From positions 1 through 64,000 of the forward strand of contig JAAXCX010000004.1 of assembly GCA_013036105.1 (NCBI GenBank): DNA of 64,000 nucleotides, read 5' to 3'. Below, in pieces: positions 1 to 64,000 of this stretch. This DNA is from Vulcanimicrobiota bacterium (GTDB lineage Bacteria; Vulcanimicrobiota; Vulcanimicrobiia; Vulcanimicrobiales; Vulcanimicrobiaceae). Made by a program: the position numbers and the translations under genes. The notes under the pieces were generated by a model that saw only the letters and a list, made by a program, of their open reading frames with translations, did no database searches and was not told where the DNA came from. The first letter of the stretch is position 1, and each line of letters starts with the position of its first letter.

Positions 1-390
1 ATCGCAACGTGCTTGCTTGTGCCATCGCAAGGCGCGCGCCAAAGTTGCTTGCATCGGATAGATCGAACCGTATTCGGCCTGCTTGTTGGCCGCCGGGTAG
101 AGCGCGTTCAGATAGGCCGTCACATACGCCAGCCACGCGCTCTGCATGGCTTTGACCTTGGTGAGCACCCCCGGCTGACCGCCCGCGCGTGAAAGAATGT
201 CGGAATAGACGGATTGCATCTGCTTGTTGCGCAGCGTCATTTCGGCGCTCGCACACGTGTCGAGGGCCAACTGCGTCTTCGCGGTCTTACTGCAGGCTTG
301 AAACTGCGGCGATGTTTGAGCGAGCGCCGGCAGCGCACCTCCCGCGAAGTAACCAAAGGCACACAGAACGAGTAACGCGTTCCTCATCAT
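1..390 (-). CDS. LprI-like (DUF1311) secreted protein, 3' end outside window
   Basis: Minus-strand gene running off base 1; 130 codons are visible from the ATG at 390 (a second in-frame ATG lies at 387). A hydrophobic N-terminus ending in ALPALAQ looks like a signal peptide. The mature part fits the lysozyme-inhibitor LprI/DUF1311 pattern: an early Cys, CASAEMTLRNKQM, a WLAYVTAY block and GSIYPMQ near the visible end. Known members are small periplasmic or lipid-anchored proteins that protect the wall from host or rival lysozyme; that role here is inferred. GGAAAGG precedes the start. Only 13 bases separate it from the upstream M13 protease gene, so the two are probably cotranscribed as the end of an envelope-protease cluster. 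Confidence 0.72.
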   Translation of the reverse strand, partial: MMRNALLVLCAFGYFAGGALPALAQTSPQFQACSKTAKTQLALDTCASAEMTLRNKQMQSVYSDILSRAGGQPGVLTKVKAMQSAWLAYVTAYLNALYPAANKQAEYGSIYPMQATLARALRWHKQARCD

Positions 391-403
391 AAGGACCTTT
401 CCG

Positions 404-2452
404 CTACCAAATCTGGCAGCGTTGCTCGGGCGGGCGGTACATCGCGTCGCCGAGTTTGCAAAACCATGCCGCATCGAACTGCGGCATATCGCTCAGCGTC
501 TGATTGACGCGGAACTTGTCGTAGCCGTGAACATCGGTGCGCGCGCGCAGCGCGATCGCTTCGGCGCGCGTTTGCGAGGCCCACACCGTGGCCCAGCCGA
601 GGAAGAAGCGCTGCTCGGGCGTGAAGCCGTCGAGAATGCGCCGCGGATTATGTGCTTGCCACTTTTCGAAGGCTTTGTACGCGATCGTCAGACCGCCCAA
701 GTCGGCGATCTCTTCCCCTTGCACGAGCGAGCCGTTTTCCTGAACGCCGGCTTCGGGTGAAAGCTGATTCCATTGATCGACCACACATTGCGCGCGCGCG
801 TTGAACTGCGCGGCGTCCTCCGGGGTCCACCAGTTCGCGAGTTCGCCGGTCGGGCCGAATTTGCGGCCTTGATCGTCAAAGCCGTGCGTCGATTCGTGGC
901 CGATGACGGCGCCCATGCCCCCGTAGTTTACGGCCATGTCGGCCTTTGAATTATAGAAAGGCGGCTGAAGGATGCCCGCCGGAAAAACGATCTCGTTGAC
1001 CGTCGGGTTGTAGTAGGCGTTGACTGTCGGCGGAGTCATGCCCCAGCGCGAGCGATCGACGGGTTTGCCGATCTGCGCGAGCGCGTCGCGCGAGTTGAAT
1101 TGCGCAGCGTGGACAAGATTCTGCGCATACGAACTGCGGGTGATGGGCAGTCCCGTATAGCTGCGCCACTTGTCGGGATAGCCGATCTTTAACAGGAACG
1201 CGTCGAGTTTGGCGACCGCTCGCTGGCGCGTCGGCTGCGACATCCACGAGAGCGTCGAGAAATCGTCACGCAGCGTTTGCTTGATATTTTTCACCATCGC
1301 AAGCGCGCGAGCTTTGTCGGCGGCCGAGAACGTCTGCGCCACATAGAACTGTCCGAGCGCTTCGCCCAGCGTGCGGTCCGTGGCGCCGGTGCACTGCTGC
1401 CAGCGCGGCTGCGCAGATGGGACGCCTTGCATCGTCTTGGAATAAAAATCAAAGTTTTCCGCTGCGAACGCCGACGGAAGCGCCGCCGCGTACGCGTGCA
1501 CCGTATGCCAGCGCAGATAGGCCTGCAGATCGGACGGTTTGGCGGCTGCGAGTATCGCGGAGAGCGCTTTCACATAGTCGGGCTGCGTGACGTTCACTGC
1601 AACGGTGCTAGGCAGGCCGGTTTGGGCGAAGACCGCCGGCAGATCGAGCGCCGGCGCGAGTGTCTGCACGTCGGCCAGGGTCATTTTATGATACGTGCTC
1701 GCGGGATCGCGTGTCTGCACGCGCCCCAGCGTGTTTTGGGCGAGTTGCGTTTCCAGCGCCATCACCGCTTGCGCTTCGGCCGAGGCCGCGGCGGCCGAGT
1801 CGCCGAGCAGCTGGAACATTTTGGTGACGTGCGCTACATACGCTGCGCGGATCTGGACGGTTCTGGCGTCCGTTGAGAAATAATAATCCCGGTCGGGCAA
1901 GCCGAGCCCGGCCGGACGAAGTTGCGCGATGTTCAGGGCAGCGTTGTGAAAATCGGCGCCGGGCCCGAGGTTAAAGAAGCCGTCGACTCCCGACCCGTGC
2001 AGCGTCGTGAGCGTTGCGGCAAGGTTCTGTTGCGTTGCCGAACCGGCCAAAGCCAGCAACGAGTCGATCGGCTTCGTACCGTCCGCGTCGATCGCGGCGG
2101 TGTTCATGCACGCCGCGTAAAAGTCGCCGATTTTCTGACGGTTGCTTCCTGCGGGGTTCTTAGATGTTTCGGCGCTGCTCAGGATCTGATGCAGGACGTC
2201 GCGGTTGCGCGCCGCCAGCACCGAAAAGTTTCCCCAGGTCGAGGAGGATGCCGGAATCGCGTTGTTTTTGATCCAGCCCCCGTCGGCGAACTGGTAAAAA
2301 TCCGCGCAGGGTTTGCACGTCCGGTCCAGGTTCGCAAGGCTGATGCCGCTCTGTAGTCCCAGGGCGGCGCGGACGTTGCCGTTCGTCGCGGCGAGGACGA
2401 TGATGGCGATAAGACCGGTGACGCGGACCGCATCGGAACATTTTAGGCGCAT
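404..2452 (-). CDS. M13 family zinc metallopeptidase (neprilysin/PepO-like)
   Basis: A 682-residue protein with a hydrophobic N-terminal segment (about residues 10-30), implying export to the envelope. The large lobe begins with the CKPCADFYQFADGGW block typical of M13 enzymes. The zinc site is visible: VIGHESTHGFDDQGRKFG carries HExxH, and EEIADLGGL supplies the third ligand Glu and the conserved Asp. VNAYYNPTVNEIVFPAGILQ is the substrate-binding NAYY segment, and the protein ends in CQIW, the family's usual C-terminal Cys-x-x-Trp. Length matches bacterial members (650-700). Such enzymes cleave short peptides. It lies between M48 and LprI-like genes on the same strand. The start at 2452 is the only good one upstream of the signal-like segment. 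Confidence 0.95.
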   Translation of the reverse strand: MRLKCSDAVRVTGLIAIIVLAATNGNVRAALGLQSGISLANLDRTCKPCADFYQFADGGWIKNNAIPASSSTWGNFSVLAARNRDVLHQILSSAETSKNPAGSNRQKIGDFYAACMNTAAIDADGTKPIDSLLALAGSATQQNLAATLTTLHGSGVDGFFNLGPGADFHNAALNIAQLRPAGLGLPDRDYYFSTDARTVQIRAAYVAHVTKMFQLLGDSAAAASAEAQAVMALETQLAQNTLGRVQTRDPASTYHKMTLADVQTLAPALDLPAVFAQTGLPSTVAVNVTQPDYVKALSAILAAAKPSDLQAYLRWHTVHAYAAALPSAFAAENFDFYSKTMQGVPSAQPRWQQCTGATDRTLGEALGQFYVAQTFSAADKARALAMVKNIKQTLRDDFSTLSWMSQPTRQRAVAKLDAFLLKIGYPDKWRSYTGLPITRSSYAQNLVHAAQFNSRDALAQIGKPVDRSRWGMTPPTVNAYYNPTVNEIVFPAGILQPPFYNSKADMAVNYGGMGAVIGHESTHGFDDQGRKFGPTGELANWWTPEDAAQFNARAQCVVDQWNQLSPEAGVQENGSLVQGEEIADLGGLTIAYKAFEKWQAHNPRRILDGFTPEQRFFLGWATVWASQTRAEAIALRARTDVHGYDKFRVNQTLSDMPQFDAAWFCKLGDAMYRPPEQRCQIW

Positions 2453-2484
2453 CCCGCCTATTTGGAACGAGCGCTAGAAAAAAC

Positions 2485-3408
2485 CTAGCAGTACTTCCAG
2501 CCGGCCGGACATTTGCGCTTGCTCGCCGCGCTGACGGGCGCGATGTGCGTGATGCCGGCGCGCGTCGCCGTTACGGAAGAACCCGTTTGGCGCCGCGGAA
2601 CTCCGCAGCCGCCTTTGTACTGATCATAGAGACCGTTATAGCTGACCGGCGTACCGCACGCGATCTGTTGGTTAAATTTGCTGAACAGCGACGGATCGCC
2701 GGCAAACTCGTTTTGCAGGGCGGCGATTCGATGCGCGTCGCTGGGGTGGTCGGAAATGACTTCGGGCGGATTCGAAGTGTTTGACGACTGGAAAGCTTGC
2801 ATCAGCCAGACCAAGCCGTAAGGCGTCAGACCCGCTTGCGCGCAGGTGACGGCGCCTTTCTGGTCGGCGTTTTCTTCCACTTGCCGCGAAAAGTGCATCG
2901 CTTCGAGATTGGCCGCAATATTGATGACGGCATTGGCGAGGCCGCTGGCGCCGCGGCCAAGCAGAATTTCAGCCAGCGTGCCGTACATGCTCAAGCGCTG
3001 ATCTTTTTGATAGAGCGTCAGAACGTCGTGATGAATGTCGTGCGACGTTTCGTGACAGAGTACGCCCGCGAGCTCTTCTTTGTTCTTGACGAAGCGCATC
3101 ATCGCCGTCGTCACGTAGACGTTGCCGCCCGGCACGGCAAAAGCGTTGGGCGAGCTCTCGTTGACTAAAATGAAGTGGAACGGCGTGAAATACTGAGGAT
3201 CGGCGATGCGTTTGATTTTCGCCGCAATCGGATTGAGGATGGCATAATAGGGAGAATCCGTCAGGATTTCGCCTTTTTGCTGCAGCTGTTGGTACTCTTG
3301 CTGGCCGATCTGCATTTCGACTTGGTCGTCTTGCGATGAGGCGAGCGCGGGCGTAGACCACGCAAAGACCAGCGCCGCGGCGCCGACGATTCCCCAGAGA
3401 CGTTTCAT
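2485..3408 (-). CDS. M48 family zinc metalloprotease, exported
   Basis: About 307 residues with a signal peptide (MKRLWG... ending ALAS). The start chosen is the ATG at 3408 because GAGGA sits 8 bases upstream; an in-frame GTG at 3423 would add five residues and overlap that ribosome site. CHETSHDIHHD provides HExxH and EENADQKG the third zinc ligand, in the order and spacing of peptidase family M48. PNAFAVPGGNVYVTTAMM is the usual strand and helix before the active site. The layout resembles BepA/YfgC-type periplasmic quality-control proteases, but TPR repeats are not evident, so the specific role is open. The extreme C-terminus ends in CPAGWKYC, two cysteines seven residues apart. The next gene on this strand, M13, starts 32 bases downstream. 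Confidence 0.92.
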   Translation of the reverse strand: MKRLWGIVGAAALVFAWSTPALASSQDDQVEMQIGQQEYQQLQQKGEILTDSPYYAILNPIAAKIKRIADPQYFTPFHFILVNESSPNAFAVPGGNVYVTTAMMRFVKNKEELAGVLCHETSHDIHHDVLTLYQKDQRLSMYGTLAEILLGRGASGLANAVINIAANLEAMHFSRQVEENADQKGAVTCAQAGLTPYGLVWLMQAFQSSNTSNPPEVISDHPSDAHRIAALQNEFAGDPSLFSKFNQQIACGTPVSYNGLYDQYKGGCGVPRRQTGSSVTATRAGITHIAPVSAASKRKCPAGWKYC

Positions 3409-3481
3409 CAAGCCTATCCTCACTTTGATAAAACGTTCGTACCCGCGCGAGCGTTCGCCGCAGCGGCCAACCGCTTGCCTC

Positions 3482-5614
3482 TTAGTGGATGAGGAAAGCC
3501 ACCAGCAGCAGCGCGACGATATTGAGGACCTTGATCATCGGGTTGATCGCCGGGCCGGCCGTGTCTTTGTACGGATCGCCGACCGTGTCGCCCGTTACTG
3601 CGGCCTTGTGCGCATCGGAGCCCTTGCCGCCGAAATGACCGTCCTCGATATATTTCTTGGCGTTATCCCACGCGCCGCCGCCACTGGTCATGGCGATGGC
3701 CAGAAACAAGCCGGTGACGATTGCGCCGACCAAAACGCCGCCCATGACTTGCGCCGCACTGATTCCCGGAAAGACGTGAGCGGCTCCAAGCAATACGATG
3801 ACGACCGGCACGCCGACCGGAATGAGCGAGGGCAGAATCATTTCTTTGAGCGCGGCGCGCGTGACGATATCGACGGTTTTTGCGTAATCGGGTCTCGTTG
3901 TGCCCGCCATGATGCCGGGGTTCTCGCGGAACTGACGCCGCACGTCCTCGACGACCGATCCCGCCGCGCGGCCAACCGCTTCCATTGAAAGAGACGAGAA
4001 GAAGAACGGCAGGAGCCCGCCGATCAACAAGCCCGCCAGCACGTACGGAGACTCGATGCTAAAAAGACCCGCGCCGGCAACGCAGCCGTGGACGGCCGCA
4101 CACTTAGCGCTCAGCTCTTGAGAGAACGAGGCGAAGAGCACGATAGCCGCCAGACCGGCGGAGCCGATTGCGTACCCTTTGGTAACCGCTTTGGTCGTGT
4201 TGCCGACGGCGTCGAGCGGATCGGTAACGCCGCGCACCTCAGCCGGCAAGTCGGCCATCTCCGCGATACCGCCGGCGTTATCGGTAATGGGTCCAAACGA
4301 ATCGATCGCAACGATGATGCCCGCCATAGACAGCATTGCCATGACCGCGATGCCGACGCCGTACAATCCGACGAGCGAATACGATGCCAGAATGCCGATG
4401 ACGATCACGAGACCCGGAAGCGCCGTCGCTTGCATCGAGACGGCGAGGCCGCTGATGATGTTGGTCGCGTGCCCCGTCACCGAAGCATTGGCGATCCTGC
4501 GCACCGGTGAATATTGCGTGCCGGTGTAGTATTCCGTAATCCACGTAATGAGGCCGGTCACGGCCAAGCCGATGATCGCGCACGCCCAGATGGCCAGCGG
4601 CGTGACATGCCGCGCCAGCGCGCCGGCACCGATGACGATGCCGCTTCCGAATTCGCGGTTGGTGAGGAAGTAGAAGACGACGGCCGCCAGAACGCCCGCG
4701 ACGCCGAGCCCTGAATACAGCGCGTTCATGATCTTCGCGCGATCGACTTTTCCTATGCCGACGAAGAACGTGCCGACGATCGAGGCAACGATCGAGATCG
4801 CGCCGATAACGATCGGAAACGTCGTCGCACCGGCTATTGCGCCGAGCAGCAAATTGCCGAGCAGCATTGCGGCGACAGTGGTGACGACATACGTTTCGAA
4901 GAGATCGGCAGCCATGCCGGCGCAGTCGCCGACGTTGTCGCCGACGTTGTCGGCGATAACCGCCGGATTGCGCGGATCATCTTCGGGAATACCGGCCTCG
5001 ACTTTACCGACGAGATCGGCCCCGACGTCCGCCGCTTTTGTATAGATGCCGCCGCCCAAACGCGCGAAGACCGAGATCAGCGAACAGCCGAACGCCAAAC
5101 CAATCATGGCGCCGAGCGACTGCGGTTCGTTGCCGTGATTGACCGAGAGCAAGATCCAGTAATAGCCTGCAACCGCGAGAATGCCCAGGCCGACGACGAG
5201 CAGACCCGTCACGGCTCCGCCGCGAAAAGCCACCGCGAGCGCCGGACCCAATCCGCCGCGCGCCGCTTCAGCCGTGCGCACGTTCGCGCGCACCGAAACC
5301 ATCATCCCGATGAAGCCTGCAGCCCCCGAGAGAACGGCGCCGACTAAAAATCCGACGGCGGTCTGCCAGTGGAGTCCCCACAGAATCACGAGGAACAGGA
5401 CGACCGCGACAATACCGATCGTCGTGTACTGCCGCTTCAGGAACGCCATTGCGCCCTCTTCGATCGCGCCCGCGATCTCTTGCATGCGCGCGTTGCCAGG
5501 AGAGCGCCCCAGAACCCAGCTTATAAGGATGATTCCATACACAATGGCCAGGACGCCCGCGCCCAGCCCCAGGTAGATGGCGGCCGATGAACTGATTCCG
5601 CTTACTGAATGCAT
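3482..5614 (-). CDS. hppA: Membrane proton-translocating pyrophosphatase (K+-independent type)
   Basis: A 710-residue polytopic membrane protein, the usual size for bacterial H+-PPases. It couples PPi hydrolysis to proton pumping across the cytoplasmic membrane. The catalytic loops are intact: [19 protein letters not shown] binds Mg-PPi, and [18 protein letters not shown] and [18 protein letters not shown] form the second and third acidic motifs. [14 protein letters not shown] has Lys and Thr at the positions that are Ala and Gly in K+-dependent enzymes, pointing to the K+-independent, proton-pumping subgroup (established sequence rule). No strong Shine-Dalgarno precedes the ATG at 5614. The promoter region toward the divergent phosphoesterase gene contains a copy of the TGTCATCCTGAGC repeat. 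Confidence 0.97.
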
Positions 5615-5645
5615 AGGGGCCGCGAATTAGCCACGCCCCTAACAT

Positions 5646-5685
5646 TGTCATCCTGAGCAGCCTATCCCGAGCGCAGTCGAGGGCC
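5646..5685 (+). repeat. Copy of the TGTCATCCTGAGC dispersed repeat
   Basis: TGTCATCCTGAGCAG at 5646-5660 is identical over 15 bases to the copy at 21016 in trpE and over 13 to the copy at 37823 in imuB. It is followed by GCGCAGTCGAGGG, the degenerate second arm seen in the other copies as CAGTCGAAGGG or CCTTCGAC. Here it lies in the 98-base gap between the divergent hppA and phosphoesterase starts. Confidence 0.75.
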
Positions 5686-5712
5686 GGGGACCGAATGGGG
5701 TAACGTTATGGC

Positions 5713-6681
5713 GTGAGATTGAGATTCGGGCTCGTCTGCGCATTCGCGCTCGCAGGCGGGATGCTGTTCAGCAACGCCGCTCCCCTTTCAAGTGACTTGC
5801 GCGTACCGCGCTACGCGCATATTTTCGTGATCGTCGATGAAAACAAAAGCTACGAGCGGATCCTGAACGGCCAAGACGCGCCGACCATTGCAGCGTTGGC
5901 CAAACAGTATGGCACGGCCACCCAATTTTCTGCCGAGACACATCCGAGCGAACCGAACTACGTCGCGATCGTCGGGGGCTCGACATTTGGCATCGCCGAC
6001 GATGCGCCTTTCTCGTCTCCCGGCCACACGATCGACGCACCGAACCTGTCCACGCAGCTGGAAGCGTCGCAGCTCACCTGGAAGGGATACTACGAGTCAC
6101 TGCCCGCACCGGGATCGCTCGCCATCAGCTCGGGGTTGTACGCTTCGAAGCATTCGGGCTTTCTCAACTTCCGATCCGTGCAACAGGATCCAAACCGCAG
6201 CCGGCACCTCGTCGATTTCGTTCAGATGGAGAAAGATCTGCGCAGCGGCAACATTCCGAACTTTGCGCTGATCGTTCCGAACCTTTGCAACGACATGCAC
6301 GGCGCCATCGGAGGCAGTCCGTTCGACTGCTGGACGACTCGCGCTCTCATCCGCCGGGGCGACAGCGAGATAAAGACGCTGGCCGGCGAAATTATGGCCT
6401 CCGCGGCATGGACATCTGGAGAGAACGCTGCAATCGTCATCACCTTTGATGAGGGCGCCGGCACGGGCGCGGGCGGCGGGCGCATTCCCACGATCGTCCT
6501 CACGAACCACGGCCCGCGGCACGTAACGGATCCGGCACCTTACACGCACTACTCTTTGCTGCGCACGATCGAAGATGCGTTCGGCATTCACGCCTACCTC
6601 GCGCACGCGAACGACGCCACCGTAGTTCCGATGCTCCCGCTCTTTGCGGCGCCGCCTGCCACTTACTCGCGAAAGAACTGA
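5713..6681 (+). CDS. Exported phosphoesterase family protein (acid phosphatase/phospholipase C-like)
   Basis: A 322-residue protein with an N-terminal signal segment (ends near SNAAPLSS). The core matches the PF04185 phosphoesterase family: HIFVIVDENKSYERI with the metal-binding Asp/Glu-Asn near the start, ETHPSEPNYVAIVGGS, FALIVPNLCNDMHG and AAIVITFDEGAG, each carrying expected metal-site residues. Family members hydrolyse phosphomonoesters or phospholipid headgroups outside the cytoplasm; the substrate here is unknown. The start is GTG at 5713, because the ATG five bases earlier runs straight into TGA. Its 3' end overlaps the convergent flavoprotein gene by 19 bases. Confidence 0.85.
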   Translation: MRLRFGLVCAFALAGGMLFSNAAPLSSDLRVPRYAHIFVIVDENKSYERILNGQDAPTIAALAKQYGTATQFSAETHPSEPNYVAIVGGSTFGIADDAPFSSPGHTIDAPNLSTQLEASQLTWKGYYESLPAPGSLAISSGLYASKHSGFLNFRSVQQDPNRSRHLVDFVQMEKDLRSGNIPNFALIVPNLCNDMHGAIGGSPFDCWTTRALIRRGDSEIKTLAGEIMASAAWTSGENAAIVITFDEGAGTGAGGGRIPTIVLTNHGPRHVTDPAPYTHYSLLRTIEDAFGIHAYLAHANDATVVPMLPLFAAPPATYSRKN

Positions 6682-8321
6682 TGCACGAAGGCGATCGCGA
6701 TCGATCCTTCGCCGACGGCTGATGCCACGCGCTTGACGTTGCCTCCCCGAACGTCGCCGGCAGCGAAGACTCCGGGCAAGCTCGTTTCCAACAGGTAAGG
6801 CGCGCGCGCGAGCGGCCAGTGCGCCGCCACCAGCTCTTCGGGGGTGAGTGCCGAACCCGTCTTGATGAATCCGTCTTCGTCGAGCGCGACACATCCCTTC
6901 AGCCACTGCGTATTCGGAATCGCGCCGGTCAGAACGAAAACGTGATGGATGGCGCGCTCTTCAATTTCGTGCGTCCGGCCGTCCCGCCAACTGACGCTTT
7001 CGAGTGCATCGCCGCCTTGCAGCGCGACGATTTCGGTCTGAAGGCGCACCTCGATTGCGCGGTTGTCTTCGATGCGCCTTACCAAGTACCGCGACATGCT
7101 CGCGCCCAATTCGTTCGAGCGGACGAGTAAGTAGACGCGCCGCGCGGTTTGCGCGAGATAAAGCGCGGCCTGGCCTGCCGAGTTTCCCCCGCCCACCACG
7201 ATCACGTCGTCGGCCCCGCAGAGCTGCGACTCGACAAATGTCGCGGCGTAGTAAATTCCCGATCCTTCGAAGTGCGAGAGATTGTCCAGCGATAGCTTGC
7301 GGTAGTGCGCGCCCGCCGCAATAACGACGGTCCGCGCGGGGACTCCGGAAGTCCCGTCAATTTCGACCACGAAAGGTTTCCGATCGCATACGAGGGCTTT
7401 GGCGGTTTTTGCGATCATGATTTGCGCACCGAACTTTTGCGCTTGCGTGTAGCCGCTCGTCGCCAGATCTTGGCCCGAGATGCCGGCCGGAAATCCTAAA
7501 TAGTTTTCAATCTTGGAGCTCGAACCGGCTTGTCCGCCGGGAGCGTTCGCCTCCAGCACCAGCACATCGAGCCCTTCCGAAGCGGCGTAGACCGCGGCTG
7601 CCAGGCCGGCCGGTCCGGCTCCGACGATGATCACGTCGCGCGGGCGCACCTCATCGATCGCTTCATTAAATTCCAAGCAATCGGCTATCGTTTCATTGCT
7701 GGGATTGCGCAGCACGTCTGCGCCCCGGCAGATGAGCACCGGAACGTCGCTGACGGAGACGTGAAAGCGGTCCAGAAACTCTTGGACGCCCGCGTCATGG
7801 TCGAGATCGACGTACGAGTACGGCTGGCCGTTCCGCGTGAGAAATTCTCTGATGCGAAGCGTATCGGGAGAATGCGCCGAGCCCAGTACCACGACGTCGG
7901 AAATGCCTTCGGAGAGCAATTCCACGCGGCGCAGGATGAACGCGCGCATGAAGATTTCGCTCAGCTCGCTGTCCGTTTGCACGAGCTCGAGGAGCCCGGC
8001 GCGATCGACTTCGATCACTTCGCTCGCTTGCGCTGCCCGCAGCCGGCCCAAGATCCGGCGCCCAAAGAGAATGCCGATCTCGCCGGTGAACTGCCCCGGC
8101 TCAATGACGGCGACCGCCCGTTCGATGGTCTCGGTATGCTGGTCGAACTCTAGCCGCCCGCTCTGAACCAAGAAGATCCGGGTGTTCTTTTCACCGGCTT
8201 CAATCAGGATTTCGCCGGCTCGAGTTTTTCGGAGGTGTCCGCGCGACTTCACGCGCGCCACTTGCCCCGGCGTTAAAACCGGAAAGGCTTGATCGGTACG
8301 CGGGGCCGGCGGTTGAGTCAC
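6663..8321 (-). CDS. Cyclic-nucleotide-binding / glutaredoxin-fold / thioredoxin-reductase-like flavoprotein fusion
   Basis: About 552 residues from the GTG at 8321, chosen because GGAAAGG lies 13-18 bases upstream and the frame extended further would run antisense through the next gene. Order: a cNMP-binding domain (residues about 20-140; FTGEIGILFGRRILG), a glutaredoxin-like fold (about 145-225; VVVLGSAHSPDTLRIREFL), then a pyridine-nucleotide oxidoreductase (about 245-552) with FAD motif GAGPAGLAAAVYAA and NADPH motif GGGNSAGQAALYLA. The redox CxxC of true thioredoxin reductase is absent (YYAATFVESQLC at that place), and the glutaredoxin-like segment also lacks its CxxC. A trxB name is therefore not justified; a cNMP- or FAD-responsive oxidoreductase is more likely. 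It is divergent from the geranylgeranyl-reductase-like gene, 59 bases apart. Confidence 0.88.
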   Translation of the reverse strand: MTQPPAPRTDQAFPVLTPGQVARVKSRGHLRKTRAGEILIEAGEKNTRIFLVQSGRLEFDQHTETIERAVAVIEPGQFTGEIGILFGRRILGRLRAAQASEVIEVDRAGLLELVQTDSELSEIFMRAFILRRVELLSEGISDVVVLGSAHSPDTLRIREFLTRNGQPYSYVDLDHDAGVQEFLDRFHVSVSDVPVLICRGADVLRNPSNETIADCLEFNEAIDEVRPRDVIIVGAGPAGLAAAVYAASEGLDVLVLEANAPGGQAGSSSKIENYLGFPAGISGQDLATSGYTQAQKFGAQIMIAKTAKALVCDRKPFVVEIDGTSGVPARTVVIAAGAHYRKLSLDNLSHFEGSGIYYAATFVESQLCGADDVIVVGGGNSAGQAALYLAQTARRVYLLVRSNELGASMSRYLVRRIEDNRAIEVRLQTEIVALQGGDALESVSWRDGRTHEIEERAIHHVFVLTGAIPNTQWLKGCVALDEDGFIKTGSALTPEELVAAHWPLARAPYLLETSLPGVFAAGDVRGGNVKRVASAVGEGSIAIAFVHQFFRE

Positions 8322-8380
8322 TTTGAGGAACTGACCTTTCCGGCGCACGGGAGCCGTCCCTTGCCGTCGAACGAAGCGGC

Positions 8381-9571
8381 ATGGAGCACGTCGAGTTCCT
8401 GGTGATTGGCTGCGGACCGGCAGGAGGCATTGCCGCCCGCGAAGCTGCGCGGGCCGGTGTCGGAACCGTCGTGCTCGAGAAAGATTCGGTCGTCGGCGCC
8501 AAACGCGTCTGCGCCGCGGGGCTGCGCCCTGGATTTTGCGCGACGTTCGATGTGCCGCGCGAGATCGTGCATTGCGATACGCCGCGGCTGGCGCTTTTCG
8601 ATCCAGCCGGAAAAGAATACGAACTGGCGATCGTTCCGGGCCACACGACGACCCGTGAAGAGCTCGACGGAACCATCGGACGCTTAGCGTCTGCTGAAGG
8701 CGCCGATGTGCGCACAAACGCGTTGTTTCGCGAAATGCGGCGCGACGGCGATCGTATCGTGATCGAATACGCCGACGCGCGCGCCGGCGCCCGGAAAACG
8801 ATCGCCGCGCAGAACGTGTTTTTTGCGCAAGGCTCTACGGCGAAATTGGAAGAGACCGCGTTTGCCTATCCGCAATGGCAGAGTGGTTTAGTGACCACGC
8901 TTCAGTATCGCGTCTATCTGGATAGGCCCGCCGACGCGGTCGCTTACCGCTCGCTCGAGATGCATTATTTTGCGACCCGCGACGGTCGCATGACCGTGGC
9001 GTGGATGTTTCCCAAGCGCGATCATTTGGCGATCGGCCTTGGCGTGATGGGGAAAATGCCCGGCGCGCAGCTGCGGGAAGAACTCGATCGTTTCACCGAG
9101 CGGGTTCGCGCGCGGCTCTATCCGGCGGCCGCGTTCACGACCAAACTTGAAGGGCATCTGTTGTATGGCGGCGCGCCGCGCCCGGCCGTCGCGGTTCCGG
9201 GCGCAATGGTCGGCGGAACGGCCGCCGGTTTGGTTGACGCGACCAATGGCGAAGGCATTTATGAAGCAGCCATGAGCGGCCGCATGGCGGCTGAAGCCGT
9301 CAGTGCTGCGCGCGCGCAGCCCTCGCGCGCCTACGAGCGATACGGCACGGCACTCAAGAAGCGATTTTATGGACGTCTGCGTCATCGCGCCGAGCTCATG
9401 CGCTTTCTCGAACGCAAGCCTTCGCGCTACGCCAAACTGTTCGATCAGCTCGCCGGATCGCCGCGCTTCGTCGATATTCTGCAGCGCGAAGACCACGAGC
9501 GTACTCTCGGCGACCGCGCATTTCTCTATGGGCAGGCGCTGCGTTTCGCGGCGCGCACGGTGCATGGCTAG
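8381..9571 (+). CDS. Geranylgeranyl reductase family FAD-dependent oxidoreductase
   Basis: A 396-residue flavoprotein. The N-terminal Rossmann motif is FLVIGCGPAGGIAAREAA, followed by the KRVCAAGL segment where the family has its conserved Cys, and a GTAAGLVDATNGEGIYEA motif (FAD pyrophosphate contact) near residue 290. Family members saturate isoprenoid chains of quinones, chlorophylls or archaeal-type lipids; the local context does not tell which. Length is normal. The stop overlaps the start of the DppB-type permease by 8 bases, so the genes form one transcription unit with the sigma-factor gene downstream. Confidence 0.88.
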   Translation: MEHVEFLVIGCGPAGGIAAREAARAGVGTVVLEKDSVVGAKRVCAAGLRPGFCATFDVPREIVHCDTPRLALFDPAGKEYELAIVPGHTTTREELDGTIGRLASAEGADVRTNALFREMRRDGDRIVIEYADARAGARKTIAAQNVFFAQGSTAKLEETAFAYPQWQSGLVTTLQYRVYLDRPADAVAYRSLEMHYFATRDGRMTVAWMFPKRDHLAIGLGVMGKMPGAQLREELDRFTERVRARLYPAAAFTTKLEGHLLYGGAPRPAVAVPGAMVGGTAAGLVDATNGEGIYEAAMSGRMAAEAVSAARAQPSRAYERYGTALKKRFYGRLRHRAELMRFLERKPSRYAKLFDQLAGSPRFVDILQREDHERTLGDRAFLYGQALRFAARTVHG

Positions 9572-10583
9572 ATTCGCCGCGGTTCGCGTCGTGCGGCTGG
9601 TGCTCGTGCTGATCGCGATTACAGTCGTGAGCTTCGCGTTCATGAAAGCGATTCCGGGTGATCCCGTTGCCATCCGGTTGGGCGAACATGCCTCGCCGGT
9701 TCAGGCCGCCGCGCTGCGCGCATCGCTCGGACTGGATAAACCGTGGTACGTACAGCTCGGGATCTACATGGCGCACGCGGCGCGCGGCGATCTCGGAACG
9801 TCGCTGGTCGACAACGAGAGTGTCGCCGGAAAGCTGGCGCAGTATTTCCCCGCTACGGTCGAGCTCGCGCTAGGCGCGATGATCGTGGCCATCGCCTTCG
9901 GAGTCCCGCTCGGGATTATCGCGGCGGTAAAATTCCGCTCCGCCGCCGACGCCTTTACGATGAGTCTCGCGCTGCTGGGAGTCTCGATCCCGGTTTTTTG
10001 GCTCGGTTGGATGCTCGTCTATCTGCTTTCGGTGGTACCATCGCATTACGGGCTCAATCTCTTTCCGATTTCGGGGCGCATCTCGCTGCAATATACCGTG
10101 ACGCCGATCACGCACCTCATCGTCTTGGACGCGCTGTTGGAAGGCAACTGGCAAGCTGCCGCCGACGCGCTCTGGCACTTGGTGTTGCCGGCGCTCACGC
10201 TCGGCACGATTCCGCTGGCGATCATCGCGAAGATCACGCGCAGTGGTATGCTCGACGTTTTGCGCAGCGACTACATCCGGACCGCCCGCGCGAAAGGCTT
10301 GAGCGAACGCACCGTGCTGCTAAGGCACGCCCTGCGCAACGCGCTTGTGCCGATTCTTACAGTCGTGGGTTTGCAGACAGGGCTGTTGCTCGGCGGCGCC
10401 GTGCTGACCGAGCACATCTTTGCCTGGCCGGGCGTTGGACGCTTGGCTTTCGACGCGATCGGCAACCGTGATATGCCGCTGGTCAACGGCGTGATCTTAC
10501 TGTTCGCGACCGTCTTCGTCGTTGTGAATACCGCCGTCGACCTGCTCTATGCCGCCGTGAATCCGCGCATCAGGTACACGTGA
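9564..10583 (+). CDS. ABC transporter permease, DppB/OppB family
   Basis: About 339 residues from the ATG at 9564 (MARFAAVRVV), overlapping the previous stop by 8 bases. The first membrane segment is followed by PGDPVAIRLGE, the hallmark of the dipeptide/oligopeptide permease family, and the cytoplasmic EAA-type loop is TARAKGLSERTVLLRHALRN. Six membrane segments can be traced. DppB normally works with DppC, one or two ATPases and a binding protein; none is encoded nearby, so it must partner with products from elsewhere or be left over. Its stop overlaps the GTG of the sigma-factor gene by 4 bases. Confidence 0.9.
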   Translation: MARFAAVRVVRLVLVLIAITVVSFAFMKAIPGDPVAIRLGEHASPVQAAALRASLGLDKPWYVQLGIYMAHAARGDLGTSLVDNESVAGKLAQYFPATVELALGAMIVAIAFGVPLGIIAAVKFRSAADAFTMSLALLGVSIPVFWLGWMLVYLLSVVPSHYGLNLFPISGRISLQYTVTPITHLIVLDALLEGNWQAAADALWHLVLPALTLGTIPLAIIAKITRSGMLDVLRSDYIRTARAKGLSERTVLLRHALRNALVPILTVVGLQTGLLLGGAVLTEHIFAWPGVGRLAFDAIGNRDMPLVNGVILLFATVFVVVNTAVDLLYAAVNPRIRYT

Positions 10584-11395
10584 AAACGAGCGGCGGCAAG
10601 CGTCGCTACCGCATCAACGGCGTCGAATACGCGCGTGAAGAACTCATCCATAAGTATTTGCACATCGTCAAATACGTGGCGGGAAAAATCTCCGTCAGCC
10701 TTCCGCCCAACGTCGATTTGAACGATTTGATCAACGACGGTATCGTAGGCTTGATCGACGCAATCGAAAAATACGACGATTCACGCGGCGTGAAATTCGA
10801 AACCTACGCGATCACGCGCATCAACGGCGCGATTATCGATGCGCTGCGTGCCCTCGACTGGGTTCCCCGGGCCGTGCGGCAGCGCGCGCGCGAAATCGAG
10901 CGCGCCTATCAGCAACTCGAACTCACGCTCGGACGTCTGCCGGCTGATGCGGAAGTCGCGGCGCACCTCTCGATTCCGATCGACGAATACAACGCGCTGC
11001 TTCAGCGCGTGCGCGGCACGTCGCTGCTTTCGCTCGAGGAACCGCTGCCCAGTGACAAGGGCTATCACATCCCGCTCGCCGATACGCTCAAAGATGCCGA
11101 CGTCGACATCACCGCAAGCGTCGAGCAGCGCGAACTCCGCAATGCGCTGGTGCAAGCGGTCAGCGAACTGCCGCCGCAAGAGCGGGTCGTCATCTCGCTG
11201 TATTATTTCGAAGGACAAGCGCTCAAAGACATCAAGGAGCAGCTCAACGTCTCCGAATCGCGCGTCTCGCAGATCCACGCGCAGGCCGTCATCCATCTGC
11301 GCCAGCTCTTACGCGAGCTGCAAAACGATTTGGGCATCCGCGATGACGATCCGACGCTCAAACAAAAATACGTCCGGAAGGAGCCACGGGGATGA
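10580..11395 (+). CDS. RNA polymerase sigma factor, FliA/WhiG (sigma-28) family
   Basis: A 271-residue sigma factor of the region 2-3-4 type without region 1.1. Region 2 reads [20 protein letters not shown] followed by [18 protein letters not shown] and [13 protein letters not shown], the classic FliA/WhiG signature. Region 4 ([14 protein letters not shown] ... [17 protein letters not shown]) is complete. FliA/WhiG factors direct motility or developmental genes. No flagellar structural operon is in the window, but FliJ-like and FliO-like genes occur about 9-12 kb downstream, so a type III export apparatus may exist elsewhere. The GTG start overlaps the permease stop, and the DUF1905 gene overlaps its own stop, suggesting translational coupling. 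Confidence 0.92.
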
Positions 11396-11655
11396 ACAAA
11401 CGGTTCACCGCAAAAATGCAAAAATCGCCTTCCAAAGGGGGCTGGACCTATGTGGTGATGCCCGGATCGGCCGAGTTTTTTGGAACGCGAGGCTTAGTAA
11501 AGATTCGCGGACGCGTTGACGGAGAGCCGTTCGCGGGTTCTTTCATGGCGCTGGGCGACGGGCGGCACAAGTTGCCGATCAGGGCCGATCTTCGAAAAAA
11601 GATCGGTAAGGAGGCCGGGCGGCGCGTTACCATTGTCCTCGAGAGGCGGCTCTAG
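11392..11655 (+). CDS. DUF1905 domain protein
   Basis: An 87-residue protein whose whole length matches DUF1905: an initial strand (KRFTAKMQK), [24 protein letters not shown]-type strand, a [15 protein letters not shown] turn and a C-terminal helix [20 protein letters not shown]1905 is a small beta-rich fold, often alone or fused to an OmdA-type YdeI domain; no biochemical role is established. The ATG overlaps the sigma-factor stop as ATGA, so expression is coupled to that gene. Confidence 0.85.
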
Positions 11656-11683
11656 CGGAACGCCATCAACGGCGGCATTCGAA

Positions 11684-11699
11684 TCGAACAGGAGTTCGA
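11684..11699 (+). promoter_or_regulatory. LexA/SOS box upstream of ftsY-recA-recX
   Basis: TCGAACAGGAGTTCGA is a TCGAAC-N4-GTTCGA site, the form bound by LexA in actinobacteria and, in near-identical form, in Bacillus. The same 17-base spacing layout as in the imuA promoter holds: TTCGAA at 11678 as a weak -35, the box as spacer, and TAGGCG at 11701 as a poor -10. The GTG of ftsY follows at 11725. Confidence 0.65.
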
Positions 11700-11724
11700 T
11701 TAGGCGCGTGGAAGGCTTGGGTCC

Positions 11725-12645
11725 GTGAGCAGTTGGCTTACTAAGCTCCGGGCCTCGTTCGGAATGGCGAGGGAGGCACTGGCCGGCGTCGAGGCCTTAG
11801 GCCGGGCGCGCAAGCCCATTACCCCCGAGGTCTGGGAAGAGCTCGAGGAGCTTTTACTCTCCGCCGATTTCGGCGTAGCGACAACGACGAAAATCCTCGG
11901 CGGTCTGAAAACGGTCGCAAAACAAGAACTCTGGAGCACGAGCGATCAGATCGTCGCGCGGTTCCGCAAAGACGTCGAGCGTTTCCTCACGCTTCCGGAC
12001 GGTGACCTCAATTTGGCCGGCGCCCCCGCGGTGGTGCTCGTCGTCGGCGTGAACGGCAGCGGAAAGACGACGACGATCGGCAAGCTCGCTACGCGTCTGC
12101 ACTCTCAAGGGAAGAGCGTCACGCTCGTGGCCGCGGACACGTTCCGCGCCGCTGCGGCCGAGCAACTGAGCATTTGGGCGGAACGCTCGGGCGCGTCGTT
12201 CGTACGCGGCAAGGAAGGCGCCGATCCGTCCTCGGTCGTTTTCGACGGTTTGCAAGCCGCCCGGTCGCGGGAGGCCGATGTGGTGATCGTCGACACTGCG
12301 GGCCGGCTGCAAACCAAAACCAATCTTATGGAAGAACTGAAAAAGATGCGGCGCATCATCGAGCGTGAGACGGGTGCGCCGCCCGCCGAGACCTTGCTCG
12401 TGCTCGACGGCACGACCGGGCAAAACGCGATCTCTCAGGCCAAACTTTTCCATCAGGCGGCGGCCTTGACCGGGGCCGTCGTGACCAAGCTGGACTCGAC
12501 CGCCAAGGGCGGCGTGCTTGTCGCCATCGTCGACGAGCTCGAAGTTCCCATAAAATTCGTCGGGCTCGGCGAGACCGCGGAAGACCTGCGGCCGTTCTCG
12601 CCGGGCGAATTTATCGACGCGCTGTTCGAAGAAAGCCCTTTTTAA
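11725..12645 (+). CDS. ftsY: Signal recognition particle receptor FtsY
   Basis: A 306-residue SRP GTPase. It has an N-domain helical bundle (about 1-90), then the G-domain with GVNGSGKTTTIGKLA (P-loop), ADTFRAAAAEQL, DTAGRLQTKTNLM and TKLDSTAKGG, ending in FVGLGETAEDLRPFSPGEF. It docks SRP-ribosome complexes at the membrane. The acidic A-domain of E. coli FtsY is missing, as in many bacteria. The start is GTG at 11725. The upstream gap contains an SOS box, which would be unusual for ftsY itself but fits a transcript that continues into recA and recX. Confidence 0.96.
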   Translation: MSSWLTKLRASFGMAREALAGVEALGRARKPITPEVWEELEELLLSADFGVATTTKILGGLKTVAKQELWSTSDQIVARFRKDVERFLTLPDGDLNLAGAPAVVLVVGVNGSGKTTTIGKLATRLHSQGKSVTLVAADTFRAAAAEQLSIWAERSGASFVRGKEGADPSSVVFDGLQAARSREADVVIVDTAGRLQTKTNLMEELKKMRRIIERETGAPPAETLLVLDGTTGQNAISQAKLFHQAAALTGAVVTKLDSTAKGGVLVAIVDELEVPIKFVGLGETAEDLRPFSPGEFIDALFEESPF

Positions 12646-12664
12646 GTGCCAGGCACTTGGCACT
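12645..12664 (+). repeat. Iterated AGTGCC/GGCACT palindrome between ftsY and recA
   Basis: AGTGCC-A-GGCACT-T-GGCACT starts inside the ftsY stop codon. It forms either a compact palindrome (first two units) or a 7-bp hairpin AGTGCCA/TGGCACT with a six-base loop. There is no T-run, so it is not an ordinary intrinsic terminator. It could be a REP-like element or an operator for recA. Confidence 0.5.
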
Positions 12665-12717
12665 CAGACCCGATATCGTGAATAGAGAAATAACAGAAGC
12701 TCAAGAGTAGGAGAGAT

Positions 12718-13755
12718 ATGGCAGCTCAAGACGAACGGCAGACCGCCCTCAGCAACGCCCTCGCGCAGATCGAGCGTCAATTTGGCAAAGGCTCGATCAT
12801 GCGGATGGGCGAGTTCAGCGAACGGATGGCATTCGAGGTCGTTCCCTCCGGTTCGATCGCGATCGATCTCGCGCTCGGCGTCGGCGGTTTCCCGCGCGGA
12901 CGCATCGCTGAGATTTACGGCCCCGAATCGAGCGGTAAGACGACGCTCGCGCTGCACGCCATCGCCGAAGCGCAAAAACTCGGCGGCACCGCAGCTTTCA
13001 TCGACGTCGAGCACGCGCTCGATCCCACCTATGCCGCGGCTTTGGGCGTGGATTTGGATAACTTGCTCGTTTCGCAGCCGGATACCGGCGAACAGGCGCT
13101 CGACATCGCCGAAATGCTGATCCGCAGCAACGCAGTGGACGTGATCGTGCTCGATTCGGTCGCCGCTCTCGTTACCAAAGCGGAGCTCGAAGGCGACATG
13201 GGCGACGCACATGTCGGCTTGCAGGCCCGGCTCATGTCCCAGGCGCTGCGCAAATTGACGGCGTGTATCTCCCGCAGCAAAGCCGTGATGATCTTCATCA
13301 ATCAGCTGCGCGAAAAGGTCGGGGTCATGTTCGGCAGCCCCGAAACGACGTCGGGCGGCCGCGCGCTCAAGTTCTACGCCTCGATTCGTCTCGACGTTCG
13401 CAAGCTCGAACAAATCAAAGTCGGGCAAGACGTGGTCGGCACGCGCACGCGCGTCAAGGTTGTCAAGAACAAGGTTGCGCCGCCGTTCCGCCAGGCCGAG
13501 TTCGACATCACGTACGGCCACGGCATCAGCAAGATGGGTTCCATTCTCGATATCGCGCTCGAACGAAACATCGTGGGCAAGAGCGGCTCGTGGTACACCT
13601 ACGGCGAGCAGCGCATCGGACAAGGCCGCGAAAACGCGAAATCCTATCTGGAAGAGCACATAGATCTCGCCGACGAGATCGCGGGCAAGATTCGCGAAGA
13701 GCTCACGGCAACGGTGTCGCGCAACGGCACGGCCGCGGCGGTTTCGCCGGAGTAG
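12718..13755 (+). CDS. recA: Recombinase RecA
   Basis: A 345-residue RecA, normal length. Walker A is [14 protein letters not shown], Walker B region [16 protein letters not shown], and the DNA-binding loop 2 contains [17 protein letters not shown]. The C-terminal lobe includes [19 protein letters not shown]. RecA forms the ATP-dependent filament for homologous repair and triggers LexA self-cleavage. A strong ribosome site (GGAGAG) lies 5 bases before the ATG. No TCGAAC-N4-GTTCGA box was found in the 72 bases before the gene; SOS control could come from the box before ftsY. RecX follows 3 bases after the stop. Confidence 0.98.
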
Positions 13756-13758
13756 TAG

Positions 13759-14223
13759 GTGGCGACAGCATACGTCTGCGCGCTGCGGATGCTGGCGCAC
13801 CGGCGCCTCACCGAAGCGCAGCTCTGGCAGAGACTCGAGCGCAAGCCGTTTGAGCCCCAAGAGATTCGCGGCGCAGTCGAACGGTGTAAGCGCGACGGAT
13901 ACGTCGACGACAAACTCTTCGCTCAACTCTACATAGAGGGAAAGCAGAAGGCGGTCGGCGACGTGCGGCTGGTCGGAGAGCTCGTGCGCAAGGGCATCGA
14001 TCGCACGGCGGCGTGGTCCGCCGTGCAAAGCGCCTCCGCGAGCGAAGATGCACGCGTACAAAGAGCGCTCGAGAAACTCTTGCGGACAAAGAGCGACCTC
14101 AGTTACCCGTCCGCTGCGCGCGCGCTGGAGCGTCTTGGATTTCCGGCGCCGCTGGTCTACCGCCGTTTGCGCGAGCATGCGGCGGAGTTCGGTCCCTTTG
14201 CTGAGGTGGCGCAAGCCTCTTAA
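13759..14223 (+). CDS. recX: Regulatory protein RecX
   Basis: A 154-residue, all-helical protein with three tandem three-helix modules, the RecX layout: [19 protein letters not shown], then [20 protein letters not shown], then ALEKLLRT...[16 protein letters not shown]. RecX binds in the groove of RecA filaments and limits strand exchange. It starts with GTG three bases after the recA stop, the common recA-recX operon arrangement. Confidence 0.93.
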
Positions 14224-14243
14224 ACGCGGGCACACCTCTTGGC

Positions 14244-14933
14244 ATGCCCGTGCTTCGCGTACTGATCGCCGAGGACGACGCGAGCATCGCGGACCTGTTG
14301 AAACATCACTTGCAGCGCGAAGGGCTCGACGTTTGCATCGCCGGCGATGGGAACGTGACGCTGCGCATGGCGCGCAACTGGGCAGACTTGCTGATCTTAG
14401 ACATCGGTCTGCCCGCGATCGACGGATTCGAGGTGGCGCGTACCCTGCGGCGGGAAAAACGCGAACTGCCCATCGTGATGCTGACCGCGCGCGCCGACGA
14501 AGTCGATCGCATCGTCGGCCTGGAATTGGGCGCTGACGATTACGTCACAAAACCGTTCAGTCCCCGCGAAGTGATCGCGCGCGTCAAGACGCTGGCGCGG
14601 CGCATCGGCAAAGCCTATCAGGATCATCCGGCGATTTTGAAATTCGGACGGCTGGAGATCGACGAGGTCGCGCGCGAGGTGCGCGTCGACGGCGCGACCA
14701 TCAGACTGAAGCCGCGCGAGTTCTCGCTGCTGCTGGAATTGGCCAGCAACGCCGGCATGGCGATGTCGCGTCAGATGCTGCTGGAAAAGATCTGGGGTTT
14801 CGATTTCTTAGGCGACGAGCGCACTGTCGACGTGCACGTCCGGCGGATCCGCCTGAAGCTCGAAGAACAGCGCAAACTTCCGGGCATCCTGCTGACGGTG
14901 CATGGGTTCGGCTATAAGTTCGCCTGCCGCTAA
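14244..14933 (+). CDS. OmpR-family two-component response regulator
   Basis: A 229-residue regulator. Receiver domain (1-120): acidic pocket EDD near residue 10, phosphoacceptor Asp in LLILDIGLPAIDGFEV, Thr in MLTARADEV and Lys in DDYVTKPF. The winged-helix DNA-binding domain (about 130-228) has the recognition region DERTVDVHVRRIRLKLE and ends GFGYKFACR. It pairs with the overlapping histidine-kinase gene. Neither the stimulus nor the target genes are apparent. Confidence 0.96.
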   Translation: MPVLRVLIAEDDASIADLLKHHLQREGLDVCIAGDGNVTLRMARNWADLLILDIGLPAIDGFEVARTLRREKRELPIVMLTARADEVDRIVGLELGADDYVTKPFSPREVIARVKTLARRIGKAYQDHPAILKFGRLEIDEVAREVRVDGATIRLKPREFSLLLELASNAGMAMSRQMLLEKIWGFDFLGDERTVDVHVRRIRLKLEEQRKLPGILLTVHGFGYKFACR

Positions 14934-15999
14934 CGGCGGCGTGCCGCTGCTCGTGCTGCGCGTTCCCGAATTCGAGCATATCGCATGGCGCGAAGGAAAA
15001 CGCGCAGCACGCCGCGTCGAACGCCGCGCGGCGCAAGCGTTTGCCGCCGCCTCGCGCCGCGTTTTGCGCCGCGGAGACGACCGCATTCACGATCGCGGAC
15101 GCGATATTTTCGCCGTGCTGGTCGCCGGGGCGCCGCGCGGTCCGTCGCGGCCGAATCCAAGCGTCTGCCGCGCGATGCTGCAGCGGATCGCTTCGGAGAT
15201 GGCCGCCGAAACCGGTTTGCACGTGGAGAGCGGATGGACGCTGGCGCAACCGCCGTTCGACTTGGACGCCGAGATTGAGATCGCGCTGGAGCGGGGCGCG
15301 CGCGAACGCGAGCGCTATGAGTTCTTTGCCGCGGTCGGCCACGAGCTGCGCACGCCGCTGGCCTCCATCCGCGGGTATCTCGAGACGCTGCTCGACGGTG
15401 AGGTCGACGTGCCGACCTCGCAGCGGTTCTTACATACCGCGCAGCGAGAAGCGCTGCGCATGGGGCGTATGATCGACGGCATGTTCGAATTTTCGCTGCT
15501 CGACTTATCGGCCGGACTCAGCGCATTGGGCGGATGTGACGTCGGCGAGCAACTGACGCTGGCTTGCGAAGCCGTCGCTCCGCTGGCGCGTTCCCGCGGA
15601 ATGACCGTGGAGCTCAATGCCTGCAAGCCTGCGGTTGCAGCCATCGATCCCGACCCGTGTCTGCAGATTTTGATCAATTTGCTCGAAAACGCGACGAAGT
15701 ACGGAGCGCAAGGCGGAACGATTGCCGTCGGAGTGTATGCGCGGGGAGAGAAAATCCTCATCAGCGTCGAGGACGACGGCCCCGGCGTCGATGCACTGGA
15801 ACGCGCGTCGGTTTTCGAGCTCAGCGTGCGCGGAAAAGATGCCGCAGCCGGTCGCGGCGCCGGCATAGGTCTGGCGATCGTGAAGCTGATCGCCGAACGG
15901 TGCGGCGGCAGCGTTGCGGTCGCCGATTCAGTGCTCGGCGGAGCTCGCTTCGACGTGACGCTGCCCGCTCAGGCGGAGTTTTCCACAGGGCCGTCGTAG
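14902..15999 (+). CDS. Soluble sensor histidine kinase with degenerate GGDEF-like N-terminus
   Basis: Up to 365 residues; the start may instead be GTG at 14941. The kinase half (about 135-365) has the H-box FFAAVGHELRTPLASIRG, N-box LINLLENATKYG, G1 box SVEDDGPGVDALE and G2 GRGAGIGLAIVKLI. No membrane segment is present, so it is cytoplasmic. The N-terminal 120 residues start with a strand like VPLLVLRVPEFEHI and later RGRDIFAVLV at the place where cyclase domains have GGDEF; this looks like a degenerate diguanylate-cyclase fold used as a sensor (inference). It overlaps the response-regulator gene by 32 bases if started at 14902. Confidence 0.9.
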   Translation: MGSAISSPAANGGVPLLVLRVPEFEHIAWREGKRAARRVERRAAQAFAAASRRVLRRGDDRIHDRGRDIFAVLVAGAPRGPSRPNPSVCRAMLQRIASEMAAETGLHVESGWTLAQPPFDLDAEIEIALERGARERERYEFFAAVGHELRTPLASIRGYLETLLDGEVDVPTSQRFLHTAQREALRMGRMIDGMFEFSLLDLSAGLSALGGCDVGEQLTLACEAVAPLARSRGMTVELNACKPAVAAIDPDPCLQILINLLENATKYGAQGGTIAVGVYARGEKILISVEDDGPGVDALERASVFELSVRGKDAAAGRGAGIGLAIVKLIAERCGGSVAVADSVLGGARFDVTLPAQAEFSTGPS

Positions 16000-16009
16000 A
16001 TGTAAGTCC

Positions 16010-16342
16010 GTGGCAACGACTGGGGCCCGGTTCGCTCATCGCAGCGAAGAAGAATTTGCGCGGCTTCTGGATTTTTACGAAGTCAGTTGGATCTACGAAC
16101 CATGTGCTTTTCCGATCTGCTGGGACGCGCACGGCTACGTCAGCGAATGGTTTACGCCGGATTTCTTCTTGCCTGAATTCGATCTTTTTGTTGAAATGAC
16201 CGTGTTGAGCCCGCGCCTGTTGACCCGCAAGAACCGCAAGATGCGGCTGCTGCGCCAAGCCTATCCGGACGTTCAGATCAAACTTTTCACGCGCCGCGAC
16301 GTGGAACGCGTGTTCTCCAATAGGGTCGCGCGCGCTTCGTGA
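16010..16342 (+). CDS. PD-(D/E)xK nuclease-fold hypothetical protein
   Basis: A 110-residue protein starting with GTG. The centre reads GYVSEWFTPDFFLPEFDLFVEMT followed by LLTRKNRKMRLL; the PD...ExT...K spacing is that of restriction-endonuclease-like folds. The earlier segment (SEEEFARLLDFYEVSWIYEP) is typical of a small conserved family often found beside hpt. No biochemical function is known to me. The stop overlaps the hpt GTG by 4 bases, so the two proteins are probably made in step. Confidence 0.7.
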   Translation: MATTGARFAHRSEEEFARLLDFYEVSWIYEPCAFPICWDAHGYVSEWFTPDFFLPEFDLFVEMTVLSPRLLTRKNRKMRLLRQAYPDVQIKLFTRRDVERVFSNRVARAS

Positions 16343-16851
16343 TCGCCGAACAGCTCTACGACGAAGCCGCCATTGAGGCGCGCGTCCGCGAACTCGGAGC
16401 TGCGATTTCGCGTGACTATGCCGGACTCAACCCCATGGTTGTCGGCGTCCTCACCGCCTCCGCGGTGTTCTTAGCCGATCTGACGCGAGCGATTGCTATT
16501 CCGTGCGAATTCGATGTGATCGCGCTCACGCGATACCAAGACGCAGAAGGGCTGCGTTTCGTCAAAGATACGTCGGCTTCGGTCGAGGCTCGTCACGTGA
16601 TTTTGGTTGAGGATACCATCGACACCGGCCTGACCTTGCAATACGTCTCGCGTACGCTGCGGGCGCGGCAGCCGGCGTCGCTCGAGATTTGCACGCTGCT
16701 CGATCGTCCGCACCGCCGGATCGCGGGGCTTGAAGTAAAGTATCGCGGGTTTGAGATTCCCGACGTTTTCGTGGTCGGCTACGGCCTCGATTATCAAGGG
16801 CGGTACCGGGAGTTGCCCGCACTCTACGCTCACGGCAGCTGGCCGCGGTAA
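16339..16851 (+). CDS. hpt: Hypoxanthine phosphoribosyltransferase
   Basis: A 170-residue type I phosphoribosyltransferase. The PRPP-binding loop is HVILVEDTIDTGLTLQYV; the N-terminal substrate region VVGVLTASAVFLADLTRAI and the hood segment LDRPHRRI...GFEIPDVFVVGYGLDY complete the hypoxanthine-guanine family pattern. It salvages purine bases to nucleotides in the cytoplasm. GTG start overlapping the upstream stop. purA, another purine gene, lies two genes downstream. Confidence 0.95.
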   Translation: MIAEQLYDEAAIEARVRELGAAISRDYAGLNPMVVGVLTASAVFLADLTRAIAIPCEFDVIALTRYQDAEGLRFVKDTSASVEARHVILVEDTIDTGLTLQYVSRTLRARQPASLEICTLLDRPHRRIAGLEVKYRGFEIPDVFVVGYGLDYQGRYRELPALYAHGSWPR

Positions 16852-16858
16852 CACGGCC

Positions 16859-18163
16859 GTGCCCAGCAGCGTGCAGCGCCGGATTTCGACGTTTTTCGGG
16901 CTGCTGCTCATCGCGCTGGTGGCCGTTGCGCCGGCGTCGGGCTTGGAGATCCAGTCGATCGTGCGCGCTGCCGAGCAGTATCAAAATCCCAACGCTCACT
17001 TGCAGACCATGTTCCGGGCGGCACTGTTGGATACGACCAAACTCGCGGAGTTCGCGCCCGATGGGACCGCTTACGTAAAGACCGGCGACATTCCGGCGGA
17101 GTGGCTGCGCGACGCCAGCGCACAGGTGCGCCCCTATCTCTACTACGCCAAGACCGACGCATCGGTCCGTGCGCTCTTGCGCGCGATCATCGCGCGTCAG
17201 GCGAAATACGTGCAGATCGATCCGTATGCGAATGCGTTTACGCTCGATTACCGCGTTTGGGAAGAGAAGTACGAGCTCGATTCGCTCGCCTATCCCGTAA
17301 CGCTGGCCTGGAGTTATTGGCACGAGACCGGCGACGCCGCAATCTTCACGCCCGACGAGCAAAAAGCGCTCGATGCGACCCTGGCGACCATGCAGCGCGA
17401 ACAGAACCACGCGCGCGATTCGCGCTACACGCATAGAGAACTCGTCAACGATGGGAAGGGCCGGCCGGCCGGCTACACCGGCATGATATGGACGGGGTTT
17501 CGTCCCTCCGACGATGCCTGTTACTACAACTATTTGATTCCGTCGGAAATGTTCGCGGTCGTCGCGCTCGGCGATATGGAGCAGATCGAGCGCCAAGTCT
17601 ACCACGATGCTCCCAAGGCGCGGGCCGCCGCCCTGCTGCGCGATCAAGTTCGCCGCGGAATCGAAAGATACGGTATGGTAGCCGACAAGAAATACGGAAA
17701 GATCTATGCCTTCGAGGCCGACGGCCTGGGGAACGCGATCGTGACCGACGACGCGAATATTCCGAGCCTGCTCTCCGCGCCGTACATTGGCTACACGACG
17801 GCGGGCGACCGGTACTATCTCAACACGCGAGCCTTCTTACTTTCGCAGGACAACGCGTCGTATTATTCGGGAAATTTCGCGCGCGGGATCGGCAGCTACC
17901 ACACGCCGGATCACTGGATCTGGCCGCTGGCACTGGTGATGGAAGGCCTCACGTCCGGTTCGCAGACCGAGAAACAAGACGTTCTCAACCAGTTGCTGGC
18001 CAGCGATCCGGGCGATCATCTGTTGCACGAATCCTTCGATCCAAACGATCCCAAACGCTACACGCGAGTGGATTTCGGCTGGCCAAACGCGCTCTTCAGC
18101 GAGTACGTGATGACGTCGTTTGACGGCGTCTCGCCGATTCCGATGGGTGAACCATCGACGTAA
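16859..18163 (+). CDS. Glycoside hydrolase family 125 (exo-alpha-1,6-mannosidase-like), exported
   Basis: About 434 residues from GTG 16859 (GTG 16871 is an alternative); both keep a signal-like segment FFGLLLIALVAVAPASG. The body shows the GH125 signatures KTGDIPAEWLRDASAQVRPY near residue 75 and YTGMIWTGFRPSDDACYYNY near 205, with LIPSEMFAVVALG following. Family members are metal-independent, inverting (alpha/alpha)6-barrel enzymes that remove alpha-1,6-mannose. Export suggests action on glycans outside the cytoplasm. No other mannan genes are near. The last bases of this gene overlap the apparent purA start. Confidence 0.9.
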   Translation: MPSSVQRRISTFFGLLLIALVAVAPASGLEIQSIVRAAEQYQNPNAHLQTMFRAALLDTTKLAEFAPDGTAYVKTGDIPAEWLRDASAQVRPYLYYAKTDASVRALLRAIIARQAKYVQIDPYANAFTLDYRVWEEKYELDSLAYPVTLAWSYWHETGDAAIFTPDEQKALDATLATMQREQNHARDSRYTHRELVNDGKGRPAGYTGMIWTGFRPSDDACYYNYLIPSEMFAVVALGDMEQIERQVYHDAPKARAAALLRDQVRRGIERYGMVADKKYGKIYAFEADGLGNAIVTDDANIPSLLSAPYIGYTTAGDRYYLNTRAFLLSQDNASYYSGNFARGIGSYHTPDHWIWPLALVMEGLTSGSQTEKQDVLNQLLASDPGDHLLHESFDPNDPKRYTRVDFGWPNALFSEYVMTSFDGVSPIPMGEPST

Positions 18164-19299
18164 TCGTCGGCCTGCAGTGGGGCGACGAAGCCAAGGGCCG
18201 AATCGTCGATTATTACGCGCGCGATTTCGATATCGTCGCCCGCTTCGGCGGCGGCGACAACGCCGGCCACACGATTCGCGTGGGGGACCGGAAGCTCGCG
18301 CTGCGCGTCGTTCCGTCGGCAGTGCTGCAGGATCATTGCGAACTCTTCATTGGAGGCGGTACCGTGATCAGCCGGTCCGGCTTGCTTGCCGAGCTCGAAG
18401 CGCTGGGCAAGATTGGCGTCGATCTTTCGCGGATTAAGATATCCGATCGCGCGCACGTCGTCTTCCCCCAGCACGCCGACGCGGACCGCGAGGCGGAACA
18501 GGCGCGGGGCGCTGCTGCGCTCGGAACGACGGGGCGCGGCATCGGCCCGGCCTACGTTGACAAAGTTGCGCGCAAGGGCGTAACGTTTGGCGCGTTGCTT
18601 GCCGCCGGCGATTTGGAAGCATCCATCGCGGCGCACGTCGTGGATGGCGTCGAGTATCTGCATGCGGCAATCGAACGCGGGCAAAGAGTCCTGGCCGAAG
18701 GCGCGCAGGGCACGCTGTTGGATGTGGGTTACGGCACCTATCCGTACGTCACAAGCTCGCACACCTTGGCGGGCGGCGCGTGCATCGGCCTCGGCGTCGG
18801 CCCGCGCGCGATCGATCGCGTGCTGGGAGTCGTGAAGGCCTATGCCACGCGCGTCGGCGGCGGACCGTTTCCGTCGGAACTTCCCGGCGAAGACGGCGAG
18901 CGTTTGCGCGCGGCGGGCGCGGAGTTCGGCACGGTGACGGGGCGCCCGCGCCGCTGCGGATGGTTCGATGCGGTGGCGGCACGCTACGCGTCGCGTCTGA
19001 ACGGTTTGACCGCGGCCGCGGTGACGAAACTCGACGTGCTTTCGGGTTTGGAAAAGATCGGGATCGTGACGGCGTACAGTGTGGCTGGAAAACCGGCCGC
19101 GTTCGCGTCGGTCGCAGATCCCCGTCTTCAGGTTGAGGTCGAGTACGTTCGGGGCTGGAAGACCGACATTACCGGCGTCACGCGCATTGCCGATCTTCCG
19201 GCCGAAGCGCGATCGTATGTCAAACGCATCGAAGCATCGCTCGCGGTTCCGGTGCAATGCGTTTCGGTTGGCCCGGAACGCTCCCAGCTCGCCGTATGA
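18154..19299 (+). CDS. purA: Adenylosuccinate synthetase, apparent ATC start
   Basis: Converts IMP plus aspartate and GTP to adenylosuccinate. Homology begins right after an in-frame TGA at 18148: IVGLQWGDEAKGRIVDYYA, with catalytic Asp in WGDE and His in DNAGHT. No ATG, GTG or TTG occurs before GTG 18280, which would delete both catalytic residues, so ATC at 18154 (GGGTGA three bases upstream) is the likely start, giving 381 residues. Later motifs GTTGRGIGPAYVDKVARKG, EGAQGTLLDVGYGTYPYVTS, TRVGGGPFP and GRPRRCGWFD are intact. It is shorter than the usual 420-430 because the segment before EGAQGT is reduced. The GDEGKGK loop reads GDEAKGR. Confidence 0.9.
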   Translation: MDVIVGLQWGDEAKGRIVDYYARDFDIVARFGGGDNAGHTIRVGDRKLALRVVPSAVLQDHCELFIGGGTVISRSGLLAELEALGKIGVDLSRIKISDRAHVVFPQHADADREAEQARGAAALGTTGRGIGPAYVDKVARKGVTFGALLAAGDLEASIAAHVVDGVEYLHAAIERGQRVLAEGAQGTLLDVGYGTYPYVTSSHTLAGGACIGLGVGPRAIDRVLGVVKAYATRVGGGPFPSELPGEDGERLRAAGAEFGTVTGRPRRCGWFDAVAARYASRLNGLTAAAVTKLDVLSGLEKIGIVTAYSVAGKPAAFASVADPRLQVEVEYVRGWKTDITGVTRIADLPAEARSYVKRIEASLAVPVQCVSVGPERSQLAV

Positions 19300-19308
19300 G
19301 CTAACACT

Positions 19309-19686
19309 CTGGACGCACTAGAAGCGCTGCTCGCGCAGCGCCGGTCTGCCGAGCATGCCAAGCGCGCGTCACTGGCGCGAGCGCAAGCGCGGCTCGAGCA
19401 AGCCGAGCGCCATCTCGCCGAAACCGAAGAGGCTTTCTCGCGCGCCTGTCGCGAGATCGGACGCAGCGGAACGGCCGCGGCCGCGAGTTTGGAAATTGCC
19501 GTCGCCGCGGCGCGGTCCGCCGTTTTGCAGCACCGAAACGACATCGCGGAGCTGCGCGATCAAGCGCTGTCGGCAATTCGTGCACGCGAGGCCGCCGAAG
19601 CGCTGAAAGCTCGGCGGATGGCCGAATCTGCCGCGCGGGAGGCCCGAAAGGAAGAGCAGGAGCTCGAGGAAGCTAATCAGGCCTAG
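19309..19686 (+). CDS. FliJ-like coiled-coil protein, apparent CTG start
   Basis: An open frame of 125 residues, almost entirely Ala/Arg/Glu-rich coiled coil, follows purA in the same frame after its TGA. The first canonical start (TTG 19489) lies halfway through the coil, so CTG at 19309 (M-DALEALLAQRR) is the best start. The C-terminal part REAAEALKARRMAESAAREA then KEEQELEEANQA follows the pattern of FliJ/YscO stalk proteins of type III export ATPases. The family call is an inference from pattern, with no strict motif available. Its stop is directly followed by the trpE ATG. Confidence 0.5.
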   Translation: MDALEALLAQRRSAEHAKRASLARAQARLEQAERHLAETEEAFSRACREIGRSGTAAAASLEIAVAAARSAVLQHRNDIAELRDQALSAIRAREAAEALKARRMAESAAREARKEEQELEEANQA

Positions 19687-21111
19687 ATGCCCAGCCTCGT
19701 TTCGCGCAGCCGCACGATACCATCGGACACGATCACCCCGATTAGCGCGCTCGCCGCGCTTGGAACGCCTGGCGCATCATGTTTGCTCGAGAGCGTTGAG
19801 AGTGGCGGCCGGATCTCGCGCTACTCCTTTGCCGGAATCGATTATCTGGAATCCCGCACCTTCGAAGATGACGGCAACATGATCGCGGCCATTCGGGCGT
19901 TCGTGAGCGGACACCGCGATCGCGTCGACGATCCGCGGCAGCAGGGCGGCGCGCTCGTCGCCTTCTCTTACGACGCCGCACGTTCGTTTGCGCGATTGCC
20001 CGCGCGTGCTCCGGCGGATCCTCCGATGCCCGCCGCGTACGTAGCTCTGCCGGCAACCTGGCTGATCTTCGATCACTTCAGCGACGAACTCGCGATCTGG
20101 ACCTGTGGCGAGCGCGAAGACGAACTCGAGGCGCGCATCGGATCCTACGTCGACCGGCTCATGTCTGCGCGGCCGTCGTTACCGGGGGCCGTGCGAGGCG
20201 TGCAGCCCGTGGAAGCTTCGCTCGATCGCGCGCAGTTTCTCGAACTCGCGCGCCGCGTGAAGGGCTACATCTTGGATGGCGACGTTTATCAGCTGCAGCT
20301 CGGAATTCGATTCTCCGCGCGGCTGGAGGGAACGGCATTTGACGTTTACCGCGCGGTCCGTTCGCGCAATCCGTCTCCCTACATGTTTTACGTGGACGCG
20401 CCGTTCGGACAGTTGCTGGGCGCGTCGCCGGAGTTCTTGGTGCGGCTCGAAGGCAGAACGGCGCGCATCCGTCCGCTGGCCGGCACGCGACCACGCGGCT
20501 CCGATGAGTCGCAAGATCTCATCATCGCGGGCGAGCTGTTGGCGAACGAAAAGGAACGGGCCGAGCATGTGATGCTCGTCGATCTCGGACGCAACGACCT
20601 TGGAGCCGTTTGCGAGTACGGCTCGGTCAAGGTTTCGGAACTGCTGCAGCTGGAGCGGTACAGCCACGTCATGCACATCGTCTCCGACGTCACCGGCACG
20701 CTGCGATCCGGGCACGACGCGCTCGATCTCTTCGCCGCCGGTTTTCCGGCGGGCACCGTCACCGGAACTCCGAAGATTCGCGCCATGCAGTTGATCGATC
20801 AACTCGAGCCGGTCGCGCGCGGATTCTACGCAGGCAGCGTCGGCCGCTGGGCTTTCAGCGGTGATTTCGATTCGTGCATTACGCTGCGGAGCATGCACGT
20901 GCACGATGGCGATGTTCACTGGCAAGCCTCGGCCGGCATCGTCGCCGACAGCGATCCCGAAGCAGAGTATGAAGAGATTTTGGGCAAAACTCAGATCGCA
21001 CGTGTCGTATTGCAGTGTCATCCTGAGCAGCCGCTCGGCGGTGAGGCGAGCGCGTCGTCCCTTCGACCCGGCTCAGGACAGGCTTCGGGCGCGGAGCTGG
21101 CCGCTAAATGA
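19687..21111 (+). CDS. trpE: Anthranilate synthase component I
   Basis: A 474-residue chorismate-utilising enzyme that, with TrpG, makes anthranilate for tryptophan. Motifs: an N-terminal LLESVESGGRISRYSF segment (Trp-binding region), RIRPLAGTRPRG, DLGRNDLGAV, FPAGTVTGTPKIRAMQLI and ASAGIVADSDPEAEYEE. IRPLAGTRPRG favours TrpE over PabB. The last 30 or so residues (from CHPEQPLGG) lie beyond the normal family end and are encoded by a TGTCATCCTGAGC repeat insertion. The ATG of trpG overlaps the stop (ATGA). Confidence 0.93.
   Translation: MPSLVSRSRTIPSDTITPISALAALGTPGASCLLESVESGGRISRYSFAGIDYLESRTFEDDGNMIAAIRAFVSGHRDRVDDPRQQGGALVAFSYDAARSFARLPARAPADPPMPAAYVALPATWLIFDHFSDELAIWTCGEREDELEARIGSYVDRLMSARPSLPGAVRGVQPVEASLDRAQFLELARRVKGYILDGDVYQLQLGIRFSARLEGTAFDVYRAVRSRNPSPYMFYVDAPFGQLLGASPEFLVRLEGRTARIRPLAGTRPRGSDESQDLIIAGELLANEKERAEHVMLVDLGRNDLGAVCEYGSVKVSELLQLERYSHVMHIVSDVTGTLRSGHDALDLFAAGFPAGTVTGTPKIRAMQLIDQLEPVARGFYAGSVGRWAFSGDFDSCITLRSMHVHDGDVHWQASAGIVADSDPEAEYEEILGKTQIARVVLQCHPEQPLGGEASASSLRPGSGQASGAELAAK
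21016..21082 (+). repeat. Palindromic TGTCATCCTGAGC repeat inserted at the trpE 3' end
   Basis: TGTCATCCTGAGCAG at 21016-21030 and CCCTTCGACCCGGCTCAGGA at 21058-21077 form the two arms (CCTGAGC against GCTCAGG). The element is translated as the TrpE C-terminal tail. It shares its first arm with copies at 5646 and 37823. Confidence 0.75.
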
Positions 21112-21689
21112 AAGTGCTCTTCGTCGATAATTTCGATTCGTTCACGTATAACGTCGTGCATTTGTTAGCCGAACAAGGCGCGCAGCCCGACGTCGTGCAC
21201 AACGACGATCCGCGGCTAGGCCCCAAATTTTTGGAAGAGTACGACGCGCTCGTGATCGGGCCGGGGCCGGGCAATCCGGGCCAAACGCCGCAAATCGTAC
21301 AGCTGGTTCGCGACGCCGCCGCGCGGAAGATGCCGGTCTTCGGCGTCTGTCTGGGTCTGCAAGCCATCGGCGAAGCTTTCGGGGCGCACGTTACGCGCGC
21401 GCCCGAACCGATGCACGGGAAAGTCTCCGCGATCACGCATCGCGGCGGGACGCTCTTCGAAGGGCTCGCATCGCCCCTGCATGCGACGCGCTATCATTCG
21501 CTCTGCCTCGATCCGGCGACGCTTCCCGACGATTTGGAGGTCTGCGCGCGCAGCTCCGACGGAGTCGTTCAGGCTATCGCGCACCGCACGCTGCCGATCA
21601 CCGCGGTGCAATTCCATCCGGAGTCGGTCCTCAGCGAAAACGGCGCGCGAATCGTCCGTAACGCGCTTGGCCTTCACTCCCAAAATTGA
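21108..21689 (+). CDS. trpG: Anthranilate/aminodeoxychorismate synthase glutamine amidotransferase
   Basis: A 193-residue class I glutamine amidotransferase. It begins with LFVDNFDSFTYNVVHLL, the TrpG/PabA N-terminus, has the nucleophile elbow GVCLGLQAIGEAFG with Cys, the oxyanion strand VIGPGPGNPGQTP and the catalytic His/Glu in TAVQFHPESVLSE. It supplies ammonia to TrpE and, in many bacteria, also to PabB. The stop codon overlaps the -35 element of the promoter for the downstream attenuator. Confidence 0.95.
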   Translation: MKVLFVDNFDSFTYNVVHLLAEQGAQPDVVHNDDPRLGPKFLEEYDALVIGPGPGNPGQTPQIVQLVRDAAARKMPVFGVCLGLQAIGEAFGAHVTRAPEPMHGKVSAITHRGGTLFEGLASPLHATRYHSLCLDPATLPDDLEVCARSSDGVVQAIAHRTLPITAVQFHPESVLSENGARIVRNALGLHSQN

Positions 21690-21715
21690 CAGCGCGCGTC
21701 CACCCGTGGTAGACT
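21686..21715 (+). promoter_or_regulatory. Sigma-70-type promoter of the DAHP synthase attenuator
   Basis: TTGACA at 21686-21691, an 18-base spacer ending in TGG (extended -10), and TAGACT at 21710-21715. The predicted start of transcription, about 21722, is two to four bases before the leader-peptide ATG at 21725, so the leader would be translated from a nearly leaderless RNA. Confidence 0.65.
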
Positions 21716-21724
21716 GCCCTCCAC

Positions 21725-21787
21725 ATGATCTCGTCCGCGCGCTATTCCTATTGGTGGTACCTCGCCGCAGAAATGCCGGTAAGTTAA
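21725..21787 (+). CDS. Attenuator leader peptide rich in Tyr and Trp
   Basis: A 20-codon frame upstream of DAHP synthase, containing RYSYWWYLAAEMPVS: three Tyr and two adjacent Trp codons within six positions (21743-21760). No ribosome site is seen, in line with the nearly leaderless transcript predicted from the promoter. It ends just before a terminator hairpin. Such peptides sense charged tRNA: stalling at the Tyr/Trp codons would leave the CCGGTAAG strand free, whereas a ribosome at the stop codon would cover it. The peptide itself probably has no other role. Confidence 0.75.
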   Translation: MISSARYSYWWYLAAEMPVS

Positions 21788-21848
21788 GCGCGCCAGCGAA
21801 GATCGTCAATCACTCTTCAAAAGCCGCCCTTACCGGGGCGGTTTTTTT
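21737..21848 (+). promoter_or_regulatory. Transcription attenuator for aromatic biosynthesis
   Basis: Three helices can be drawn. GCGCGCT (21737-21743) pairs with AGCGCGC (21787-21793). CCGGTAAG (21776-21783), just before the leader stop, is a perfect complement of CTTACCGG (21829-21836), forming an antiterminator. CTTACCGG is also the loop and arm of the terminator hairpin, so the two structures exclude each other. This is the classical Trp-type attenuation layout, applied to DAHP synthase. Confidence 0.72.
21821..21848 (+). terminator. Intrinsic terminator of the attenuator
   Basis: CCGCCC (21824-21829) pairs with GGGCGG (21836-21841) around a short TTACCG loop, followed directly by seven T residues. 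It lies 21 bases before the DAHP synthase start, so readthrough is needed for expression. Confidence 0.85.
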
Positions 21849-21868
21849 CATCTCTTGAGGCTGCAATC

Positions 21869-22696
21869 GTGTATAAACTAGCGAGTAAAGAAGGAGCCGG
21901 AGCAACGGTCGTTCGCGTGGGAGCGGCGAGCTTCGGCGACGGAGGTTTTACGATGATCGCCGGGCCATGCGCGATCGAGAGCCGCGCTCAGATCGAGCTG
22001 ACGGCGAAGTTTGTGGCTTCGGCCGGCGCGGCAATGGTGCGCGGCGGCGCCTACAAACCGCGCACGTCCCCGTACGCGTTTCAAGGCCTGGGCGAAGAGG
22101 GCGTCAAGCTGATTGCGGCGGCATGCCAAAGTGCGGGTCTGCCCGCCGTCGTCGAGGCGCTGGCCGAAACGCAGCTGCTCGTTCTCGACTGGTACGTCGA
22201 CATGATCCAGATCGGCGCGCGCAACATGCAGAATTTCACGCTGCTGCAGGCGGCGGCCCGCACCGGCAAACCCGTGCTGCTGAAACGTGCGCCGTTCGCG
22301 ACGCTCGACGAAGTGCTCTATGCGGCCGAATACATTCTGCTCGAAGGCAATCCCAACGTCGTGCTGTGCGAACGCGGCGTGCGCGGCTTCGATCCGCAGA
22401 CGCGCAATCTCTTCGATCTGGGCGGAGCGCTGCGGCTCAAAGAACTCACGCATCTGCCGGTGATCGCCGATCCGAGTCACGCCACCGGGCGCGCGAGTTT
22501 GATCGAGCCGCTCGTCCTGGCGGCGGCCGCCGCCGGACTCGACGGCGCCATCGTCGAGGTCCATCCCGAACCGCCCACGGCCCTTTCCGATGCCGCGCAG
22601 GCGCTCGACTTCGACGCCTTCGCGCAGTTGATGCGCAAACTGCGGGCGCTGCGCGGTTCGCTCGAACCCCAACCGCGATTGGCCGCCTGCAAATAA
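21869..22696 (+). CDS. aroF: 3-deoxy-7-phosphoheptulonate (DAHP) synthase
   Basis: A 275-residue type I-beta DAHP synthase, first enzyme of the shikimate pathway (PEP plus erythrose 4-phosphate). Motifs: [51 protein letters not shown] and [11 protein letters not shown], together forming the PEP, metal and phosphate sites. There is no N-terminal ferredoxin-like or C-terminal chorismate-mutase regulatory domain, so feedback control by aromatic amino acids may rest mainly on the attenuator upstream. The start is GTG 21869. The symbol is the common one for this family in trpEG neighbourhoods; aroG is equally defensible. Confidence 0.93.
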
Positions 22697-22712
22697 TGGC
22701 GCGTCCGGCGCC

Positions 22713-23003
22713 TTGCCGGGCTCTTGGATTGCCGTGGGATTTGCGCTGCACTACATCTTCGCGCTCGGCATCGTGGCGTTGCTGCTGCTCGGACTGAATA
22801 CAGCCGCGCGCGTATTTGCACGCGGCCGGGAATTATCCGGCGGCAAGAAGACCGTTCGCATTTTGGATTCGGCGCAGCTGACGAAGCAAGCTGCGCTGCA
22901 CGTGGCGGGGGTCGAAGGCCGCCGTTATCTCGTCGGCACAGCCGGCAACAGTGTAGCGCTTTTGGCCGAGCTGCCGGGCGAGCCCGGCGACGTTCCGGCT
23001 TAG
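22713..23003 (+). CDS. FliO-like type III export membrane protein
   Basis: A 96-residue protein with one N-terminal membrane helix (ALHYIFALGIVALLLLGL) followed by a cytoplasmic beta-rich domain. KTVRILDSAQLTKQAALHVA then EGRRYLVGTAGNSVALLAEL matches the FliO/FliZ pattern of a conserved strand pair ending in LLAEL. FliO helps assemble the FliP/FliR export gate in flagella. Starts considered are TTG 22713 and GTG 22734; no ATG is in frame. With the FliJ-like and sigma-28-type genes it is one of three scattered motility-type genes here. Confidence 0.65.
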   Translation: MPGSWIAVGFALHYIFALGIVALLLLGLNTAARVFARGRELSGGKKTVRILDSAQLTKQAALHVAGVEGRRYLVGTAGNSVALLAELPGEPGDVPA

Positions 23004-24025
23004 AAGTAAGTCAGGCGCCCGACTTTATTCGCCGCGGTTTCCGTGAAGTAAATTTCGGAGTCCGGGCCGAGTGAAAGAAACGACGCTTGGGAACCGGCGG
23101 TCGGAATCGGAAATTCGGTGACGCCGAACGAGATGCCGGAGATCTGACCGATCTTGTTCTGCGCGCGGTCGGTGAAGTAGAGATTGAAGTCGGCGCCGTT
23201 GATCAAACCGAAGGCGGACGTTGCCGGCGCGAGCGAGTGTTCGGTGACGACTCCGGCGGGGGTGATCTGTCCGAGCTTCGCCGCGTTGTTTTCGGTGAAG
23301 CAGAGCGTCTGGTTATCTGGGCACACGACGATCTGCGTGGGCGCGGCGTTGGCCGTCAGCGTTGGATGCGGAGCGCCGAACGTCTGTGCCGTAATGTCGA
23401 AGCGGACGATCGCCGAGGCGTTGCTTTCCGCAATCCAGATTCCGCCGTCGCTGAAACCGACGAGCCCCGCTAATCCGGCGTTTGGAGTCGGGACGGGGAA
23501 TTCCGTGATGTTGCCGCTGAGGTCTATACGGCCGAGTTTGTTAGCGGTAGTTTCGCTGAACCAAAGCGCGCCGTCGGGCCCGCGCGTGATGTAGGTCGGC
23601 CCGGCGTTGGCCGTCGGCAAGGGATACTCGGTACCAACGGTCGTCCCGGTTTGCGTGCCGATCTTGTTGGCCGTATTTTCCGTGAACCAAAGGCTCGTGT
23701 CGGGCATGCCGACGATGGCAAACGGTCCCGCGTTTGCCGTGGGCACCGGTGTTTCGACGAAAACGCCGCCGGTCGTCATTTGCGCAATCTTATTGCCCGC
23801 AGTTTCAGTGAAGTACAGGAAACCGTCGAAACCCAGGGTGATTCCCTGCGGCGCGCTGGCAGCGGTTGGCACCGTGAACTCCGCCGATACGTGCGGCACG
23901 ACCGGCGTGGGAGTGGGCAGCGGCCCGCTGCCGATCACCGTGCCGCCGGAGCAGGCAGTGGAGGCGAGCAAGGCCAGGGCGGCCGGGACCAACCCGGCGC
24001 TGCGAAAGACGAAGGGACGCCGCAT
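23000..24025 (-). CDS. Streptogramin-lyase-like beta-propeller lipoprotein
   Basis: About 341 residues from ATG 24025, which has GGAG seven bases upstream. The signal peptide ends LALLASTACSGG, likely a lipobox although the -3 residue is Ser. The mature chain is built of about six blades, each with a TEFPVPT-ANAGP turn and an LWFTENTANKIG-type strand, the Vgb/NHL-like propeller. True virginiamycin B lyases need a catalytic His-Glu-His set that I cannot locate, so enzyme activity is doubtful and a binding role is more likely. It is transcribed away from the BlaI operon and overlaps the FliO-like gene by 4 bases at its end. Confidence 0.82.
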   Translation of the reverse strand: MRRPFVFRSAGLVPAALALLASTACSGGTVIGSGPLPTPTPVVPHVSAEFTVPTAASAPQGITLGFDGFLYFTETAGNKIAQMTTGGVFVETPVPTANAGPFAIVGMPDTSLWFTENTANKIGTQTGTTVGTEYPLPTANAGPTYITRGPDGALWFSETTANKLGRIDLSGNITEFPVPTPNAGLAGLVGFSDGGIWIAESNASAIVRFDITAQTFGAPHPTLTANAAPTQIVVCPDNQTLCFTENNAAKLGQITPAGVVTEHSLAPATSAFGLINGADFNLYFTDRAQNKIGQISGISFGVTEFPIPTAGSQASFLSLGPDSEIYFTETAANKVGRLTYF

Positions 24026-24103
24026 TCTAGTCTCCATTGATAGGGGTAACGAATCGGCGCTATTCGTCCTCTCTCCAAGCGGGGCCCGCCACCCTTGCCG
24101 TGG

Positions 24104-24163
24104 TATTAATTCCATAGTTGACAACGGGTCTCCGACCCCTTATAGTCTACTAAAGAATTAATA
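24104..24163 (+). promoter_or_regulatory. Promoter of the BlaI/M56 operon framed by a 9-bp inverted repeat
   Basis: TTGACA (24118-24123), a 17-base spacer and TATAGT (24141-24146) form a near-consensus promoter. TATTAATTC (24104-24112) and GAATTAATA (24155-24163) are perfect inverted copies on either side of it. A second small dyad, TAGT-CT-ACTA, covers the -10. These are candidate operators for the BlaI-family repressor encoded next; BlaI repressors bind dyads that overlap their own promoter. Confidence 0.65.
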
Positions 24164-24188
24164 ACACTGGTCTGGCCTGGAGGTAGCT

Positions 24189-24572
24189 GTGGCTCGCAAG
24201 AAATCCCCCACTCTCACTGAGGCCGAGCTGCGTTTGATGGAAGTGCTGTGGCAGAAACGCAGCGCAACCATCGCCGACGTGACCGAAGCGCTTCCGCCGC
24301 CGCCGATTGCTTATAACACCGTGCTGACGACGATGCGCATTCTGGAACAAAAAGGCTACGTCAGTCACGAAGAAGAGGGCCGGGCCTACGTCTATTCACC
24401 GCTGGTCGAGCGCGAAGAAGCAGCACAGTCGGCGGTCGGCCTGCTGCTCAACCGGTTCTTCGGAAACAAATCGGCCGAGCTCGCGCTACGTTTGATCGAG
24501 AACGAGCGCCCGGGTGCCGCGGAACTTCAGCGGCTCAAGACGCTCATCGAACAGTACGAGGAAGGTTCCTAA
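24189..24572 (+). CDS. BlaI/MecI-family transcriptional repressor
   Basis: A 127-residue protein with the standard BlaI layout: winged helix (LTEAELRLMEVLWQ ... TIADVTEAL ... AYNTVLTTMRILEQKGYVSHE) followed by a C-terminal dimerisation helix bundle containing LLNRFFGNKS, near the site cut in staphylococcal BlaI/MecI. It should repress the operon until its partner membrane protease triggers cleavage. The start is GTG with a GGAGG site 5 bases upstream. The partner gene starts on the last base of its stop codon. Confidence 0.94.
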   Translation: MARKKSPTLTEAELRLMEVLWQKRSATIADVTEALPPPPIAYNTVLTTMRILEQKGYVSHEEEGRAYVYSPLVEREEAAQSAVGLLLNRFFGNKSAELALRLIENERPGAAELQRLKTLIEQYEEGS

Positions 24573-26698
24573 TGCACGCGCTCGCGGCTTTTGCCGAACC
24601 GGCCGCGCGGATCGCGGTTGCGACACTGTTCAATAGTTTATGGGAAGGCGCGATCCTCGCGCTGGCGGTTTGGGCTCTCTTAAATTATCTGCCGAACATC
24701 AACGCGACCACGCGCTATGCGGCGTGGTGCGTTGCATTGGTTGCGGCCCTGGTCGTTCCGGTCGTCACGGCCATCCCGCAGGTCAGCGTGCAGAGTGCGC
24801 CGGTATTTCACCACGCGGCCGCGGCGGCGCCCGTGGGGGCGCGCAACGCGAAAGTGGCCGCGCCTTCCAAACTGCCGCTGCAGGCCGCGAGTCAAACCGG
24901 TCCCGCCTACAAGGCCGCGCTTGCGCCCAGTTTCCCGAGCCGCTTGCGCTTTGCGCTGCCGCAAGCTGCGGCGCTGGCGATCTTCGCGGTATGGATCGCG
25001 GCCTCGCTCTTCCTTTTAATGCGGCTGGCTTTCAATCTCTTCAAACTCGAGGCGCTCAAGCGCGACGCGCTGCCGCTCTCGCTCGACTACCGGGAGCAGC
25101 TGGCGCGCTGGACACGCGCCGAGAAGGGCACGCGCGACGTCCGCTTATGCGTCTCTGAACAGATCGAGGTTCCCGTCGCGGTCGGCCTGTTCGACTCGAT
25201 GGTGCTGATCCCAAAACATCTGCTCGAAACGCTCTCCGAAAAAGAGATCGATCAAATCACGCTGCACGAACTCGCGCATTTGCGCCGCGCAGATGATTGG
25301 ACCAACGGCCTGCAGCGCATCATCCAAGCGATCTTTTTCTTCAATCCGGCGGTGCTGTTTATGGCGCAGCAGCTCGACTTGGAACGCGAAGTGGCCTGCG
25401 ACGACTGGGTTCTCCATCAGACGGGCGACGTTCGTCCGTACGCAACCTGTCTGACGCGGATGGCGGAAGTGACGGCGTGGCCTCATCGCGCACTCGCCGC
25501 TCCGGGCGTATTTCTCACGCGGCGGGGACTCTCGGTGCGCGTCGAGAGACTGCTTCGCGCAGGGCGCAACGTGCGCACCAGCGTTTCGTTCGGACCGGCC
25601 GGCGCGGTCGCCGCAGCGCTGATCGTCACGTTCTTCCTTGCGCAAAACGTCGCGCCGTCGTTCGCATTCACGCTTTCGCCCGGCGCGCTCGCGGCTCACA
25701 ACGCTCACTTCACCCAAGCCCATCTCTCCGCGCCGCGGACCTCCGCGAGCGCCGGCAAAACGACCATCGTCTATCGCGATAAGTATCTTCCGGCGCAGCA
25801 AGCGTTCCCGCAGGCGATCGTCGCAGCCGTCACGGCCGCTCCGCGCGCCGCCGCGCCGGCTACAAAGAAGCCGGCGAAGACGGCAAAGCCGGCAACACAA
25901 ACGTACAAGCGCACGACGGTTCACAATGGCATGGTCGACGTGAACGTTCCGGCCATCAACATCCACCAGCCCGAAGTGAACGTCCATGTGCCGGCGACTG
26001 ACGTTCACGTTCCCGAGATCAACGTGCACGTTCCGGCGATTCACGTCAACGTTCCGGCCTACAACTACCACTACAACTATGACGACAAACTGAAAAAGGT
26101 CTCGGATCTCAACGGGTCTTGCACCGGTTGCGATTTCAGCAAAGTAAATTGGGCCGGTCGAAACCTTTCGCGTGTCTCACTCATCGGATCGGATTTCTCA
26201 AACGCCGATCTGCACGGAGCAAACTTTTCGTACGCCAATCTTAGCGGCGTGGATTTTTCGGGCGCGAATCTGCGCAACGTCAACTTTGCATTCGCCAATC
26301 TGAACGGCTGCGACATGAGGCATGCCGATCTGACCGGTGCGAATTTCGGCGGCGCGCAGATTAATGGATGCGACATTCCGGTCGCGGGACTGGCCCCCGC
26401 GCAGGCGCGCGCGGTTCTCACGAGTTGCAACGGCTGTGATTTCAAGAACGTCAATCTACGCAACCAAGACTTGCGCGGGATCTCCGTGAGCGGCGACGAT
26501 TTCGCGTACGCCGACCTTCGCGGCACGGACCTGCGCAACGCATCGTTCAACGGCGTCGATTTCAAGAACGCCAAACTCGACGGCGCCCGTCTTGACGGCG
26601 CTTCTTTTAACGGCTGCGATTTCTCGGGCGTCGACCTGCGCAACGTGGACTTGAGCCACACGCAAATCACGGGCAGCAAAATTACTCTCATGAGGTAG
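24572..26698 (+). CDS. BlaR1-type M56 membrane protease fused to an extracellular pentapeptide-repeat domain
   Basis: A 708-residue fusion. Residues 1-370 are a BlaR1/MecR1-like M56 protease: membrane helices near 12-38, 48-68, 125-155 and 345-372, with the zinc site H232ELAH and LEREVACDDW in the cytoplasmic loop. After the last helix, where BlaR1 has its penicillin-binding sensor, come a Ala/Lys-rich linker, a run of VHVPAI/VNVPE-type repeats (about 455-505) and a pentapeptide-repeat domain (about 515-705) with A(N/D)LxG-type repeats. The domain has two CxGCDF caps (SCTGCDF and SCNGCDF) separated by APAQARAVL. No SxxK penicillin-binding motif is present. The sensed signal is unknown. The next gene encodes an exported protein with the same module. 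Confidence 0.9.
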   Translation: MHALAAFAEPAARIAVATLFNSLWEGAILALAVWALLNYLPNINATTRYAAWCVALVAALVVPVVTAIPQVSVQSAPVFHHAAAAAPVGARNAKVAAPSKLPLQAASQTGPAYKAALAPSFPSRLRFALPQAAALAIFAVWIAASLFLLMRLAFNLFKLEALKRDALPLSLDYREQLARWTRAEKGTRDVRLCVSEQIEVPVAVGLFDSMVLIPKHLLETLSEKEIDQITLHELAHLRRADDWTNGLQRIIQAIFFFNPAVLFMAQQLDLEREVACDDWVLHQTGDVRPYATCLTRMAEVTAWPHRALAAPGVFLTRRGLSVRVERLLRAGRNVRTSVSFGPAGAVAAALIVTFFLAQNVAPSFAFTLSPGALAAHNAHFTQAHLSAPRTSASAGKTTIVYRDKYLPAQQAFPQAIVAAVTAAPRAAAPATKKPAKTAKPATQTYKRTTVHNGMVDVNVPAINIHQPEVNVHVPATDVHVPEINVHVPAIHVNVPAYNYHYNYDDKLKKVSDLNGSCTGCDFSKVNWAGRNLSRVSLIGSDFSNADLHGANFSYANLSGVDFSGANLRNVNFAFANLNGCDMRHADLTGANFGGAQINGCDIPVAGLAPAQARAVLTSCNGCDFKNVNLRNQDLRGISVSGDDFAYADLRGTDLRNASFNGVDFKNAKLDGARLDGASFNGCDFSGVDLRNVDLSHTQITGSKITLMR

Positions 26699-26773
26699 GT
26701 CCCGTAAGAACGGTCATCTCTTAGCGCTTGCGCGTGCAGGCTTGGTTTTCTGCGGACTTTTTGGAGAGGAACC

Positions 26774-27604
26774 ATGATAAAGCGGCTTACAATCTTCCTC
26801 GGAGCGGCGGCGATCGCGACCACGTTTATGGCCGCCAGTTCGAGTACGGCGCGCGCTCAGCTCGGACTTCCGCGCTCGTGCGTCGGCTGCGACATGCGCG
26901 GTAACGACCTCCACGGACGCGACCTGCGCGAAGTCGCATGGGTAGGCGTGGATCTGAACGGCGTGAACCTGCGCAACGCCAACCTCTCCGGCGCGAAACT
27001 GGCCGGCGTGAATTTTCGCGACGCCGACTTGCGCGGAGCGGATCTCCGTGACGCCAAGCTGGCGGGCTGCGATCTGCGCGGTGCTAAATTGGACGGCGCT
27101 CAGCTCGGGGGGATCAAACTGGCCGGCGCCAATCTCTCAGGCGGTTTCTTAAACGGCTTGCCCGACTTTCAAGCGCGTGCGCTGCTCGCGAATTGCGCGG
27201 GCTGCAATCTGCGCAACGTCGATTTGCACGGCAAGAATCTTCAAGACATCCGTGTCGCGGGCAGCAATTTTTCGGATTCGAATTTGAGCGGCGCGAATCT
27301 GCGCGGTTCCTCATTGATGGCGGACAATTTGTCCGGTGTGAACCTTCAGAACGCGGACCTCGGCGGCGCCGCGCTTTGCGGGCATGAGACGAATTGGAAC
27401 GACGGCAAGTACACGATCGGTACGCGCATCTTTTGCACGAATCTGCGCGGCGCCGACCTGCGCGGAGCGGATCTGCGCGGTTCGCTGCTGTGCGATCCGG
27501 CCGGCGGTTCGGGCTCCGATGCTGAGCGCAACTGCGTGCCGCTGGACGCGGCGACGCTGCGCGACGTGGCGCACGCTAACCTCACCGGCGCGAAAGGACC
27601 CTAA
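26774..27604 (+). CDS. Exported pentapeptide-repeat protein with CxGC caps
   Basis: A 276-residue protein with a signal peptide (ends STARAQ) and GGAGAGG before the ATG. The mature chain is two pentapeptide-repeat blocks of A(D/N)LRG-type repeats, predicted as right-handed square beta-helices. Each block is opened by a Cys-x-Gly-Cys cap (SCVGCDMRGNDL and NCAGCNLRNVDL); between them is LPDFQARALL, matching APAQARAVL in the neighbouring M56 fusion. Cytoplasmic relatives such as Qnr and MfpA mimic DNA and protect gyrase, but this protein is exported, so that role does not carry over. It may interact with the M56 sensor domain. Two further Cys pairs (ALCGHE, RIFCTN, SLLCDP) lie near the end. Confidence 0.9.
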   Translation: MIKRLTIFLGAAAIATTFMAASSSTARAQLGLPRSCVGCDMRGNDLHGRDLREVAWVGVDLNGVNLRNANLSGAKLAGVNFRDADLRGADLRDAKLAGCDLRGAKLDGAQLGGIKLAGANLSGGFLNGLPDFQARALLANCAGCNLRNVDLHGKNLQDIRVAGSNFSDSNLSGANLRGSSLMADNLSGVNLQNADLGGAALCGHETNWNDGKYTIGTRIFCTNLRGADLRGADLRGSLLCDPAGGSGSDAERNCVPLDAATLRDVAHANLTGAKGP

Positions 27605-27606
27605 AC

Positions 27607-29673
27607 ATGAAAACACTGATCGCTGCGGCGATGCTGGCCGCGCTTACGTCGGGGACCGCAACCGCGATCGAACCGGCCGCGGCGCAAGACCTGCTGACGG
27701 TACCCGTGGTCGCGTCGGCGCCGGCTATGGACGGAACGCTGAGCGATCCGCTCTGGCAGAAAGCCGCGACGGCGAACCTTGGGTACGACGTCAATCTGCA
27801 TCAGCCGGCCAAGCAGCCCTCGACGGCGTACGTGTTAACCGACGGCAGATTTCTCTACGTCGCATTCGACGTGAAAACCAGCGCGCCGATCAGCGCTCAG
27901 GAACACACCAACGGCGTCGGCATGGACACCGATGACGAAGTGCAAGTCGATCTCTGGCCGGGCGGCGACCAGGGCTTCATGTATAAGTTCACGTCAACGC
28001 CAATCGGCACACATTACCAGTTTTCAACCGAAAACAACTCGTACGAACCAAACTGGACCTCGGCCGGCAAAATCAGTGCCGGAGGATTTACGGTCACGAT
28101 GAAGATTCCGCTGGCGGGAATGCGCGGCGCCGGCAAGATCTGGCGCGTGCAGTTCATCCGCCTGTCTCCGGCCACGCGCGAAAGTTTGGTCTGGCGCGGG
28201 GCCGCCAGCCAGAGCGATTTCAACGACGTGACGTACTCGGGCAAGTTGACGGGAATTCCGACCGTGGGATCGTCGCGGCCGAAGAGCCGCATTGCCGTCT
28301 ACGGTTTGGGAACGCTGGCCTCGCGTTCGATCGGCGGCAGCACGTCGCGCGCCGGCGCCGACTTGTCGATACCGCTGGACTCGAGCACGACGTTTGTGGC
28401 AACACTGCATCCCGACTATTCGAATGTCGAAAAAGATCAGCAGAGCATTTCGCCGACCGCATTCAGGCGGTTCTTCAATGAAGTGCGGCCATTCTTCACG
28501 CAGGGAGCGAACTTCTATAATCCGTTCTCGTGCACGGGATGCCCGGGGATACAAGAGTTGTACACACCGGCCATTCCGACGCCGCGCGACGGGTACGCGA
28601 TCGAAGGCAAAGAAGGCCGCTTCAACTTCGCCGGCTTCGACGCCGTTGGAATCGGCCGTAACGACAACGCGCAATCGTTCTACTATAAGACGCCGAACCG
28701 GCGCCTGCAGATTGCGACGCAGCGCGTCGCGGTGAGTATGCCGGGTTTCAACGACGTCACCGTTACCGACGGCGTCACATACAACAATCATTCCGACCTC
28801 TTTGCCTATTACAACTGGGGCTACGACCGCGGAACCTCGGTCCTCGACAACAACGACAACAAACGTTCGGATTTCGGGATCGGGTATGAACCGCCGAACT
28901 TTTTCGCGGGTTTGAGCATTCGCAAGATCGGAACGTACTACAATCCATTTGACGGTATCATCGCTCACCCCGGCATCGCCGGATACGACGTCAACGTTGA
29001 TAAGCAATGGAACTATACCGCAAAGAGCGCGTTCAAGTGGATTAACGTGAGTGCTTCGCTCGACCGGTATCACGGAACCGGCGGCGCCCTTAACCAGACC
29101 GATAACAACGCCGGTTTCGACTTGCTTACGCGAAACTTCATCGAACTGTGGGCCAACACGGGCTCATCGTACCTGCGGCTCGGAAACGGCGTATTCACGC
29201 CTATTACGATTAACTCGCGCGGTTTGGGCTGGCGCAGCACGACGGCGTATCCCACCTTCATTGAGTACGACTCGGGCAGATTCGGGCCGGGGAGCATCAT
29301 ATCGTGGGGACGCAGCAGCGTCATTCGCGTCGGCAACCGCGCCTCGATCACGCTTCAGGCCAACGACACGCAGCAGCACCTCGATAACGGGCCGACGTAC
29401 GCGCAGTGGCTGGAGCGCTTGAGCTACTCATACCAGAGTGGGTTGAACGAGTCGTTCGCGGTCGGCGTCCGGCGCATCATCGGCATCTCGCCGGTGCTCG
29501 GCGCGGGCGACGTTCCATCGTTTTCCAGCGGGTGGAATCTTTCGTTCGCCTATCACAAACTGTTGCAGCACAACGAAATTTATCTGGTGTACGGCGACGC
29601 GAGCGCGTTCTCGACCTCGCCGCAGCTGATCTTCAAAGTCGTGCACTATTTCGGCGCCGATAAGGGAACGTAA
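27607..29673 (+). CDS. DUF5916-type outer-membrane protein with CBM9-like N-terminal domain
   Basis: A 688-residue exported protein (signal peptide ends TATA). Residues about 35-215 resemble the carbohydrate-binding family 9-like fold: MDGTLSDPLWQKA, YVAFDVKTS, DTDDEVQVDLWP and a closing VQFIRLSPATRE. The rest is Gly/Asn/aromatic-rich alternating strands of a beta-barrel, containing RRFFNEVRPFFTQGANFYNP, the DUF5916 hallmark. Function is unestablished; family members occur with TonB-dependent systems. Starts 3 bases after the exported pentapeptide gene, so probably the same operon. It is direct evidence for an outer membrane. Confidence 0.88.
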   Translation: MKTLIAAAMLAALTSGTATAIEPAAAQDLLTVPVVASAPAMDGTLSDPLWQKAATANLGYDVNLHQPAKQPSTAYVLTDGRFLYVAFDVKTSAPISAQEHTNGVGMDTDDEVQVDLWPGGDQGFMYKFTSTPIGTHYQFSTENNSYEPNWTSAGKISAGGFTVTMKIPLAGMRGAGKIWRVQFIRLSPATRESLVWRGAASQSDFNDVTYSGKLTGIPTVGSSRPKSRIAVYGLGTLASRSIGGSTSRAGADLSIPLDSSTTFVATLHPDYSNVEKDQQSISPTAFRRFFNEVRPFFTQGANFYNPFSCTGCPGIQELYTPAIPTPRDGYAIEGKEGRFNFAGFDAVGIGRNDNAQSFYYKTPNRRLQIATQRVAVSMPGFNDVTVTDGVTYNNHSDLFAYYNWGYDRGTSVLDNNDNKRSDFGIGYEPPNFFAGLSIRKIGTYYNPFDGIIAHPGIAGYDVNVDKQWNYTAKSAFKWINVSASLDRYHGTGGALNQTDNNAGFDLLTRNFIELWANTGSSYLRLGNGVFTPITINSRGLGWRSTTAYPTFIEYDSGRFGPGSIISWGRSSVIRVGNRASITLQANDTQQHLDNGPTYAQWLERLSYSYQSGLNESFAVGVRRIIGISPVLGAGDVPSFSSGWNLSFAYHKLLQHNEIYLVYGDASAFSTSPQLIFKVVHYFGADKGT

Positions 29674-29697
29674 GGCGCCCGCGGCGTAAAAAGGAGC

Positions 29698-30483
29698 ATG
29701 TGGATCTCGCTCGCGATGGCGGTCTCGCTCGCCACTCCGGCGCCGGCTGCCACGCCCCTCAAGACAATTAAGCACATTTATGTTTCGCCGCTCTGCACGG
29801 GCTTGCGGCAAAACATCGGGCCGGCGATCGGCAAAGTGCTGCAAAACGATAACACGATCGCGCAGAGCCGTCCGTTGCTTCGCGGGTATGTAAAGGCGAC
29901 CGCGACCAGCGGCATTTCAAAAGATTTGCAGGTCTCGCGTATCGAGCGCCTGATCACGCCGCTCGTGAAAAATACCGCAGCTATCGAAAAGCTGCTCGAC
30001 GATCCGTTTGTCTTTCCGAAGCATGCGATATCGGATGCCGACCGGCAGCTGCTCGACATACGCGCAGACTTGCAGGAAGTCGTGACGCAGCAGAAGCGCG
30101 CGCTTGATGTTATCAGCGGCTTCGTGGACACCGAGCAACTCGGTCAAATGCAAGCCGCCGGAAGCGAAGCGCTCAAACTCACCCAGTCGCATGAGATACC
30201 CGGCGCGCAAGGCGGCCATAGCACCGGGAGCGCGCAATCAGCGGGCGCGGCGCCCACGCCGCCGCCGTCTGAAATCCTGAACGCCGGCGTGCGCAACACG
30301 CCCGGTCAAGCGGCCGATCCGGCATTGCAAGAGACCGGAATGGTCGTCGGACACAATCCGCTCGACGTTTTTGATAATGCCATCGGACAATACCAGCAAA
30401 TGCTGCAGTCGAGCGAAGGCCAAGCCGCGGCTCTCGTCGTGAAAGCGTTACCGCTTTGCGGCGGGCACGTCCCCGGCACCTAG
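29698..30483 (+). CDS. Secreted protein of unknown function
   Basis: A 261-residue protein with a short signal peptide (MWISLAMAVSLATPAPAA) and AAAAAGGAG before the ATG. The first 150 residues look helical, with KTIKHIYVSPLCTGLRQNIG and a QVSRIERLITPLVKN segment; then a low-complexity Gly/Ser/Pro linker and a C-terminal helix DNAIGQYQQMLQSSEG. One Cys lies near each end (SPLCTG and LPLCGG), perhaps a disulfide. I recognise no family. It is the last gene of the BlaI-led unit and overlaps the convergent hydantoinase gene by 36 bases. Confidence 0.7.
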   Translation: MWISLAMAVSLATPAPAATPLKTIKHIYVSPLCTGLRQNIGPAIGKVLQNDNTIAQSRPLLRGYVKATATSGISKDLQVSRIERLITPLVKNTAAIEKLLDDPFVFPKHAISDADRQLLDIRADLQEVVTQQKRALDVISGFVDTEQLGQMQAAGSEALKLTQSHEIPGAQGGHSTGSAQSAGAAPTPPPSEILNAGVRNTPGQAADPALQETGMVVGHNPLDVFDNAIGQYQQMLQSSEGQAAALVVKALPLCGGHVPGT

Positions 30484-32052
30484 ACCCCCGCCGCCCGGCG
30501 TTTGGATTTCCAGCGTCTCTTCCGGCCCGAACTCAAACGTCGTCTTTGCCGCAAGCGTTTGCGCGGTTCCATCCGACCGCTTCAGCGTGTGCCGTCCGCG
30601 CGCGCCGTTTTTTCCGCCGTCGGCTCCCCGCGGCGCGACCGTGTGCCGTTCGGAGAGCAGTGAAATGCGCGCCTTCCCCTCGGTCAGGCGCAGAGCGCGA
30701 ATGAGGCCGTTGCCTCCCGCGAACGTGCCCGCGCCTCCGGTTCCTTCGACGATTTCATAGCACATTACGCGCAACGGGTAGTCGCGTTCGATCGCTTCGA
30801 TGGGTGTGTTCAGCGTGTTGGTCATGTGGCACTGAATGGCGTCCAGCCCATCCATTCCGGGTCGCGCGCCCATTCCGCAGCCGTTGGTTTCGTAGAAAGC
30901 CCACGGCATGCCGTCAGTTCGCGTTCCGCCAATCATCACGTTGGTCATCGTGCCGCCGCTTTGCGCCGGTACGCGACCGGGCGCCGCTTGCGCCAATGCG
31001 CCAAGTACGACGTCCGCGTTGCGCGTGCTCGTTTCGACGTTGCCTCCGCCGACGGCCGCCGGCCGGATCGGATTGAGCAGCGTCCCTTCCGGCACGTCGA
31101 CGCGGACCGGCCGGAAACAGCCTTCGTTCATGGGAATCGACGGATCGGTCACCGCGCGCAAAGCGTAATACACCCCTGAGAGCGTTACGCCGTAAACCGC
31201 GTTCATGGGAAACGGCAACTGCGGCGCGGTGCCTGCATAATCGAAGTGCGCGCTTCCGCCTTTCAACGTTAGCCGCAGCGCGATGCGGATCGTCGGCCGG
31301 CCGTCGCGATCTTCTAAGACGTCTTCGCTTTCGAACGTGCCTTCGCGCATGCGGCGCAGCGCGGCCCGCATGCGCGTTTCACTTTGATCCAGGATAGCGT
31401 CGATCGCCGCGCGTAGCGTGTCGATGCCATACCGCTCGCAGAGTTCTTGAAAGCGCCGTTCGCCCGTGTAATTGCCCGCCGTTTGCGCCCGCAGATCGCC
31501 GCTGCGCGCGTCGGGCGTCCGCGAGTTCGCGCGAAACAGCGCGATCGTCGCGGCAACGTCACGATTGTTGACAACGAGCCGCACCGGCGGAACGACCAGT
31601 CCTTCGGCAAAGAGATCGGGCGCGTCGGCCGACATCGATCCCGGAACCATCCCGCCCACGTCGGTGTGATGAGCTTTGTTGGCGGCGTAACCGGCGAGCT
31701 CACCGTGGAAGAAGATCGGACGGATAACCGTGACGTCGTTCAGGTGTGTGCCCGAAATATACGGATCGTTGACGACCCACATGTCGCCCTTTTGGCACCC
31801 GCCCGCTTCACGGGCGATAACCTCGAGCGTCCGCCGCAGTCCCCACGGAAGCGAACCCAAGTGAACGGGAATATGTTCGGCCTGCGCGATGAGCCGTGCG
31901 TCGCGGTCGAAAAGCGCGCACGAATGATCGAGCCGTTCCTTGATATTCGGAGAGTAGGCGCTATTGCGCACGGCGATGCCCATCTCTTCGCTCGCGTAGA
32001 TCAGCGAGTTCTTGATCACTTCGACGGTAATCGGATCGAGCTTTGCTGTCAT
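30448..32052 (-). CDS. Hydantoinase B / 5-oxoprolinase beta-like subunit
   Basis: A 534-residue protein with the HyuB start DPITVEVIKNSLIYASEEMG and RNSAYSPNIKERLDHSCALF, then IPVHLGSLPWG, NDPYISGTHLNDV and HHTDVGGMVPGS, which carry metal-site residues. The C-terminus has GRHTLKRSDG. With HyuA it opens cyclic amides (hydantoins or 5-oxoproline) using ATP; the exact substrate cannot be read from sequence. Starts with ATGA overlap after hyuA. Confidence 0.93.
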   Translation of the reverse strand: MTAKLDPITVEVIKNSLIYASEEMGIAVRNSAYSPNIKERLDHSCALFDRDARLIAQAEHIPVHLGSLPWGLRRTLEVIAREAGGCQKGDMWVVNDPYISGTHLNDVTVIRPIFFHGELAGYAANKAHHTDVGGMVPGSMSADAPDLFAEGLVVPPVRLVVNNRDVAATIALFRANSRTPDARSGDLRAQTAGNYTGERRFQELCERYGIDTLRAAIDAILDQSETRMRAALRRMREGTFESEDVLEDRDGRPTIRIALRLTLKGGSAHFDYAGTAPQLPFPMNAVYGVTLSGVYYALRAVTDPSIPMNEGCFRPVRVDVPEGTLLNPIRPAAVGGGNVETSTRNADVVLGALAQAAPGRVPAQSGGTMTNVMIGGTRTDGMPWAFYETNGCGMGARPGMDGLDAIQCHMTNTLNTPIEAIERDYPLRVMCYEIVEGTGGAGTFAGGNGLIRALRLTEGKARISLLSERHTVAPRGADGGKNGARGRHTLKRSDGTAQTLAAKTTFEFGPEETLEIQTPGGGGLGAGDVPAAKR

Positions 32053-34100
32053 GCGCGCTCCAGAACGATCGCCGAATCGCCGGCGTGCGCCTTCCAGCCA
32101 GGCGCAACGTACGTGCAGCTGTCGGCTTCCTCGATCAGCGCCGGGCCGGTCAGCATGAATCCTACGGACAAGTTCGCGCGATCGTGCACGGAGGCGGGCG
32201 CATATCTTCCCTCGAGCCAGACGTTCCGCGAGGCCGCGACCGAACCGTTCGTCGCTGAGCGTTGCGCGGCCGGCAGTGGGGCGAGCGCCGCCGTGGCCGT
32301 CAAGCGCGCGCTCACGAGCTCGACCGGCTCGTCTTCGACGCAGTATCCATAGCGGCGGCGGTGTTCGTCGTGAAACGCGCGCGCCGCGTTTCCAGTGCCT
32401 TCAACCTCGAGCTCGAAACTTTGACCTTGATACCGCGCGTCAAACGTGCGGCGCATCGAAAAGGCTCCGTTGGCCGCGCCTTGAGCGCGCAGGGCCGAGC
32501 GCGCTTGCGTCTCGAGATCGTCGAACAAACCTGCGAGCTGTGCTTGGGTGAGATCGGCGGTACGCAGTACGGATCGCACGAGCGAAGTTTGCAGCGGCGC
32601 CGCGAGCAACCCGTGCGCCGAAAAAACGCCGGGGCCGCCCGGGATCACGATCCGCCCGATGCCGAGTTCCTCCGCGAGCGCACACGCGTGCAGCGGACCA
32701 TTTCCGCCAAAAGCGATCAGTGAAAAATCGCGCGGATCGAGTCCGCGCTCGGTGGTGACGATGTGTAGCACTCGAGCCATCTGCGAATCGACGATGCGCA
32801 CGATTCCGGCGGCAGTTTCTTCAGTTGAGAGGCCGATGCGGCGCGCCAGTTCGCCGATCGCGGCGTGCGAACGCCGCGCGTCGATTGGGAACGTGCCGCC
32901 CGCCAGTGCGACCTGATTCAGCCGTCCGAGGACCACGTTGGCGTCGGTAACGGTCGCGCGTTCGCTTTTTCCGTAACACGCCGGACCCGGATCAGCGCCG
33001 GCGGAAAGCGGCCCGACGCGCAGGGCGCCGGCCTCGTCGACGAACGCGATCGTTCCGCCGCCCGCGCTGATCTCGGCCAAATCCACGAACGGAAAGCGAA
33101 CCGGATAACCGCTGCCCTTGACGCCGCGCCCGCTATGCGTCGAACCGGCGGCTTCAAATTCGGACGCAATCTGCACGGCGCCGCCGGCGATCGTCCCAGC
33201 CTTGGCGCTGGTTCCGCCCATGTCGAACGAAATCGCGCGATCGATGCCCGCCCCCAGCGCGAGATCCGCGGCGGCAATGGCTCCGCTTGCGGGCCCGCTC
33301 TCGATGATGGCCGCCGGTATAGCGGCGATGCGTTGCGCGTCGGCGAGACCGCCATTGCTTTGCATGACGTAGAGCGGCGCGTCGATGCGCAGATCTTTGA
33401 GCGCTGCGGCGAGGCGTTCGATGTAGCCCCGGACGATCGGCGTCAGCGCGGCGTTAACGACCGCCGTGGAAAAGCGTTCGTACTCGCGGTACTCGGGATC
33501 GATCTCGCACGAAAGCGTGACCGGAATCTCGGGGAACGCGCGCGCCAGCGCCGCTCCGATTTTGCGTTCGTGATCGCCGTTGACGTACGAGTGCAAGAAA
33601 CCGACTGCGATCGATGCCGGTTTGCGAGCGCGCACCTCAGCGACTGCGCGGTCGATCTCTTCTTTTTCGAGGGCAACGAGCACGTTGCCGCGATAATCCA
33701 TGCGCTCGCGCACGCCGATCCGGTCTTCGCGCGCGACCAGCGGCTTCGGACGCGTGACGAAGAGATTGTAGACCTCACTGCGGTTTTGCCGGCCGATTTC
33801 AATAACGTCGCGGAATCCAGCGGTCGTGAGAAAGACGACGCGGGGCAACTCAAGATGGATCTGTCCGAGGAGCGCATTGGTCGCGATCGTCGTCGAGTGC
33901 GCGATATGTTCGAAGCGCGGGGGCACCGGGAACATCGCGATAAGCGATTGGAGTGCCGAGATAACGCCTAGCTCCGGCGCTTGCGGCGTCGAGGTAACTT
34001 TTAGCGCGATTCGTTCGCCAGAAACAATATTGACCGCGGCGACATCCGTAAAGGTGCCGCCGACGTCGATACCTACCCGCAGAGAAGCGCGTTGCTCCAC
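32049..34100 (-). CDS. Hydantoinase A / 5-oxoprolinase alpha-like subunit
   Basis: A 683-residue ATPase-fold subunit. It starts RVGIDVGGTFTDVAAVN (phosphate-binding loop), has HSTTIATNALLGQ and IGVGFLHS-type strands, FDMGGTSAKAGTI as the second phosphate motif and ISAGGGTIAFVD, then LIAFGGNGPLHACALAEELG. Length and order match N-methylhydantoinase/acetone carboxylase-type alpha subunits. It forms a complex with the overlapping hyuB product in the cytoplasm. No transporter gene lies beside the pair. Confidence 0.93.
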   Translation of the reverse strand: MEQRASLRVGIDVGGTFTDVAAVNIVSGERIALKVTSTPQAPELGVISALQSLIAMFPVPPRFEHIAHSTTIATNALLGQIHLELPRVVFLTTAGFRDVIEIGRQNRSEVYNLFVTRPKPLVAREDRIGVRERMDYRGNVLVALEKEEIDRAVAEVRARKPASIAVGFLHSYVNGDHERKIGAALARAFPEIPVTLSCEIDPEYREYERFSTAVVNAALTPIVRGYIERLAAALKDLRIDAPLYVMQSNGGLADAQRIAAIPAAIIESGPASGAIAAADLALGAGIDRAISFDMGGTSAKAGTIAGGAVQIASEFEAAGSTHSGRGVKGSGYPVRFPFVDLAEISAGGGTIAFVDEAGALRVGPLSAGADPGPACYGKSERATVTDANVVLGRLNQVALAGGTFPIDARRSHAAIGELARRIGLSTEETAAGIVRIVDSQMARVLHIVTTERGLDPRDFSLIAFGGNGPLHACALAEELGIGRIVIPGGPGVFSAHGLLAAPLQTSLVRSVLRTADLTQAQLAGLFDDLETQARSALRAQGAANGAFSMRRTFDARYQGQSFELEVEGTGNAARAFHDEHRRRYGYCVEDEPVELVSARLTATAALAPLPAAQRSATNGSVAASRNVWLEGRYAPASVHDRANLSVGFMLTGPALIEEADSCTYVAPGWKAHAGDSAIVLERA

Positions 34101-34136
34101 GGTGGTAGCTTGCCCGTTTGAAGCGCGGTTACCTAG

Positions 34137-34736
34137 CTAAAAATTGAGCGTGGCCGGCTTCGAGGTCAGCACGATATGCACGGGCGCGCTGTGCACCAAA
34201 CTGTGAACGGTAGGGTCGTGAACGGTGGCGCCACGTCCACGTAGTTGCGTCCACCAAGGCGTCGGCGGAAACCAGACCTGCCCGGGCGGCAGCATTTCGC
34301 CGGAAGAATTATCTACGGCCGGCGGGCGTCCGGCAGCGTTGACCCTCTCATTGCTTGAGTACGATCCCGCCGAATCTGAGAACTGTTTATCGCTGTTGCG
34401 TTGTAAGGCCGCCCAGACGATGTAACGTCCCGGGCCTAGGCCCGTGCACGCAAAGCTTCCATCGTCATTTATCCAAACCACCTTCGTATAAGGAGCGAGG
34501 CGCGAATCGTAATCCTGCGGTCGCGCCGACGTAAGGATATACCACTCAACATAGGCGATGTCGGGGGCGCAAGCAACGGTCCCGCCGCGATACCCCTTTG
34601 CGCTTCCCGCGATCGTAAGGTTCCCGTTGCCGTATCCCACCAGTGCGGCCGCATCGATCGGCGGCGGCCCGGTCGAGGCTTTCAGCGGACTCGTGCAACA
34701 AAGCGCGACCAGGACGAACAAGAAGTTTTTTCTCAC
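34137..34736 (-). CDS. Secreted unknown protein, paralogue 3 of a tandem family
   Basis: A 199-residue protein with a signal peptide (ends PLKA). The core is shared with the next two genes: PPIDAAALVGYGNGNLTIAGS, CAPDIAYVEWYI, YDSRLAPYTKVVWINDDGSF and CTGLGPGRYIVWA, ending in a VHIVLTSKPATLNF strand. Two conserved Cys probably form a disulfide. The beta-rich pattern with a GRYxVW strand suggests an Ig- or carboxypeptidase-regulatory-like sandwich (inference). This copy has a longer insert (RVNAAGRPPAVDNSSGEM) than the others. No known family recognised. Confidence 0.75.
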   Translation of the reverse strand: MRKNFLFVLVALCCTSPLKASTGPPPIDAAALVGYGNGNLTIAGSAKGYRGGTVACAPDIAYVEWYILTSARPQDYDSRLAPYTKVVWINDDGSFACTGLGPGRYIVWAALQRNSDKQFSDSAGSYSSNERVNAAGRPPAVDNSSGEMLPPGQVWFPPTPWWTQLRGRGATVHDPTVHSLVHSAPVHIVLTSKPATLNF

Positions 34737-34752
34737 GGTGCGATCCCTTTAC

Positions 34753-35289
34753 TTACAGCCGAACATTTGTCGTTCCGGATCCGGCGACAATCACATGTTC
34801 CGGCCCGACCAATTCCAGTTCGGAGCCCGATCCTACGACGACATATCTCACGTCATACTGCGACACTTGACCGGATATGGAGTCCTCCTTCGTCCGGGTC
34901 TCGGTCAACGTGCTGGAGTCGCCGCCGCCGAATCCCGGCGTATAGCCTTCCACCCACACCAAGTAGCGGCCGGGAGCCAAGCCTTGGCACGTAAAAGTGC
35001 GGTCTTTCCCGATCGCGGCTCGGTGCGTGTATGGAACCAGGCGCGAATCGTAATCGCCCGGCGTCCATCCCCACCGCTTTGTATTGTCAACATACCACGC
35101 AACGTACGAAATATCGGGCGCGCAAAATGCTTGCACTGCGCTTCCGAAATCTGTGGATCCCGAAATCGTGCCGTTTCCGTGAGCGTATGCCACAAGCGCG
35201 GCTGCATCGATCAGCGGCGCCGCACCTTGAGCGGCAGAAGCCGGTGCGGCGCACGCGATCAAAACGCACAGAAGTGCGAGGCGCTTCAC
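34753..35289 (-). CDS. Secreted unknown protein, paralogue 2 of a tandem family
   Basis: About 178 residues from the GTG at 35289, which places a clean signal peptide (ends ASAAQG) at the N-terminus; a longer frame upstream encodes no signal and overlaps the next gene. The shared core is APLIDAAALVAYAHGNGTISG, CAPDISYVAWYV, YDSRLVPYTHRAAIGKDRTF, CQGLAPGRYLVWVEG and a C-terminal GPEHVIVAGSGTTNVRL. Its end lies 16 bases before paralogue 3. Function unknown; the family trait is a compact exported beta domain with two conserved Cys. Confidence 0.75.
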   Translation of the reverse strand: MKRLALLCVLIACAAPASAAQGAAPLIDAAALVAYAHGNGTISGSTDFGSAVQAFCAPDISYVAWYVDNTKRWGWTPGDYDSRLVPYTHRAAIGKDRTFTCQGLAPGRYLVWVEGYTPGFGGGDSSTLTETRTKEDSISGQVSQYDVRYVVVGSGSELELVGPEHVIVAGSGTTNVRL

Positions 35290-35293
35290 ACCG

Positions 35294-35854
35294 TTAGAAT
35301 ACCACTTTCGTGTTGCGAGCGCGAACGACGACGTGCTGCGGCCCGGCAAAGAACCGCGCCATGTTCGAAGCGGAATCCGAACCATAAGCGTTCTTGCTCA
35401 GATTGGTCGTGCTCTTGTCAGGACCCATTTCGCCGGGTCCGACGACTTGGCCGGAGGCGTTGGTTTCGCTGCTCACGGGCTGTCCGGAAAAATCTCCGCC
35501 GACGCGCCGGTCGCCTTCGATCCAAACGACGTACCGTCCACGAGCCAAAGCGGTGCAGCGGAATGTGCCGTCCTTGCCAATCGCGGCCGTGCGGGTGTAG
35601 CGGCTGAGCAGATATGCCGGACGCCGCGGGCTGTTCAGCTGGCCGACGTACCAGTTGACGTAGGGAACGTCGGGCGCGCAGTACGCGGTGCCTTCCTTAG
35701 AAAACTTGGTCGTCCCGGCGATGGAATTGGGGCCCTGGCTATAGGCCTGCAGCACGGCTAAGTTGATAGCCGGGGGATTTTCTGCCGCAACGGCGGCGCT
35801 CGAAGAGACGAGCCCGGCGATGCAGGCGCTGAAAACGAAACGCGCGATGTTCAT
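35294..35854 (-). CDS. Secreted unknown protein, paralogue 1 of a tandem family
   Basis: About 186 residues from ATG 35854, which has AGAGGA seven bases upstream and begins the signal peptide (ends AAVAA). The shared core reads PPAINLAVLQAYSQGPNSIAG, YCAPDVPYVNWYV, LSRYTRTAAIGKDGTF, CTALARGRYVVWIEG and GPQHVVVRARNTKVVF. It is first of three tandem copies on this strand. The 137 bases to the divergent imuA start must hold both promoters; the imuA promoter is clear, this gene's is not. Confidence 0.75.
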   Translation of the reverse strand: MNIARFVFSACIAGLVSSSAAVAAENPPAINLAVLQAYSQGPNSIAGTTKFSKEGTAYCAPDVPYVNWYVGQLNSPRRPAYLLSRYTRTAAIGKDGTFRCTALARGRYVVWIEGDRRVGGDFSGQPVSSETNASGQVVGPGEMGPDKSTTNLSKNAYGSDSASNMARFFAGPQHVVVRARNTKVVF

Positions 35855-35954
35855 GCGTTGATCCTCTCGTGGTCCTACTGGGGGGCGTGCTCCGCCATGA
35901 ACGTCGTCCCCACTTTGGGCCCAAAAGTACCTCGCAATAGGGCCGAACGGCCTG

Positions 35955-35983
35955 TTGACATCGAACATATGTTCGATTACGAT
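35955..35983 (+). promoter_or_regulatory. SOS promoter of the imuA-imuB-dnaE2 operon
   Basis: TTGACA (35955-35960), exactly 17 bases, TACGAT (35978-35983). The spacer is filled by TCGAACATATGTTCGA (35961-35976), a perfect 16-base LexA-type palindrome. Repressor bound there would block polymerase. The -10 ends 8 bases before the imuA ATG at 35992, so transcription should start at or within a base or two of the ATG, giving a leaderless mRNA. Confidence 0.9.
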
Positions 35984-35991
35984 CAGAGCCC

Positions 35992-36654
35992 ATGGTTTCC
36001 GCCGCGGTTGCCGACACGTTTGCGAGCCTCAAAGCCGGCTTGGACGCGCGCGCCGCGGGACGCATCGTGGAATCCGGCGGGAAGCCCGTCTCGAGCGGCT
36101 TTGCGGAACTGGATCGCGCGCTGGCCGGCGGCTTCATCCGCGGAAGCATCGCGACCCTGGAAGGGGGCACCGGCTCCGGGCGGACGGCCATTTTAGCCGC
36201 GGCGCTGGCGAGTGCGACCCGCTGCGGTTTGGCGGCCGCGATTCACGACGGCACGCTCTATCCCCCCGATTTGGAACGGGCGGGAGTCGTACTCGACCGG
36301 CTGCTGCTCGTCTGCGCAAACTCCCCGCTCGCGTCCGCGCGCTGCGCGGATATTGTGTTGCGTTCGCGTGCGTTTTCGCTGGTGACACTCCCAGCCGTGC
36401 ACGTGCGCGGCACCGTCTGGTCGCGGCTGGGCGCGCTTGCGAAAAAATCCGACGCGCTGTTGTTGACGTTAGGACAGGCGAGTACGGAGTTGGGGTATTT
36501 TGCGTCGACGCGTGTGCGGTGCGCGATCGATCGTATCTTTTGGACTGAAGGCAGCGGCATATGGCGCGAACTAGCCGGCTATGAAGTCTGCGCGCAAGTC
36601 TTCAAACACCGCCGCAGCGCTCCCGGCGCGGTCGCGCGCTTGCGGATCGCCTGA
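35992..36654 (+). CDS. imuA: ImuA-like mutasome protein (RecA-fold)
   Basis: A 220-residue RecA-fold protein. After a basic N-terminus comes SSGFAELDRALAGGFIRGSI followed by the Walker-A-like LEGGTGSGRTAILAAA, as in ImuA/ImuA' and SulA-related proteins. RVRCAIDRIFW and a C-terminal VFKHRRSAPGAVARLRI complete the domain. ImuA recruits or regulates ImuB and DnaE2 in damage-induced mutagenesis. Position first in an SOS-controlled operon supports the call. The stop overlaps the imuB start (TGATG). Confidence 0.88.
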   Translation: MVSAAVADTFASLKAGLDARAAGRIVESGGKPVSSGFAELDRALAGGFIRGSIATLEGGTGSGRTAILAAALASATRCGLAAAIHDGTLYPPDLERAGVVLDRLLLVCANSPLASARCADIVLRSRAFSLVTLPAVHVRGTVWSRLGALAKKSDALLLTLGQASTELGYFASTRVRCAIDRIFWTEGSGIWRELAGYEVCAQVFKHRRSAPGAVARLRIA

Positions 36655-38147
36655 TGCTGTTGTGCGTACACGTTCCCGCGTACCGGCTGGCGGTCGCCCG
36701 GCGAGGCATCGCTAGCGCTGATGAGCTCATCGTTCTGGCCGACAAAGCCGATCGCGGGCGCGTGCTCGAGGTTGACGATCGCGCGCACGCTCTGGGCGCG
36801 CGTCGCGGACAGACGGTCTTGCAGGCATGCGCCGCGGCCGGCGGAGCTCGCGTGCTCGTTCACGATGCTCCGTACGCGCATACCGTGTGGGAAGATATGC
36901 TCGACGATCTCGACGCGCTTTCACCGCTAGTGGACGATGCGGCCGAAGGCACCGCCTACATCGAGATGCGCGGCTGCGACGGCACGGCAAGCGACTGGAT
37001 CGCGCGCGCGCATACCGTCTTAGCGCGTTTTGATCTGCCGGTGCGAGCCGCGGCCGGTCCAAACAAATTTGCAGCGCGCGCGGCAACCTACGTGCGCGAC
37101 GGCTGCATCTGCACGGCTGAAGAAGCAGAACCGCTGCTCGCGCCGCTGCCGCTCGAAGTGCTCGATGTGGAACCGGCCATCGTCGAACGGCTGCACTTGC
37201 TCGGCGTTGCCACCTTAGGCGAACTGGCGCGCTTGCCGCACGGTCCATTCGTCCGCCGTTTCGGCGCTCGGGCCGCGCGATGGCACGAATGCGCGCGGGG
37301 AATCGATCCCACGCCTTTTCTTCCGCGCCCCTACGCGCTGCAGATCGAAGCGGTTGCGTTCGGCGAGGGCAGCGCGGCTCAAGAAGAGCAAGTCTACTTT
37401 GCGCTGCGCGTTTTAGCCGAGCGCGTCTGCAGCGATCTGGGCCGCGCGGGCAAAGCCGCGGCGCTTTTGCGCACGACGTTCGAATGCGAGAACGGCGATC
37501 TGCGCGAGTTGGATGCCGGCTTCGCGCAGGCGACGGCCGATCCGCGCGTCGTGCTCGATATTCTGCGGGCCAAACTGGAAGGCCTGATGTTCGACGCGCC
37601 GGTAACGGGGCTGAAACTGCAGGCGCTGCGTTTGGAAGAGTGCGGCACCTTCACCACGCTTTTTTCAGGAACGCAGCCCGATCCGCAGATGCTTGCGGTT
37701 GCCTTCGAACGCTTGCAGGCGGTTGGAGATACCCAGGCGCATCAGGCGCACGTGCGTCCGGCCCATCTTTTGGAATCGCGCTTCACGATGGCTGATTTCA
37801 TGTGTCATGGTGAGCCTAACAATGTCATCCTGAGCGAGCGTTTCGCCCTTGGCGAAACGCGCAGTCGAAGGGCGGCCGAGCGAGCGGAGCGAGACGAGGC
37901 CGGCACGCCAACCCAGCTCCGCATGCTGCCCGTACGCGAAATCGCGGTGAGAATGCGCGGCAATGCACCGGCGAGCGTAGACGCGCGCCCCGTCGTAAAC
38001 TGCGCGGGTCCGTGGCGCGTAGACGACGGCTGGTTCGAGAGCGATCACGTCGCGCGCGACGAGTACGACGTACTGCTCGATGACGGCATGCTCTGGCTGG
38101 TCTATAAGCAAGGTGGAAAATGGTATCTGCGCGGCGCCTATGACTGA
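36654..38147 (+). CDS. imuB: ImuB-like inactive Y-family polymerase
   Basis: A 497-residue Y-family polymerase relative. The first motif is CVHVPAYRLAVARRG instead of the DxDxF catalytic pair, and the SIDEAY position reads TAYIEMRGCDG, so metal-binding acids are lost, as in ImuB generally. The helix-hairpin region (VERLHLLGVATLGELARLP) and little-finger domain remain. ImuB is a scaffold linking the beta clamp, ImuA and DnaE2. Residues about 384-416 (CHGEPNNVILSER onward) are encoded by a TGTCATCCTGAGC repeat that has been inserted in frame before TPTQLRMLPVRE. Confidence 0.9.
   Translation: MLLCVHVPAYRLAVARRGIASADELIVLADKADRGRVLEVDDRAHALGARRGQTVLQACAAAGGARVLVHDAPYAHTVWEDMLDDLDALSPLVDDAAEGTAYIEMRGCDGTASDWIARAHTVLARFDLPVRAAAGPNKFAARAATYVRDGCICTAEEAEPLLAPLPLEVLDVEPAIVERLHLLGVATLGELARLPHGPFVRRFGARAARWHECARGIDPTPFLPRPYALQIEAVAFGEGSAAQEEQVYFALRVLAERVCSDLGRAGKAAALLRTTFECENGDLRELDAGFAQATADPRVVLDILRAKLEGLMFDAPVTGLKLQALRLEECGTFTTLFSGTQPDPQMLAVAFERLQAVGDTQAHQAHVRPAHLLESRFTMADFMCHGEPNNVILSERFALGETRSRRAAERAERDEAGTPTQLRMLPVREIAVRMRGNAPASVDARPVVNCAGPWRVDDGWFESDHVARDEYDVLLDDGMLWLVYKQGGKWYLRGAYD
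37803..37870 (+). repeat. TGTCATCCTGAGC repeat inserted inside imuB
   Basis: TGTCATGGTGAGC (37803-37815) and TGTCATCCTGAGC (37823-37835) are 20 bases apart as near-identical direct copies. GCGTTTCGCC (37838-37847) and GGCGAAACGC (37851-37860) form a perfect 10-bp hairpin, followed by CAGTCGAAGGGCGG. The element is read through in a frame different from that used in trpE. Confidence 0.75.
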
Positions 38148-38634
38148 CTGTCTGCGTTTTCAAAGCGTAGCGTGGGACTGGCTGCGCAGCGGCGAGATCA
38201 CGTGTACGTCGCACATGCTTTCGCCGCTGGAAGAATTGGCCGGTTTCAATTACGGCTTCATCTATCTGCTGGAGATCGTCGGCGACCCCACGCCGGTTCG
38301 TCTTGTGGGGGCCAATTTTCTGACGAAAATTGGCTACTCCGAGCACCCGATACGCCGGATCAGGGAATTGCAGCCCGCTTATAAAGGAAGGCTGAAATTA
38401 CGCGCCTGCTTCGTGGGCGACCCGCCGGCCGAGCGTTTCGCGCACCGGCGCTTCAAAAGCTTGCGGGTGAAGAACGAACTGTTTCTGGCCCATCCGATCA
38501 TCGACGAGTATTTTCGCAGTTCGCGCGAGCAGATGCGCTCGCAGCTGCGCGAGATCCACGTCTGTTCCCAAGATTGCCCGCAGTTGCTGGCGCGGCTGGA
38601 CCTCGCGATGTTGAGTGCGTGGCTCGCGCGTTAG
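38140..38634 (+). CDS. GIY-YIG (T5orf172/MUG113-like) domain protein in the mutasome operon
   Basis: A 164-residue protein from ATG 38140, overlapping the imuB stop by 8 bases and ending 3 bases before dnaE2. Residues 40-130 fit the T5orf172/MUG113 branch of GIY-YIG nucleases: GFIYLLEIV for GIY, LTKIGYSEHPIRRIREL for YIG and the catalytic Arg helix, AERFAHRRFKSLRVKNELF for the conserved Glu and the basic segment. A C-terminal CSQDCPQ adds two Cys. A nuclease role near a damage-tolerance polymerase is inference; the domain also occurs as a non-catalytic DNA binder. This gene is not part of the standard imuA-imuB-dnaE2 set. Confidence 0.7.
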   Translation: MTDCLRFQSVAWDWLRSGEITCTSHMLSPLEELAGFNYGFIYLLEIVGDPTPVRLVGANFLTKIGYSEHPIRRIRELQPAYKGRLKLRACFVGDPPAERFAHRRFKSLRVKNELFLAHPIIDEYFRSSREQMRSQLREIHVCSQDCPQLLARLDLAMLSAWLAR

Positions 38635-38637
38635 CCG

Positions 38638-41600
38638 ATGCGTGGCTACGCCGAATTGCACGCGCGCAGCAACTTCACGTTTCTCGAAGGGTCGTCGCAT
38701 CCTGAAGAGTTAGTCGAAGCCGCCGCCGCGCTCGGCCTGGCGGCGCTGGCGCTCACCGACCGCGACGGACTCTACGGCGCGGTGCGCTTCAGCAAAGCCG
38801 CGGCCGAGCGTAAACTGCCGGGAATTATCGGGAGCGAACTGACTTTTGCGGACGGCGACCGCATCGTGGCGCTCGTCGAAAGCGAACTTGGGTATGCCAA
38901 TCTCTGCGAACTGATTTCGCTCGGCCAACTGCGCGGCAGCAAAGGCGATCCGCGTCTGCAGCTCGAGGATTTCGATACCCGTACCGGCGGTTTGGTGATT
39001 CTTGCCGGCGGCGGTACCGCCGCCCGAAAAGCCGCCGCATTACGCGAGCGCTTCGGTCCGGCGCTCTTTTTAGAGATGCAGCATCACCTGCACGCCGCCG
39101 ATGCACGCGCTTGCCGGGAGACGCTCGAGTTATCGCGCCGGCTCGAGATTCCGTGCGTCGCGACCAACGGCGTCTTTTACGCAACCAAGGACGGCGCGCG
39201 ATTGGCCGACGTTCTGTTTTGCGTCAAAACGAAAACGACGCTCGCACAGGCGCGCGAAGACGCAGCGCTTCGCCCCAACGCCGAGTATTACGTGAAAGCG
39301 CCGCGGATGATGGCGCAGATATTCGAAGGCTACCCGCAGGCGCTCGACAACACGCTTGCGATTGCGGAACGTTGCGCTTTCCGGCTCGAGCGGTTGACCG
39401 GTCAGTTCCCGCTCTTTCCGGTTGCGCAAGGATACACGCGGCAAAGCTATTTGCGCGAACTCGTTTACCGGGGCGCCGCCGAACGCTATCGCACGCCGTT
39501 CGATTCCACTGTCGAGCGCCAGCTCGAATACGAACTCGGCATGATCGCCAAAGCCGATCTGGCGGGGTACTTTTTGATCGTCTGGGATATCGTGCGCGCC
39601 GCCGCCGAACTCGGCGTACTCTGCCAGGGTCGCGGCTCGGCGGCCAATTCTGCGGTCTGTTACTCACTGGGCATCACCGCGGTCGATCCTATCGGCATGA
39701 ACCTGCTCTTCGAACGCTTTATGTCGGAAGGGCGGCAAGAGATTCCCGACATCGATGTTGACTTCGCGCATCAAGATCGTGAGAAAGTGATCCAATACGT
39801 TTACGAACGCTACGGTCGAACGCACGCGGCGATGGCAGCCGAAGTGGTGACCTATCATACGCGCTCGGCCATTCGCGATGTCGGGAAAGCGATTGGATTG
39901 ACGCTCGCGCAAGTCGACGCGATCGCGCGAGAGTACGACGCGCGCGAATCACTCGCCGGCGCCACCGGTACGCCCACGCGCGCTCAGGCGGAGCGCGACA
40001 GACGAGGCGACGGGGGATATTTTCCCCAGCGCGGCACGTCGGAAAAACCGCCCCTGGGGCATGCGCACGATTACCATGGTTTTCAGGACCGCGACTATGG
40101 CGATAATCCGGACCCCCATCTGCGAGCGCCGGTCGAAGGCGAGCTCGGTGAACGGCTCTTCGCATTATGCCGCCGCATCGACGGCTTTCCGCGCCACATG
40201 GGGATCCATTCGGGCGGCATGGTCGTCACGCGCGATCCGCTTGTCCGGGTCGCGCCCGTGGAATGGGCAACGATGCGCGACCGCACGATCGTGCAATGGG
40301 ACAAAGACGACTTGCAAGATTTAGGGCTGATCAAAATCGATTTGCTCGGACTGGGAATGCTCTCGTTGTTGCGGGAAGCGTTTGCGATTCACGAACGGGT
40401 GAGCGGCGAACGCCTCAAGCTGCATACGATTCCGCAAGACGATCCGGCAACGTATGCGATGATTCAAAAAGCCGATACGATCGGCGTCTTCCAAATCGAG
40501 TCGCGCGCGCAGCAATCGATGCTGCCGCGTATGAAGCCGGCCTGTTTTTACGACATCGTGATGCAGGTTGCGATCATCCGGCCCGGTCCCATCCAAGGAC
40601 AGATGATCCATCCGTTTTTGCGGCGGCGCTCCGGCGCGGAAGCCGTAACGTATCCGCATCCCAAACTCAAACCGGTGCTCGAACGCACGCTGGGCGTACC
40701 GCTCTTTCAAGAACAAGGCATGCGCATGGCGGTTGAAGCCGCGGGCTTTTCGCCGGCCGAAGCGGATCGTCTGCGCCGCGCGATGGGGCATAAGCGCTCG
40801 CACGAGCGCATGCTCGAGCTCTACCCGAAACTGGTCGAAGGCATGGTCGAGAACGGCATCGATCGCGCCGCGGCCGAGCAGCTCTTCCACATGCTCGAGG
40901 GCTTTGCCGATTACGGTTTTCCCGAATCGCATGCCGCCAGCTTCGCGCTGCTCGCTTACGAATCGGCGTATCTCAAGTGCCACCATCCGGCCGTCTTCGC
41001 CGCGGCGATTCTGAACGTGCAGCCGATGGGTTTTTATTCCACCGAAGTTCTGATCAACGACGCGCGCCGCCACGCCGTTACCGTGAAACCCATTGCCGTC
41101 AATGCGAGCGAGTTTTGGAGTTTTGTGGATCCGGGCGGTGCGCTGCGTTTGGGGTTTCATGTGATTCGCGGCCTGGGCGAAGCGCAGCGCGAGCGTTTGC
41201 AGTCCGCGCTGGAACAAGGAGCGTTTGCGGACTTGCGCGATTTCGCGCAGCGCACGCAGCTCGAAAAAGAAGCGATCGAGAACCTCGCGGTCGCGGGCGC
41301 TTTCGATCCGTGGTTTGCCTCGCGCCGCGAGGCGATGTGGGCGTTACGCGGATTGGACGAGCGCGAGACGCGCGGCGAACTCGGCAGGCTGATGGACGTC
41401 GACGAACCGGCGGCGCGCTTCGCCGCGATCTCGGCGCGGCAAGAAACGGCTTTCGACCTCTGGTCCACCGGTATTTCCCCAAACATTCAGCCGATCGCGC
41501 ACATGCGCGCGGAGCTCGAAAAGGAACGCGTCATCCCCGCCGCCCGCTTAGCGGAGATGCCCGGCAACCTCGTCTGCAAAGTCGGCGGCCTGGTGATCAC

Positions 41601-41850
41601 GCGGCAGCGTCCCGGCACCGCGAAGGGCTTTGTGTTCTTAACGCTTGAGGACGAAACAGGTTTGGTGAACGTCATCGTCCGCCCCGACGTCTACGAACGC
41701 TACCGGCGCACGATCCGTCAATCGATGACCGTCATCGTCGAAGGCAAACTGCAGAAGGAGGGCGGCTGCATCGACGTGATCGCGCGCAAAGTCTGGAGCT
41801 TCGATGCGACCGACGTCACCGGCGGAGTCCGCTCGCGCAATTTTCAGTAG
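38638..41850 (+). CDS. dnaE2: Error-prone DNA polymerase III alpha, DnaE2/ImuC
   Basis: A 1070-residue C-family polymerase, normal length for DnaE2. The PHP domain starts YAELHARSNFTFLEGSSHPE; the polymerase core has the catalytic acids in IPDIDVDFAHQD (about 370) and GSAANSAVCYSLGIT; FPRHMGIHSGGMVV and QVAIIRPGPIQGQM follow; helix-hairpin and OB-fold (GFVFLTLEDETGLVNVIV) finish it. The standard DnaE tail that binds the tau subunit is absent. It does translesion synthesis after damage. Residues about 442-498 form a Gly/Asp/His-rich insert (YFPQRGTSEKPPLGHAHD) not expected in the family. Confidence 0.95.
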   Translation: MRGYAELHARSNFTFLEGSSHPEELVEAAAALGLAALALTDRDGLYGAVRFSKAAAERKLPGIIGSELTFADGDRIVALVESELGYANLCELISLGQLRGSKGDPRLQLEDFDTRTGGLVILAGGGTAARKAAALRERFGPALFLEMQHHLHAADARACRETLELSRRLEIPCVATNGVFYATKDGARLADVLFCVKTKTTLAQAREDAALRPNAEYYVKAPRMMAQIFEGYPQALDNTLAIAERCAFRLERLTGQFPLFPVAQGYTRQSYLRELVYRGAAERYRTPFDSTVERQLEYELGMIAKADLAGYFLIVWDIVRAAAELGVLCQGRGSAANSAVCYSLGITAVDPIGMNLLFERFMSEGRQEIPDIDVDFAHQDREKVIQYVYERYGRTHAAMAAEVVTYHTRSAIRDVGKAIGLTLAQVDAIAREYDARESLAGATGTPTRAQAERDRRGDGGYFPQRGTSEKPPLGHAHDYHGFQDRDYGDNPDPHLRAPVEGELGERLFALCRRIDGFPRHMGIHSGGMVVTRDPLVRVAPVEWATMRDRTIVQWDKDDLQDLGLIKIDLLGLGMLSLLREAFAIHERVSGERLKLHTIPQDDPATYAMIQKADTIGVFQIESRAQQSMLPRMKPACFYDIVMQVAIIRPGPIQGQMIHPFLRRRSGAEAVTYPHPKLKPVLERTLGVPLFQEQGMRMAVEAAGFSPAEADRLRRAMGHKRSHERMLELYPKLVEGMVENGIDRAAAEQLFHMLEGFADYGFPESHAASFALLAYESAYLKCHHPAVFAAAILNVQPMGFYSTEVLINDARRHAVTVKPIAVNASEFWSFVDPGGALRLGFHVIRGLGEAQRERLQSALEQGAFADLRDFAQRTQLEKEAIENLAVAGAFDPWFASRREAMWALRGLDERETRGELGRLMDVDEPAARFAAISARQETAFDLWSTGISPNIQPIAHMRAELEKERVIPAARLAEMPGNLVCKVGGLVITRQRPGTAKGFVFLTLEDETGLVNVIVRPDVYERYRRTIRQSMTVIVEGKLQKEGGCIDVIARKVWSFDATDVTGGVRSRNFQ

Positions 41851-42669
41851 TTAGTCGTGTGCGACCGGGCACGACGAGTAGTGATGCTCGTAACAATACG
41901 CGACGAGCGGATGCGGGTTCGCGTCGGACGGCATGACATAGCCGGGCTCGGGACCGGGAAGCGGCATGCTGCGCCAGCCGAGCTTGATCGGATCCAGCGA
42001 TTGCGGAAACCGGACCGGCCACGGAACGGTGCCCGTTTCGCTGGTTCCATCCGGGTAGAGCACCCAGTAGCGGACGTAGTAGTAATCCCACGTGTCCCTC
42101 TGCCACGATTGAAGCGGATAGAGAATGCCCTGTCCGATATTTGGCGAGCCGATGCTGCCCGAAAAATTGTACGTGTAACGTTTGATCGTTGCGGGGGCGG
42201 TGACCGGCTGCGCGGCGCTCACGACGGGGTTATTTTCTTCACGCAGCTTGGCGATCGTCTTGGTGAATTGCTGTTGCTGCAGCGCGAGCTGATCGCTGAA
42301 ACTTTGCGTTTGCGGGCCATGATGCGCGCTGACCCGGGGCAGACTCATGACCGCGCGCGGCGTTATTCGCGCGAGCTCGCGATGCGGCGCCTGATCGATC
42401 CGGGGGCGGGCGATCGTCCGCGGTGCAGGCTGCGCTGAGGGCGGGCGGATGAGTGACGGGGAGCGAGGCTGCGGCCGCCGTTCGAGGCGAAGCGCACTCG
42501 ACGTTATCGATATCGTTTCTACCGGCTGAAGCTGCTGGGCGCCGGAAATGAAACGCGCGCGCAAAAGCCACGCCAGCAACGGACCTGCGATCAGATGAAA
42601 TGCAAGAGAGAAGAGGAAGGCCCAAAGTAAAAACCGCTGCGCACGTTCGCGCTGTGGTTTAAATTTCAG
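41851..42669 (-). CDS. TonB-like single-pass protein of unknown function, apparent CTG start
   Basis: The first canonical start (TTG 42579) lies within the membrane helix; extending in frame to CTG 42669 gives KFKPQRERAQRFLLWAFLFS with a complete helix, so about 272 residues. After the membrane segment come a Pro/Arg-rich stretch (RRPQPRSPSLIRPPSAQPAP), a Gln-rich helix (SDQLALQQQQFTKTIAKL), and a C-terminal domain rich in Tyr/Trp (WDYYYVRYWVLYPDGTSE) ending CYEHHYSSC. The overall plan resembles TonB, but the TonB C-terminal fold is not evident. It overlaps the end of the ModA-like gene and abuts dnaE2 tail to tail. Confidence 0.6.
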   Translation of the reverse strand: MKFKPQRERAQRFLLWAFLFSLAFHLIAGPLLAWLLRARFISGAQQLQPVETISITSSALRLERRPQPRSPSLIRPPSAQPAPRTIARPRIDQAPHRELARITPRAVMSLPRVSAHHGPQTQSFSDQLALQQQQFTKTIAKLREENNPVVSAAQPVTAPATIKRYTYNFSGSIGSPNIGQGILYPLQSWQRDTWDYYYVRYWVLYPDGTSETGTVPWPVRFPQSLDPIKLGWRSMPLPGPEPGYVMPSDANPHPLVAYCYEHHYSSCPVAHD

Positions 42670-43459
42670 AGACGACCCGTAATGGCTTGAAATACTGCAG
42701 CCCCGCGGACTCCAAGATGCGCTTGCCTTGACCGTACAGGATGAAGTTCAAGAAACTCTGTGCATTTTGAGGGTGCGGGGCATGCGGCAAAATGGCTATT
42801 CCAAACGCGATGTCCTTGGCGAGATTCGTCCCGGCAGGCAGCTCGATCGTTCGTAAGCCCATCGGCGCCGTCTCGGTCGAGTAGAAGAACCCCGCGTCCA
42901 GCTCGCCGGTTTGGACGCGCACGGCAAGGTCTTCCTCAGGAAACTCGTGCGCCGCCCCGAGCAGCTTCCGGGCGAGATCGGCCCGGCGGAAGTGCTGCCC
43001 GAGCAACCCAATGACGCGCACCGTACGAGCGCCCTTCGGATCGACGGCGGGGTCCGTGCGTCCCACGCGCACTCCCGCCGCATTGAGCGCATCCAGAACG
43101 GAGACCGTGCCCCTGGCGGCGGCTGCAAAAAGTTGCGCGTGCGCTGACTTCGGAGAATACGCGACGACCATTGTGGCCGAGCCGAAGACGGTGTACGATC
43201 GAACGAGGCCTTTGAAGAGCGCCGGGTCCGCACTGATGAACAGATCGGGATGACGTAAACCGGCGCGAATCAGGTTTGCAAGCGCGCGGCTTCCCTTTGC
43301 TTCCCCTTGGAAGCGCACTCCGGTGTGCGAGTCGAAAGCTCGCGCGACGGGACCCTCCATCACCGCGACCAGTGAGGCGGCATAGGCCACCGAAACTGTG
43401 GAGGCCGAACTGGGTATCAACGTAACGGCCGCGGCAAGGAGCAGCGCTGCAAACTTCAT
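42659..43459 (-). CDS. Molybdate/tungstate ABC substrate-binding-like protein (ModA/WtpA)
   Basis: About 266 residues from ATG 43459, with GGAAG upstream and a signal peptide (ends PSSAS). The mature part follows the ModA/WtpA pattern: VSVAYAASLVAVMEGPVARAF near the start, a GEAKGSRALANLIRAG helix, HPDLFISADPAL, TMVVAYSPKSA, LDAGFFYSTETAP and a C-terminal QSFLNFILYGQGKRILES. Such periplasmic proteins deliver oxyanions to ModB/ModC; neither is encoded nearby, so the ligand is uncertain. A longer frame upstream runs antisense to the next genes and is not used. Confidence 0.85.
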   Translation of the reverse strand: MKFAALLLAAAVTLIPSSASTVSVAYAASLVAVMEGPVARAFDSHTGVRFQGEAKGSRALANLIRAGLRHPDLFISADPALFKGLVRSYTVFGSATMVVAYSPKSAHAQLFAAAARGTVSVLDALNAAGVRVGRTDPAVDPKGARTVRVIGLLGQHFRRADLARKLLGAAHEFPEEDLAVRVQTGELDAGFFYSTETAPMGLRTIELPAGTNLAKDIAFGIAILPHAPHPQNAQSFLNFILYGQGKRILESAGLQYFKPLRVVSEI

Positions 43460-43538
43460 CTCGAGCGACTTCCGTGGCGCGAAAAGACATTCCTCATAAC
43501 GGTGACGAAGAGCAACGCAAGGGAGCACAACCAACTCG

Positions 43539-43775
43539 ATGCATGCGCAGCCGATAGACGAGATCGATATGAACGACGGATCGCAAGGAAAGCGCGACGG
43601 CAGCATGACCCGTACGCTGGTTTGGGTCGGCGTTGCCGGGCTTTCGGCCGCCCTTGCATTCGCGCTCATACGCGCGGCAATTTCGCGGCGGCCCGCCGAT
43701 CCCACGAGCCGGCGCATTCAACAGCTGATCGACGAGGCAAACCAACTTCTCAAAACGCTTGACGATCAGCGTTAG
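43539..43775 (+). CDS. Small single-pass membrane protein
   Basis: A 78-residue frame (ATG 43569 is a possible shorter start) with one membrane helix, TLVWVGVAGLSAALAFALIRAA, and a basic then amphipathic C-terminus RRIQQLIDEANQLLKTLDD. No family recognised. It ends 17 bases inside the start of the RlmD-like gene, so it may be coupled to it. Support is only the reading frame, the helix and the overlap. Confidence 0.5.
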   Translation: MHAQPIDEIDMNDGSQGKRDGSMTRTLVWVGVAGLSAALAFALIRAAISRRPADPTSRRIQQLIDEANQLLKTLDDQR

Positions 43776-45102
43776 TCCCGGCTCCGAACTCGAACTCGCG
43801 TTCACCGACGTCCTCGCCAACGGCCAAGCGGTCGGGCGCGCAGGCGGCATCGTCGTTTTTTGTTTCGGCCCGCTTCCCGCGGAGCGCGCGCGCGTGCGCA
43901 TCACAGCCGTCAAACCGAAATATGCCGTCGCACAACTGCTGTCGATTCTGGAAACGTCGCCCCAGCGGGTCGCGCCGTTCTGCCCGGTCTTTGGCGAGTG
44001 CGGCGGCTGTCAGCTGCAGCATCTGGCCTATCCGGCGCAACTGGCCTGGAAGCGTGAAGTGGTACGCAATGCGCTCGTTCGCATCGGCGGCTTCGCGGAG
44101 ATTTCCGTGGCGGACACGATCGGCATGCGAAATCCGCGCGCGTACCGCAACAAGATGTCGCTGGTCGTAGACCGGTCGAGCAAGCGCGTCGGTTTCTACA
44201 AGCAGCGTTCGCACGACGTGGTGCAGATCGACGGCTGTCCGATCGTTCTGCCCAGACTCGATGCGCAAATACCGCGGTTGAACGCCGCCAAAGCGGATCC
44301 GGTAACCGCCGATGCGTTCGAGCGCGCGCGTCACGTCGTTGCACGAACCTCGCGGGCCACCGGTCAAGTCGTCGTGACGGTGACGACCGATCGGCCCGAC
44401 GAAGCGCTGAAAGCGAAAGCGGCGCAGGTCGCCGGCAAACTGGACCGGATTGCGGGCCTCACGAACTCGTACGACCTTTCCGGTTCAAATGCCATCGTCG
44501 GGCGCAAACAGCGAACGCTGACCGGTTCTGCGACGATCGAAGAATCGATGGGCGGACTGCGCTACCGCGTCTCTTCGGGCTCGTTCTTTCAGGTGAACGT
44601 CGAGATACTCGAGCGTATTTTAGAGCGGCTCGATCCCCTGCTCGGCCGGCCGCTGCGCATCCTCGATCTCTACTGCGGTGCCGGAGCCTTTGCACTGTAT
44701 TTTGCAAAGCGCGGCTCGACCGTTGTGGGAATTGAGGAAAACGCGCTCGCCGTGGCCGAGGCGCGCGAAAACGCGGCGCTCAACGGTCTTGCGTCGAGCG
44801 TGCGCTTTCACACGAGCACCGTAGAGCATGCACTCACCAACCCGGGCATGGCAAAGGACGTCGCCGGAACCGAGGCGGTCTTTTTGGATCCGCCGCGCAA
44901 GGGCTGCGAGGAGCGCGCGCTGACCGCAATCGCGGCCAGGCGCATTCCGGCGATTTGGTACTTGTCGTGCGATCCCGCCACGCTTGCCCGGGATTTGAAG
45001 TTTCTGGCCGCCAAAGGGTACCGCCCCGGCGAGGTTCAGCCGTTTGACATGTTTCCGCAAACCGGGCACGTCGAGACGCTGGCGCTGCTCGCCCTCTCCT
45101 AG
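43759..45102 (+). CDS. 23S rRNA (uracil-5-)-methyltransferase RlmD/RumA family
   Basis: A 447-residue TrmA-superfamily enzyme. A TRAM-like N-terminal domain (VLANGQAVGRAGG) is followed by the 4Fe-4S ligands CPVFGECGGC and the fourth Cys in DGCPIV. The SAM domain has LDLYCGAGAFALYFA, FLDPPRKGC and the catalytic Cys in YLSCDPATLARDL. Such enzymes methylate U in 23S rRNA (U1939 or U747) using SAM. Which uracil is targeted is not readable from sequence. The start is TTG 43759. Confidence 0.9.
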   Translation: MTISVSPGSELELAFTDVLANGQAVGRAGGIVVFCFGPLPAERARVRITAVKPKYAVAQLLSILETSPQRVAPFCPVFGECGGCQLQHLAYPAQLAWKREVVRNALVRIGGFAEISVADTIGMRNPRAYRNKMSLVVDRSSKRVGFYKQRSHDVVQIDGCPIVLPRLDAQIPRLNAAKADPVTADAFERARHVVARTSRATGQVVVTVTTDRPDEALKAKAAQVAGKLDRIAGLTNSYDLSGSNAIVGRKQRTLTGSATIEESMGGLRYRVSSGSFFQVNVEILERILERLDPLLGRPLRILDLYCGAGAFALYFAKRGSTVVGIEENALAVAEARENAALNGLASSVRFHTSTVEHALTNPGMAKDVAGTEAVFLDPPRKGCEERALTAIAARRIPAIWYLSCDPATLARDLKFLAAKGYRPGEVQPFDMFPQTGHVETLALLALS

Positions 45103-45110
45103 AGGTAGGC

Positions 45111-45404
45111 GTGGCATCTGAAAAAATAGACGTCCGGTACGTTGCAAAACTCGCGCGAATCGCGCTGAGTGAAGACGAGGTTGAGCGCTTCGAAAAACAG
45201 TTGGGCGATCTGCTCGGACACGTCGACGTACTCTCCGAATTGGAAACGGCCGCTGTGCCGGCGACGGCGCAAGTGGTCGAATCCAAAAATGTGGAGCGTG
45301 CCGACGAAGCCGGGCCGTCTCTCGACCGCGAAACCATCTTGTCGATGGCGCCGCAGCGCCAAGGCGCGTTCTTCCGCGTTCCCAAGATCATCGCCGAACC
45401 GTGA
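45111..45404 (+). CDS. gatC: Aspartyl/glutamyl-tRNA amidotransferase subunit C
   Basis: A 97-residue GatC with the conserved helix pair VRYVAKLARIALSEDEVERF and LGDLLGHVDVLSEL, and the C-terminal GAFFRVPKII. It wraps GatA and GatB in the transamidosome that converts Glu-tRNA(Gln) and Asp-tRNA(Asn). GTG start with AGAGGTAG upstream; its TGA overlaps the GTG of gatA. Confidence 0.95.
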   Translation: MASEKIDVRYVAKLARIALSEDEVERFEKQLGDLLGHVDVLSELETAAVPATAQVVESKNVERADEAGPSLDRETILSMAPQRQGAFFRVPKIIAEP

Positions 45405-46861
45405 ACGATCTCGTCAAACGAGGCGCGGCCGATATTGCGCGCGAGGTTCGCGCGAAGCGCATTTCGGCCGCCGAAGTGACCGAGGCGGCGCTCGCGCGCG
45501 TCGATGAAGTTGACGGCCGGCTGGGATGCTATCTCACTCGTCTGCATGATTTGGCGCGGCAGTGCGCGCGCCGCGTTGACGAACGCGTCGCTGCCGGTGA
45601 TACGTTGCCGCTGGCGGGCGTGCCGCTGGCCGTCAAAGACAACATGTGCTTGACGGGGACGCGTACGACCGCCGCTTCGAAGATCTTGGAGAACTGGATT
45701 GCACCGTACACGGCGACGGCCGTGCAGCGCATGCTCGACGCCGGCGCCGTTCCGATCGGCAAGGCGAATCTCGACGAATTCGCGATGGGCAGTTCGTGCG
45801 AAAACAGCGCGCTCGGCGTCACGCGCAATCCGTACGACCTCAAGCGCGTCCCGGGCGGCAGTTCGGGCGGCTCGGCCGCGGCCGTCGCAGCGTTCGAAGC
45901 GGCCGTCGGACTTGGAAGCGATACCGGCGGATCGATCCGCGAGCCGGCCGCATTCTGCAACGTCGTCGGTTTCAAGCCGACGTACGGACGCGTGTCCCGG
46001 TACGGCCTGATCGCGTTTGCGTCGAGTTTGGATCAGATCGGTCCGCTCGCGCGAACCGTTGAAGATGCGGCGCTAGCCTACGATGCGATGGCCGGACACG
46101 ATCCCATGGACTCCACGAGCATCGATCGTGCCGTCGAACCGGCCGCAGCTTCGCTGCGCGAAGATCTCAAAGGCTTGCGCGTCGGCATCGTCAAGGAATT
46201 CGTGACCGCTAAACTTGGTCCGGAGATCGACGCACTGTACAAACGCGCGTATCAGGAACTCGCCGATCTTGGCGCGGAGCTGGTGGAAATCTCGCTGCCG
46301 ACTGCGGATTACGGACTAGCCACCTATTATTTGATCGCGCCGGCCGAGTGCAGCAGCAATTTGGCCAGGTTTGACGGCGTCCGGTACGGTTTGCGCGTCG
46401 ACGGCGCCGACGTCGGAGCGATGTACGAGCAGACGCGCGCGGGCGGATTTGGTCCCGAAGTGAAGCGCCGCATCCTGATCGGCACGTACGCGCTTTCGAG
46501 CGGATACTATGACGCATATTATGTGAAAGCGCAAAAGGCGCGAACGATGTTCGCGCAAGACTTTCGTAAGGCGTTCGAGCGCTGCGACCTGATTGCGGCC
46601 CCGGCCGCCAGCAGCCCCGCGTTCGAATTCGACTCGAAGAGCGATCCGTACAGCATGTACATGATGGATTACTATACGATTCCGATGTCGCTGGCCGGCC
46701 TGCCTGCGCTTTCGGTTCCATGCGGGTACGCGGGCGAGCCCGCGCTTCCGATGGGATTGCAGCTGGCTGCGCCGCTCTTCGAAGAAGCCAAACTCCTGGG
46801 CGCCGCCCACGCATATGAACGCGCGACCGGGTACGCCGCGAAAGCCGCACCGGCCGTATGA
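45401..46861 (+). CDS. gatA: Aspartyl/glutamyl-tRNA amidotransferase subunit A
   Basis: A 486-residue amidase-signature protein. Catalytic Lys is in LAVKDNMCL, the cis-Ser in GGSSGGSAAAV and the nucleophile Ser in LGSDTGGSIREPA, followed by GRVSRYGLIAFASSLDQIGP, the GatA hallmark. It releases ammonia from glutamine for GatB. GTG start; ATGA overlap with gatB. Confidence 0.97.
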   Translation: MNDLVKRGAADIAREVRAKRISAAEVTEAALARVDEVDGRLGCYLTRLHDLARQCARRVDERVAAGDTLPLAGVPLAVKDNMCLTGTRTTAASKILENWIAPYTATAVQRMLDAGAVPIGKANLDEFAMGSSCENSALGVTRNPYDLKRVPGGSSGGSAAAVAAFEAAVGLGSDTGGSIREPAAFCNVVGFKPTYGRVSRYGLIAFASSLDQIGPLARTVEDAALAYDAMAGHDPMDSTSIDRAVEPAAASLREDLKGLRVGIVKEFVTAKLGPEIDALYKRAYQELADLGAELVEISLPTADYGLATYYLIAPAECSSNLARFDGVRYGLRVDGADVGAMYEQTRAGGFGPEVKRRILIGTYALSSGYYDAYYVKAQKARTMFAQDFRKAFERCDLIAAPAASSPAFEFDSKSDPYSMYMMDYYTIPMSLAGLPALSVPCGYAGEPALPMGLQLAAPLFEEAKLLGAAHAYERATGYAAKAAPAV

Positions 46862-48318
46862 CCGTGAAGGCGCAGTACGAAGCCGTGATCGGCATTGAGT
46901 GTCACGTCGAGCTCAAAACGCGCAGCAAGATGTTCTGCGCGTGCGCCAACGAGTTCGGCGGCGAGCCCAACACAAAAGTTTGTCCGGTGTGTTTGGCGCT
47001 GCCCGGCTCGCTGCCGGTTGCTAACGCCGAAGCGATCCGGCACATGATTCGCGCCGGCCTTGCGTTCGATGCGTCGATTCCAGCGTTTTCGAAGTTCGAT
47101 CGCAAGAATTACTTCTATCCCGACATGCCCAAGGATTATCAGATTTCGCAATACGATATGCCGCTGACGCTCGGCGGCATCGTTCGCTACTGGCTGGAAG
47201 ACGGCACGCTTAAAGAATGCAAGCTCACGCGCATTCATTTAGAAGAAGACACCGGCAAATCGATGCACGGCGGCGGCGGCGACGGGCGGATTGCGGGCAG
47301 TTCGTTCTCGCTGATCGATTTCAACCGCGCCGGCGTACCGCTGATGGAGTGCGTGAGCGAACCGGATCTGCGCAGCGCGCAAGAAGCAGTCGGCTATCTG
47401 GAGGCGCTCAAGCGCACGTTCGTGCAGCTGGGCGTGAGCGACGTAAAAATGGAAGAAGGCTCGCTGCGCTGCGATGCCAACGTTTCCATACGTCCGGTGG
47501 GCAGCACGGAATTGGGCACTAAGACCGAGATCAAGAATATGAATTCGTTCCGCTCGGTGCTGCGCGCAATCGAAAGCGAAATCGAACGGCAGATTACGCT
47601 GCTCGAATCGGGTGGACGCATCGTTCAGGAGACGCGCGGCTGGGACGAAGGTCAAGGCGAGACGCATTCGATGCGCAGCAAAGAGCAAGCCCACGATTAC
47701 CGCTATTTTCCCGATCCCGATCTGGTGCCGATCGAAATCGACGCCGCCCTTATCGACGAACTGCGTAAAACGATTCCGGTGCTCCCGCCCGAGCGCTTTG
47801 CGAAGTACCGCGAGTACGGGATCGACCCCAAGCAGGCGACGCAGCTCGTCGACAACTCACCGCTCGCAGACTACTTCGACGCGTCTGTGGCGGCCGGCGC
47901 CAATCCGCAAACGAGCATGAATTTCGTACTAGGCGATCTTTCGCGGCTGGCAAATGAAAGCGGCACCGCGGTGAACGCGTCGGCGGTAACGCCCGTTGCG
48001 CTTGCCGAGCTCGTTGCGCTGGTGGAAAGCAAAACGATCAATTCAAAAATCGCCAAAGAACTGCTCGAGCGGATGTGGATAGGCGAAGGCTCGCCCAAAG
48101 CGATCGTCGAGAAAGAGGGGCTCGCTCAAACCAGCGACACGGGCGAAATCGAAAAGCTGATCCTCGAGGTCTTAGCCGCGAACGGAAAAGCCGCAGCCGA
48201 CTATAAAGCCGGCAAAACAAACATTCTGGGCTTTCTCACCGGAGCGGTGATGAAGGCGTCGCGCGGGAAGGCCAATCCGGCACTCGTCAACGAGCTTCTG
48301 CGCAAGAAGCTGGAGTAA
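46858..48318 (+). CDS. gatB: Aspartyl/glutamyl-tRNA amidotransferase subunit B
   Basis: A 486-residue GatB, normal length. It begins YEAVIGIECHVELKTRSKMF, has KVCPVCLALPGSLPV (zinc-type Cys pair), NYFYPDMPKDYQISQYDMPL and HDYRYFPDPDLVP, with a C-terminal YqeY-like tail. It phosphorylates and amidates mischarged Glu/Asp on tRNA. The gatCAB order and overlaps imply one operon, with mutS2 following after the stop. Confidence 0.97.
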   Translation: MTVKAQYEAVIGIECHVELKTRSKMFCACANEFGGEPNTKVCPVCLALPGSLPVANAEAIRHMIRAGLAFDASIPAFSKFDRKNYFYPDMPKDYQISQYDMPLTLGGIVRYWLEDGTLKECKLTRIHLEEDTGKSMHGGGGDGRIAGSSFSLIDFNRAGVPLMECVSEPDLRSAQEAVGYLEALKRTFVQLGVSDVKMEEGSLRCDANVSIRPVGSTELGTKTEIKNMNSFRSVLRAIESEIERQITLLESGGRIVQETRGWDEGQGETHSMRSKEQAHDYRYFPDPDLVPIEIDAALIDELRKTIPVLPPERFAKYREYGIDPKQATQLVDNSPLADYFDASVAAGANPQTSMNFVLGDLSRLANESGTAVNASAVTPVALAELVALVESKTINSKIAKELLERMWIGEGSPKAIVEKEGLAQTSDTGEIEKLILEVLAANGKAAADYKAGKTNILGFLTGAVMKASRGKANPALVNELLRKKLE

Positions 48319-48357
48319 CGACAAACGGGAAACGTAGCGCTCGCCGACGAGCGCACC

Positions 48358-50664
48358 CTGGAGACCCTCGACTTTGCGGCGCTGCGCGCGCGCGTTGCGA
48401 GCCGCTGCGTTACCGAACGCGGGCGCGGCCGTATCGAAGAGCTGCAGCCGTTTGCGGACTTCGAGCGTGCGGTAGCGGAGCAGGCCAAGACGGCCGCCGT
48501 ACGCGATCTTGCGGCATCCGCCGATTTTCATGTTCTGCCCGCCGTCGAAACGGCCGATCTCACGACGCGCGCCGCGATCGGCACGGCGCTTTCCGCGACC
48601 GATTTGCGATCGCTCGCCGAAGCGATCGGCGCGGCGGCGGCAGCTTTCAATAAAACGCGCGAATACACCGGCGACGCGCTCGCGGCGGTAACCGCCCCGT
48701 ACCGCCCGCTAAAAGATCTGCAAAAAACGCTCACCGATGCGATCGACGAGCGCGGCGCCGTGCTCGATCGAGCTTCGCCCGCGCTCGGCCGTCTCCGCAA
48801 GAGCTTGCACAGCGCGCAGCGCGAAGCTCGGGACCGTGTGACGGCGCTGCTGCGTTCGCCGAAATATGCGCGCGCGATACAGGATTCGGTCGTGACGATT
48901 CGCGACGGACGCTTTGTGGTTCCCGTCAAAACGGAGTTTAGCGCCGAAGTGCCGGGCATCGTGCACGACACGAGCTCGAGCGGACAGACGGTATTCGTAG
49001 AGCCGCTCGCCGCACTGGAAACGAACAATCGCGTTCGCACGCTGCAGATCGAGCAAGAGCGCGAAATCGCGCGAATTCTCGCGCAACTCTCGCGCGAGGC
49101 CGGCGCGCAAGCTCCGCAGATCGAAGCCAACATGGAGATGCTCGCCGAGCTCGACGGGCTGGCGGCCAAAGCAGACGTTGCGCAAGCGATGGACGCGCGC
49201 GTGCCCGAGCTCACGCAGGACTCCGGCATGAGCGTTCAATCGGGACGTCATCCGCTGCTCGGCGATCGCGCCGTACCCCAATCGCTTACGCTGGACGAAA
49301 ACACGCGCGTGCTGGTGATCAGCGGTCCAAACATGGGCGGCAAGACGGTCGCGCTCAAGATGGTCGGGCTGTTCGTGCTGATGACGTACGCCGGTATGCA
49401 AGTACCGGCCGCCGATGGAACGCGCATCGGGCGCTTCGACTGCGTCTTCGCCGACATCGGCGACGAGCAATCGATCGCAGCCAACACTTCGACGTTTTCG
49501 GCGCACCTTGCGCGGATGCGCGACATTCTCGCGCGCGCCGGCCCGCGTTCGCTGGTGCTGGTTGACGAAATCGGCGGCGGCACCGAACCAGGGAGCGGTG
49601 CCGCGCTCGCGGTCGCGATGCTCGGACGCCTGCTTGCCGCAGGGGCGTGCGCGATCGTAACGACGCACAGCACTGAACTCAAACTCTTCGCGCACGAAGC
49701 CGGCAAAGTAACCAACGCAAGCGTGCGCTTCGATCCGCAGACGTTCGCGCCGACGTTTCATTTGGACGTCGGCACGCCCGGGCAATCGCTGGCCTTTGCG
49801 CTCGCCCGATCGATCGGCATCGATCGCGAACTGATCGAGAACGCCGAAGCCCTGCTGACGTCGCGCGATCGCGATTACGAGCGGGCGCTGAGCCAACTCG
49901 CCGATCTCAACGCGAACCTGCAGCGGGAGCGCGAAGCGCTCCAGCGCGATCGCGACCACGTCTGCACGCTGCAAGAAAATTTACGCTCGCGGGCTGAAAC
50001 GCTCGAACGCGAGCGCCGCACCTTCGCGCAAAACGCGGATACGCGCCTGCGCGAAACGCTGCGCGACTTTGCGGCACATCTCGTATCGCACGCCGCGCAG
50101 CGGACGCCCGCCAAGGTGACGCGCGGTCAAGCGGAGCTTTTGCAGCGAACGCTCGACGATCTGCACCGCGACCTGGGAATGTCTCCGGATGAGTCCCCAG
50201 CAGGCGCCGCGCCGCCGCGCGCGTTCGCGCAAGGGGATCCGGTACGCGTCCTCTCGCTTTCACAAGACGGCTCGGTGGTAGCCGATAACGGCGAGAACGT
50301 GCTCGTCGCGGTCGGTCCGATGAAGATGATGGTGAGCAGGAGCGATCTCCGGCCTATCGCGGCGCCGGCGAGACGTTCGGGGCCCTCGCAGGGAGAAGCC
50401 ACGCTCGAAGCTTCCGGCCGGACGACGGCGGAATTGGATGTGCGCGGCAAACGGTTTGTCGATGCGGAGCCGCTGGTCGATCGCTGGATCGACGAAGCGG
50501 TGCTGGCGGGAAATTCGCCGCTGCGGCTGATTCACGGAAAAGGCACCGGCATGCTCGGGCGCGGGCTGCAAGAGTATTTGCGCGCGCATCCGCAGGTGAC
50601 GAACGTGCGTTACGGCGGCGAAGACGAGGGAGGCGGCGGCGTAACCATTTTTGAACTGCGCTGA
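48358..50664 (+). CDS. mutS2: Endonuclease MutS2, no canonical start codon
   Basis: MutS2 homology (ERTLETLDFAALRARVASRC) starts well before the first canonical start, TTG 48604. In frame after the gatB stop there are only non-standard candidates: CTG 48358, or a few codons earlier (GTA 48334, ACG 48325). From CTG the protein has about 768 residues, close to the usual 780. The ATPase has SGPNMGGKTVALKMVGL, FADIGDEQSIAANTSTFSAH and VLVDEIGGGTEPGSGAA; a long coiled coil follows; the C-terminal Smr domain has LDVRGKRFVDAEP and RLIHGKGTGMLGRGL. MutS2 limits recombination and splits stalled ribosomes in known species. Confidence 0.93.
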   Translation: METLDFAALRARVASRCVTERGRGRIEELQPFADFERAVAEQAKTAAVRDLAASADFHVLPAVETADLTTRAAIGTALSATDLRSLAEAIGAAAAAFNKTREYTGDALAAVTAPYRPLKDLQKTLTDAIDERGAVLDRASPALGRLRKSLHSAQREARDRVTALLRSPKYARAIQDSVVTIRDGRFVVPVKTEFSAEVPGIVHDTSSSGQTVFVEPLAALETNNRVRTLQIEQEREIARILAQLSREAGAQAPQIEANMEMLAELDGLAAKADVAQAMDARVPELTQDSGMSVQSGRHPLLGDRAVPQSLTLDENTRVLVISGPNMGGKTVALKMVGLFVLMTYAGMQVPAADGTRIGRFDCVFADIGDEQSIAANTSTFSAHLARMRDILARAGPRSLVLVDEIGGGTEPGSGAALAVAMLGRLLAAGACAIVTTHSTELKLFAHEAGKVTNASVRFDPQTFAPTFHLDVGTPGQSLAFALARSIGIDRELIENAEALLTSRDRDYERALSQLADLNANLQREREALQRDRDHVCTLQENLRSRAETLERERRTFAQNADTRLRETLRDFAAHLVSHAAQRTPAKVTRGQAELLQRTLDDLHRDLGMSPDESPAGAAPPRAFAQGDPVRVLSLSQDGSVVADNGENVLVAVGPMKMMVSRSDLRPIAAPARRSGPSQGEATLEASGRTTAELDVRGKRFVDAEPLVDRWIDEAVLAGNSPLRLIHGKGTGMLGRGLQEYLRAHPQVTNVRYGGEDEGGGGVTIFELR

Positions 50665-50667
50665 GCA

Positions 50668-51855
50668 ATGTCCAAAGCGATCGAAGAACTGCTCGACGGG
50701 TTCGACCACGTCGAGACGCGCCACGAGCTCGAGGAACGGCTAGCCGGCCCCGAACCGCTCACCGTTAAACTCGGACTCGACCCCACGGCCCCCGATCTGC
50801 ATCTGGGACACGCTGTTGTCTTGCGCAAGCTTCAAGCCTTTGTCGACGCCGGCCAGAAGGTCGTCTTGGTGATCGGCTCGTTTACCGCGCGCATCGGCGA
50901 TCCGTCGGGACGCAACGAATTGCGGCCGCCGCTGACGACGGCCGAGATAACCGCGAACATGAAAACGTATACGGAACAGGCGGGCAAAGTGCTCGACATG
51001 GATCGCGTCCGTCTCGAATACAACTCGACGTGGCTCGACCGGCTAACGTCAGCCGATTTGCTGCGGCTGCTCTCCCAGGTCACCGTCGCGCAGATGATCG
51101 AACGCGAGGATTTTCGCGAACGCTACAAAGCCGGAACGCCCATCGCGCTGCACGAGTTTCTGTATCCGATCGCACAGGCGTACGACAGCATCGCGCTGCA
51201 CGCCGACGTCGAGCTCGGCGGGAACGATCAGCTTTTCAATTTGCTCATGGGACGCCAATATCAGCGCGCGGCCGGGCAGCGTGAACAAGTCTGCATGACC
51301 GTCCCGCTGCTCGAAGGTTTAGACGGCTCCAAGAAGATGTCGAAATCAGCCGGCAATTACGTCGGTTTGACCGAGCCCGCGGAACAGCAGTTCGGAAAAC
51401 TCATGCGGATTCCGGACCAATCGATTCCGCGTTACGCGCGCCTCGCGGCGTTTCGTTCGCAAGAAGAGTGCGACCGGCTTTCCGCGGCGCTCGCCGGCGG
51501 TAAAGCGCACCCGATGCAAGAGAAGAAACAGATTGCCCAAGAGGTGGTGGCGCTCTATCACGGCGCGGCGGCGGCCAACGCTGCCCGGGAGTATTTCGAA
51601 CGGACCGTTCAGCAGCGCGAGCTGCCGGCGGGAGACGTACCCGAGATGAAACTCGGCGATGCGCGCCGCGTGACCGACGTGCTCGTTGCCTCGGGGCTGG
51701 CTGAAAGCAAACGCGCGGCGGAGCGTCTGGTTGCGGGTAAGGGTGTCCGGATCGATGGTATACTCGTCGAGGACCCGAAGGCGCCGTGGCCGGCGGGCGG
51801 CCCGGTGACGCTCTCGGTCGGCGCGCGAAAATTTGTCAGGGTCCTGCCTAACTGA
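50668..51855 (+). CDS. tyrS: Tyrosyl-tRNA synthetase
   Basis: A 395-residue class I synthetase. The HIGH motif is HLGHAVVLRKL, the KMSKS loop is GSKKMSKSAGNYVG, and FLYPIAQAYDSIAL with ADVELGGNDQLFN form the tyrosine pocket. A C-terminal S4 RNA-binding domain (SGLAESKRAAERLVAGKGV) is present. KMSKS rather than KFGKS places it in the TyrZ-like branch. It starts 3 bases after mutS2. Confidence 0.96.
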   Translation: MSKAIEELLDGFDHVETRHELEERLAGPEPLTVKLGLDPTAPDLHLGHAVVLRKLQAFVDAGQKVVLVIGSFTARIGDPSGRNELRPPLTTAEITANMKTYTEQAGKVLDMDRVRLEYNSTWLDRLTSADLLRLLSQVTVAQMIEREDFRERYKAGTPIALHEFLYPIAQAYDSIALHADVELGGNDQLFNLLMGRQYQRAAGQREQVCMTVPLLEGLDGSKKMSKSAGNYVGLTEPAEQQFGKLMRIPDQSIPRYARLAAFRSQEECDRLSAALAGGKAHPMQEKKQIAQEVVALYHGAAAANAAREYFERTVQQRELPAGDVPEMKLGDARRVTDVLVASGLAESKRAAERLVAGKGVRIDGILVEDPKAPWPAGGPVTLSVGARKFVRVLPN

Positions 51856-51856
51856 T

Positions 51857-52039
51857 ATGAAGAAATTTATCTGCAAGCGCTGCAAGCGCGAATACGCCTA
51901 TCCGGAATCGGGCGGCCCGCCGATCAAGTGCGAGTGCGGCTGGTGGTACGAAAACGTGCGCGGAAGAATTCGTGAGGCATTTTGGGAGCGGATCGATCCC
52001 TATCGCGACCCGCCGCCTACGCTTTTCTCAAAAGGCTAA
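51857..52039 (+). CDS. Small zinc-ribbon protein
   Basis: A 60-residue protein beginning MKKFICKRCKREYAYPES, then PIKCECGWWYENVRGRI; the two CxxC/CxC knuckles suggest a single zinc ribbon. It ends in a basic, Pro-rich tail. The ATG lies 1 base after the tyrS stop and the 3' end overlaps the convergent hslO by 23 bases. No family name recognised; a role with nucleic acid is only a guess from the fold. Confidence 0.65.
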   Translation: MKKFICKRCKREYAYPESGGPPIKCECGWWYENVRGRIREAFWERIDPYRDPPPTLFSKG

Positions 52040-52907
52040 CGAGCTGGGCGAGCTCGTCCGAACTGAAAACGTAAACGCTCTTACAGAATTCGCACGTCGC
52101 GTCGGTGCGCGGTCGCTCCCGCGACATCTTGAGCAGCTCGTCCGCGCCCAGTCCCGCCAGCGCGGTTTCAACGCGTTCGCGCGTGCACAGGCAGGCGAAG
52201 CCGACTTCGATGACGCGCTCGGATCGCACGGCCGTCTCGCCGGCAAACCGTTTTATCAACTCGTGCGCGGCCGCTCCGTTCGAAATCAGCGTGGTGATCG
52301 GCGGAAGCTCCAGCGCGCGCCGTTCGAGCATCGCGATCGCTTTCTCGTCGGCGTCCGGTAAGACTTGAGCGATCACGCCGCCGGCGGCTACTACCCCCGA
52401 TGGGTCGGCCAGTACGCCGAGCGCAACCGCGCTGGGAATCTGTTCCGACTTCAAAAGATAGAACGCGAGATCTTCGGCGATCTCGCCGCTTTGGAGCGGA
52501 ACCACACCCATGTAAGGCTGCCCCTCTTCATAAGCTTTGGTGACGTGCAGCGTTCCCGAACCGATCGCGCCGGCAACGTCGAACTTCCCGGCCGCATTGA
52601 GCGGAAGATCCGCGTGCGGCGATTTGACATAGGCGCGCGCTCCGATCCGGCCCGAAGCGGTCAGCCACGCCTCGGCGGCAACCCGCTGCAGAGGACCGTC
52701 GCCGGCCAGTTGCAGCGATATCCGCAGCGTATCTTTTAATCCGGCGCCCAAAAGCGCGGCGCCCGTGACAAGACGCCCTGCGGCGGCCGTCGCCGTGGGG
52801 CTCAAGCCGTGGCGGCGCTGGGTTTCGCGGACCAGCCCGGTGGTGACCGCAGCGGTTATGGCAAACCCGGCTTCGGGTGCTGAGGCGGTGACGATCGCAT
52901 CGCGCAT
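52017..52907 (-). CDS. hslO: Redox-regulated chaperone Hsp33
   Basis: About 296 residues from ATG 52907 (MRDAIVTASAPEAGFAI). The chaperone core has TAAGRLVTGAALLGAGLK, LPLNAAGKFDVAGAIGSGTL and SGEIAEDLAFYLLKSEQIPS. The redox switch is complete: GFACLCTRERVETAL gives CxC and ATCEFCKSVYVF gives CxxC, the zinc ligands released on oxidation. It holds unfolded proteins in oxidative stress. A longer frame upstream adds a non-homologous basic tail overlapping aroQ and is not used. It diverges from aroQ, 57 bases apart. Confidence 0.95.
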   Translation of the reverse strand: MRDAIVTASAPEAGFAITAAVTTGLVRETQRRHGLSPTATAAAGRLVTGAALLGAGLKDTLRISLQLAGDGPLQRVAAEAWLTASGRIGARAYVKSPHADLPLNAAGKFDVAGAIGSGTLHVTKAYEEGQPYMGVVPLQSGEIAEDLAFYLLKSEQIPSAVALGVLADPSGVVAAGGVIAQVLPDADEKAIAMLERRALELPPITTLISNGAAAHELIKRFAGETAVRSERVIEVGFACLCTRERVETALAGLGADELLKMSRERPRTDATCEFCKSVYVFSSDELAQLVSLLRKA

Positions 52908-52964
52908 GATCCGGGCCGCACTTGCCCCGAGGTTCGCTTTCTTTCCTCCCCGAAAGCGCCGCCA

Positions 52965-53393
52965 ATGCGAGTCCTGGTGATCCACGGGCCAAATCTGAAT
53001 CTGCTAGGCGAGCGGGAACCCGGCGTCTACGGTACGCAGACGCTTGCGCAAATCGATGCGCGCATCGCGCAGCTCGCCAAAGATTTGCAGATCGACGTGC
53101 GCAGCGTGCAGCATAATTCGGAGGGCGCGATCGTTGACGAGCTGCATGGCGCGCGCGGCGCCTACGATTGCGTGATCGTCAATCCCGGCGCGTATACGCA
53201 TTATGCGTTCGCGATCGCGGATGCGATTTCGGCGATCGGCATTCCGGTCATCGAGGTGCACGTGTCGAACATTTTCGCGCGCGAAGAGTTTCGCCGCAAA
53301 AGCGTCGTGGCGCCCGTCTGCGCGGGGACGATCGGTGGTTTCGGCGTTGATTCCTATCTGCTCGCGCTGCGCGCTGCGGCCCATAAAATATGA
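52965..53393 (+). CDS. aroQ: 3-dehydroquinate dehydratase, type II
   Basis: A 142-residue type II dehydroquinase. It begins VLVIHGPNLNLLGEREPGVYG, with the catalytic Tyr in VYGTQTLAQID, then VRSVQHNSEGAIVDELH, VNPGAYTHYAFAIADAI, IEVHVSNIFAREEFR and APVCAGTIGGFG. It dehydrates 3-dehydroquinate in the shikimate pathway, linking it functionally to the DAHP synthase earlier in the window. Confidence 0.97.
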   Translation: MRVLVIHGPNLNLLGEREPGVYGTQTLAQIDARIAQLAKDLQIDVRSVQHNSEGAIVDELHGARGAYDCVIVNPGAYTHYAFAIADAISAIGIPVIEVHVSNIFAREEFRRKSVVAPVCAGTIGGFGVDSYLLALRAAAHKI

Positions 53394-53498
53394 GTTTTTC
53401 GCTGAACGCGCGGAAGGAGGCCGCTGAGTCCCTCCGTATAACAATCCAGGCGGCAGGGCCCATCATCGCACTAATGCCGCATAAGGAGACTTGAGAAC

Positions 53499-53822
53499 TT
53501 GACGAAAGCCGAAATCGTAGATTCCGTTGCCAGCGAGTCCGAACTCTCGAAACGCCAAGCGACGGAAATAGTCGACTTGATCATCGAAGAGATCACGTCG
53601 GCGCTGCAAAAGGGTGATGAAGTCGCTCTCACGCCGTTCGGAAGATTCAAGGTGCGTGCCCGGAAAGCGCGCGAGGGGCGCAACCCGAAGACGGGCGCCA
53701 AGATTAAGATTCCGGCGCGCAAAGTCCCGGCGTTCGTCGCCGGAAAGGCGCTGAAAGATGCCGTCGCCGGCGGGCGCGGCGGTTCGAAAAAGACGGCAGC
53801 GAAGAAAAAACGCAGGCGCTGA
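53499..53822 (+). CDS. HU-family DNA-binding protein with basic tail
   Basis: A 107-residue histone-like protein. The dimer core is TKAEIVDSVASESELSKRQ to VALTPFGRFKVRARKAREGR, followed by the DNA arm region NPKTGAKIKIPARKVPAFVAG. After the normal HU end a short Lys/Ala/Arg tail (KKTAAKKKRRR) is added, as in some actinobacterial and chlamydial histone-like proteins. It bends and compacts DNA. The start is TTG 53499 with GGAG 10 bases upstream; TATAAC at 53437 is a possible -10 element. Confidence 0.95.
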   Translation: MTKAEIVDSVASESELSKRQATEIVDLIIEEITSALQKGDEVALTPFGRFKVRARKAREGRNPKTGAKIKIPARKVPAFVAGKALKDAVAGGRGGSKKTAAKKKRRR

Positions 53823-53950
53823 GCCCTCCGGATTCGCGGCCGGGCACGCTTCGCGGCAACCGCTAACGTGCTCGCCCTCGCGATCCGGCACAATCTTCGC
53901 CAACCCGCAGGGAGACGGTCCCCACTCCCACCAATCCTGAAATCGGCAGT

Positions 53951-54025
53951 CGGGCTGTAGCGAAGCTTGGTTATCGCGCCTGACTGGGGGTCAGGAGGCC
54001 CCGGGTTCAAATCCCGGCAGCCCGA
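53951..54025 (+). tRNA. tRNA-Pro (GGG)
   Basis: A full cloverleaf can be drawn: acceptor CGGGCTG with CAGCCCG, D-arm GCGA/TCGC, anticodon stem CCTGA/TCAGG with loop CTGGGGG (anticodon GGG), and T-arm CCGGG-TTCAAAT-CCCGG. Discriminator A at 54025; CCA is not encoded. It reads CCC and CCT proline codons. Confidence 0.96.
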
Positions 54026-54030
54026 AAGTT

Positions 54031-54060
54031 AAAAGCCTCGATTATTTCGAGGCTTTTTAT
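54031..54060 (+). terminator. Intrinsic terminator after tRNA-Pro
   Basis: AAAAGCCTCGA (54031-54041) pairs perfectly with TCGAGGCTTTT (54047-54057) around a TTATT loop, followed by a further T. It lies 6 bases after the tRNA and works best as a terminator for the tRNA transcript. Confidence 0.88.
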
Positions 54061-54202
54061 CACCGTGCCATGCATATCGCGAAACCGGTCGCGGAGAAGC
54101 AGGAAGATTTGCAGGAGCGAATCGGAATGGACATGAGATCGGTGGTTCAACCTTCGGATTGACCTGAATGTTAGGACGGCGCGTCGTTGAACCAGCACAT
54201 CG

Positions 54203-54646
54203 GTGGAACCACTCTTTACGCCGCCGCCGGTTGAAGCAACTCTCTTTACCGACGGCGGTTCGCGCGGCAATCCGGGACCGGCAGCGTCGGGCGCCGTGCT
54301 CGTCGGACTCGACGGGCAGATATTGCACGAGGTCGGGCACTTTCTGGGCGTCGCGACCAATAACGTCGCCGAGTGGACCGCCGTGCAGATTGGATTGGAA
54401 GCCGCCCTGGAGCACGGCCTGAGCAGCCTGTCGGTGCGCATGGACAGCGAACTCGTCGTGCGGCAGCTTTCCGGCGAGTACCGCGTCAAGCATCCGGACC
54501 TTCAGCCGCTCCATAGCCGCGTGAAGAGCCTGCTGCGAAAATTTTCGCACGTCGACATCGCGCACGTCCGTCGCAATGATAACAAGCTGGCGGACGCCGT
54601 CGTCAACCGCGTGCTCGACCAGGAGGCCTCGCAGCCCGGTCCGTAA
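54203..54646 (+). CDS. rnhA: Ribonuclease HI family protein
   Basis: A 147-residue RNase H fold. Catalytic acids: Asp in LFTDGGSRGNPGPA, Glu in NVAEWTAVQIGLEAAL, Asp in VRMDSELVVRQL and Asp in NKLADAVVNRVL. It removes RNA from RNA/DNA hybrids. The N-terminal 12 residues are an extra Pro-rich start from GTG 54203. A hypothetical membrane protein gene follows after 8 bases. Confidence 0.93.
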   Translation: MEPLFTPPPVEATLFTDGGSRGNPGPAASGAVLVGLDGQILHEVGHFLGVATNNVAEWTAVQIGLEAALEHGLSSLSVRMDSELVVRQLSGEYRVKHPDLQPLHSRVKSLLRKFSHVDIAHVRRNDNKLADAVVNRVLDQEASQPGP

Positions 54647-54654
54647 CTCGGCAC

Positions 54655-55302
54655 ATGCGCCGACCTTGGCTGCCTACCGCGCTCTTCGTTTTTGCGATTG
54701 TGTTTCTGCTGGCCGGATTTCTGATCAAGTGGCCTGATTTCCAGAACAAACCGCAAGTTGACAAAGTGCTCCAGGCGCCGACGGTCCTAGAGTTGCGGCT
54801 CACGATCGCCTATGCCAATCCGCCGATTTACCAAGAACAGTACGTCATCCGGAACAACAACGGCCTCTCGACCGCGCAGTACAAAATCTCAGGCTACTCG
54901 GGGAAAGTCGTCACCATCACGATGCCGCCGGCCAAGCGCTACGACATGACCTTTTTCTTTGACGACGTCGTCCAAGACGGAATTTGGCAGTTGACGAACC
55001 GGCCTCCGCGCGGGAACACGGACGTCCGCTACACACTGTACGTGCACGAGATGGTCAACCACAAGCAAGGCTCGCGCACGATAACGTTCACGGATCCTCA
55101 CTACTGGGCAGTTACGGCCGGGCGCCAATTCGAGATCCACATGAGCCCTAACAGTCCGACGCCGGATTTACTGAAACTCAAGAGCACCGCCCTGGCGGAC
55201 CCGCGTTTCGAGAAAATCGTGCGCGCGTTTCGTTCATTCGGCCCGGCTTCGTTTCGCCAGAAGATTCTCCAAGCGCAACGGCTGGTTAACACGTCGCATT
55301 GA
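54655..55302 (+). CDS. Membrane-anchored unknown protein
   Basis: A 215-residue protein with one N-terminal membrane helix (TALFVFAIVFLLAGFLI) and the rest outside. The exported part is beta-rich: VLELRLTIAYANPPIYQEQY, KYKISGYSGKVVTIT-like strands and a DMTFFFDDVVQDGIW segment, with a VNHKQGSRTITFTDP turn. A C-terminal helix FRQKILQAQRLV closes it. No family recognised. Its TGA overlaps the TTG of the polysaccharide deacetylase, which suggests a shared role at the cell wall. Confidence 0.7.
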   Translation: MRRPWLPTALFVFAIVFLLAGFLIKWPDFQNKPQVDKVLQAPTVLELRLTIAYANPPIYQEQYVIRNNNGLSTAQYKISGYSGKVVTITMPPAKRYDMTFFFDDVVQDGIWQLTNRPPRGNTDVRYTLYVHEMVNHKQGSRTITFTDPHYWAVTAGRQFEIHMSPNSPTPDLLKLKSTALADPRFEKIVRAFRSFGPASFRQKILQAQRLVNTSH

Positions 55303-56075
55303 TCGCCCTTCGAGTCGCCATCGTTGCGGCCGTGCTTGCCGCTGTGGCCTTCCTGGCTTACGAGCACTTCGAGCAGCCTGCCAATCAGATGTTCGGCCGC
55401 ACGGTGACGCGCGGGCCTTCGAACGAGCGCGTGATCGCCCTCACCTACGACGACGGCCCCAATCCGCCGTATACCGGCCGTATTCTCGACGTGCTCGAGC
55501 GCGAGCGCGTACATGCGACGTTTTTCGTGGTCGGGCGGGCAGTACAGGCGTATCCGCAAGTCGTGCGGCGCGAAGTTCGCGACGGCGACGCAATCGGCAA
55601 CCATAGCTGGGACCACAGTCACCTGATCGTCTATCCGCCCTCCGCGGTGGCAACTTCGATCCAGCGTACCGACGCCGCGATTGCGGCGGCCGCGCGAATT
55701 CATACGCGGCTCTTTCGTCCCCCTTTCGGGGCGCGCGACTGGATCGTGATGCGGACGGCGCAACGCCTGGGCTACACGGTGGTCATGTGGTCGGAGCCGT
55801 TGCCGCGGGATTGGGAGTATCCGTCGGCCGCTCAGATCGCGCAGCGCGTCTTGCGCGTGGCCGGCGACGGTTCGATCGTCGTGCTGCACGACGGCAATCG
55901 GGGGCAGCTCTGCGCGCAGCGGAATCTGAATCCTCACGTCTGCGACCGCAGCGCCGACATTGCCGCGACGCGTCTGGTGATTGAGGAGCTGAAGAAGCGC
56001 GGCTACCGTTTCGTGACGATTCCTGAGTTAATCTCGGGAAGAGCTATGCATAAAGCCGCCCGCGCAACTCGATAA
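55299..56075 (+). CDS. Polysaccharide deacetylase (NodB homology, CE4)
   Basis: A 258-residue enzyme anchored or exported by an N-terminal hydrophobic segment (VAIVAAVLAAVAFLAY). The NodB domain has VIALTYDDGPNPPYTGRIL (Asp-Asp metal and catalytic pair), ATFFVVGRAVQAYP, IGNHSWDHSHL (His-x3-His metal site), RLFRPPFGARDW and IVVLHDGN. It removes acetyl groups from peptidoglycan or another polysaccharide. The TTG start overlaps the previous stop. The 3' end overlaps the convergent DUF3465 gene by 32 bases. Confidence 0.93.
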   Translation: MIALRVAIVAAVLAAVAFLAYEHFEQPANQMFGRTVTRGPSNERVIALTYDDGPNPPYTGRILDVLERERVHATFFVVGRAVQAYPQVVRREVRDGDAIGNHSWDHSHLIVYPPSAVATSIQRTDAAIAAAARIHTRLFRPPFGARDWIVMRTAQRLGYTVVMWSEPLPRDWEYPSAAQIAQRVLRVAGDGSIVVLHDGNRGQLCAQRNLNPHVCDRSADIAATRLVIEELKKRGYRFVTIPELISGRAMHKAARATR

Positions 56076-56337
56076 AGCCGGCCACATGCCGCCCCTGCGG
56101 ATCGTGGTGAGTCCAATGCACGATCGGGATGCGCCCGGGATCGTGCACCATTTCGCCGCGCACCTGGACGCGGTCGCCGGGCTGCACGGGAACGCGCGGA
56201 GCGATACCGGTGTTGTCGATGATTTGCACCGGCCCGTCGGGTGTCCGGACGCCGAAGGTCTCGTGCTCGCATTTCGTGCGCGTCCCGAAAAAATACCGGG
56301 GCGGACTGGTTACCGTCCCGGAGAACGTGACTTCCAT
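56044..56337 (-). CDS. DUF3465 domain protein
   Basis: A 97-residue protein matching DUF3465 across its length: an initial VTFSGTVTSPP strand, KCEHETFGVRT, IDNTGIAPRVPVQPGDRVQV and VHWTHHDPQGRHVAGFIEL, the most conserved block of the family. It looks like a small OB-type beta barrel; the His cluster could bind metal (inference). There is no signal peptide. Function unestablished. Confidence 0.8.
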   Translation of the reverse strand: MEVTFSGTVTSPPRYFFGTRTKCEHETFGVRTPDGPVQIIDNTGIAPRVPVQPGDRVQVRGEMVHDPGRIPIVHWTHHDPQGRHVAGFIELRGRLYA

Positions 56338-56421
56338 AGGCCCTCCGCGCTTCCATCACGACGAGCGCATGCTTAAACAACATGAGCCGGGCCGAAAACT
56401 GGTAAAATCCTCTCAGAAGAG

Positions 56422-56994
56422 ATGCATACGATCGAAACGCCACGCCTCCGGCTGGTTCCCGTGACGTCCCGGAACGCGGGCACGCTGTGGGAACTGCTCC
56501 AGCAGCCGGATCTGCGTACGTATCAAGATCTGCCGGCGGCCGGGCGCAAAGCGTTCGGCCAAATGGTGGCGGCGCGTCCGACCCAGCTCCGCGCCGGATC
56601 GACCGGGCGCTTCGAATGGCTCGTGCAGTTCGCGAACTCCTCGGGATACTTGGGCTGGGTCTCGCTGCGCATCTCCGATCGAAAAGAAACCGCCGGCGAG
56701 ATTGGCTACAGCATCTTGCGCGAACATCGGGGAAAAGGCGTGGCAACCGAAGCGGTGCGCGCGCTGCTCACGCAAGCTTTCGACACCGCCGGCGTCGCCC
56801 GCGTCCAAGCCTTCTGCGTTCCGGCAAATGAACCGTCGCGGCGCCTACTGCGGCGCTTGAAATTTCACGCCGATGGCGTGCTGCCGCACGGAGCCACGAT
56901 CAGCGGACGCCCCGTTGACGTGCTGGTGCACAAATTGGACCGCGACGTGTGGCTTCAGTCAGGAAAAACGATCGAGACACCGGCTTCGGCATAG
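56422..56994 (+). CDS. GNAT acetyltransferase, RimJ/RimL-like
   Basis: A 190-residue GNAT protein. It starts IETPRLRLVPVTSRNA, as RimJ/RimL proteins do, has WVSLRISDRKETAGEIGYSI, the acetyl-CoA loop REHRGKGVATEAVRALL and VARVQAFCVPANEPSRRLLRR. It may acetylate a protein N-terminus or small amine; the substrate is unknown. AGAAGAG lies directly before the ATG, and TAAAAT at 56403 could be its -10 element. Its 3' end overlaps the convergent Nudix gene by 40 bases. Confidence 0.9.
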   Translation: MHTIETPRLRLVPVTSRNAGTLWELLQQPDLRTYQDLPAAGRKAFGQMVAARPTQLRAGSTGRFEWLVQFANSSGYLGWVSLRISDRKETAGEIGYSILREHRGKGVATEAVRALLTQAFDTAGVARVQAFCVPANEPSRRLLRRLKFHADGVLPHGATISGRPVDVLVHKLDRDVWLQSGKTIETPASA

Positions 56995-57407
56995 CCGGCG
57001 TAACGAATTCCCTTATCGAGATAGGCCAGGAGCGGATCGCGAACGACGGCGATGGCCAGCCGTTTGGAGAGTTCCTCGGCGGGCACCCATTCTGCCGATA
57101 CGACGTGATCGCGGCCGTGCGCGGGAACGGCCGGCGTGCCGGCAGCCTCTACCGCAAACGTGACGTTGGTGATCTGCGTCTGGGCGTCGTAGGACTCGCT
57201 CACGTAACAGAGCTCTCGTATGCTGCCCAGCAACCCGGTCTCTTCCCGCAGTTCGCGCACCGCGGTTTCGGTCAGCAGCTCGCCGGCCATCTGCCGTCCT
57301 CCAGGCAAGTTCCACAGCGGCTCGGCATGATTGGGATACTTTGAGGCGACCAGTAAAACGTCGCTGCCGCGCCGCACGAGCGCGGTCGCTAAGTGGATAC
57401 GCGTCAT
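56955..57407 (-). CDS. Nudix hydrolase
   Basis: A 150-residue protein with a complete Nudix box: GGRQMAGELLTETAVRELREETGL fits Gx5Ex7REUxEExGU. The preceding WNLPGG and the VTFAVEAAGTP strand are as expected. It hydrolyses a nucleoside diphosphate linked to another group; the substrate is not readable. Start ATG 57407 overlaps the stop of the glycosyltransferase gene upstream on this strand. Confidence 0.94.
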   Translation of the reverse strand: MTRIHLATALVRRGSDVLLVASKYPNHAEPLWNLPGGRQMAGELLTETAVRELREETGLLGSIRELCYVSESYDAQTQITNVTFAVEAAGTPAVPAHGRDHVVSAEWVPAEELSKRLAIAVVRDPLLAYLDKGIRYAGYAEAGVSIVFPD

Positions 57408-58444
57408 CTCGCGGCGGTCTCGAGCACCGCCAGCGTTTTCTCAGCGGTTCTGCGCCACGGCATTTCGCGTACACGCGCGTAGCCTCGCTCGCGCATTGCC
57501 TGCGCGAGCGTTTCGTCGCCGGTCACGCGCCGCAACGCGTGCGCTAACGCCTGGGCGTCGGCCGGCGGGACGTAGACCGGTGCGTCACCGCCCGCCTCCG
57601 GAATGCCCGCTGCCGACGACGCAATGACGGGGGCACCGTAGTTCATCGCCTCCAAGACCGGCAAGCCGAAGCCCTCATAGTGTGACGGATAGACTGAGAC
57701 CGCACACGCGCGATAGAGCGCTGCAAGCGTGGGATCGTCAACGTGACCGAGCGCGTGAAGCCGGCAGCGCGCGCGTTCGAGCAGCGCGCGAGAACGCGCC
57801 GTCGATGTTCCGGCAACGACCAGCGGTATGTTCACGCCGGCGTCGTGCAAAAGCGTGAGGGCTTCGATCAGCGTGTCGAGCCCTTTTCGCGGATCGTTTT
57901 CGCCGACGAAAAGAGCGAACCGGCCAAACGCGCAGACGTCGAGCGGCACCGGTTGCACCGGCAGCGGCGCGCCTATGCCGAGCGGAATCGCCGCGATCCG
58001 CGAGGGCTCGAGCTGCAGTTCGCGTACGAGCTCCGTTCTTGAAAATTCCGAATCGGTGATGAGCGCGGCACATCGGCGCGCCGCGCGGCGGAACGATGCG
58101 CGATCGGCTTCGGTATATTCGGGCCGCACGAACGTGGAAGCGTCGTGCAGCGTCGCAACCGACGGAAGCGAAAATCCGTCCCAGCTCGGGCCGTTAAACG
58201 GAAACCACAGAACGTCGAGATTGCTGCGGCCGTGCAACCGGCGCGAACGGACCGGATAGTCGCCGCCCGCTTCGGCGCGGTAGCGGGCGCCGGCGGTCCA
58301 CGTATGCCACTCCGGCACGATGAGCGTCACGCTGATGCGATCGGCAAAAGCGCTGCGCCATTGGCCTAAGAGCGCGCGCACGTACCTGCCGATTCCCCGA
58401 TGATCGCCCGTCAGGTTCCAGGCATCCACACCCGCCGCAATCAT
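57404..58444 (-). CDS. Glycosyltransferase family 4
   Basis: About 346 residues from ATG 58444 (MIAAGVDAWNLTGDHRGIG). An alternative ATG at 58489 has GGAG seven bases upstream and adds 15 residues. The GT4/GT-B fold is clear: GDHRGIGRYVRALL at the acceptor side, ATLHDASTFVRPEY, LFVGENDPRKGLDTLI and YEGFGLPVLEAMNYGAPVIAS with the sugar-nucleotide Glu pair. It transfers a sugar to a surface glycan. The opposite-strand GT4 gene starts only 11-56 bases away and is a relative ([16 protein letters not shown]), so the pair likely arose by duplication. Confidence 0.92.
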   Translation of the reverse strand: MIAAGVDAWNLTGDHRGIGRYVRALLGQWRSAFADRISVTLIVPEWHTWTAGARYRAEAGGDYPVRSRRLHGRSNLDVLWFPFNGPSWDGFSLPSVATLHDASTFVRPEYTEADRASFRRAARRCAALITDSEFSRTELVRELQLEPSRIAAIPLGIGAPLPVQPVPLDVCAFGRFALFVGENDPRKGLDTLIEALTLLHDAGVNIPLVVAGTSTARSRALLERARCRLHALGHVDDPTLAALYRACAVSVYPSHYEGFGLPVLEAMNYGAPVIASSAAGIPEAGGDAPVYVPPADAQALAHALRRVTGDETLAQAMRERGYARVREMPWRRTAEKTLAVLETAAR

Positions 58445-58500
58445 TCTCCAAGGCGCGTTCGGTACAGGGCGGCGGGGCTCATTGGGCATACTCCAACTCC

Positions 58501-59514
58501 GTGCACGTCGCGGTCGATGCTCATAATCTGCTGACGGACCGGCGCGGCATCGGCGTCTATTTGCGCGCCATTCTGCGGCGCATGCTTGCCGGCGGCGAGT
58601 GCACGGTGACGCTGCTGGTGCGCCACCCGCTGCCCGGATTGAAAAAGCGCGCCCTGGCCGCCGAACTCGGCTCGGAGGATTTCGCAGTCGCTTCGCGCGT
58701 TCCGCGGGGGGCAACGGTCGCGTGGCATCCGTGGAACGGAACGTTTTTTCGCGGCTGCCGCCGCAACGTCGTGACGATGCACGACGTGGCTCCCTTTGTG
58801 TATCCCGCGACCGATCCGGAAAAGCGGAGATCGCAGCAGGCGCCCTTTGTCACCTCCGCCCGCACGGCCGACCGCATCATCGCCGACTCGCATTTTTCGA
58901 AGAGCGGTATCGAGAGTTACCTCGGTGTCGAGCCGGAACGAGTCGTCGTTGTGCCGCTGGCCGCGGACGAACGCTTCACGCCCGGAGAGCCGGGAGAACT
59001 TCCCCCAGCGCTGCGCGATCGACCGTACGTGCTGTACGTCGGAACCCTCGAGGAACGCAAGAACGTCGCAACGCTGATTGCGGCATGGCGCAACGCGTTG
59101 GCCCCGCAAGGCGTCGCGCTCGCCATCGTGAGCGGCGACGATCTTCCCGAGGGCGTGGTCGCGCTGCGCGATCTGAGCGCCGAACGCTTTCGCGACGTCT
59201 ACCGCGGCGCGCTGTGTTTGGCATTTCCCACATTGTATGAGGGGTTCGGATTGCCGGCGCTCGAGGCGATGGCGTGCGGCGCGCCCGCCGCGGTTTCACG
59301 CGCCGCATCTCTGCCGGAAGTTTGCGGCGGAGCCGCGCTCTACGTGGACGACCCGCGCAGCATCGCTGCATGGGAGGCGGCGCTCCTGGAGATCGCCTCC
59401 TCGGAAGAACTGCGCGCGGACCTGTCGCGGCGTGGTTTGGAGCAAGCGGCGAAGTTTTCGTGGGACGCGACCGCGCGTGCGACGCTCGACGTGCTGGCGC
59501 AAACCGGAGCATGA
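58501..59514 (+). CDS. Glycosyltransferase family 4
   Basis: A 337-residue GT-B enzyme starting GTG. Motifs: [65 protein letters not shown] and [21 protein letters not shown] with the nucleotide-sugar site. The product is probably part of a capsule or lipopolysaccharide made with the two neighbouring transferases. CATACT at 58487 lies 8 bases before the GTG, a possible leaderless -10, but no -35 is visible. ATGA overlap with the next gene. Confidence 0.92.
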
Positions 59515-60398
59515 CCGCGATGCGTTCGGCGGCGCATTTGATCGTCGGATCTCGCGACGAGCCGTTTCTGAAGCCTTTGCTCGAATCGATCGTCGGAGCC
59601 GTCGACGCGTTGGTCGTCAACGATAATTCCAACGGTACTTCGCCGCACGAAGAAACGCTGCGCGCCAGCTGGTTTGGACGCTCCGGACGGCTTTTTGTTG
59701 ACCGGACGCCGTTCACGGACTTTTCCACCGCCCGCAACCGGTGTTTGGATCTGCACGTCCGGGTCGGCGCCGGCCCCTGGGCCGCGTTTGTCGATGCCGA
59801 CGAAGTGCACGGCGAAACGTTCCGCCGCGTCGCGCGCAATGTCGAAGCGGTGCCTGCGGAATTCGATTTTGTGGATGCGTACACGTGGCATTTCTTTCAG
59901 TCTTTCGATCTGTACACGTCGATCGAGCGGCGGATGGTATTTTTCCGCGTCAAGCCCGGTGTGCGTTGGGAAGGGCCGGTTCACGAACAGCTGCGCGGGC
60001 TTGCCGGCCGGCGGCTGGCGCTGCCGTACGTGTACGCGCATTACGGACATGTGCTTCCGCCGCGGCGGCATGCCGAAAAGGGACGGCAGTACGCGGGCCT
60101 GGGTCAGATCGGTGAAGTCGTTCCCGAAGAAGAACTCGACGCGATCGATCCGGCCGTCTACTTCCGCGCTATGTGGCCGAGCGTGCTGCGATTCACGGGG
60201 GCGCATCCCGCGGCCGCGCGATCGGCGGTCGCCGAACTCCGGCAAGAGTATGCGTCCCAACAAGCTCGCGCGGCGGAGCTTGCGCGGGCGGCGCAGCCGC
60301 CGTGGGTACGTGCCCGCAACGTCGCGCTCAAACTCAACTACGAGCAGCGCTGGCGTTCGCGCGCGCTCAACCCTTTGGCCCGGCGCTTACTGCGCTAA
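59511..60398 (+). CDS. Glycosyltransferase family 2-like protein
   Basis: About 295 residues from ATG 59511, which overlaps the previous stop and has GGAG before it. It begins HLIVGSRDEPFLKPLLESI, a GT2-type beta-strand and helix, with DALVVNDNS and the metal Asp pair in AAFVDADEVHGE. RNRCLDLHV and a RVKPGVRWEGPVHEQL segment match small GT2 sugar transferases with WaaE-like features. A longer upstream frame is not used, as it runs inside the GT4 gene. The convergent aldolase gene overlaps its end by 12 bases. Confidence 0.87.
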   Translation: MTAMRSAAHLIVGSRDEPFLKPLLESIVGAVDALVVNDNSNGTSPHEETLRASWFGRSGRLFVDRTPFTDFSTARNRCLDLHVRVGAGPWAAFVDADEVHGETFRRVARNVEAVPAEFDFVDAYTWHFFQSFDLYTSIERRMVFFRVKPGVRWEGPVHEQLRGLAGRRLALPYVYAHYGHVLPPRRHAEKGRQYAGLGQIGEVVPEEELDAIDPAVYFRAMWPSVLRFTGAHPAAARSAVAELRQEYASQQARAAELARAAQPPWVRARNVALKLNYEQRWRSRALNPLARRLLR

Positions 60399-61415
60399 GC
60401 CCTGCGCGATCGCTTTGCAGAATGCGTCGACGTCTTCGGGGCGCGTGGCGTGATGAGTCATCCACCGCACCTCGGGCATCGCTTCGTTGAACACGTAAAA
60501 AAAGAAATGCTTTTGAATGCGTTCGATGGCGCTTCGATCGAGCGTTGCGAAAACTGCGTTGCAGCGGACGGGCCGCGTGATGCGCACGCCGGCTATGCCG
60601 GACACACCGCTTTCAAGCTTCTTGGCCATGGCGTTGGCGTGATCGGCATATGTGCGCCACCGCTCGTCCTGCAGCAGCGCGGAAAATTGCGCGGCGATGA
60701 AGCGCATCTTCGACGCGAGCTGCATTCCCTGTTTGCGCGCGTACGGCGCGGCCCTGCGGTGTAGGGCGCCGTCAAAGAAAATGACCGCCTCGCCTCCCAT
60801 GAGCCCGTTCTTGGTGCCGCCGAAACTCAAGACGTCAACGCCGAGATCGCGGGAAGCTTCGCGCAATCCCAACCCGAGCGCCGCCGCCGCATTCGAAATG
60901 CGGGCGCCGTCCATGTGGACGTACCAGTTCTGCGCGTGGGAGAACTCGCAGAGCTCGCGCAGTTCGGCCGGTTCGTAGAGCGTGCCGAACTCCGTCGATT
61001 GCGAGATCGAGACGACGCGCGGCTGAACGTGATGCTCCTCGCGTGATGCCTGCGCGAAGGTCTTGAGATGTTCGAGCGTGAGTTTGCCGTCGTCGCATTC
61101 CACTGCCAGCAGCTTGCAGCCGGCGAATCGCTCGAATGCGCCGCATTCGTCGGTTTGCAGATGCGCGGTCGCGGGGCAAATGACGGCCTCGTATGGCTGC
61201 GTCAAGCAGCTCAGCGCGACGACGTTGGCGCCGGTGCCGTTGAACGTAAAATACACGTCGCTGCCAGGGCCGAAGATGTCCTGGAAAGCTGTCTTGGCGC
61301 GTTCCGTATACGGGTCGTGTCCGTAGCCGACGGCGTCGCCGTCGTTTGCTTCGACGATCGCTTGCAGGATCTCGGCGGCGATCGGCGCGTTGTTGTCGCT
61401 GGCGAACGTGCGCAC
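60387..61415 (-). CDS. ltaE: Low-specificity L-threonine aldolase
   Basis: A 342-residue PLP enzyme of the beta-eliminating lyase type. It starts TFASDNNAPIAAEILQAIV, has VYFTFNGTGANVVAL, CPATAHLQTDECGA, the PLP Asp in VHMDGARISNAAA and the PLP Lys in SFGGTKNGLMGGEAV. It cleaves threonine or allo-threonine to glycine and acetaldehyde. The start is GTG 61415. It follows the PDZ/GAF gene closely on the same strand. Confidence 0.92.
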   Translation of the reverse strand: MRTFASDNNAPIAAEILQAIVEANDGDAVGYGHDPYTERAKTAFQDIFGPGSDVYFTFNGTGANVVALSCLTQPYEAVICPATAHLQTDECGAFERFAGCKLLAVECDDGKLTLEHLKTFAQASREEHHVQPRVVSISQSTEFGTLYEPAELRELCEFSHAQNWYVHMDGARISNAAAALGLGLREASRDLGVDVLSFGGTKNGLMGGEAVIFFDGALHRRAAPYARKQGMQLASKMRFIAAQFSALLQDERWRTYADHANAMAKKLESGVSGIAGVRITRPVRCNAVFATLDRSAIERIQKHFFFYVFNEAMPEVRWMTHHATRPEDVDAFCKAIAQGLAQ

Positions 61416-61419
61416 GCGG

Positions 61420-63195
61420 TTAGGTGGTTTGGGCTTGCGGCGCTTGCAGCGCCAGCAGTTCGGCGCGAATCAAGTCGCGCAGCGTCGCGAGGTCGATCTC
61501 CGGGCCGGCCGGCCGAACCTCGCGCGAGAGGAGCTCGTATGCGGTTCCCGCGCGATGAGCGACCAACGCGAGTGCGTCGAATTCGTCCGTTAAGTAATGC
61601 GTGCGCTCTCGCTTGGGACCGCAGACGAGCACTCCGAGCAGCGCACCGCGCACGGTCATCGGCAGCAGCAGCGCCTCGCTCAGCCCGTGCTCGCAGAAGT
61701 CGACTTCAAAGGGCTCGTTCCACCGCCGCATCCGCACGATCGCCGGATCGTTTTCATCCAAGCGGACGGGAAGATGCTCTTCCGACGTGCGTGCGCGGTC
61801 GTATCCCCCGTCAGTCGCGATATAGATCGCGGCGTAGCGGCCCTCGATATTATCCCGCACCGATTCATAGGTGAGATCCAGCAGCGACCGTTTGTCGGTG
61901 ACGACGTCCGCCTCGAGCGCCAGGCGCCGGAGCGCCGCCAGCGATTTTTCGCGTCTGGAAAAAAACAAGACGTTGAGTCTTTTTTCGACCGCACCATGAA
62001 TCGAGCGGGCCGAGAGACCGACGCCAAGCGCGATAAATAACGGCACGGCTTTGCCGAGCCAGCCGCTCGCAGCGGCCGCCCCGAGCCCGCGCTCCACGAT
62101 TTGCGCGGCGATCCATTCGCCCGCGATAAAAAGTCCGACAAGTGCGATCGAAACGAATCCGAAGGCTGCCGCTCGGCTGAAGACGATGCTGAGGTCGACT
62201 AGGCGGTGCCGCAAAATGGCGTAGGCTATCGCCAGCAGCGGTACGTCCTCGAATAAGGAGATCCAAGCAAACCAGGGTTTCGGGTTCGGATCGATCATCA
62301 ACGAGAGGTTCGCGATCACCCAACTCGACTGCGACAGGACGAGCGCCCCCGCCACCCAGCGCATCTGCGCGCGGTGCTCGGCGTCGGCGCGCTGGAGGCC
62401 TTCGATCGCCGCCACGAGCGTGAGTACGGAGATGACGATCCAAACGAGATTCTGAAACCAATTCGGGCTCGCCGATCCGGCTATCTCGAAAAGCTGCGTC
62501 GGGGGATAGGTATCGGCGAGATAGATCCACAGCTGGACCAACGCCGCTGCCACAACGAGCGGCAGCGCGATGCGGCGGAAGATACTGCGGAACGCCGACG
62601 TAAACGGTGGAAAGTACGCGACGAAAAGCAGCAGCATGTAGGTGTTCATCCAGCTCGAGGCCGCGCCGAGCAGGTTGCCCGCGAACGATAAGCCGGTCGA
62701 GACGGCGACATCCGAAAACCAATAGAAGGCCATCTGCAGCGCATATCCCACCAGGAAGATCGCGAGCCAGGCCGCCACTTGCCGCGCGCCGCCGCGCCAG
62801 GCCACGAGTACCCCTGTGCACGCGAAAATGATTAGGATGAACAACGCGAGCGGCCCCTCTTCGAGGGGTTTGACGCTGGCATATTCCGCCGCGACAATGC
62901 GCATTTGCACGACTTTGCCGTCGCGCACCACCGGAAATGTTATCGCTTCTCCGGTGCGCCTGAACGTCGAATCAAACGCCGTGCGAGCCGACGTCCTGCT
63001 CCAGGCCGTGATATCCCCGGGGCGCAATCCGGCCCGGTCGACGGGCGAACCCGGATAGACTCGCGTGACGACCTGATCGCCGTTGTTGAGGGTGTGAAAA
63101 TCGAAACCGAACATTCCGAAGCGATAGGGATTGGCGAGATCATAGCAGCCAAGCGCAATGGCGAGGACGGCAAGCAGAATGACGGCGACCTTCAT
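61420..63195 (-). CDS. PDZ, multi-helix membrane and GAF domain sensor-like protein
   Basis: A 591-residue protein. Residues 1-20 are a membrane helix; about 35-105 form a PDZ domain (VVTRVYPGSPVDRAGLRPGD); about 115-395 hold seven or eight helices; after a short helix with FFSRREKSLAALRRLALEAD there is a GAF-type domain (about 435-570) with ALLLPMTVRGALLGVLVCGP. No kinase, cyclase or DNA-binding domain follows the GAF domain. The plan resembles membrane sensors with a periplasmic PDZ, but the output is unknown. It ends 4 bases before the threonine aldolase start. Confidence 0.8.
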   Translation of the reverse strand: MKVAVILLAVLAIALGCYDLANPYRFGMFGFDFHTLNNGDQVVTRVYPGSPVDRAGLRPGDITAWSRTSARTAFDSTFRRTGEAITFPVVRDGKVVQMRIVAAEYASVKPLEEGPLALFILIIFACTGVLVAWRGGARQVAAWLAIFLVGYALQMAFYWFSDVAVSTGLSFAGNLLGAASSWMNTYMLLLFVAYFPPFTSAFRSIFRRIALPLVVAAALVQLWIYLADTYPPTQLFEIAGSASPNWFQNLVWIVISVLTLVAAIEGLQRADAEHRAQMRWVAGALVLSQSSWVIANLSLMIDPNPKPWFAWISLFEDVPLLAIAYAILRHRLVDLSIVFSRAAAFGFVSIALVGLFIAGEWIAAQIVERGLGAAAASGWLGKAVPLFIALGVGLSARSIHGAVEKRLNVLFFSRREKSLAALRRLALEADVVTDKRSLLDLTYESVRDNIEGRYAAIYIATDGGYDRARTSEEHLPVRLDENDPAIVRMRRWNEPFEVDFCEHGLSEALLLPMTVRGALLGVLVCGPKRERTHYLTDEFDALALVAHRAGTAYELLSREVRPAGPEIDLATLRDLIRAELLALQAPQAQTT

Positions 63196-63234
63196 AGCCG
63201 CCGTTACCTTTAGTGCAAGCCGGGGCCGGCGCCT

Positions 63235-64000
63235 TTACTCCGCGGCCATTGCTGCCGCGGCGGCGGCAGCTCGCCGCGACGGCCGCATGAAGATCACCAG
63301 CGGTGCGCAGAAAAAGAAAATGATCGCGGAGAGCCTGAAGAGATAATCGTAGGCATTCAAGGCGGACTGTTGCGCGACCAAACCCGTGAGGATCGGTATC
63401 GAGTAGCCGTGCGCGTTGGTGACGCCCGAGGCGAGTTCGCTCCACGCGACTGCAGTCTGCCGTGCCAACAGCGTCGTGAGAATCGCGATCCCGAAACTGC
63501 CGCCGAGCTGGCGGATCAGCGCCGAGACGCCGGTTGCGCCGGCAAGCTCTTCCTTAGGAACCGCCCCCAGCGTCACCGTTGTTAGCGGCACGAACATAAA
63601 GCCGAGCGCCAGCCCCTGCCAGACCCGCGGCCAAAAAACGTCCCAGTACCCGGCATCTTGCGTTAGGCCACCCATCCACCACGTCGAGATACCGAACAGC
63701 AGCATGCCGAAGATAACCATCGCGCGCGAGTCGAGAAAACGCATCAGCGCTCCGACCATCAGCATACTTACCGCCGTTGCGATCGCGCCGGGCAGCAGCG
63801 CCATTCCCGTTTGAAATGCCGTGAACCCTAGGATGGTTTGAAAGAAGAGCGGCAAGATCAAACTTGTTCCGAATAATCCAAACCCTAACACGATGCCAAT
63901 GATGTTGCCGATCGTGAATGTCCGGAATCGAAAGACTCGGATATCCACGAGCGGATACTTGTCGCGTATCGTCTTGTAGATGAACCAGGCGAGGGCGACG
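63235..64000 (-). CDS. MFS transporter, DHA2 (EmrB/QacA) family, 5' end outside window
   Basis: The reading frame is open to the window edge at 64000; the visible part is the C-terminal half. Helices 8-14 of a 14-helix DHA2 transporter can be followed, with PLVDIRVFRFRTFTIGN, GIVLGFGLFGTSLILPLFF, TLGAVPKEELAGATGVSALI (family motif), RQLGGSFGIAILTTLLARQ and a basic, Ala-rich tail. These proteins export drugs or other hydrophobic compounds using the proton gradient. The start codon is upstream of 64000. Confidence 0.9.
   Translation of the reverse strand, partial: VALAWFIYKTIRDKYPLVDIRVFRFRTFTIGNIIGIVLGFGLFGTSLILPLFFQTILGFTAFQTGMALLPGAIATAVSMLMVGALMRFLDSRAMVIFGMLLFGISTWWMGGLTQDAGYWDVFWPRVWQGLALGFMFVPLTTVTLGAVPKEELAGATGVSALIRQLGGSFGIAILTTLLARQTAVAWSELASGVTNAHGYSIPILTGLVAQQSALNAYDYLFRLSAIIFFFCAPLVIFMRPSRRAAAAAAAMAAE

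Follow-up and report, generated by a model that had tools for sequence, protein, structure and literature searches.

The closest described systems are BlaI-BlaR1-BlaZ and MecI-MecR1-MecA of the staphylococci, in which the gene for a BlaI-family repressor overlaps or adjoins that for an M56 receptor protease with four hydrophobic segments, an HExxH zinc site plus E, D and R, a C-terminal extracytoplasmic sensor and a co-regulated exported product. BlaR1 of S. aureus cleaves BlaI directly when its external sensor is engaged (PMC9834060). A little-studied group of soil bacteria, Candidatus Eremiobacterota, appears to have re-used this antibiotic-sensing switch with a different outside sensor, a repeat-built rod, and in most cases the next gene encodes an apparently exported protein built from the same kind of repeat, as if the two were a matched pair for watching the cell envelope. 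Two other groups bear comparison. Toastrack (DUF4097/DUF2807) envelope-stress proteins and the Lia/PSP systems (PMC11237479) likewise tie beta-helical repeat domains to envelope-stress regulation, but no PspA, LiaFSR or histidine kinase was seen in the loci examined here, and Toastrack is proposed in that paper to be intracellular, whereas the copies found here carry signal peptides or sit on the presumed outer side of M56. Pentapeptide repeat (PPR) proteins such as Qnr, MfpA, HetL and the lumenal Rfr proteins share the quadrilateral beta-helix, by sequence and Foldseek match, but the well-known ones are mostly cytoplasmic, several acting on gyrase, while those described here are apparently exported and paired with a receptor of the same repeat type. 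Literature searches, which did not cover subscription journals, found no paper on an M56/BlaI receptor with pentapeptide repeats.

The blaI-M56 operon and its promoter

The window analysed, a stretch of 64,000 nucleotides, lies on a 166-kb contig of a 2.34-Mb genome; genes were called by a simple open-reading-frame rule, so start sites are approximate. The five genes of the operon are all on the forward strand. The first, blaI (24189-24572, 127 amino acids), carries a full-length Penicillinase_R domain (PF03965; residues 9-122, profile positions 1-115 of 115, E 1.8e-30), although the Asn101-Phe102 pair at which S. aureus BlaI is cleaved was not identified in it. The M56 gene (24572-26698, 708 amino acids) overlaps blaI by one base. 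Its Peptidase_M56 domain (PF05569, E 3.2e-37) covers residues 24-324, its four hydrophobic segments lie at residues 14-32, 50-68, 125-143 and 338-356, and H232, E233, H236, E273, D277 and R323 are aligned without substitution (one gap) in 90 M56 proteins of the phylum. The M56 domain, the HExxH site with its third ligand and the four membrane helices expected of M56/BlaR1 receptor proteases are all present. A linker or stalk at about residues 365-505 is followed by pentapeptide repeats (PF00805, E 9.9e-51) at about 515-708. The C-terminus is PPR only, with no transpeptidase match, and the NCBIfam BlaR1 and MecR1 models score far below cut-off; nor is there a beta-lactamase or PBP gene in the operon. 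AlphaFold2 predicts a confident beta-helix for the sensor, at about residues 510-708 (pLDDT about 75-90 from residue 520), while the M56 part was not modelled reliably from the only four sequences used.

The next gene (26774-27604, 276 amino acids) encodes a PPR protein (E 3.7e-37) with a Sec-type signal peptide and a C-terminal cap, predicted to form two beta-helix lobes joined by a short helical link (mean pLDDT 76.5) and placed by Foldseek with pentapeptide solenoids; like the sensor, it has tandem A(D/N)LXX repeats predicted to form a right-handed beta-helix. It is followed by a CBM9/DUF5916 gene (27607-29673, 688 amino acids, with signal peptide), whose product is a probable outer-membrane barrel only on the strength of a short DUF5916 match (E 1.1e-6) and a CBM9_1 match (E 3.9e-5), both weak but above cut-off, and by a gene for a secreted protein (29698-30483, 261 amino acids) with no Pfam or NCBIfam family, homologues of which follow DUF5916 genes in relatives.

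The observation behind the original prediction, of a BlaI/M56 operon with a pentapeptide-repeat sensor and an exported pentapeptide protein, is thus confirmed, with two small corrections. The VHVPA-type stalk, which had been taken as a module common to both PPR proteins, is found only in the receptor, and in only 18 of 56 PPR receptors, and is probably a spacer; and the outer-membrane barrel rests on the weak matches just described. That the fusion might be an assembly join, named beforehand as a possible refutation, is ruled out by its recurrence in 25 genera and in a closed genome: the order blaI, M56-PPR, PPR, often followed by DUF5916 and the protein of no known family, recurs in relatives, and one locus (L053: blaI, M56-PPR, PPR, PPR) lies on a single contig of 3,508,363 bases, exactly as many as the published chromosome of Vulcanimicrobium alpinus WC8-2, a cultured diderm member of the phylum. 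A DUF5916 search of that genome found nothing, but its control also found nothing, so this says little. Two consecutive PPR genes are also seen in loci L089 and L090, and locus L046 has an extra PPR gene (8685-9317) upstream of blaI.

The blaI promoter has a -35 box TTGACA (24118-24123) and a -10 box TATAGT (24141-24146), 17 bp apart, the -35 being conserved in aligned upstream regions. A putative operator, O1 (24104-24119, TATTAATTCCATAGTT), overlaps the -35 box, and a second, O2 (24148-24163, TACTAAAGAATTAATA), lies just after the -10; the dyad, of consensus TACTAANNNNTTAGTA, is found upstream of blaI across the phylum. A divergent virginiamycin-B-lyase-like protein, probably a lipoprotein (23000-24124, reverse strand), shares the intergenic region with blaI in this and several related genomes, so that O1 might affect it as well. 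The pattern TAANNNNWTAGTTGACA occurs twice in this genome, at this blaI and, as an identical 17-mer (24107-24123 in the window, with only these two occurrences), before an exported DUF4097 (Toastrack) gene on another contig (C1:148840; L065 from 10348 onward). In 81 family genomes it gives about 92 sites, against 2 for the reversed control, and in the combined surveys sites are present in 42 of 50 genomes with M56 and 2 of 19 without. Of 42 sites away from the surveyed blaI-M56 promoters (two of them in L065 and L067), 6 precede further blaI genes, 6 secreted PPR genes, 9 DUF5916-type genes and 6 Toastrack genes, as judged by Pfam for eleven and by inspection for the others; the rest are mixed or unassigned, about a third of the unlinked sites preceding unrelated or unassigned genes, with an S9-type peptidase, a winged-helix regulator and an unassigned gene at L212, L213 and L245. 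BlaI therefore probably runs an envelope regulon that includes unlinked relatives of the operon's own products, though its binding to these dyads is inferred from sequence alone.

Matching of sensor and partner repeat types

M56 loci were found in 69 of 121 genomes of the phylum, and the 137 loci were classified by the similarity of their C-terminal sensors as 56 PPR, 26 helical repeat ('DLIRLRSVGVDPAYI'-like), 27 TonB_C-like and 28 other, with neighbouring genes classed by which sensors they match. PPR receptors are followed within two genes on the same strand by a PPR gene in 41 of 56 loci (19 genera) and never by a helical-repeat gene; helical receptors are followed by a helical-repeat gene in 21 of 26 (10 genera) and never by a PPR gene; TonB_C receptors are followed by neither. 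Because loci of one genus are not independent, genera were counted as well, and Fisher's test by genus gives 5e-8. Seventeen genomes carry both types without crossing them. A chance neighbourhood is rejected by the absence of cross-pairing. The genome of this window is a further example, since contig C28 (1634-6091; L066) holds blaI, a helical-repeat M56 gene, a gene for a secreted helical-repeat protein and a DUF5916 gene, the helical-repeat region having no Pfam family and the operator differing in sequence. DUF5916 genes lie within three genes downstream of 33 of 56 PPR and 10 of 26 helical receptors, but of 0 of 27 TonB_C receptors. In about 15 PPR loci and 5 helical loci no matched partner follows directly, some of these ending at contig edges, and in 8 the DUF5916 gene follows the receptor at once, so a linked partner is not obligatory.

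Other M56 sensors in the phylum include HEAT-like repeats (recognized by eye), HEAT-like repeats plus Toastrack, and Kelch repeats (L068, L069, L122, L084), and two M56 sensors contain Toastrack domains. A Toastrack version of the rule was considered for L067, where a receptor with a DUF2807/DUF4097 domain lies beside an exported DUF4097 gene, but was not counted, because a Toastrack-like reading frame also seems to lie upstream of blaI in L063, whose receptor is PPR. The survey stops at this phylum; a wider scan of contigs with exact peptide patterns returned only three close relatives.

On a tree of 90 M56 domains the PPR and helical labels each need at least five changes on starred branches, so sensors have been swapped, and partner type follows sensor type in the separate branches. 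On a tree of PPR domains all 47 sensors lie on one side of a branch and all 39 exported domains on the other (support 89/57; 90% of bootstrap trees), which fits an old pair inherited together rather than repeated local duplication; recent tandem duplication of the sensor is rejected by this tree. The same result bears on the idea that the repeat domain is only a stalk or dimerization module, with the neighbour a chance duplicate of it: PPR proteins such as MfpA and Qnr dimerize and BlaR1 works as a dimer, but the exported PPRs form their own group with their own signal peptide and cap, are not local copies, and their genes also carry the operator when unlinked, so we regard this reading as very unlikely. 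The exported-type C-terminal cap is found in 38 exported proteins and in only three receptors, those of the family-f3 loci L057-L059, where it is fused to the receptor (68-80 bits; the exported proteins score 57-105, bar one at 10) and no separate PPR gene follows. Sensor and exported distances covary slightly beyond what M56 and BlaI predict (partial r 0.22, p 0.0025 by permutation), a weak effect that is suggestive only.

A predicted envelope-sensing switch

The interpretation in the original prediction, that an exported pentapeptide protein or an envelope ligand shared by both beta-helices triggers BlaI cleavage and derepression, is partly supported: neither of the two possible refutations that could be checked held, since the fusion is not an assembly join and the two PPR proteins do co-occur, in 19 genera with no cross-pairing against a second repeat type, and BlaI control is backed by the conserved double operator and its unlinked copies in front of the same protein families, but the triggering step remains inference. 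That prediction recognized neither the operator nor that the rule is general, helical-repeat receptors having helical-repeat partners. In the explanation we favour, with about even confidence, this is a BlaR1-type proteolytic switch rebuilt as an envelope sensor. BlaI would repress its own operon and unlinked envelope genes through the two operators flanking the promoter, and the M56 protein would be a receptor with four membrane helices, a cytoplasmic zinc protease and a periplasmic PPR beta-helix in place of the penicillin-binding domain. When this solenoid changes its binding state the protease would be activated and cut BlaI, as shown for S. aureus BlaR1, and the exported solenoid, the DUF5916 protein and the regulon members would be made. 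The conserved catalytic residues, the blaI linkage and the operators make the same chain of events the best reading here. The exported solenoid would be the receptor's matched partner, acting at the same periplasmic step, most simply by docking on the sensor solenoid and so reporting on, or feeding back from, the envelope. The gene order, the matching rule, the cap fusion in three genomes, the operator pattern with its probable regulon and the intact zinc site come directly from the present analysis, while binding by BlaI, its cleavage, the docking and the sign of the feedback are inferred without expression, binding or cleavage data.

What engages the sensor may instead follow the logic of bla/mec, where the receptor senses the beta-lactam and the induced products BlaZ and PBP2a act on the same drug (PMC9834060). 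In that case sensor and exported protein would not touch, but both would recognize the same envelope molecule, the one to report it and the other to bind or neutralize it. The tolerated loss of the linked partner in some loci favours this, and joint swapping of sensor and partner fits a change of ligand; on the other hand there is no candidate ligand, and the cap fusion puts both in one chain, which a shared ligand does not require. Joint swapping, cap fusion and the weak covariation favour direct docking, whereas the bla/mec precedent and the loci without a linked partner favour a shared ligand; we place docking slightly ahead and hold the shared ligand as a tentative alternative. It is also conceivable, but unlikely, that the exported PPR is a structural envelope protein, perhaps with the DUF5916 barrel, merely sharing ancestry and operon with a sensor that detects something unrelated. 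Unlinked secreted PPR and DUF5916 genes share the operator, so the regulon is wider than the pair, and PPR proteins are common in these genomes, but two unrelated repeat types obey the same rule with no crossing, even within the 17 genomes that carry both, and the cap fusion also speaks against it. A further possibility, doubtful but of considerable interest if true, is a modular receptor principle, in which the periplasmic solenoid of an M56 receptor is read by an exported solenoid of the same repeat type, possibly by end-to-end stacking of beta-helices, since most receptors lack the exported-type cap and the fused forms carry it; swapping the repeat type would then swap receptor and exported partner together and keep parallel systems in one cell insulated.

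The repressor, the protease and their linkage are thus of the described bla/mec type, while the sensor, the matched exported partner and a probable regulon of PPR, DUF5916 and Toastrack proteins differ from it. BlaI/M56 pairs are widespread but have been studied almost only for beta-lactams, leaving unknown what most of them sense. Here the receptor's sensor type predicts the type of its exported partner, and an operator predicts the regulon, which gives concrete and testable candidates for ligand and output, in a system also carried by the genome that matches cultured V. alpinus WC8-2 in chromosome size and so open to study at the bench.
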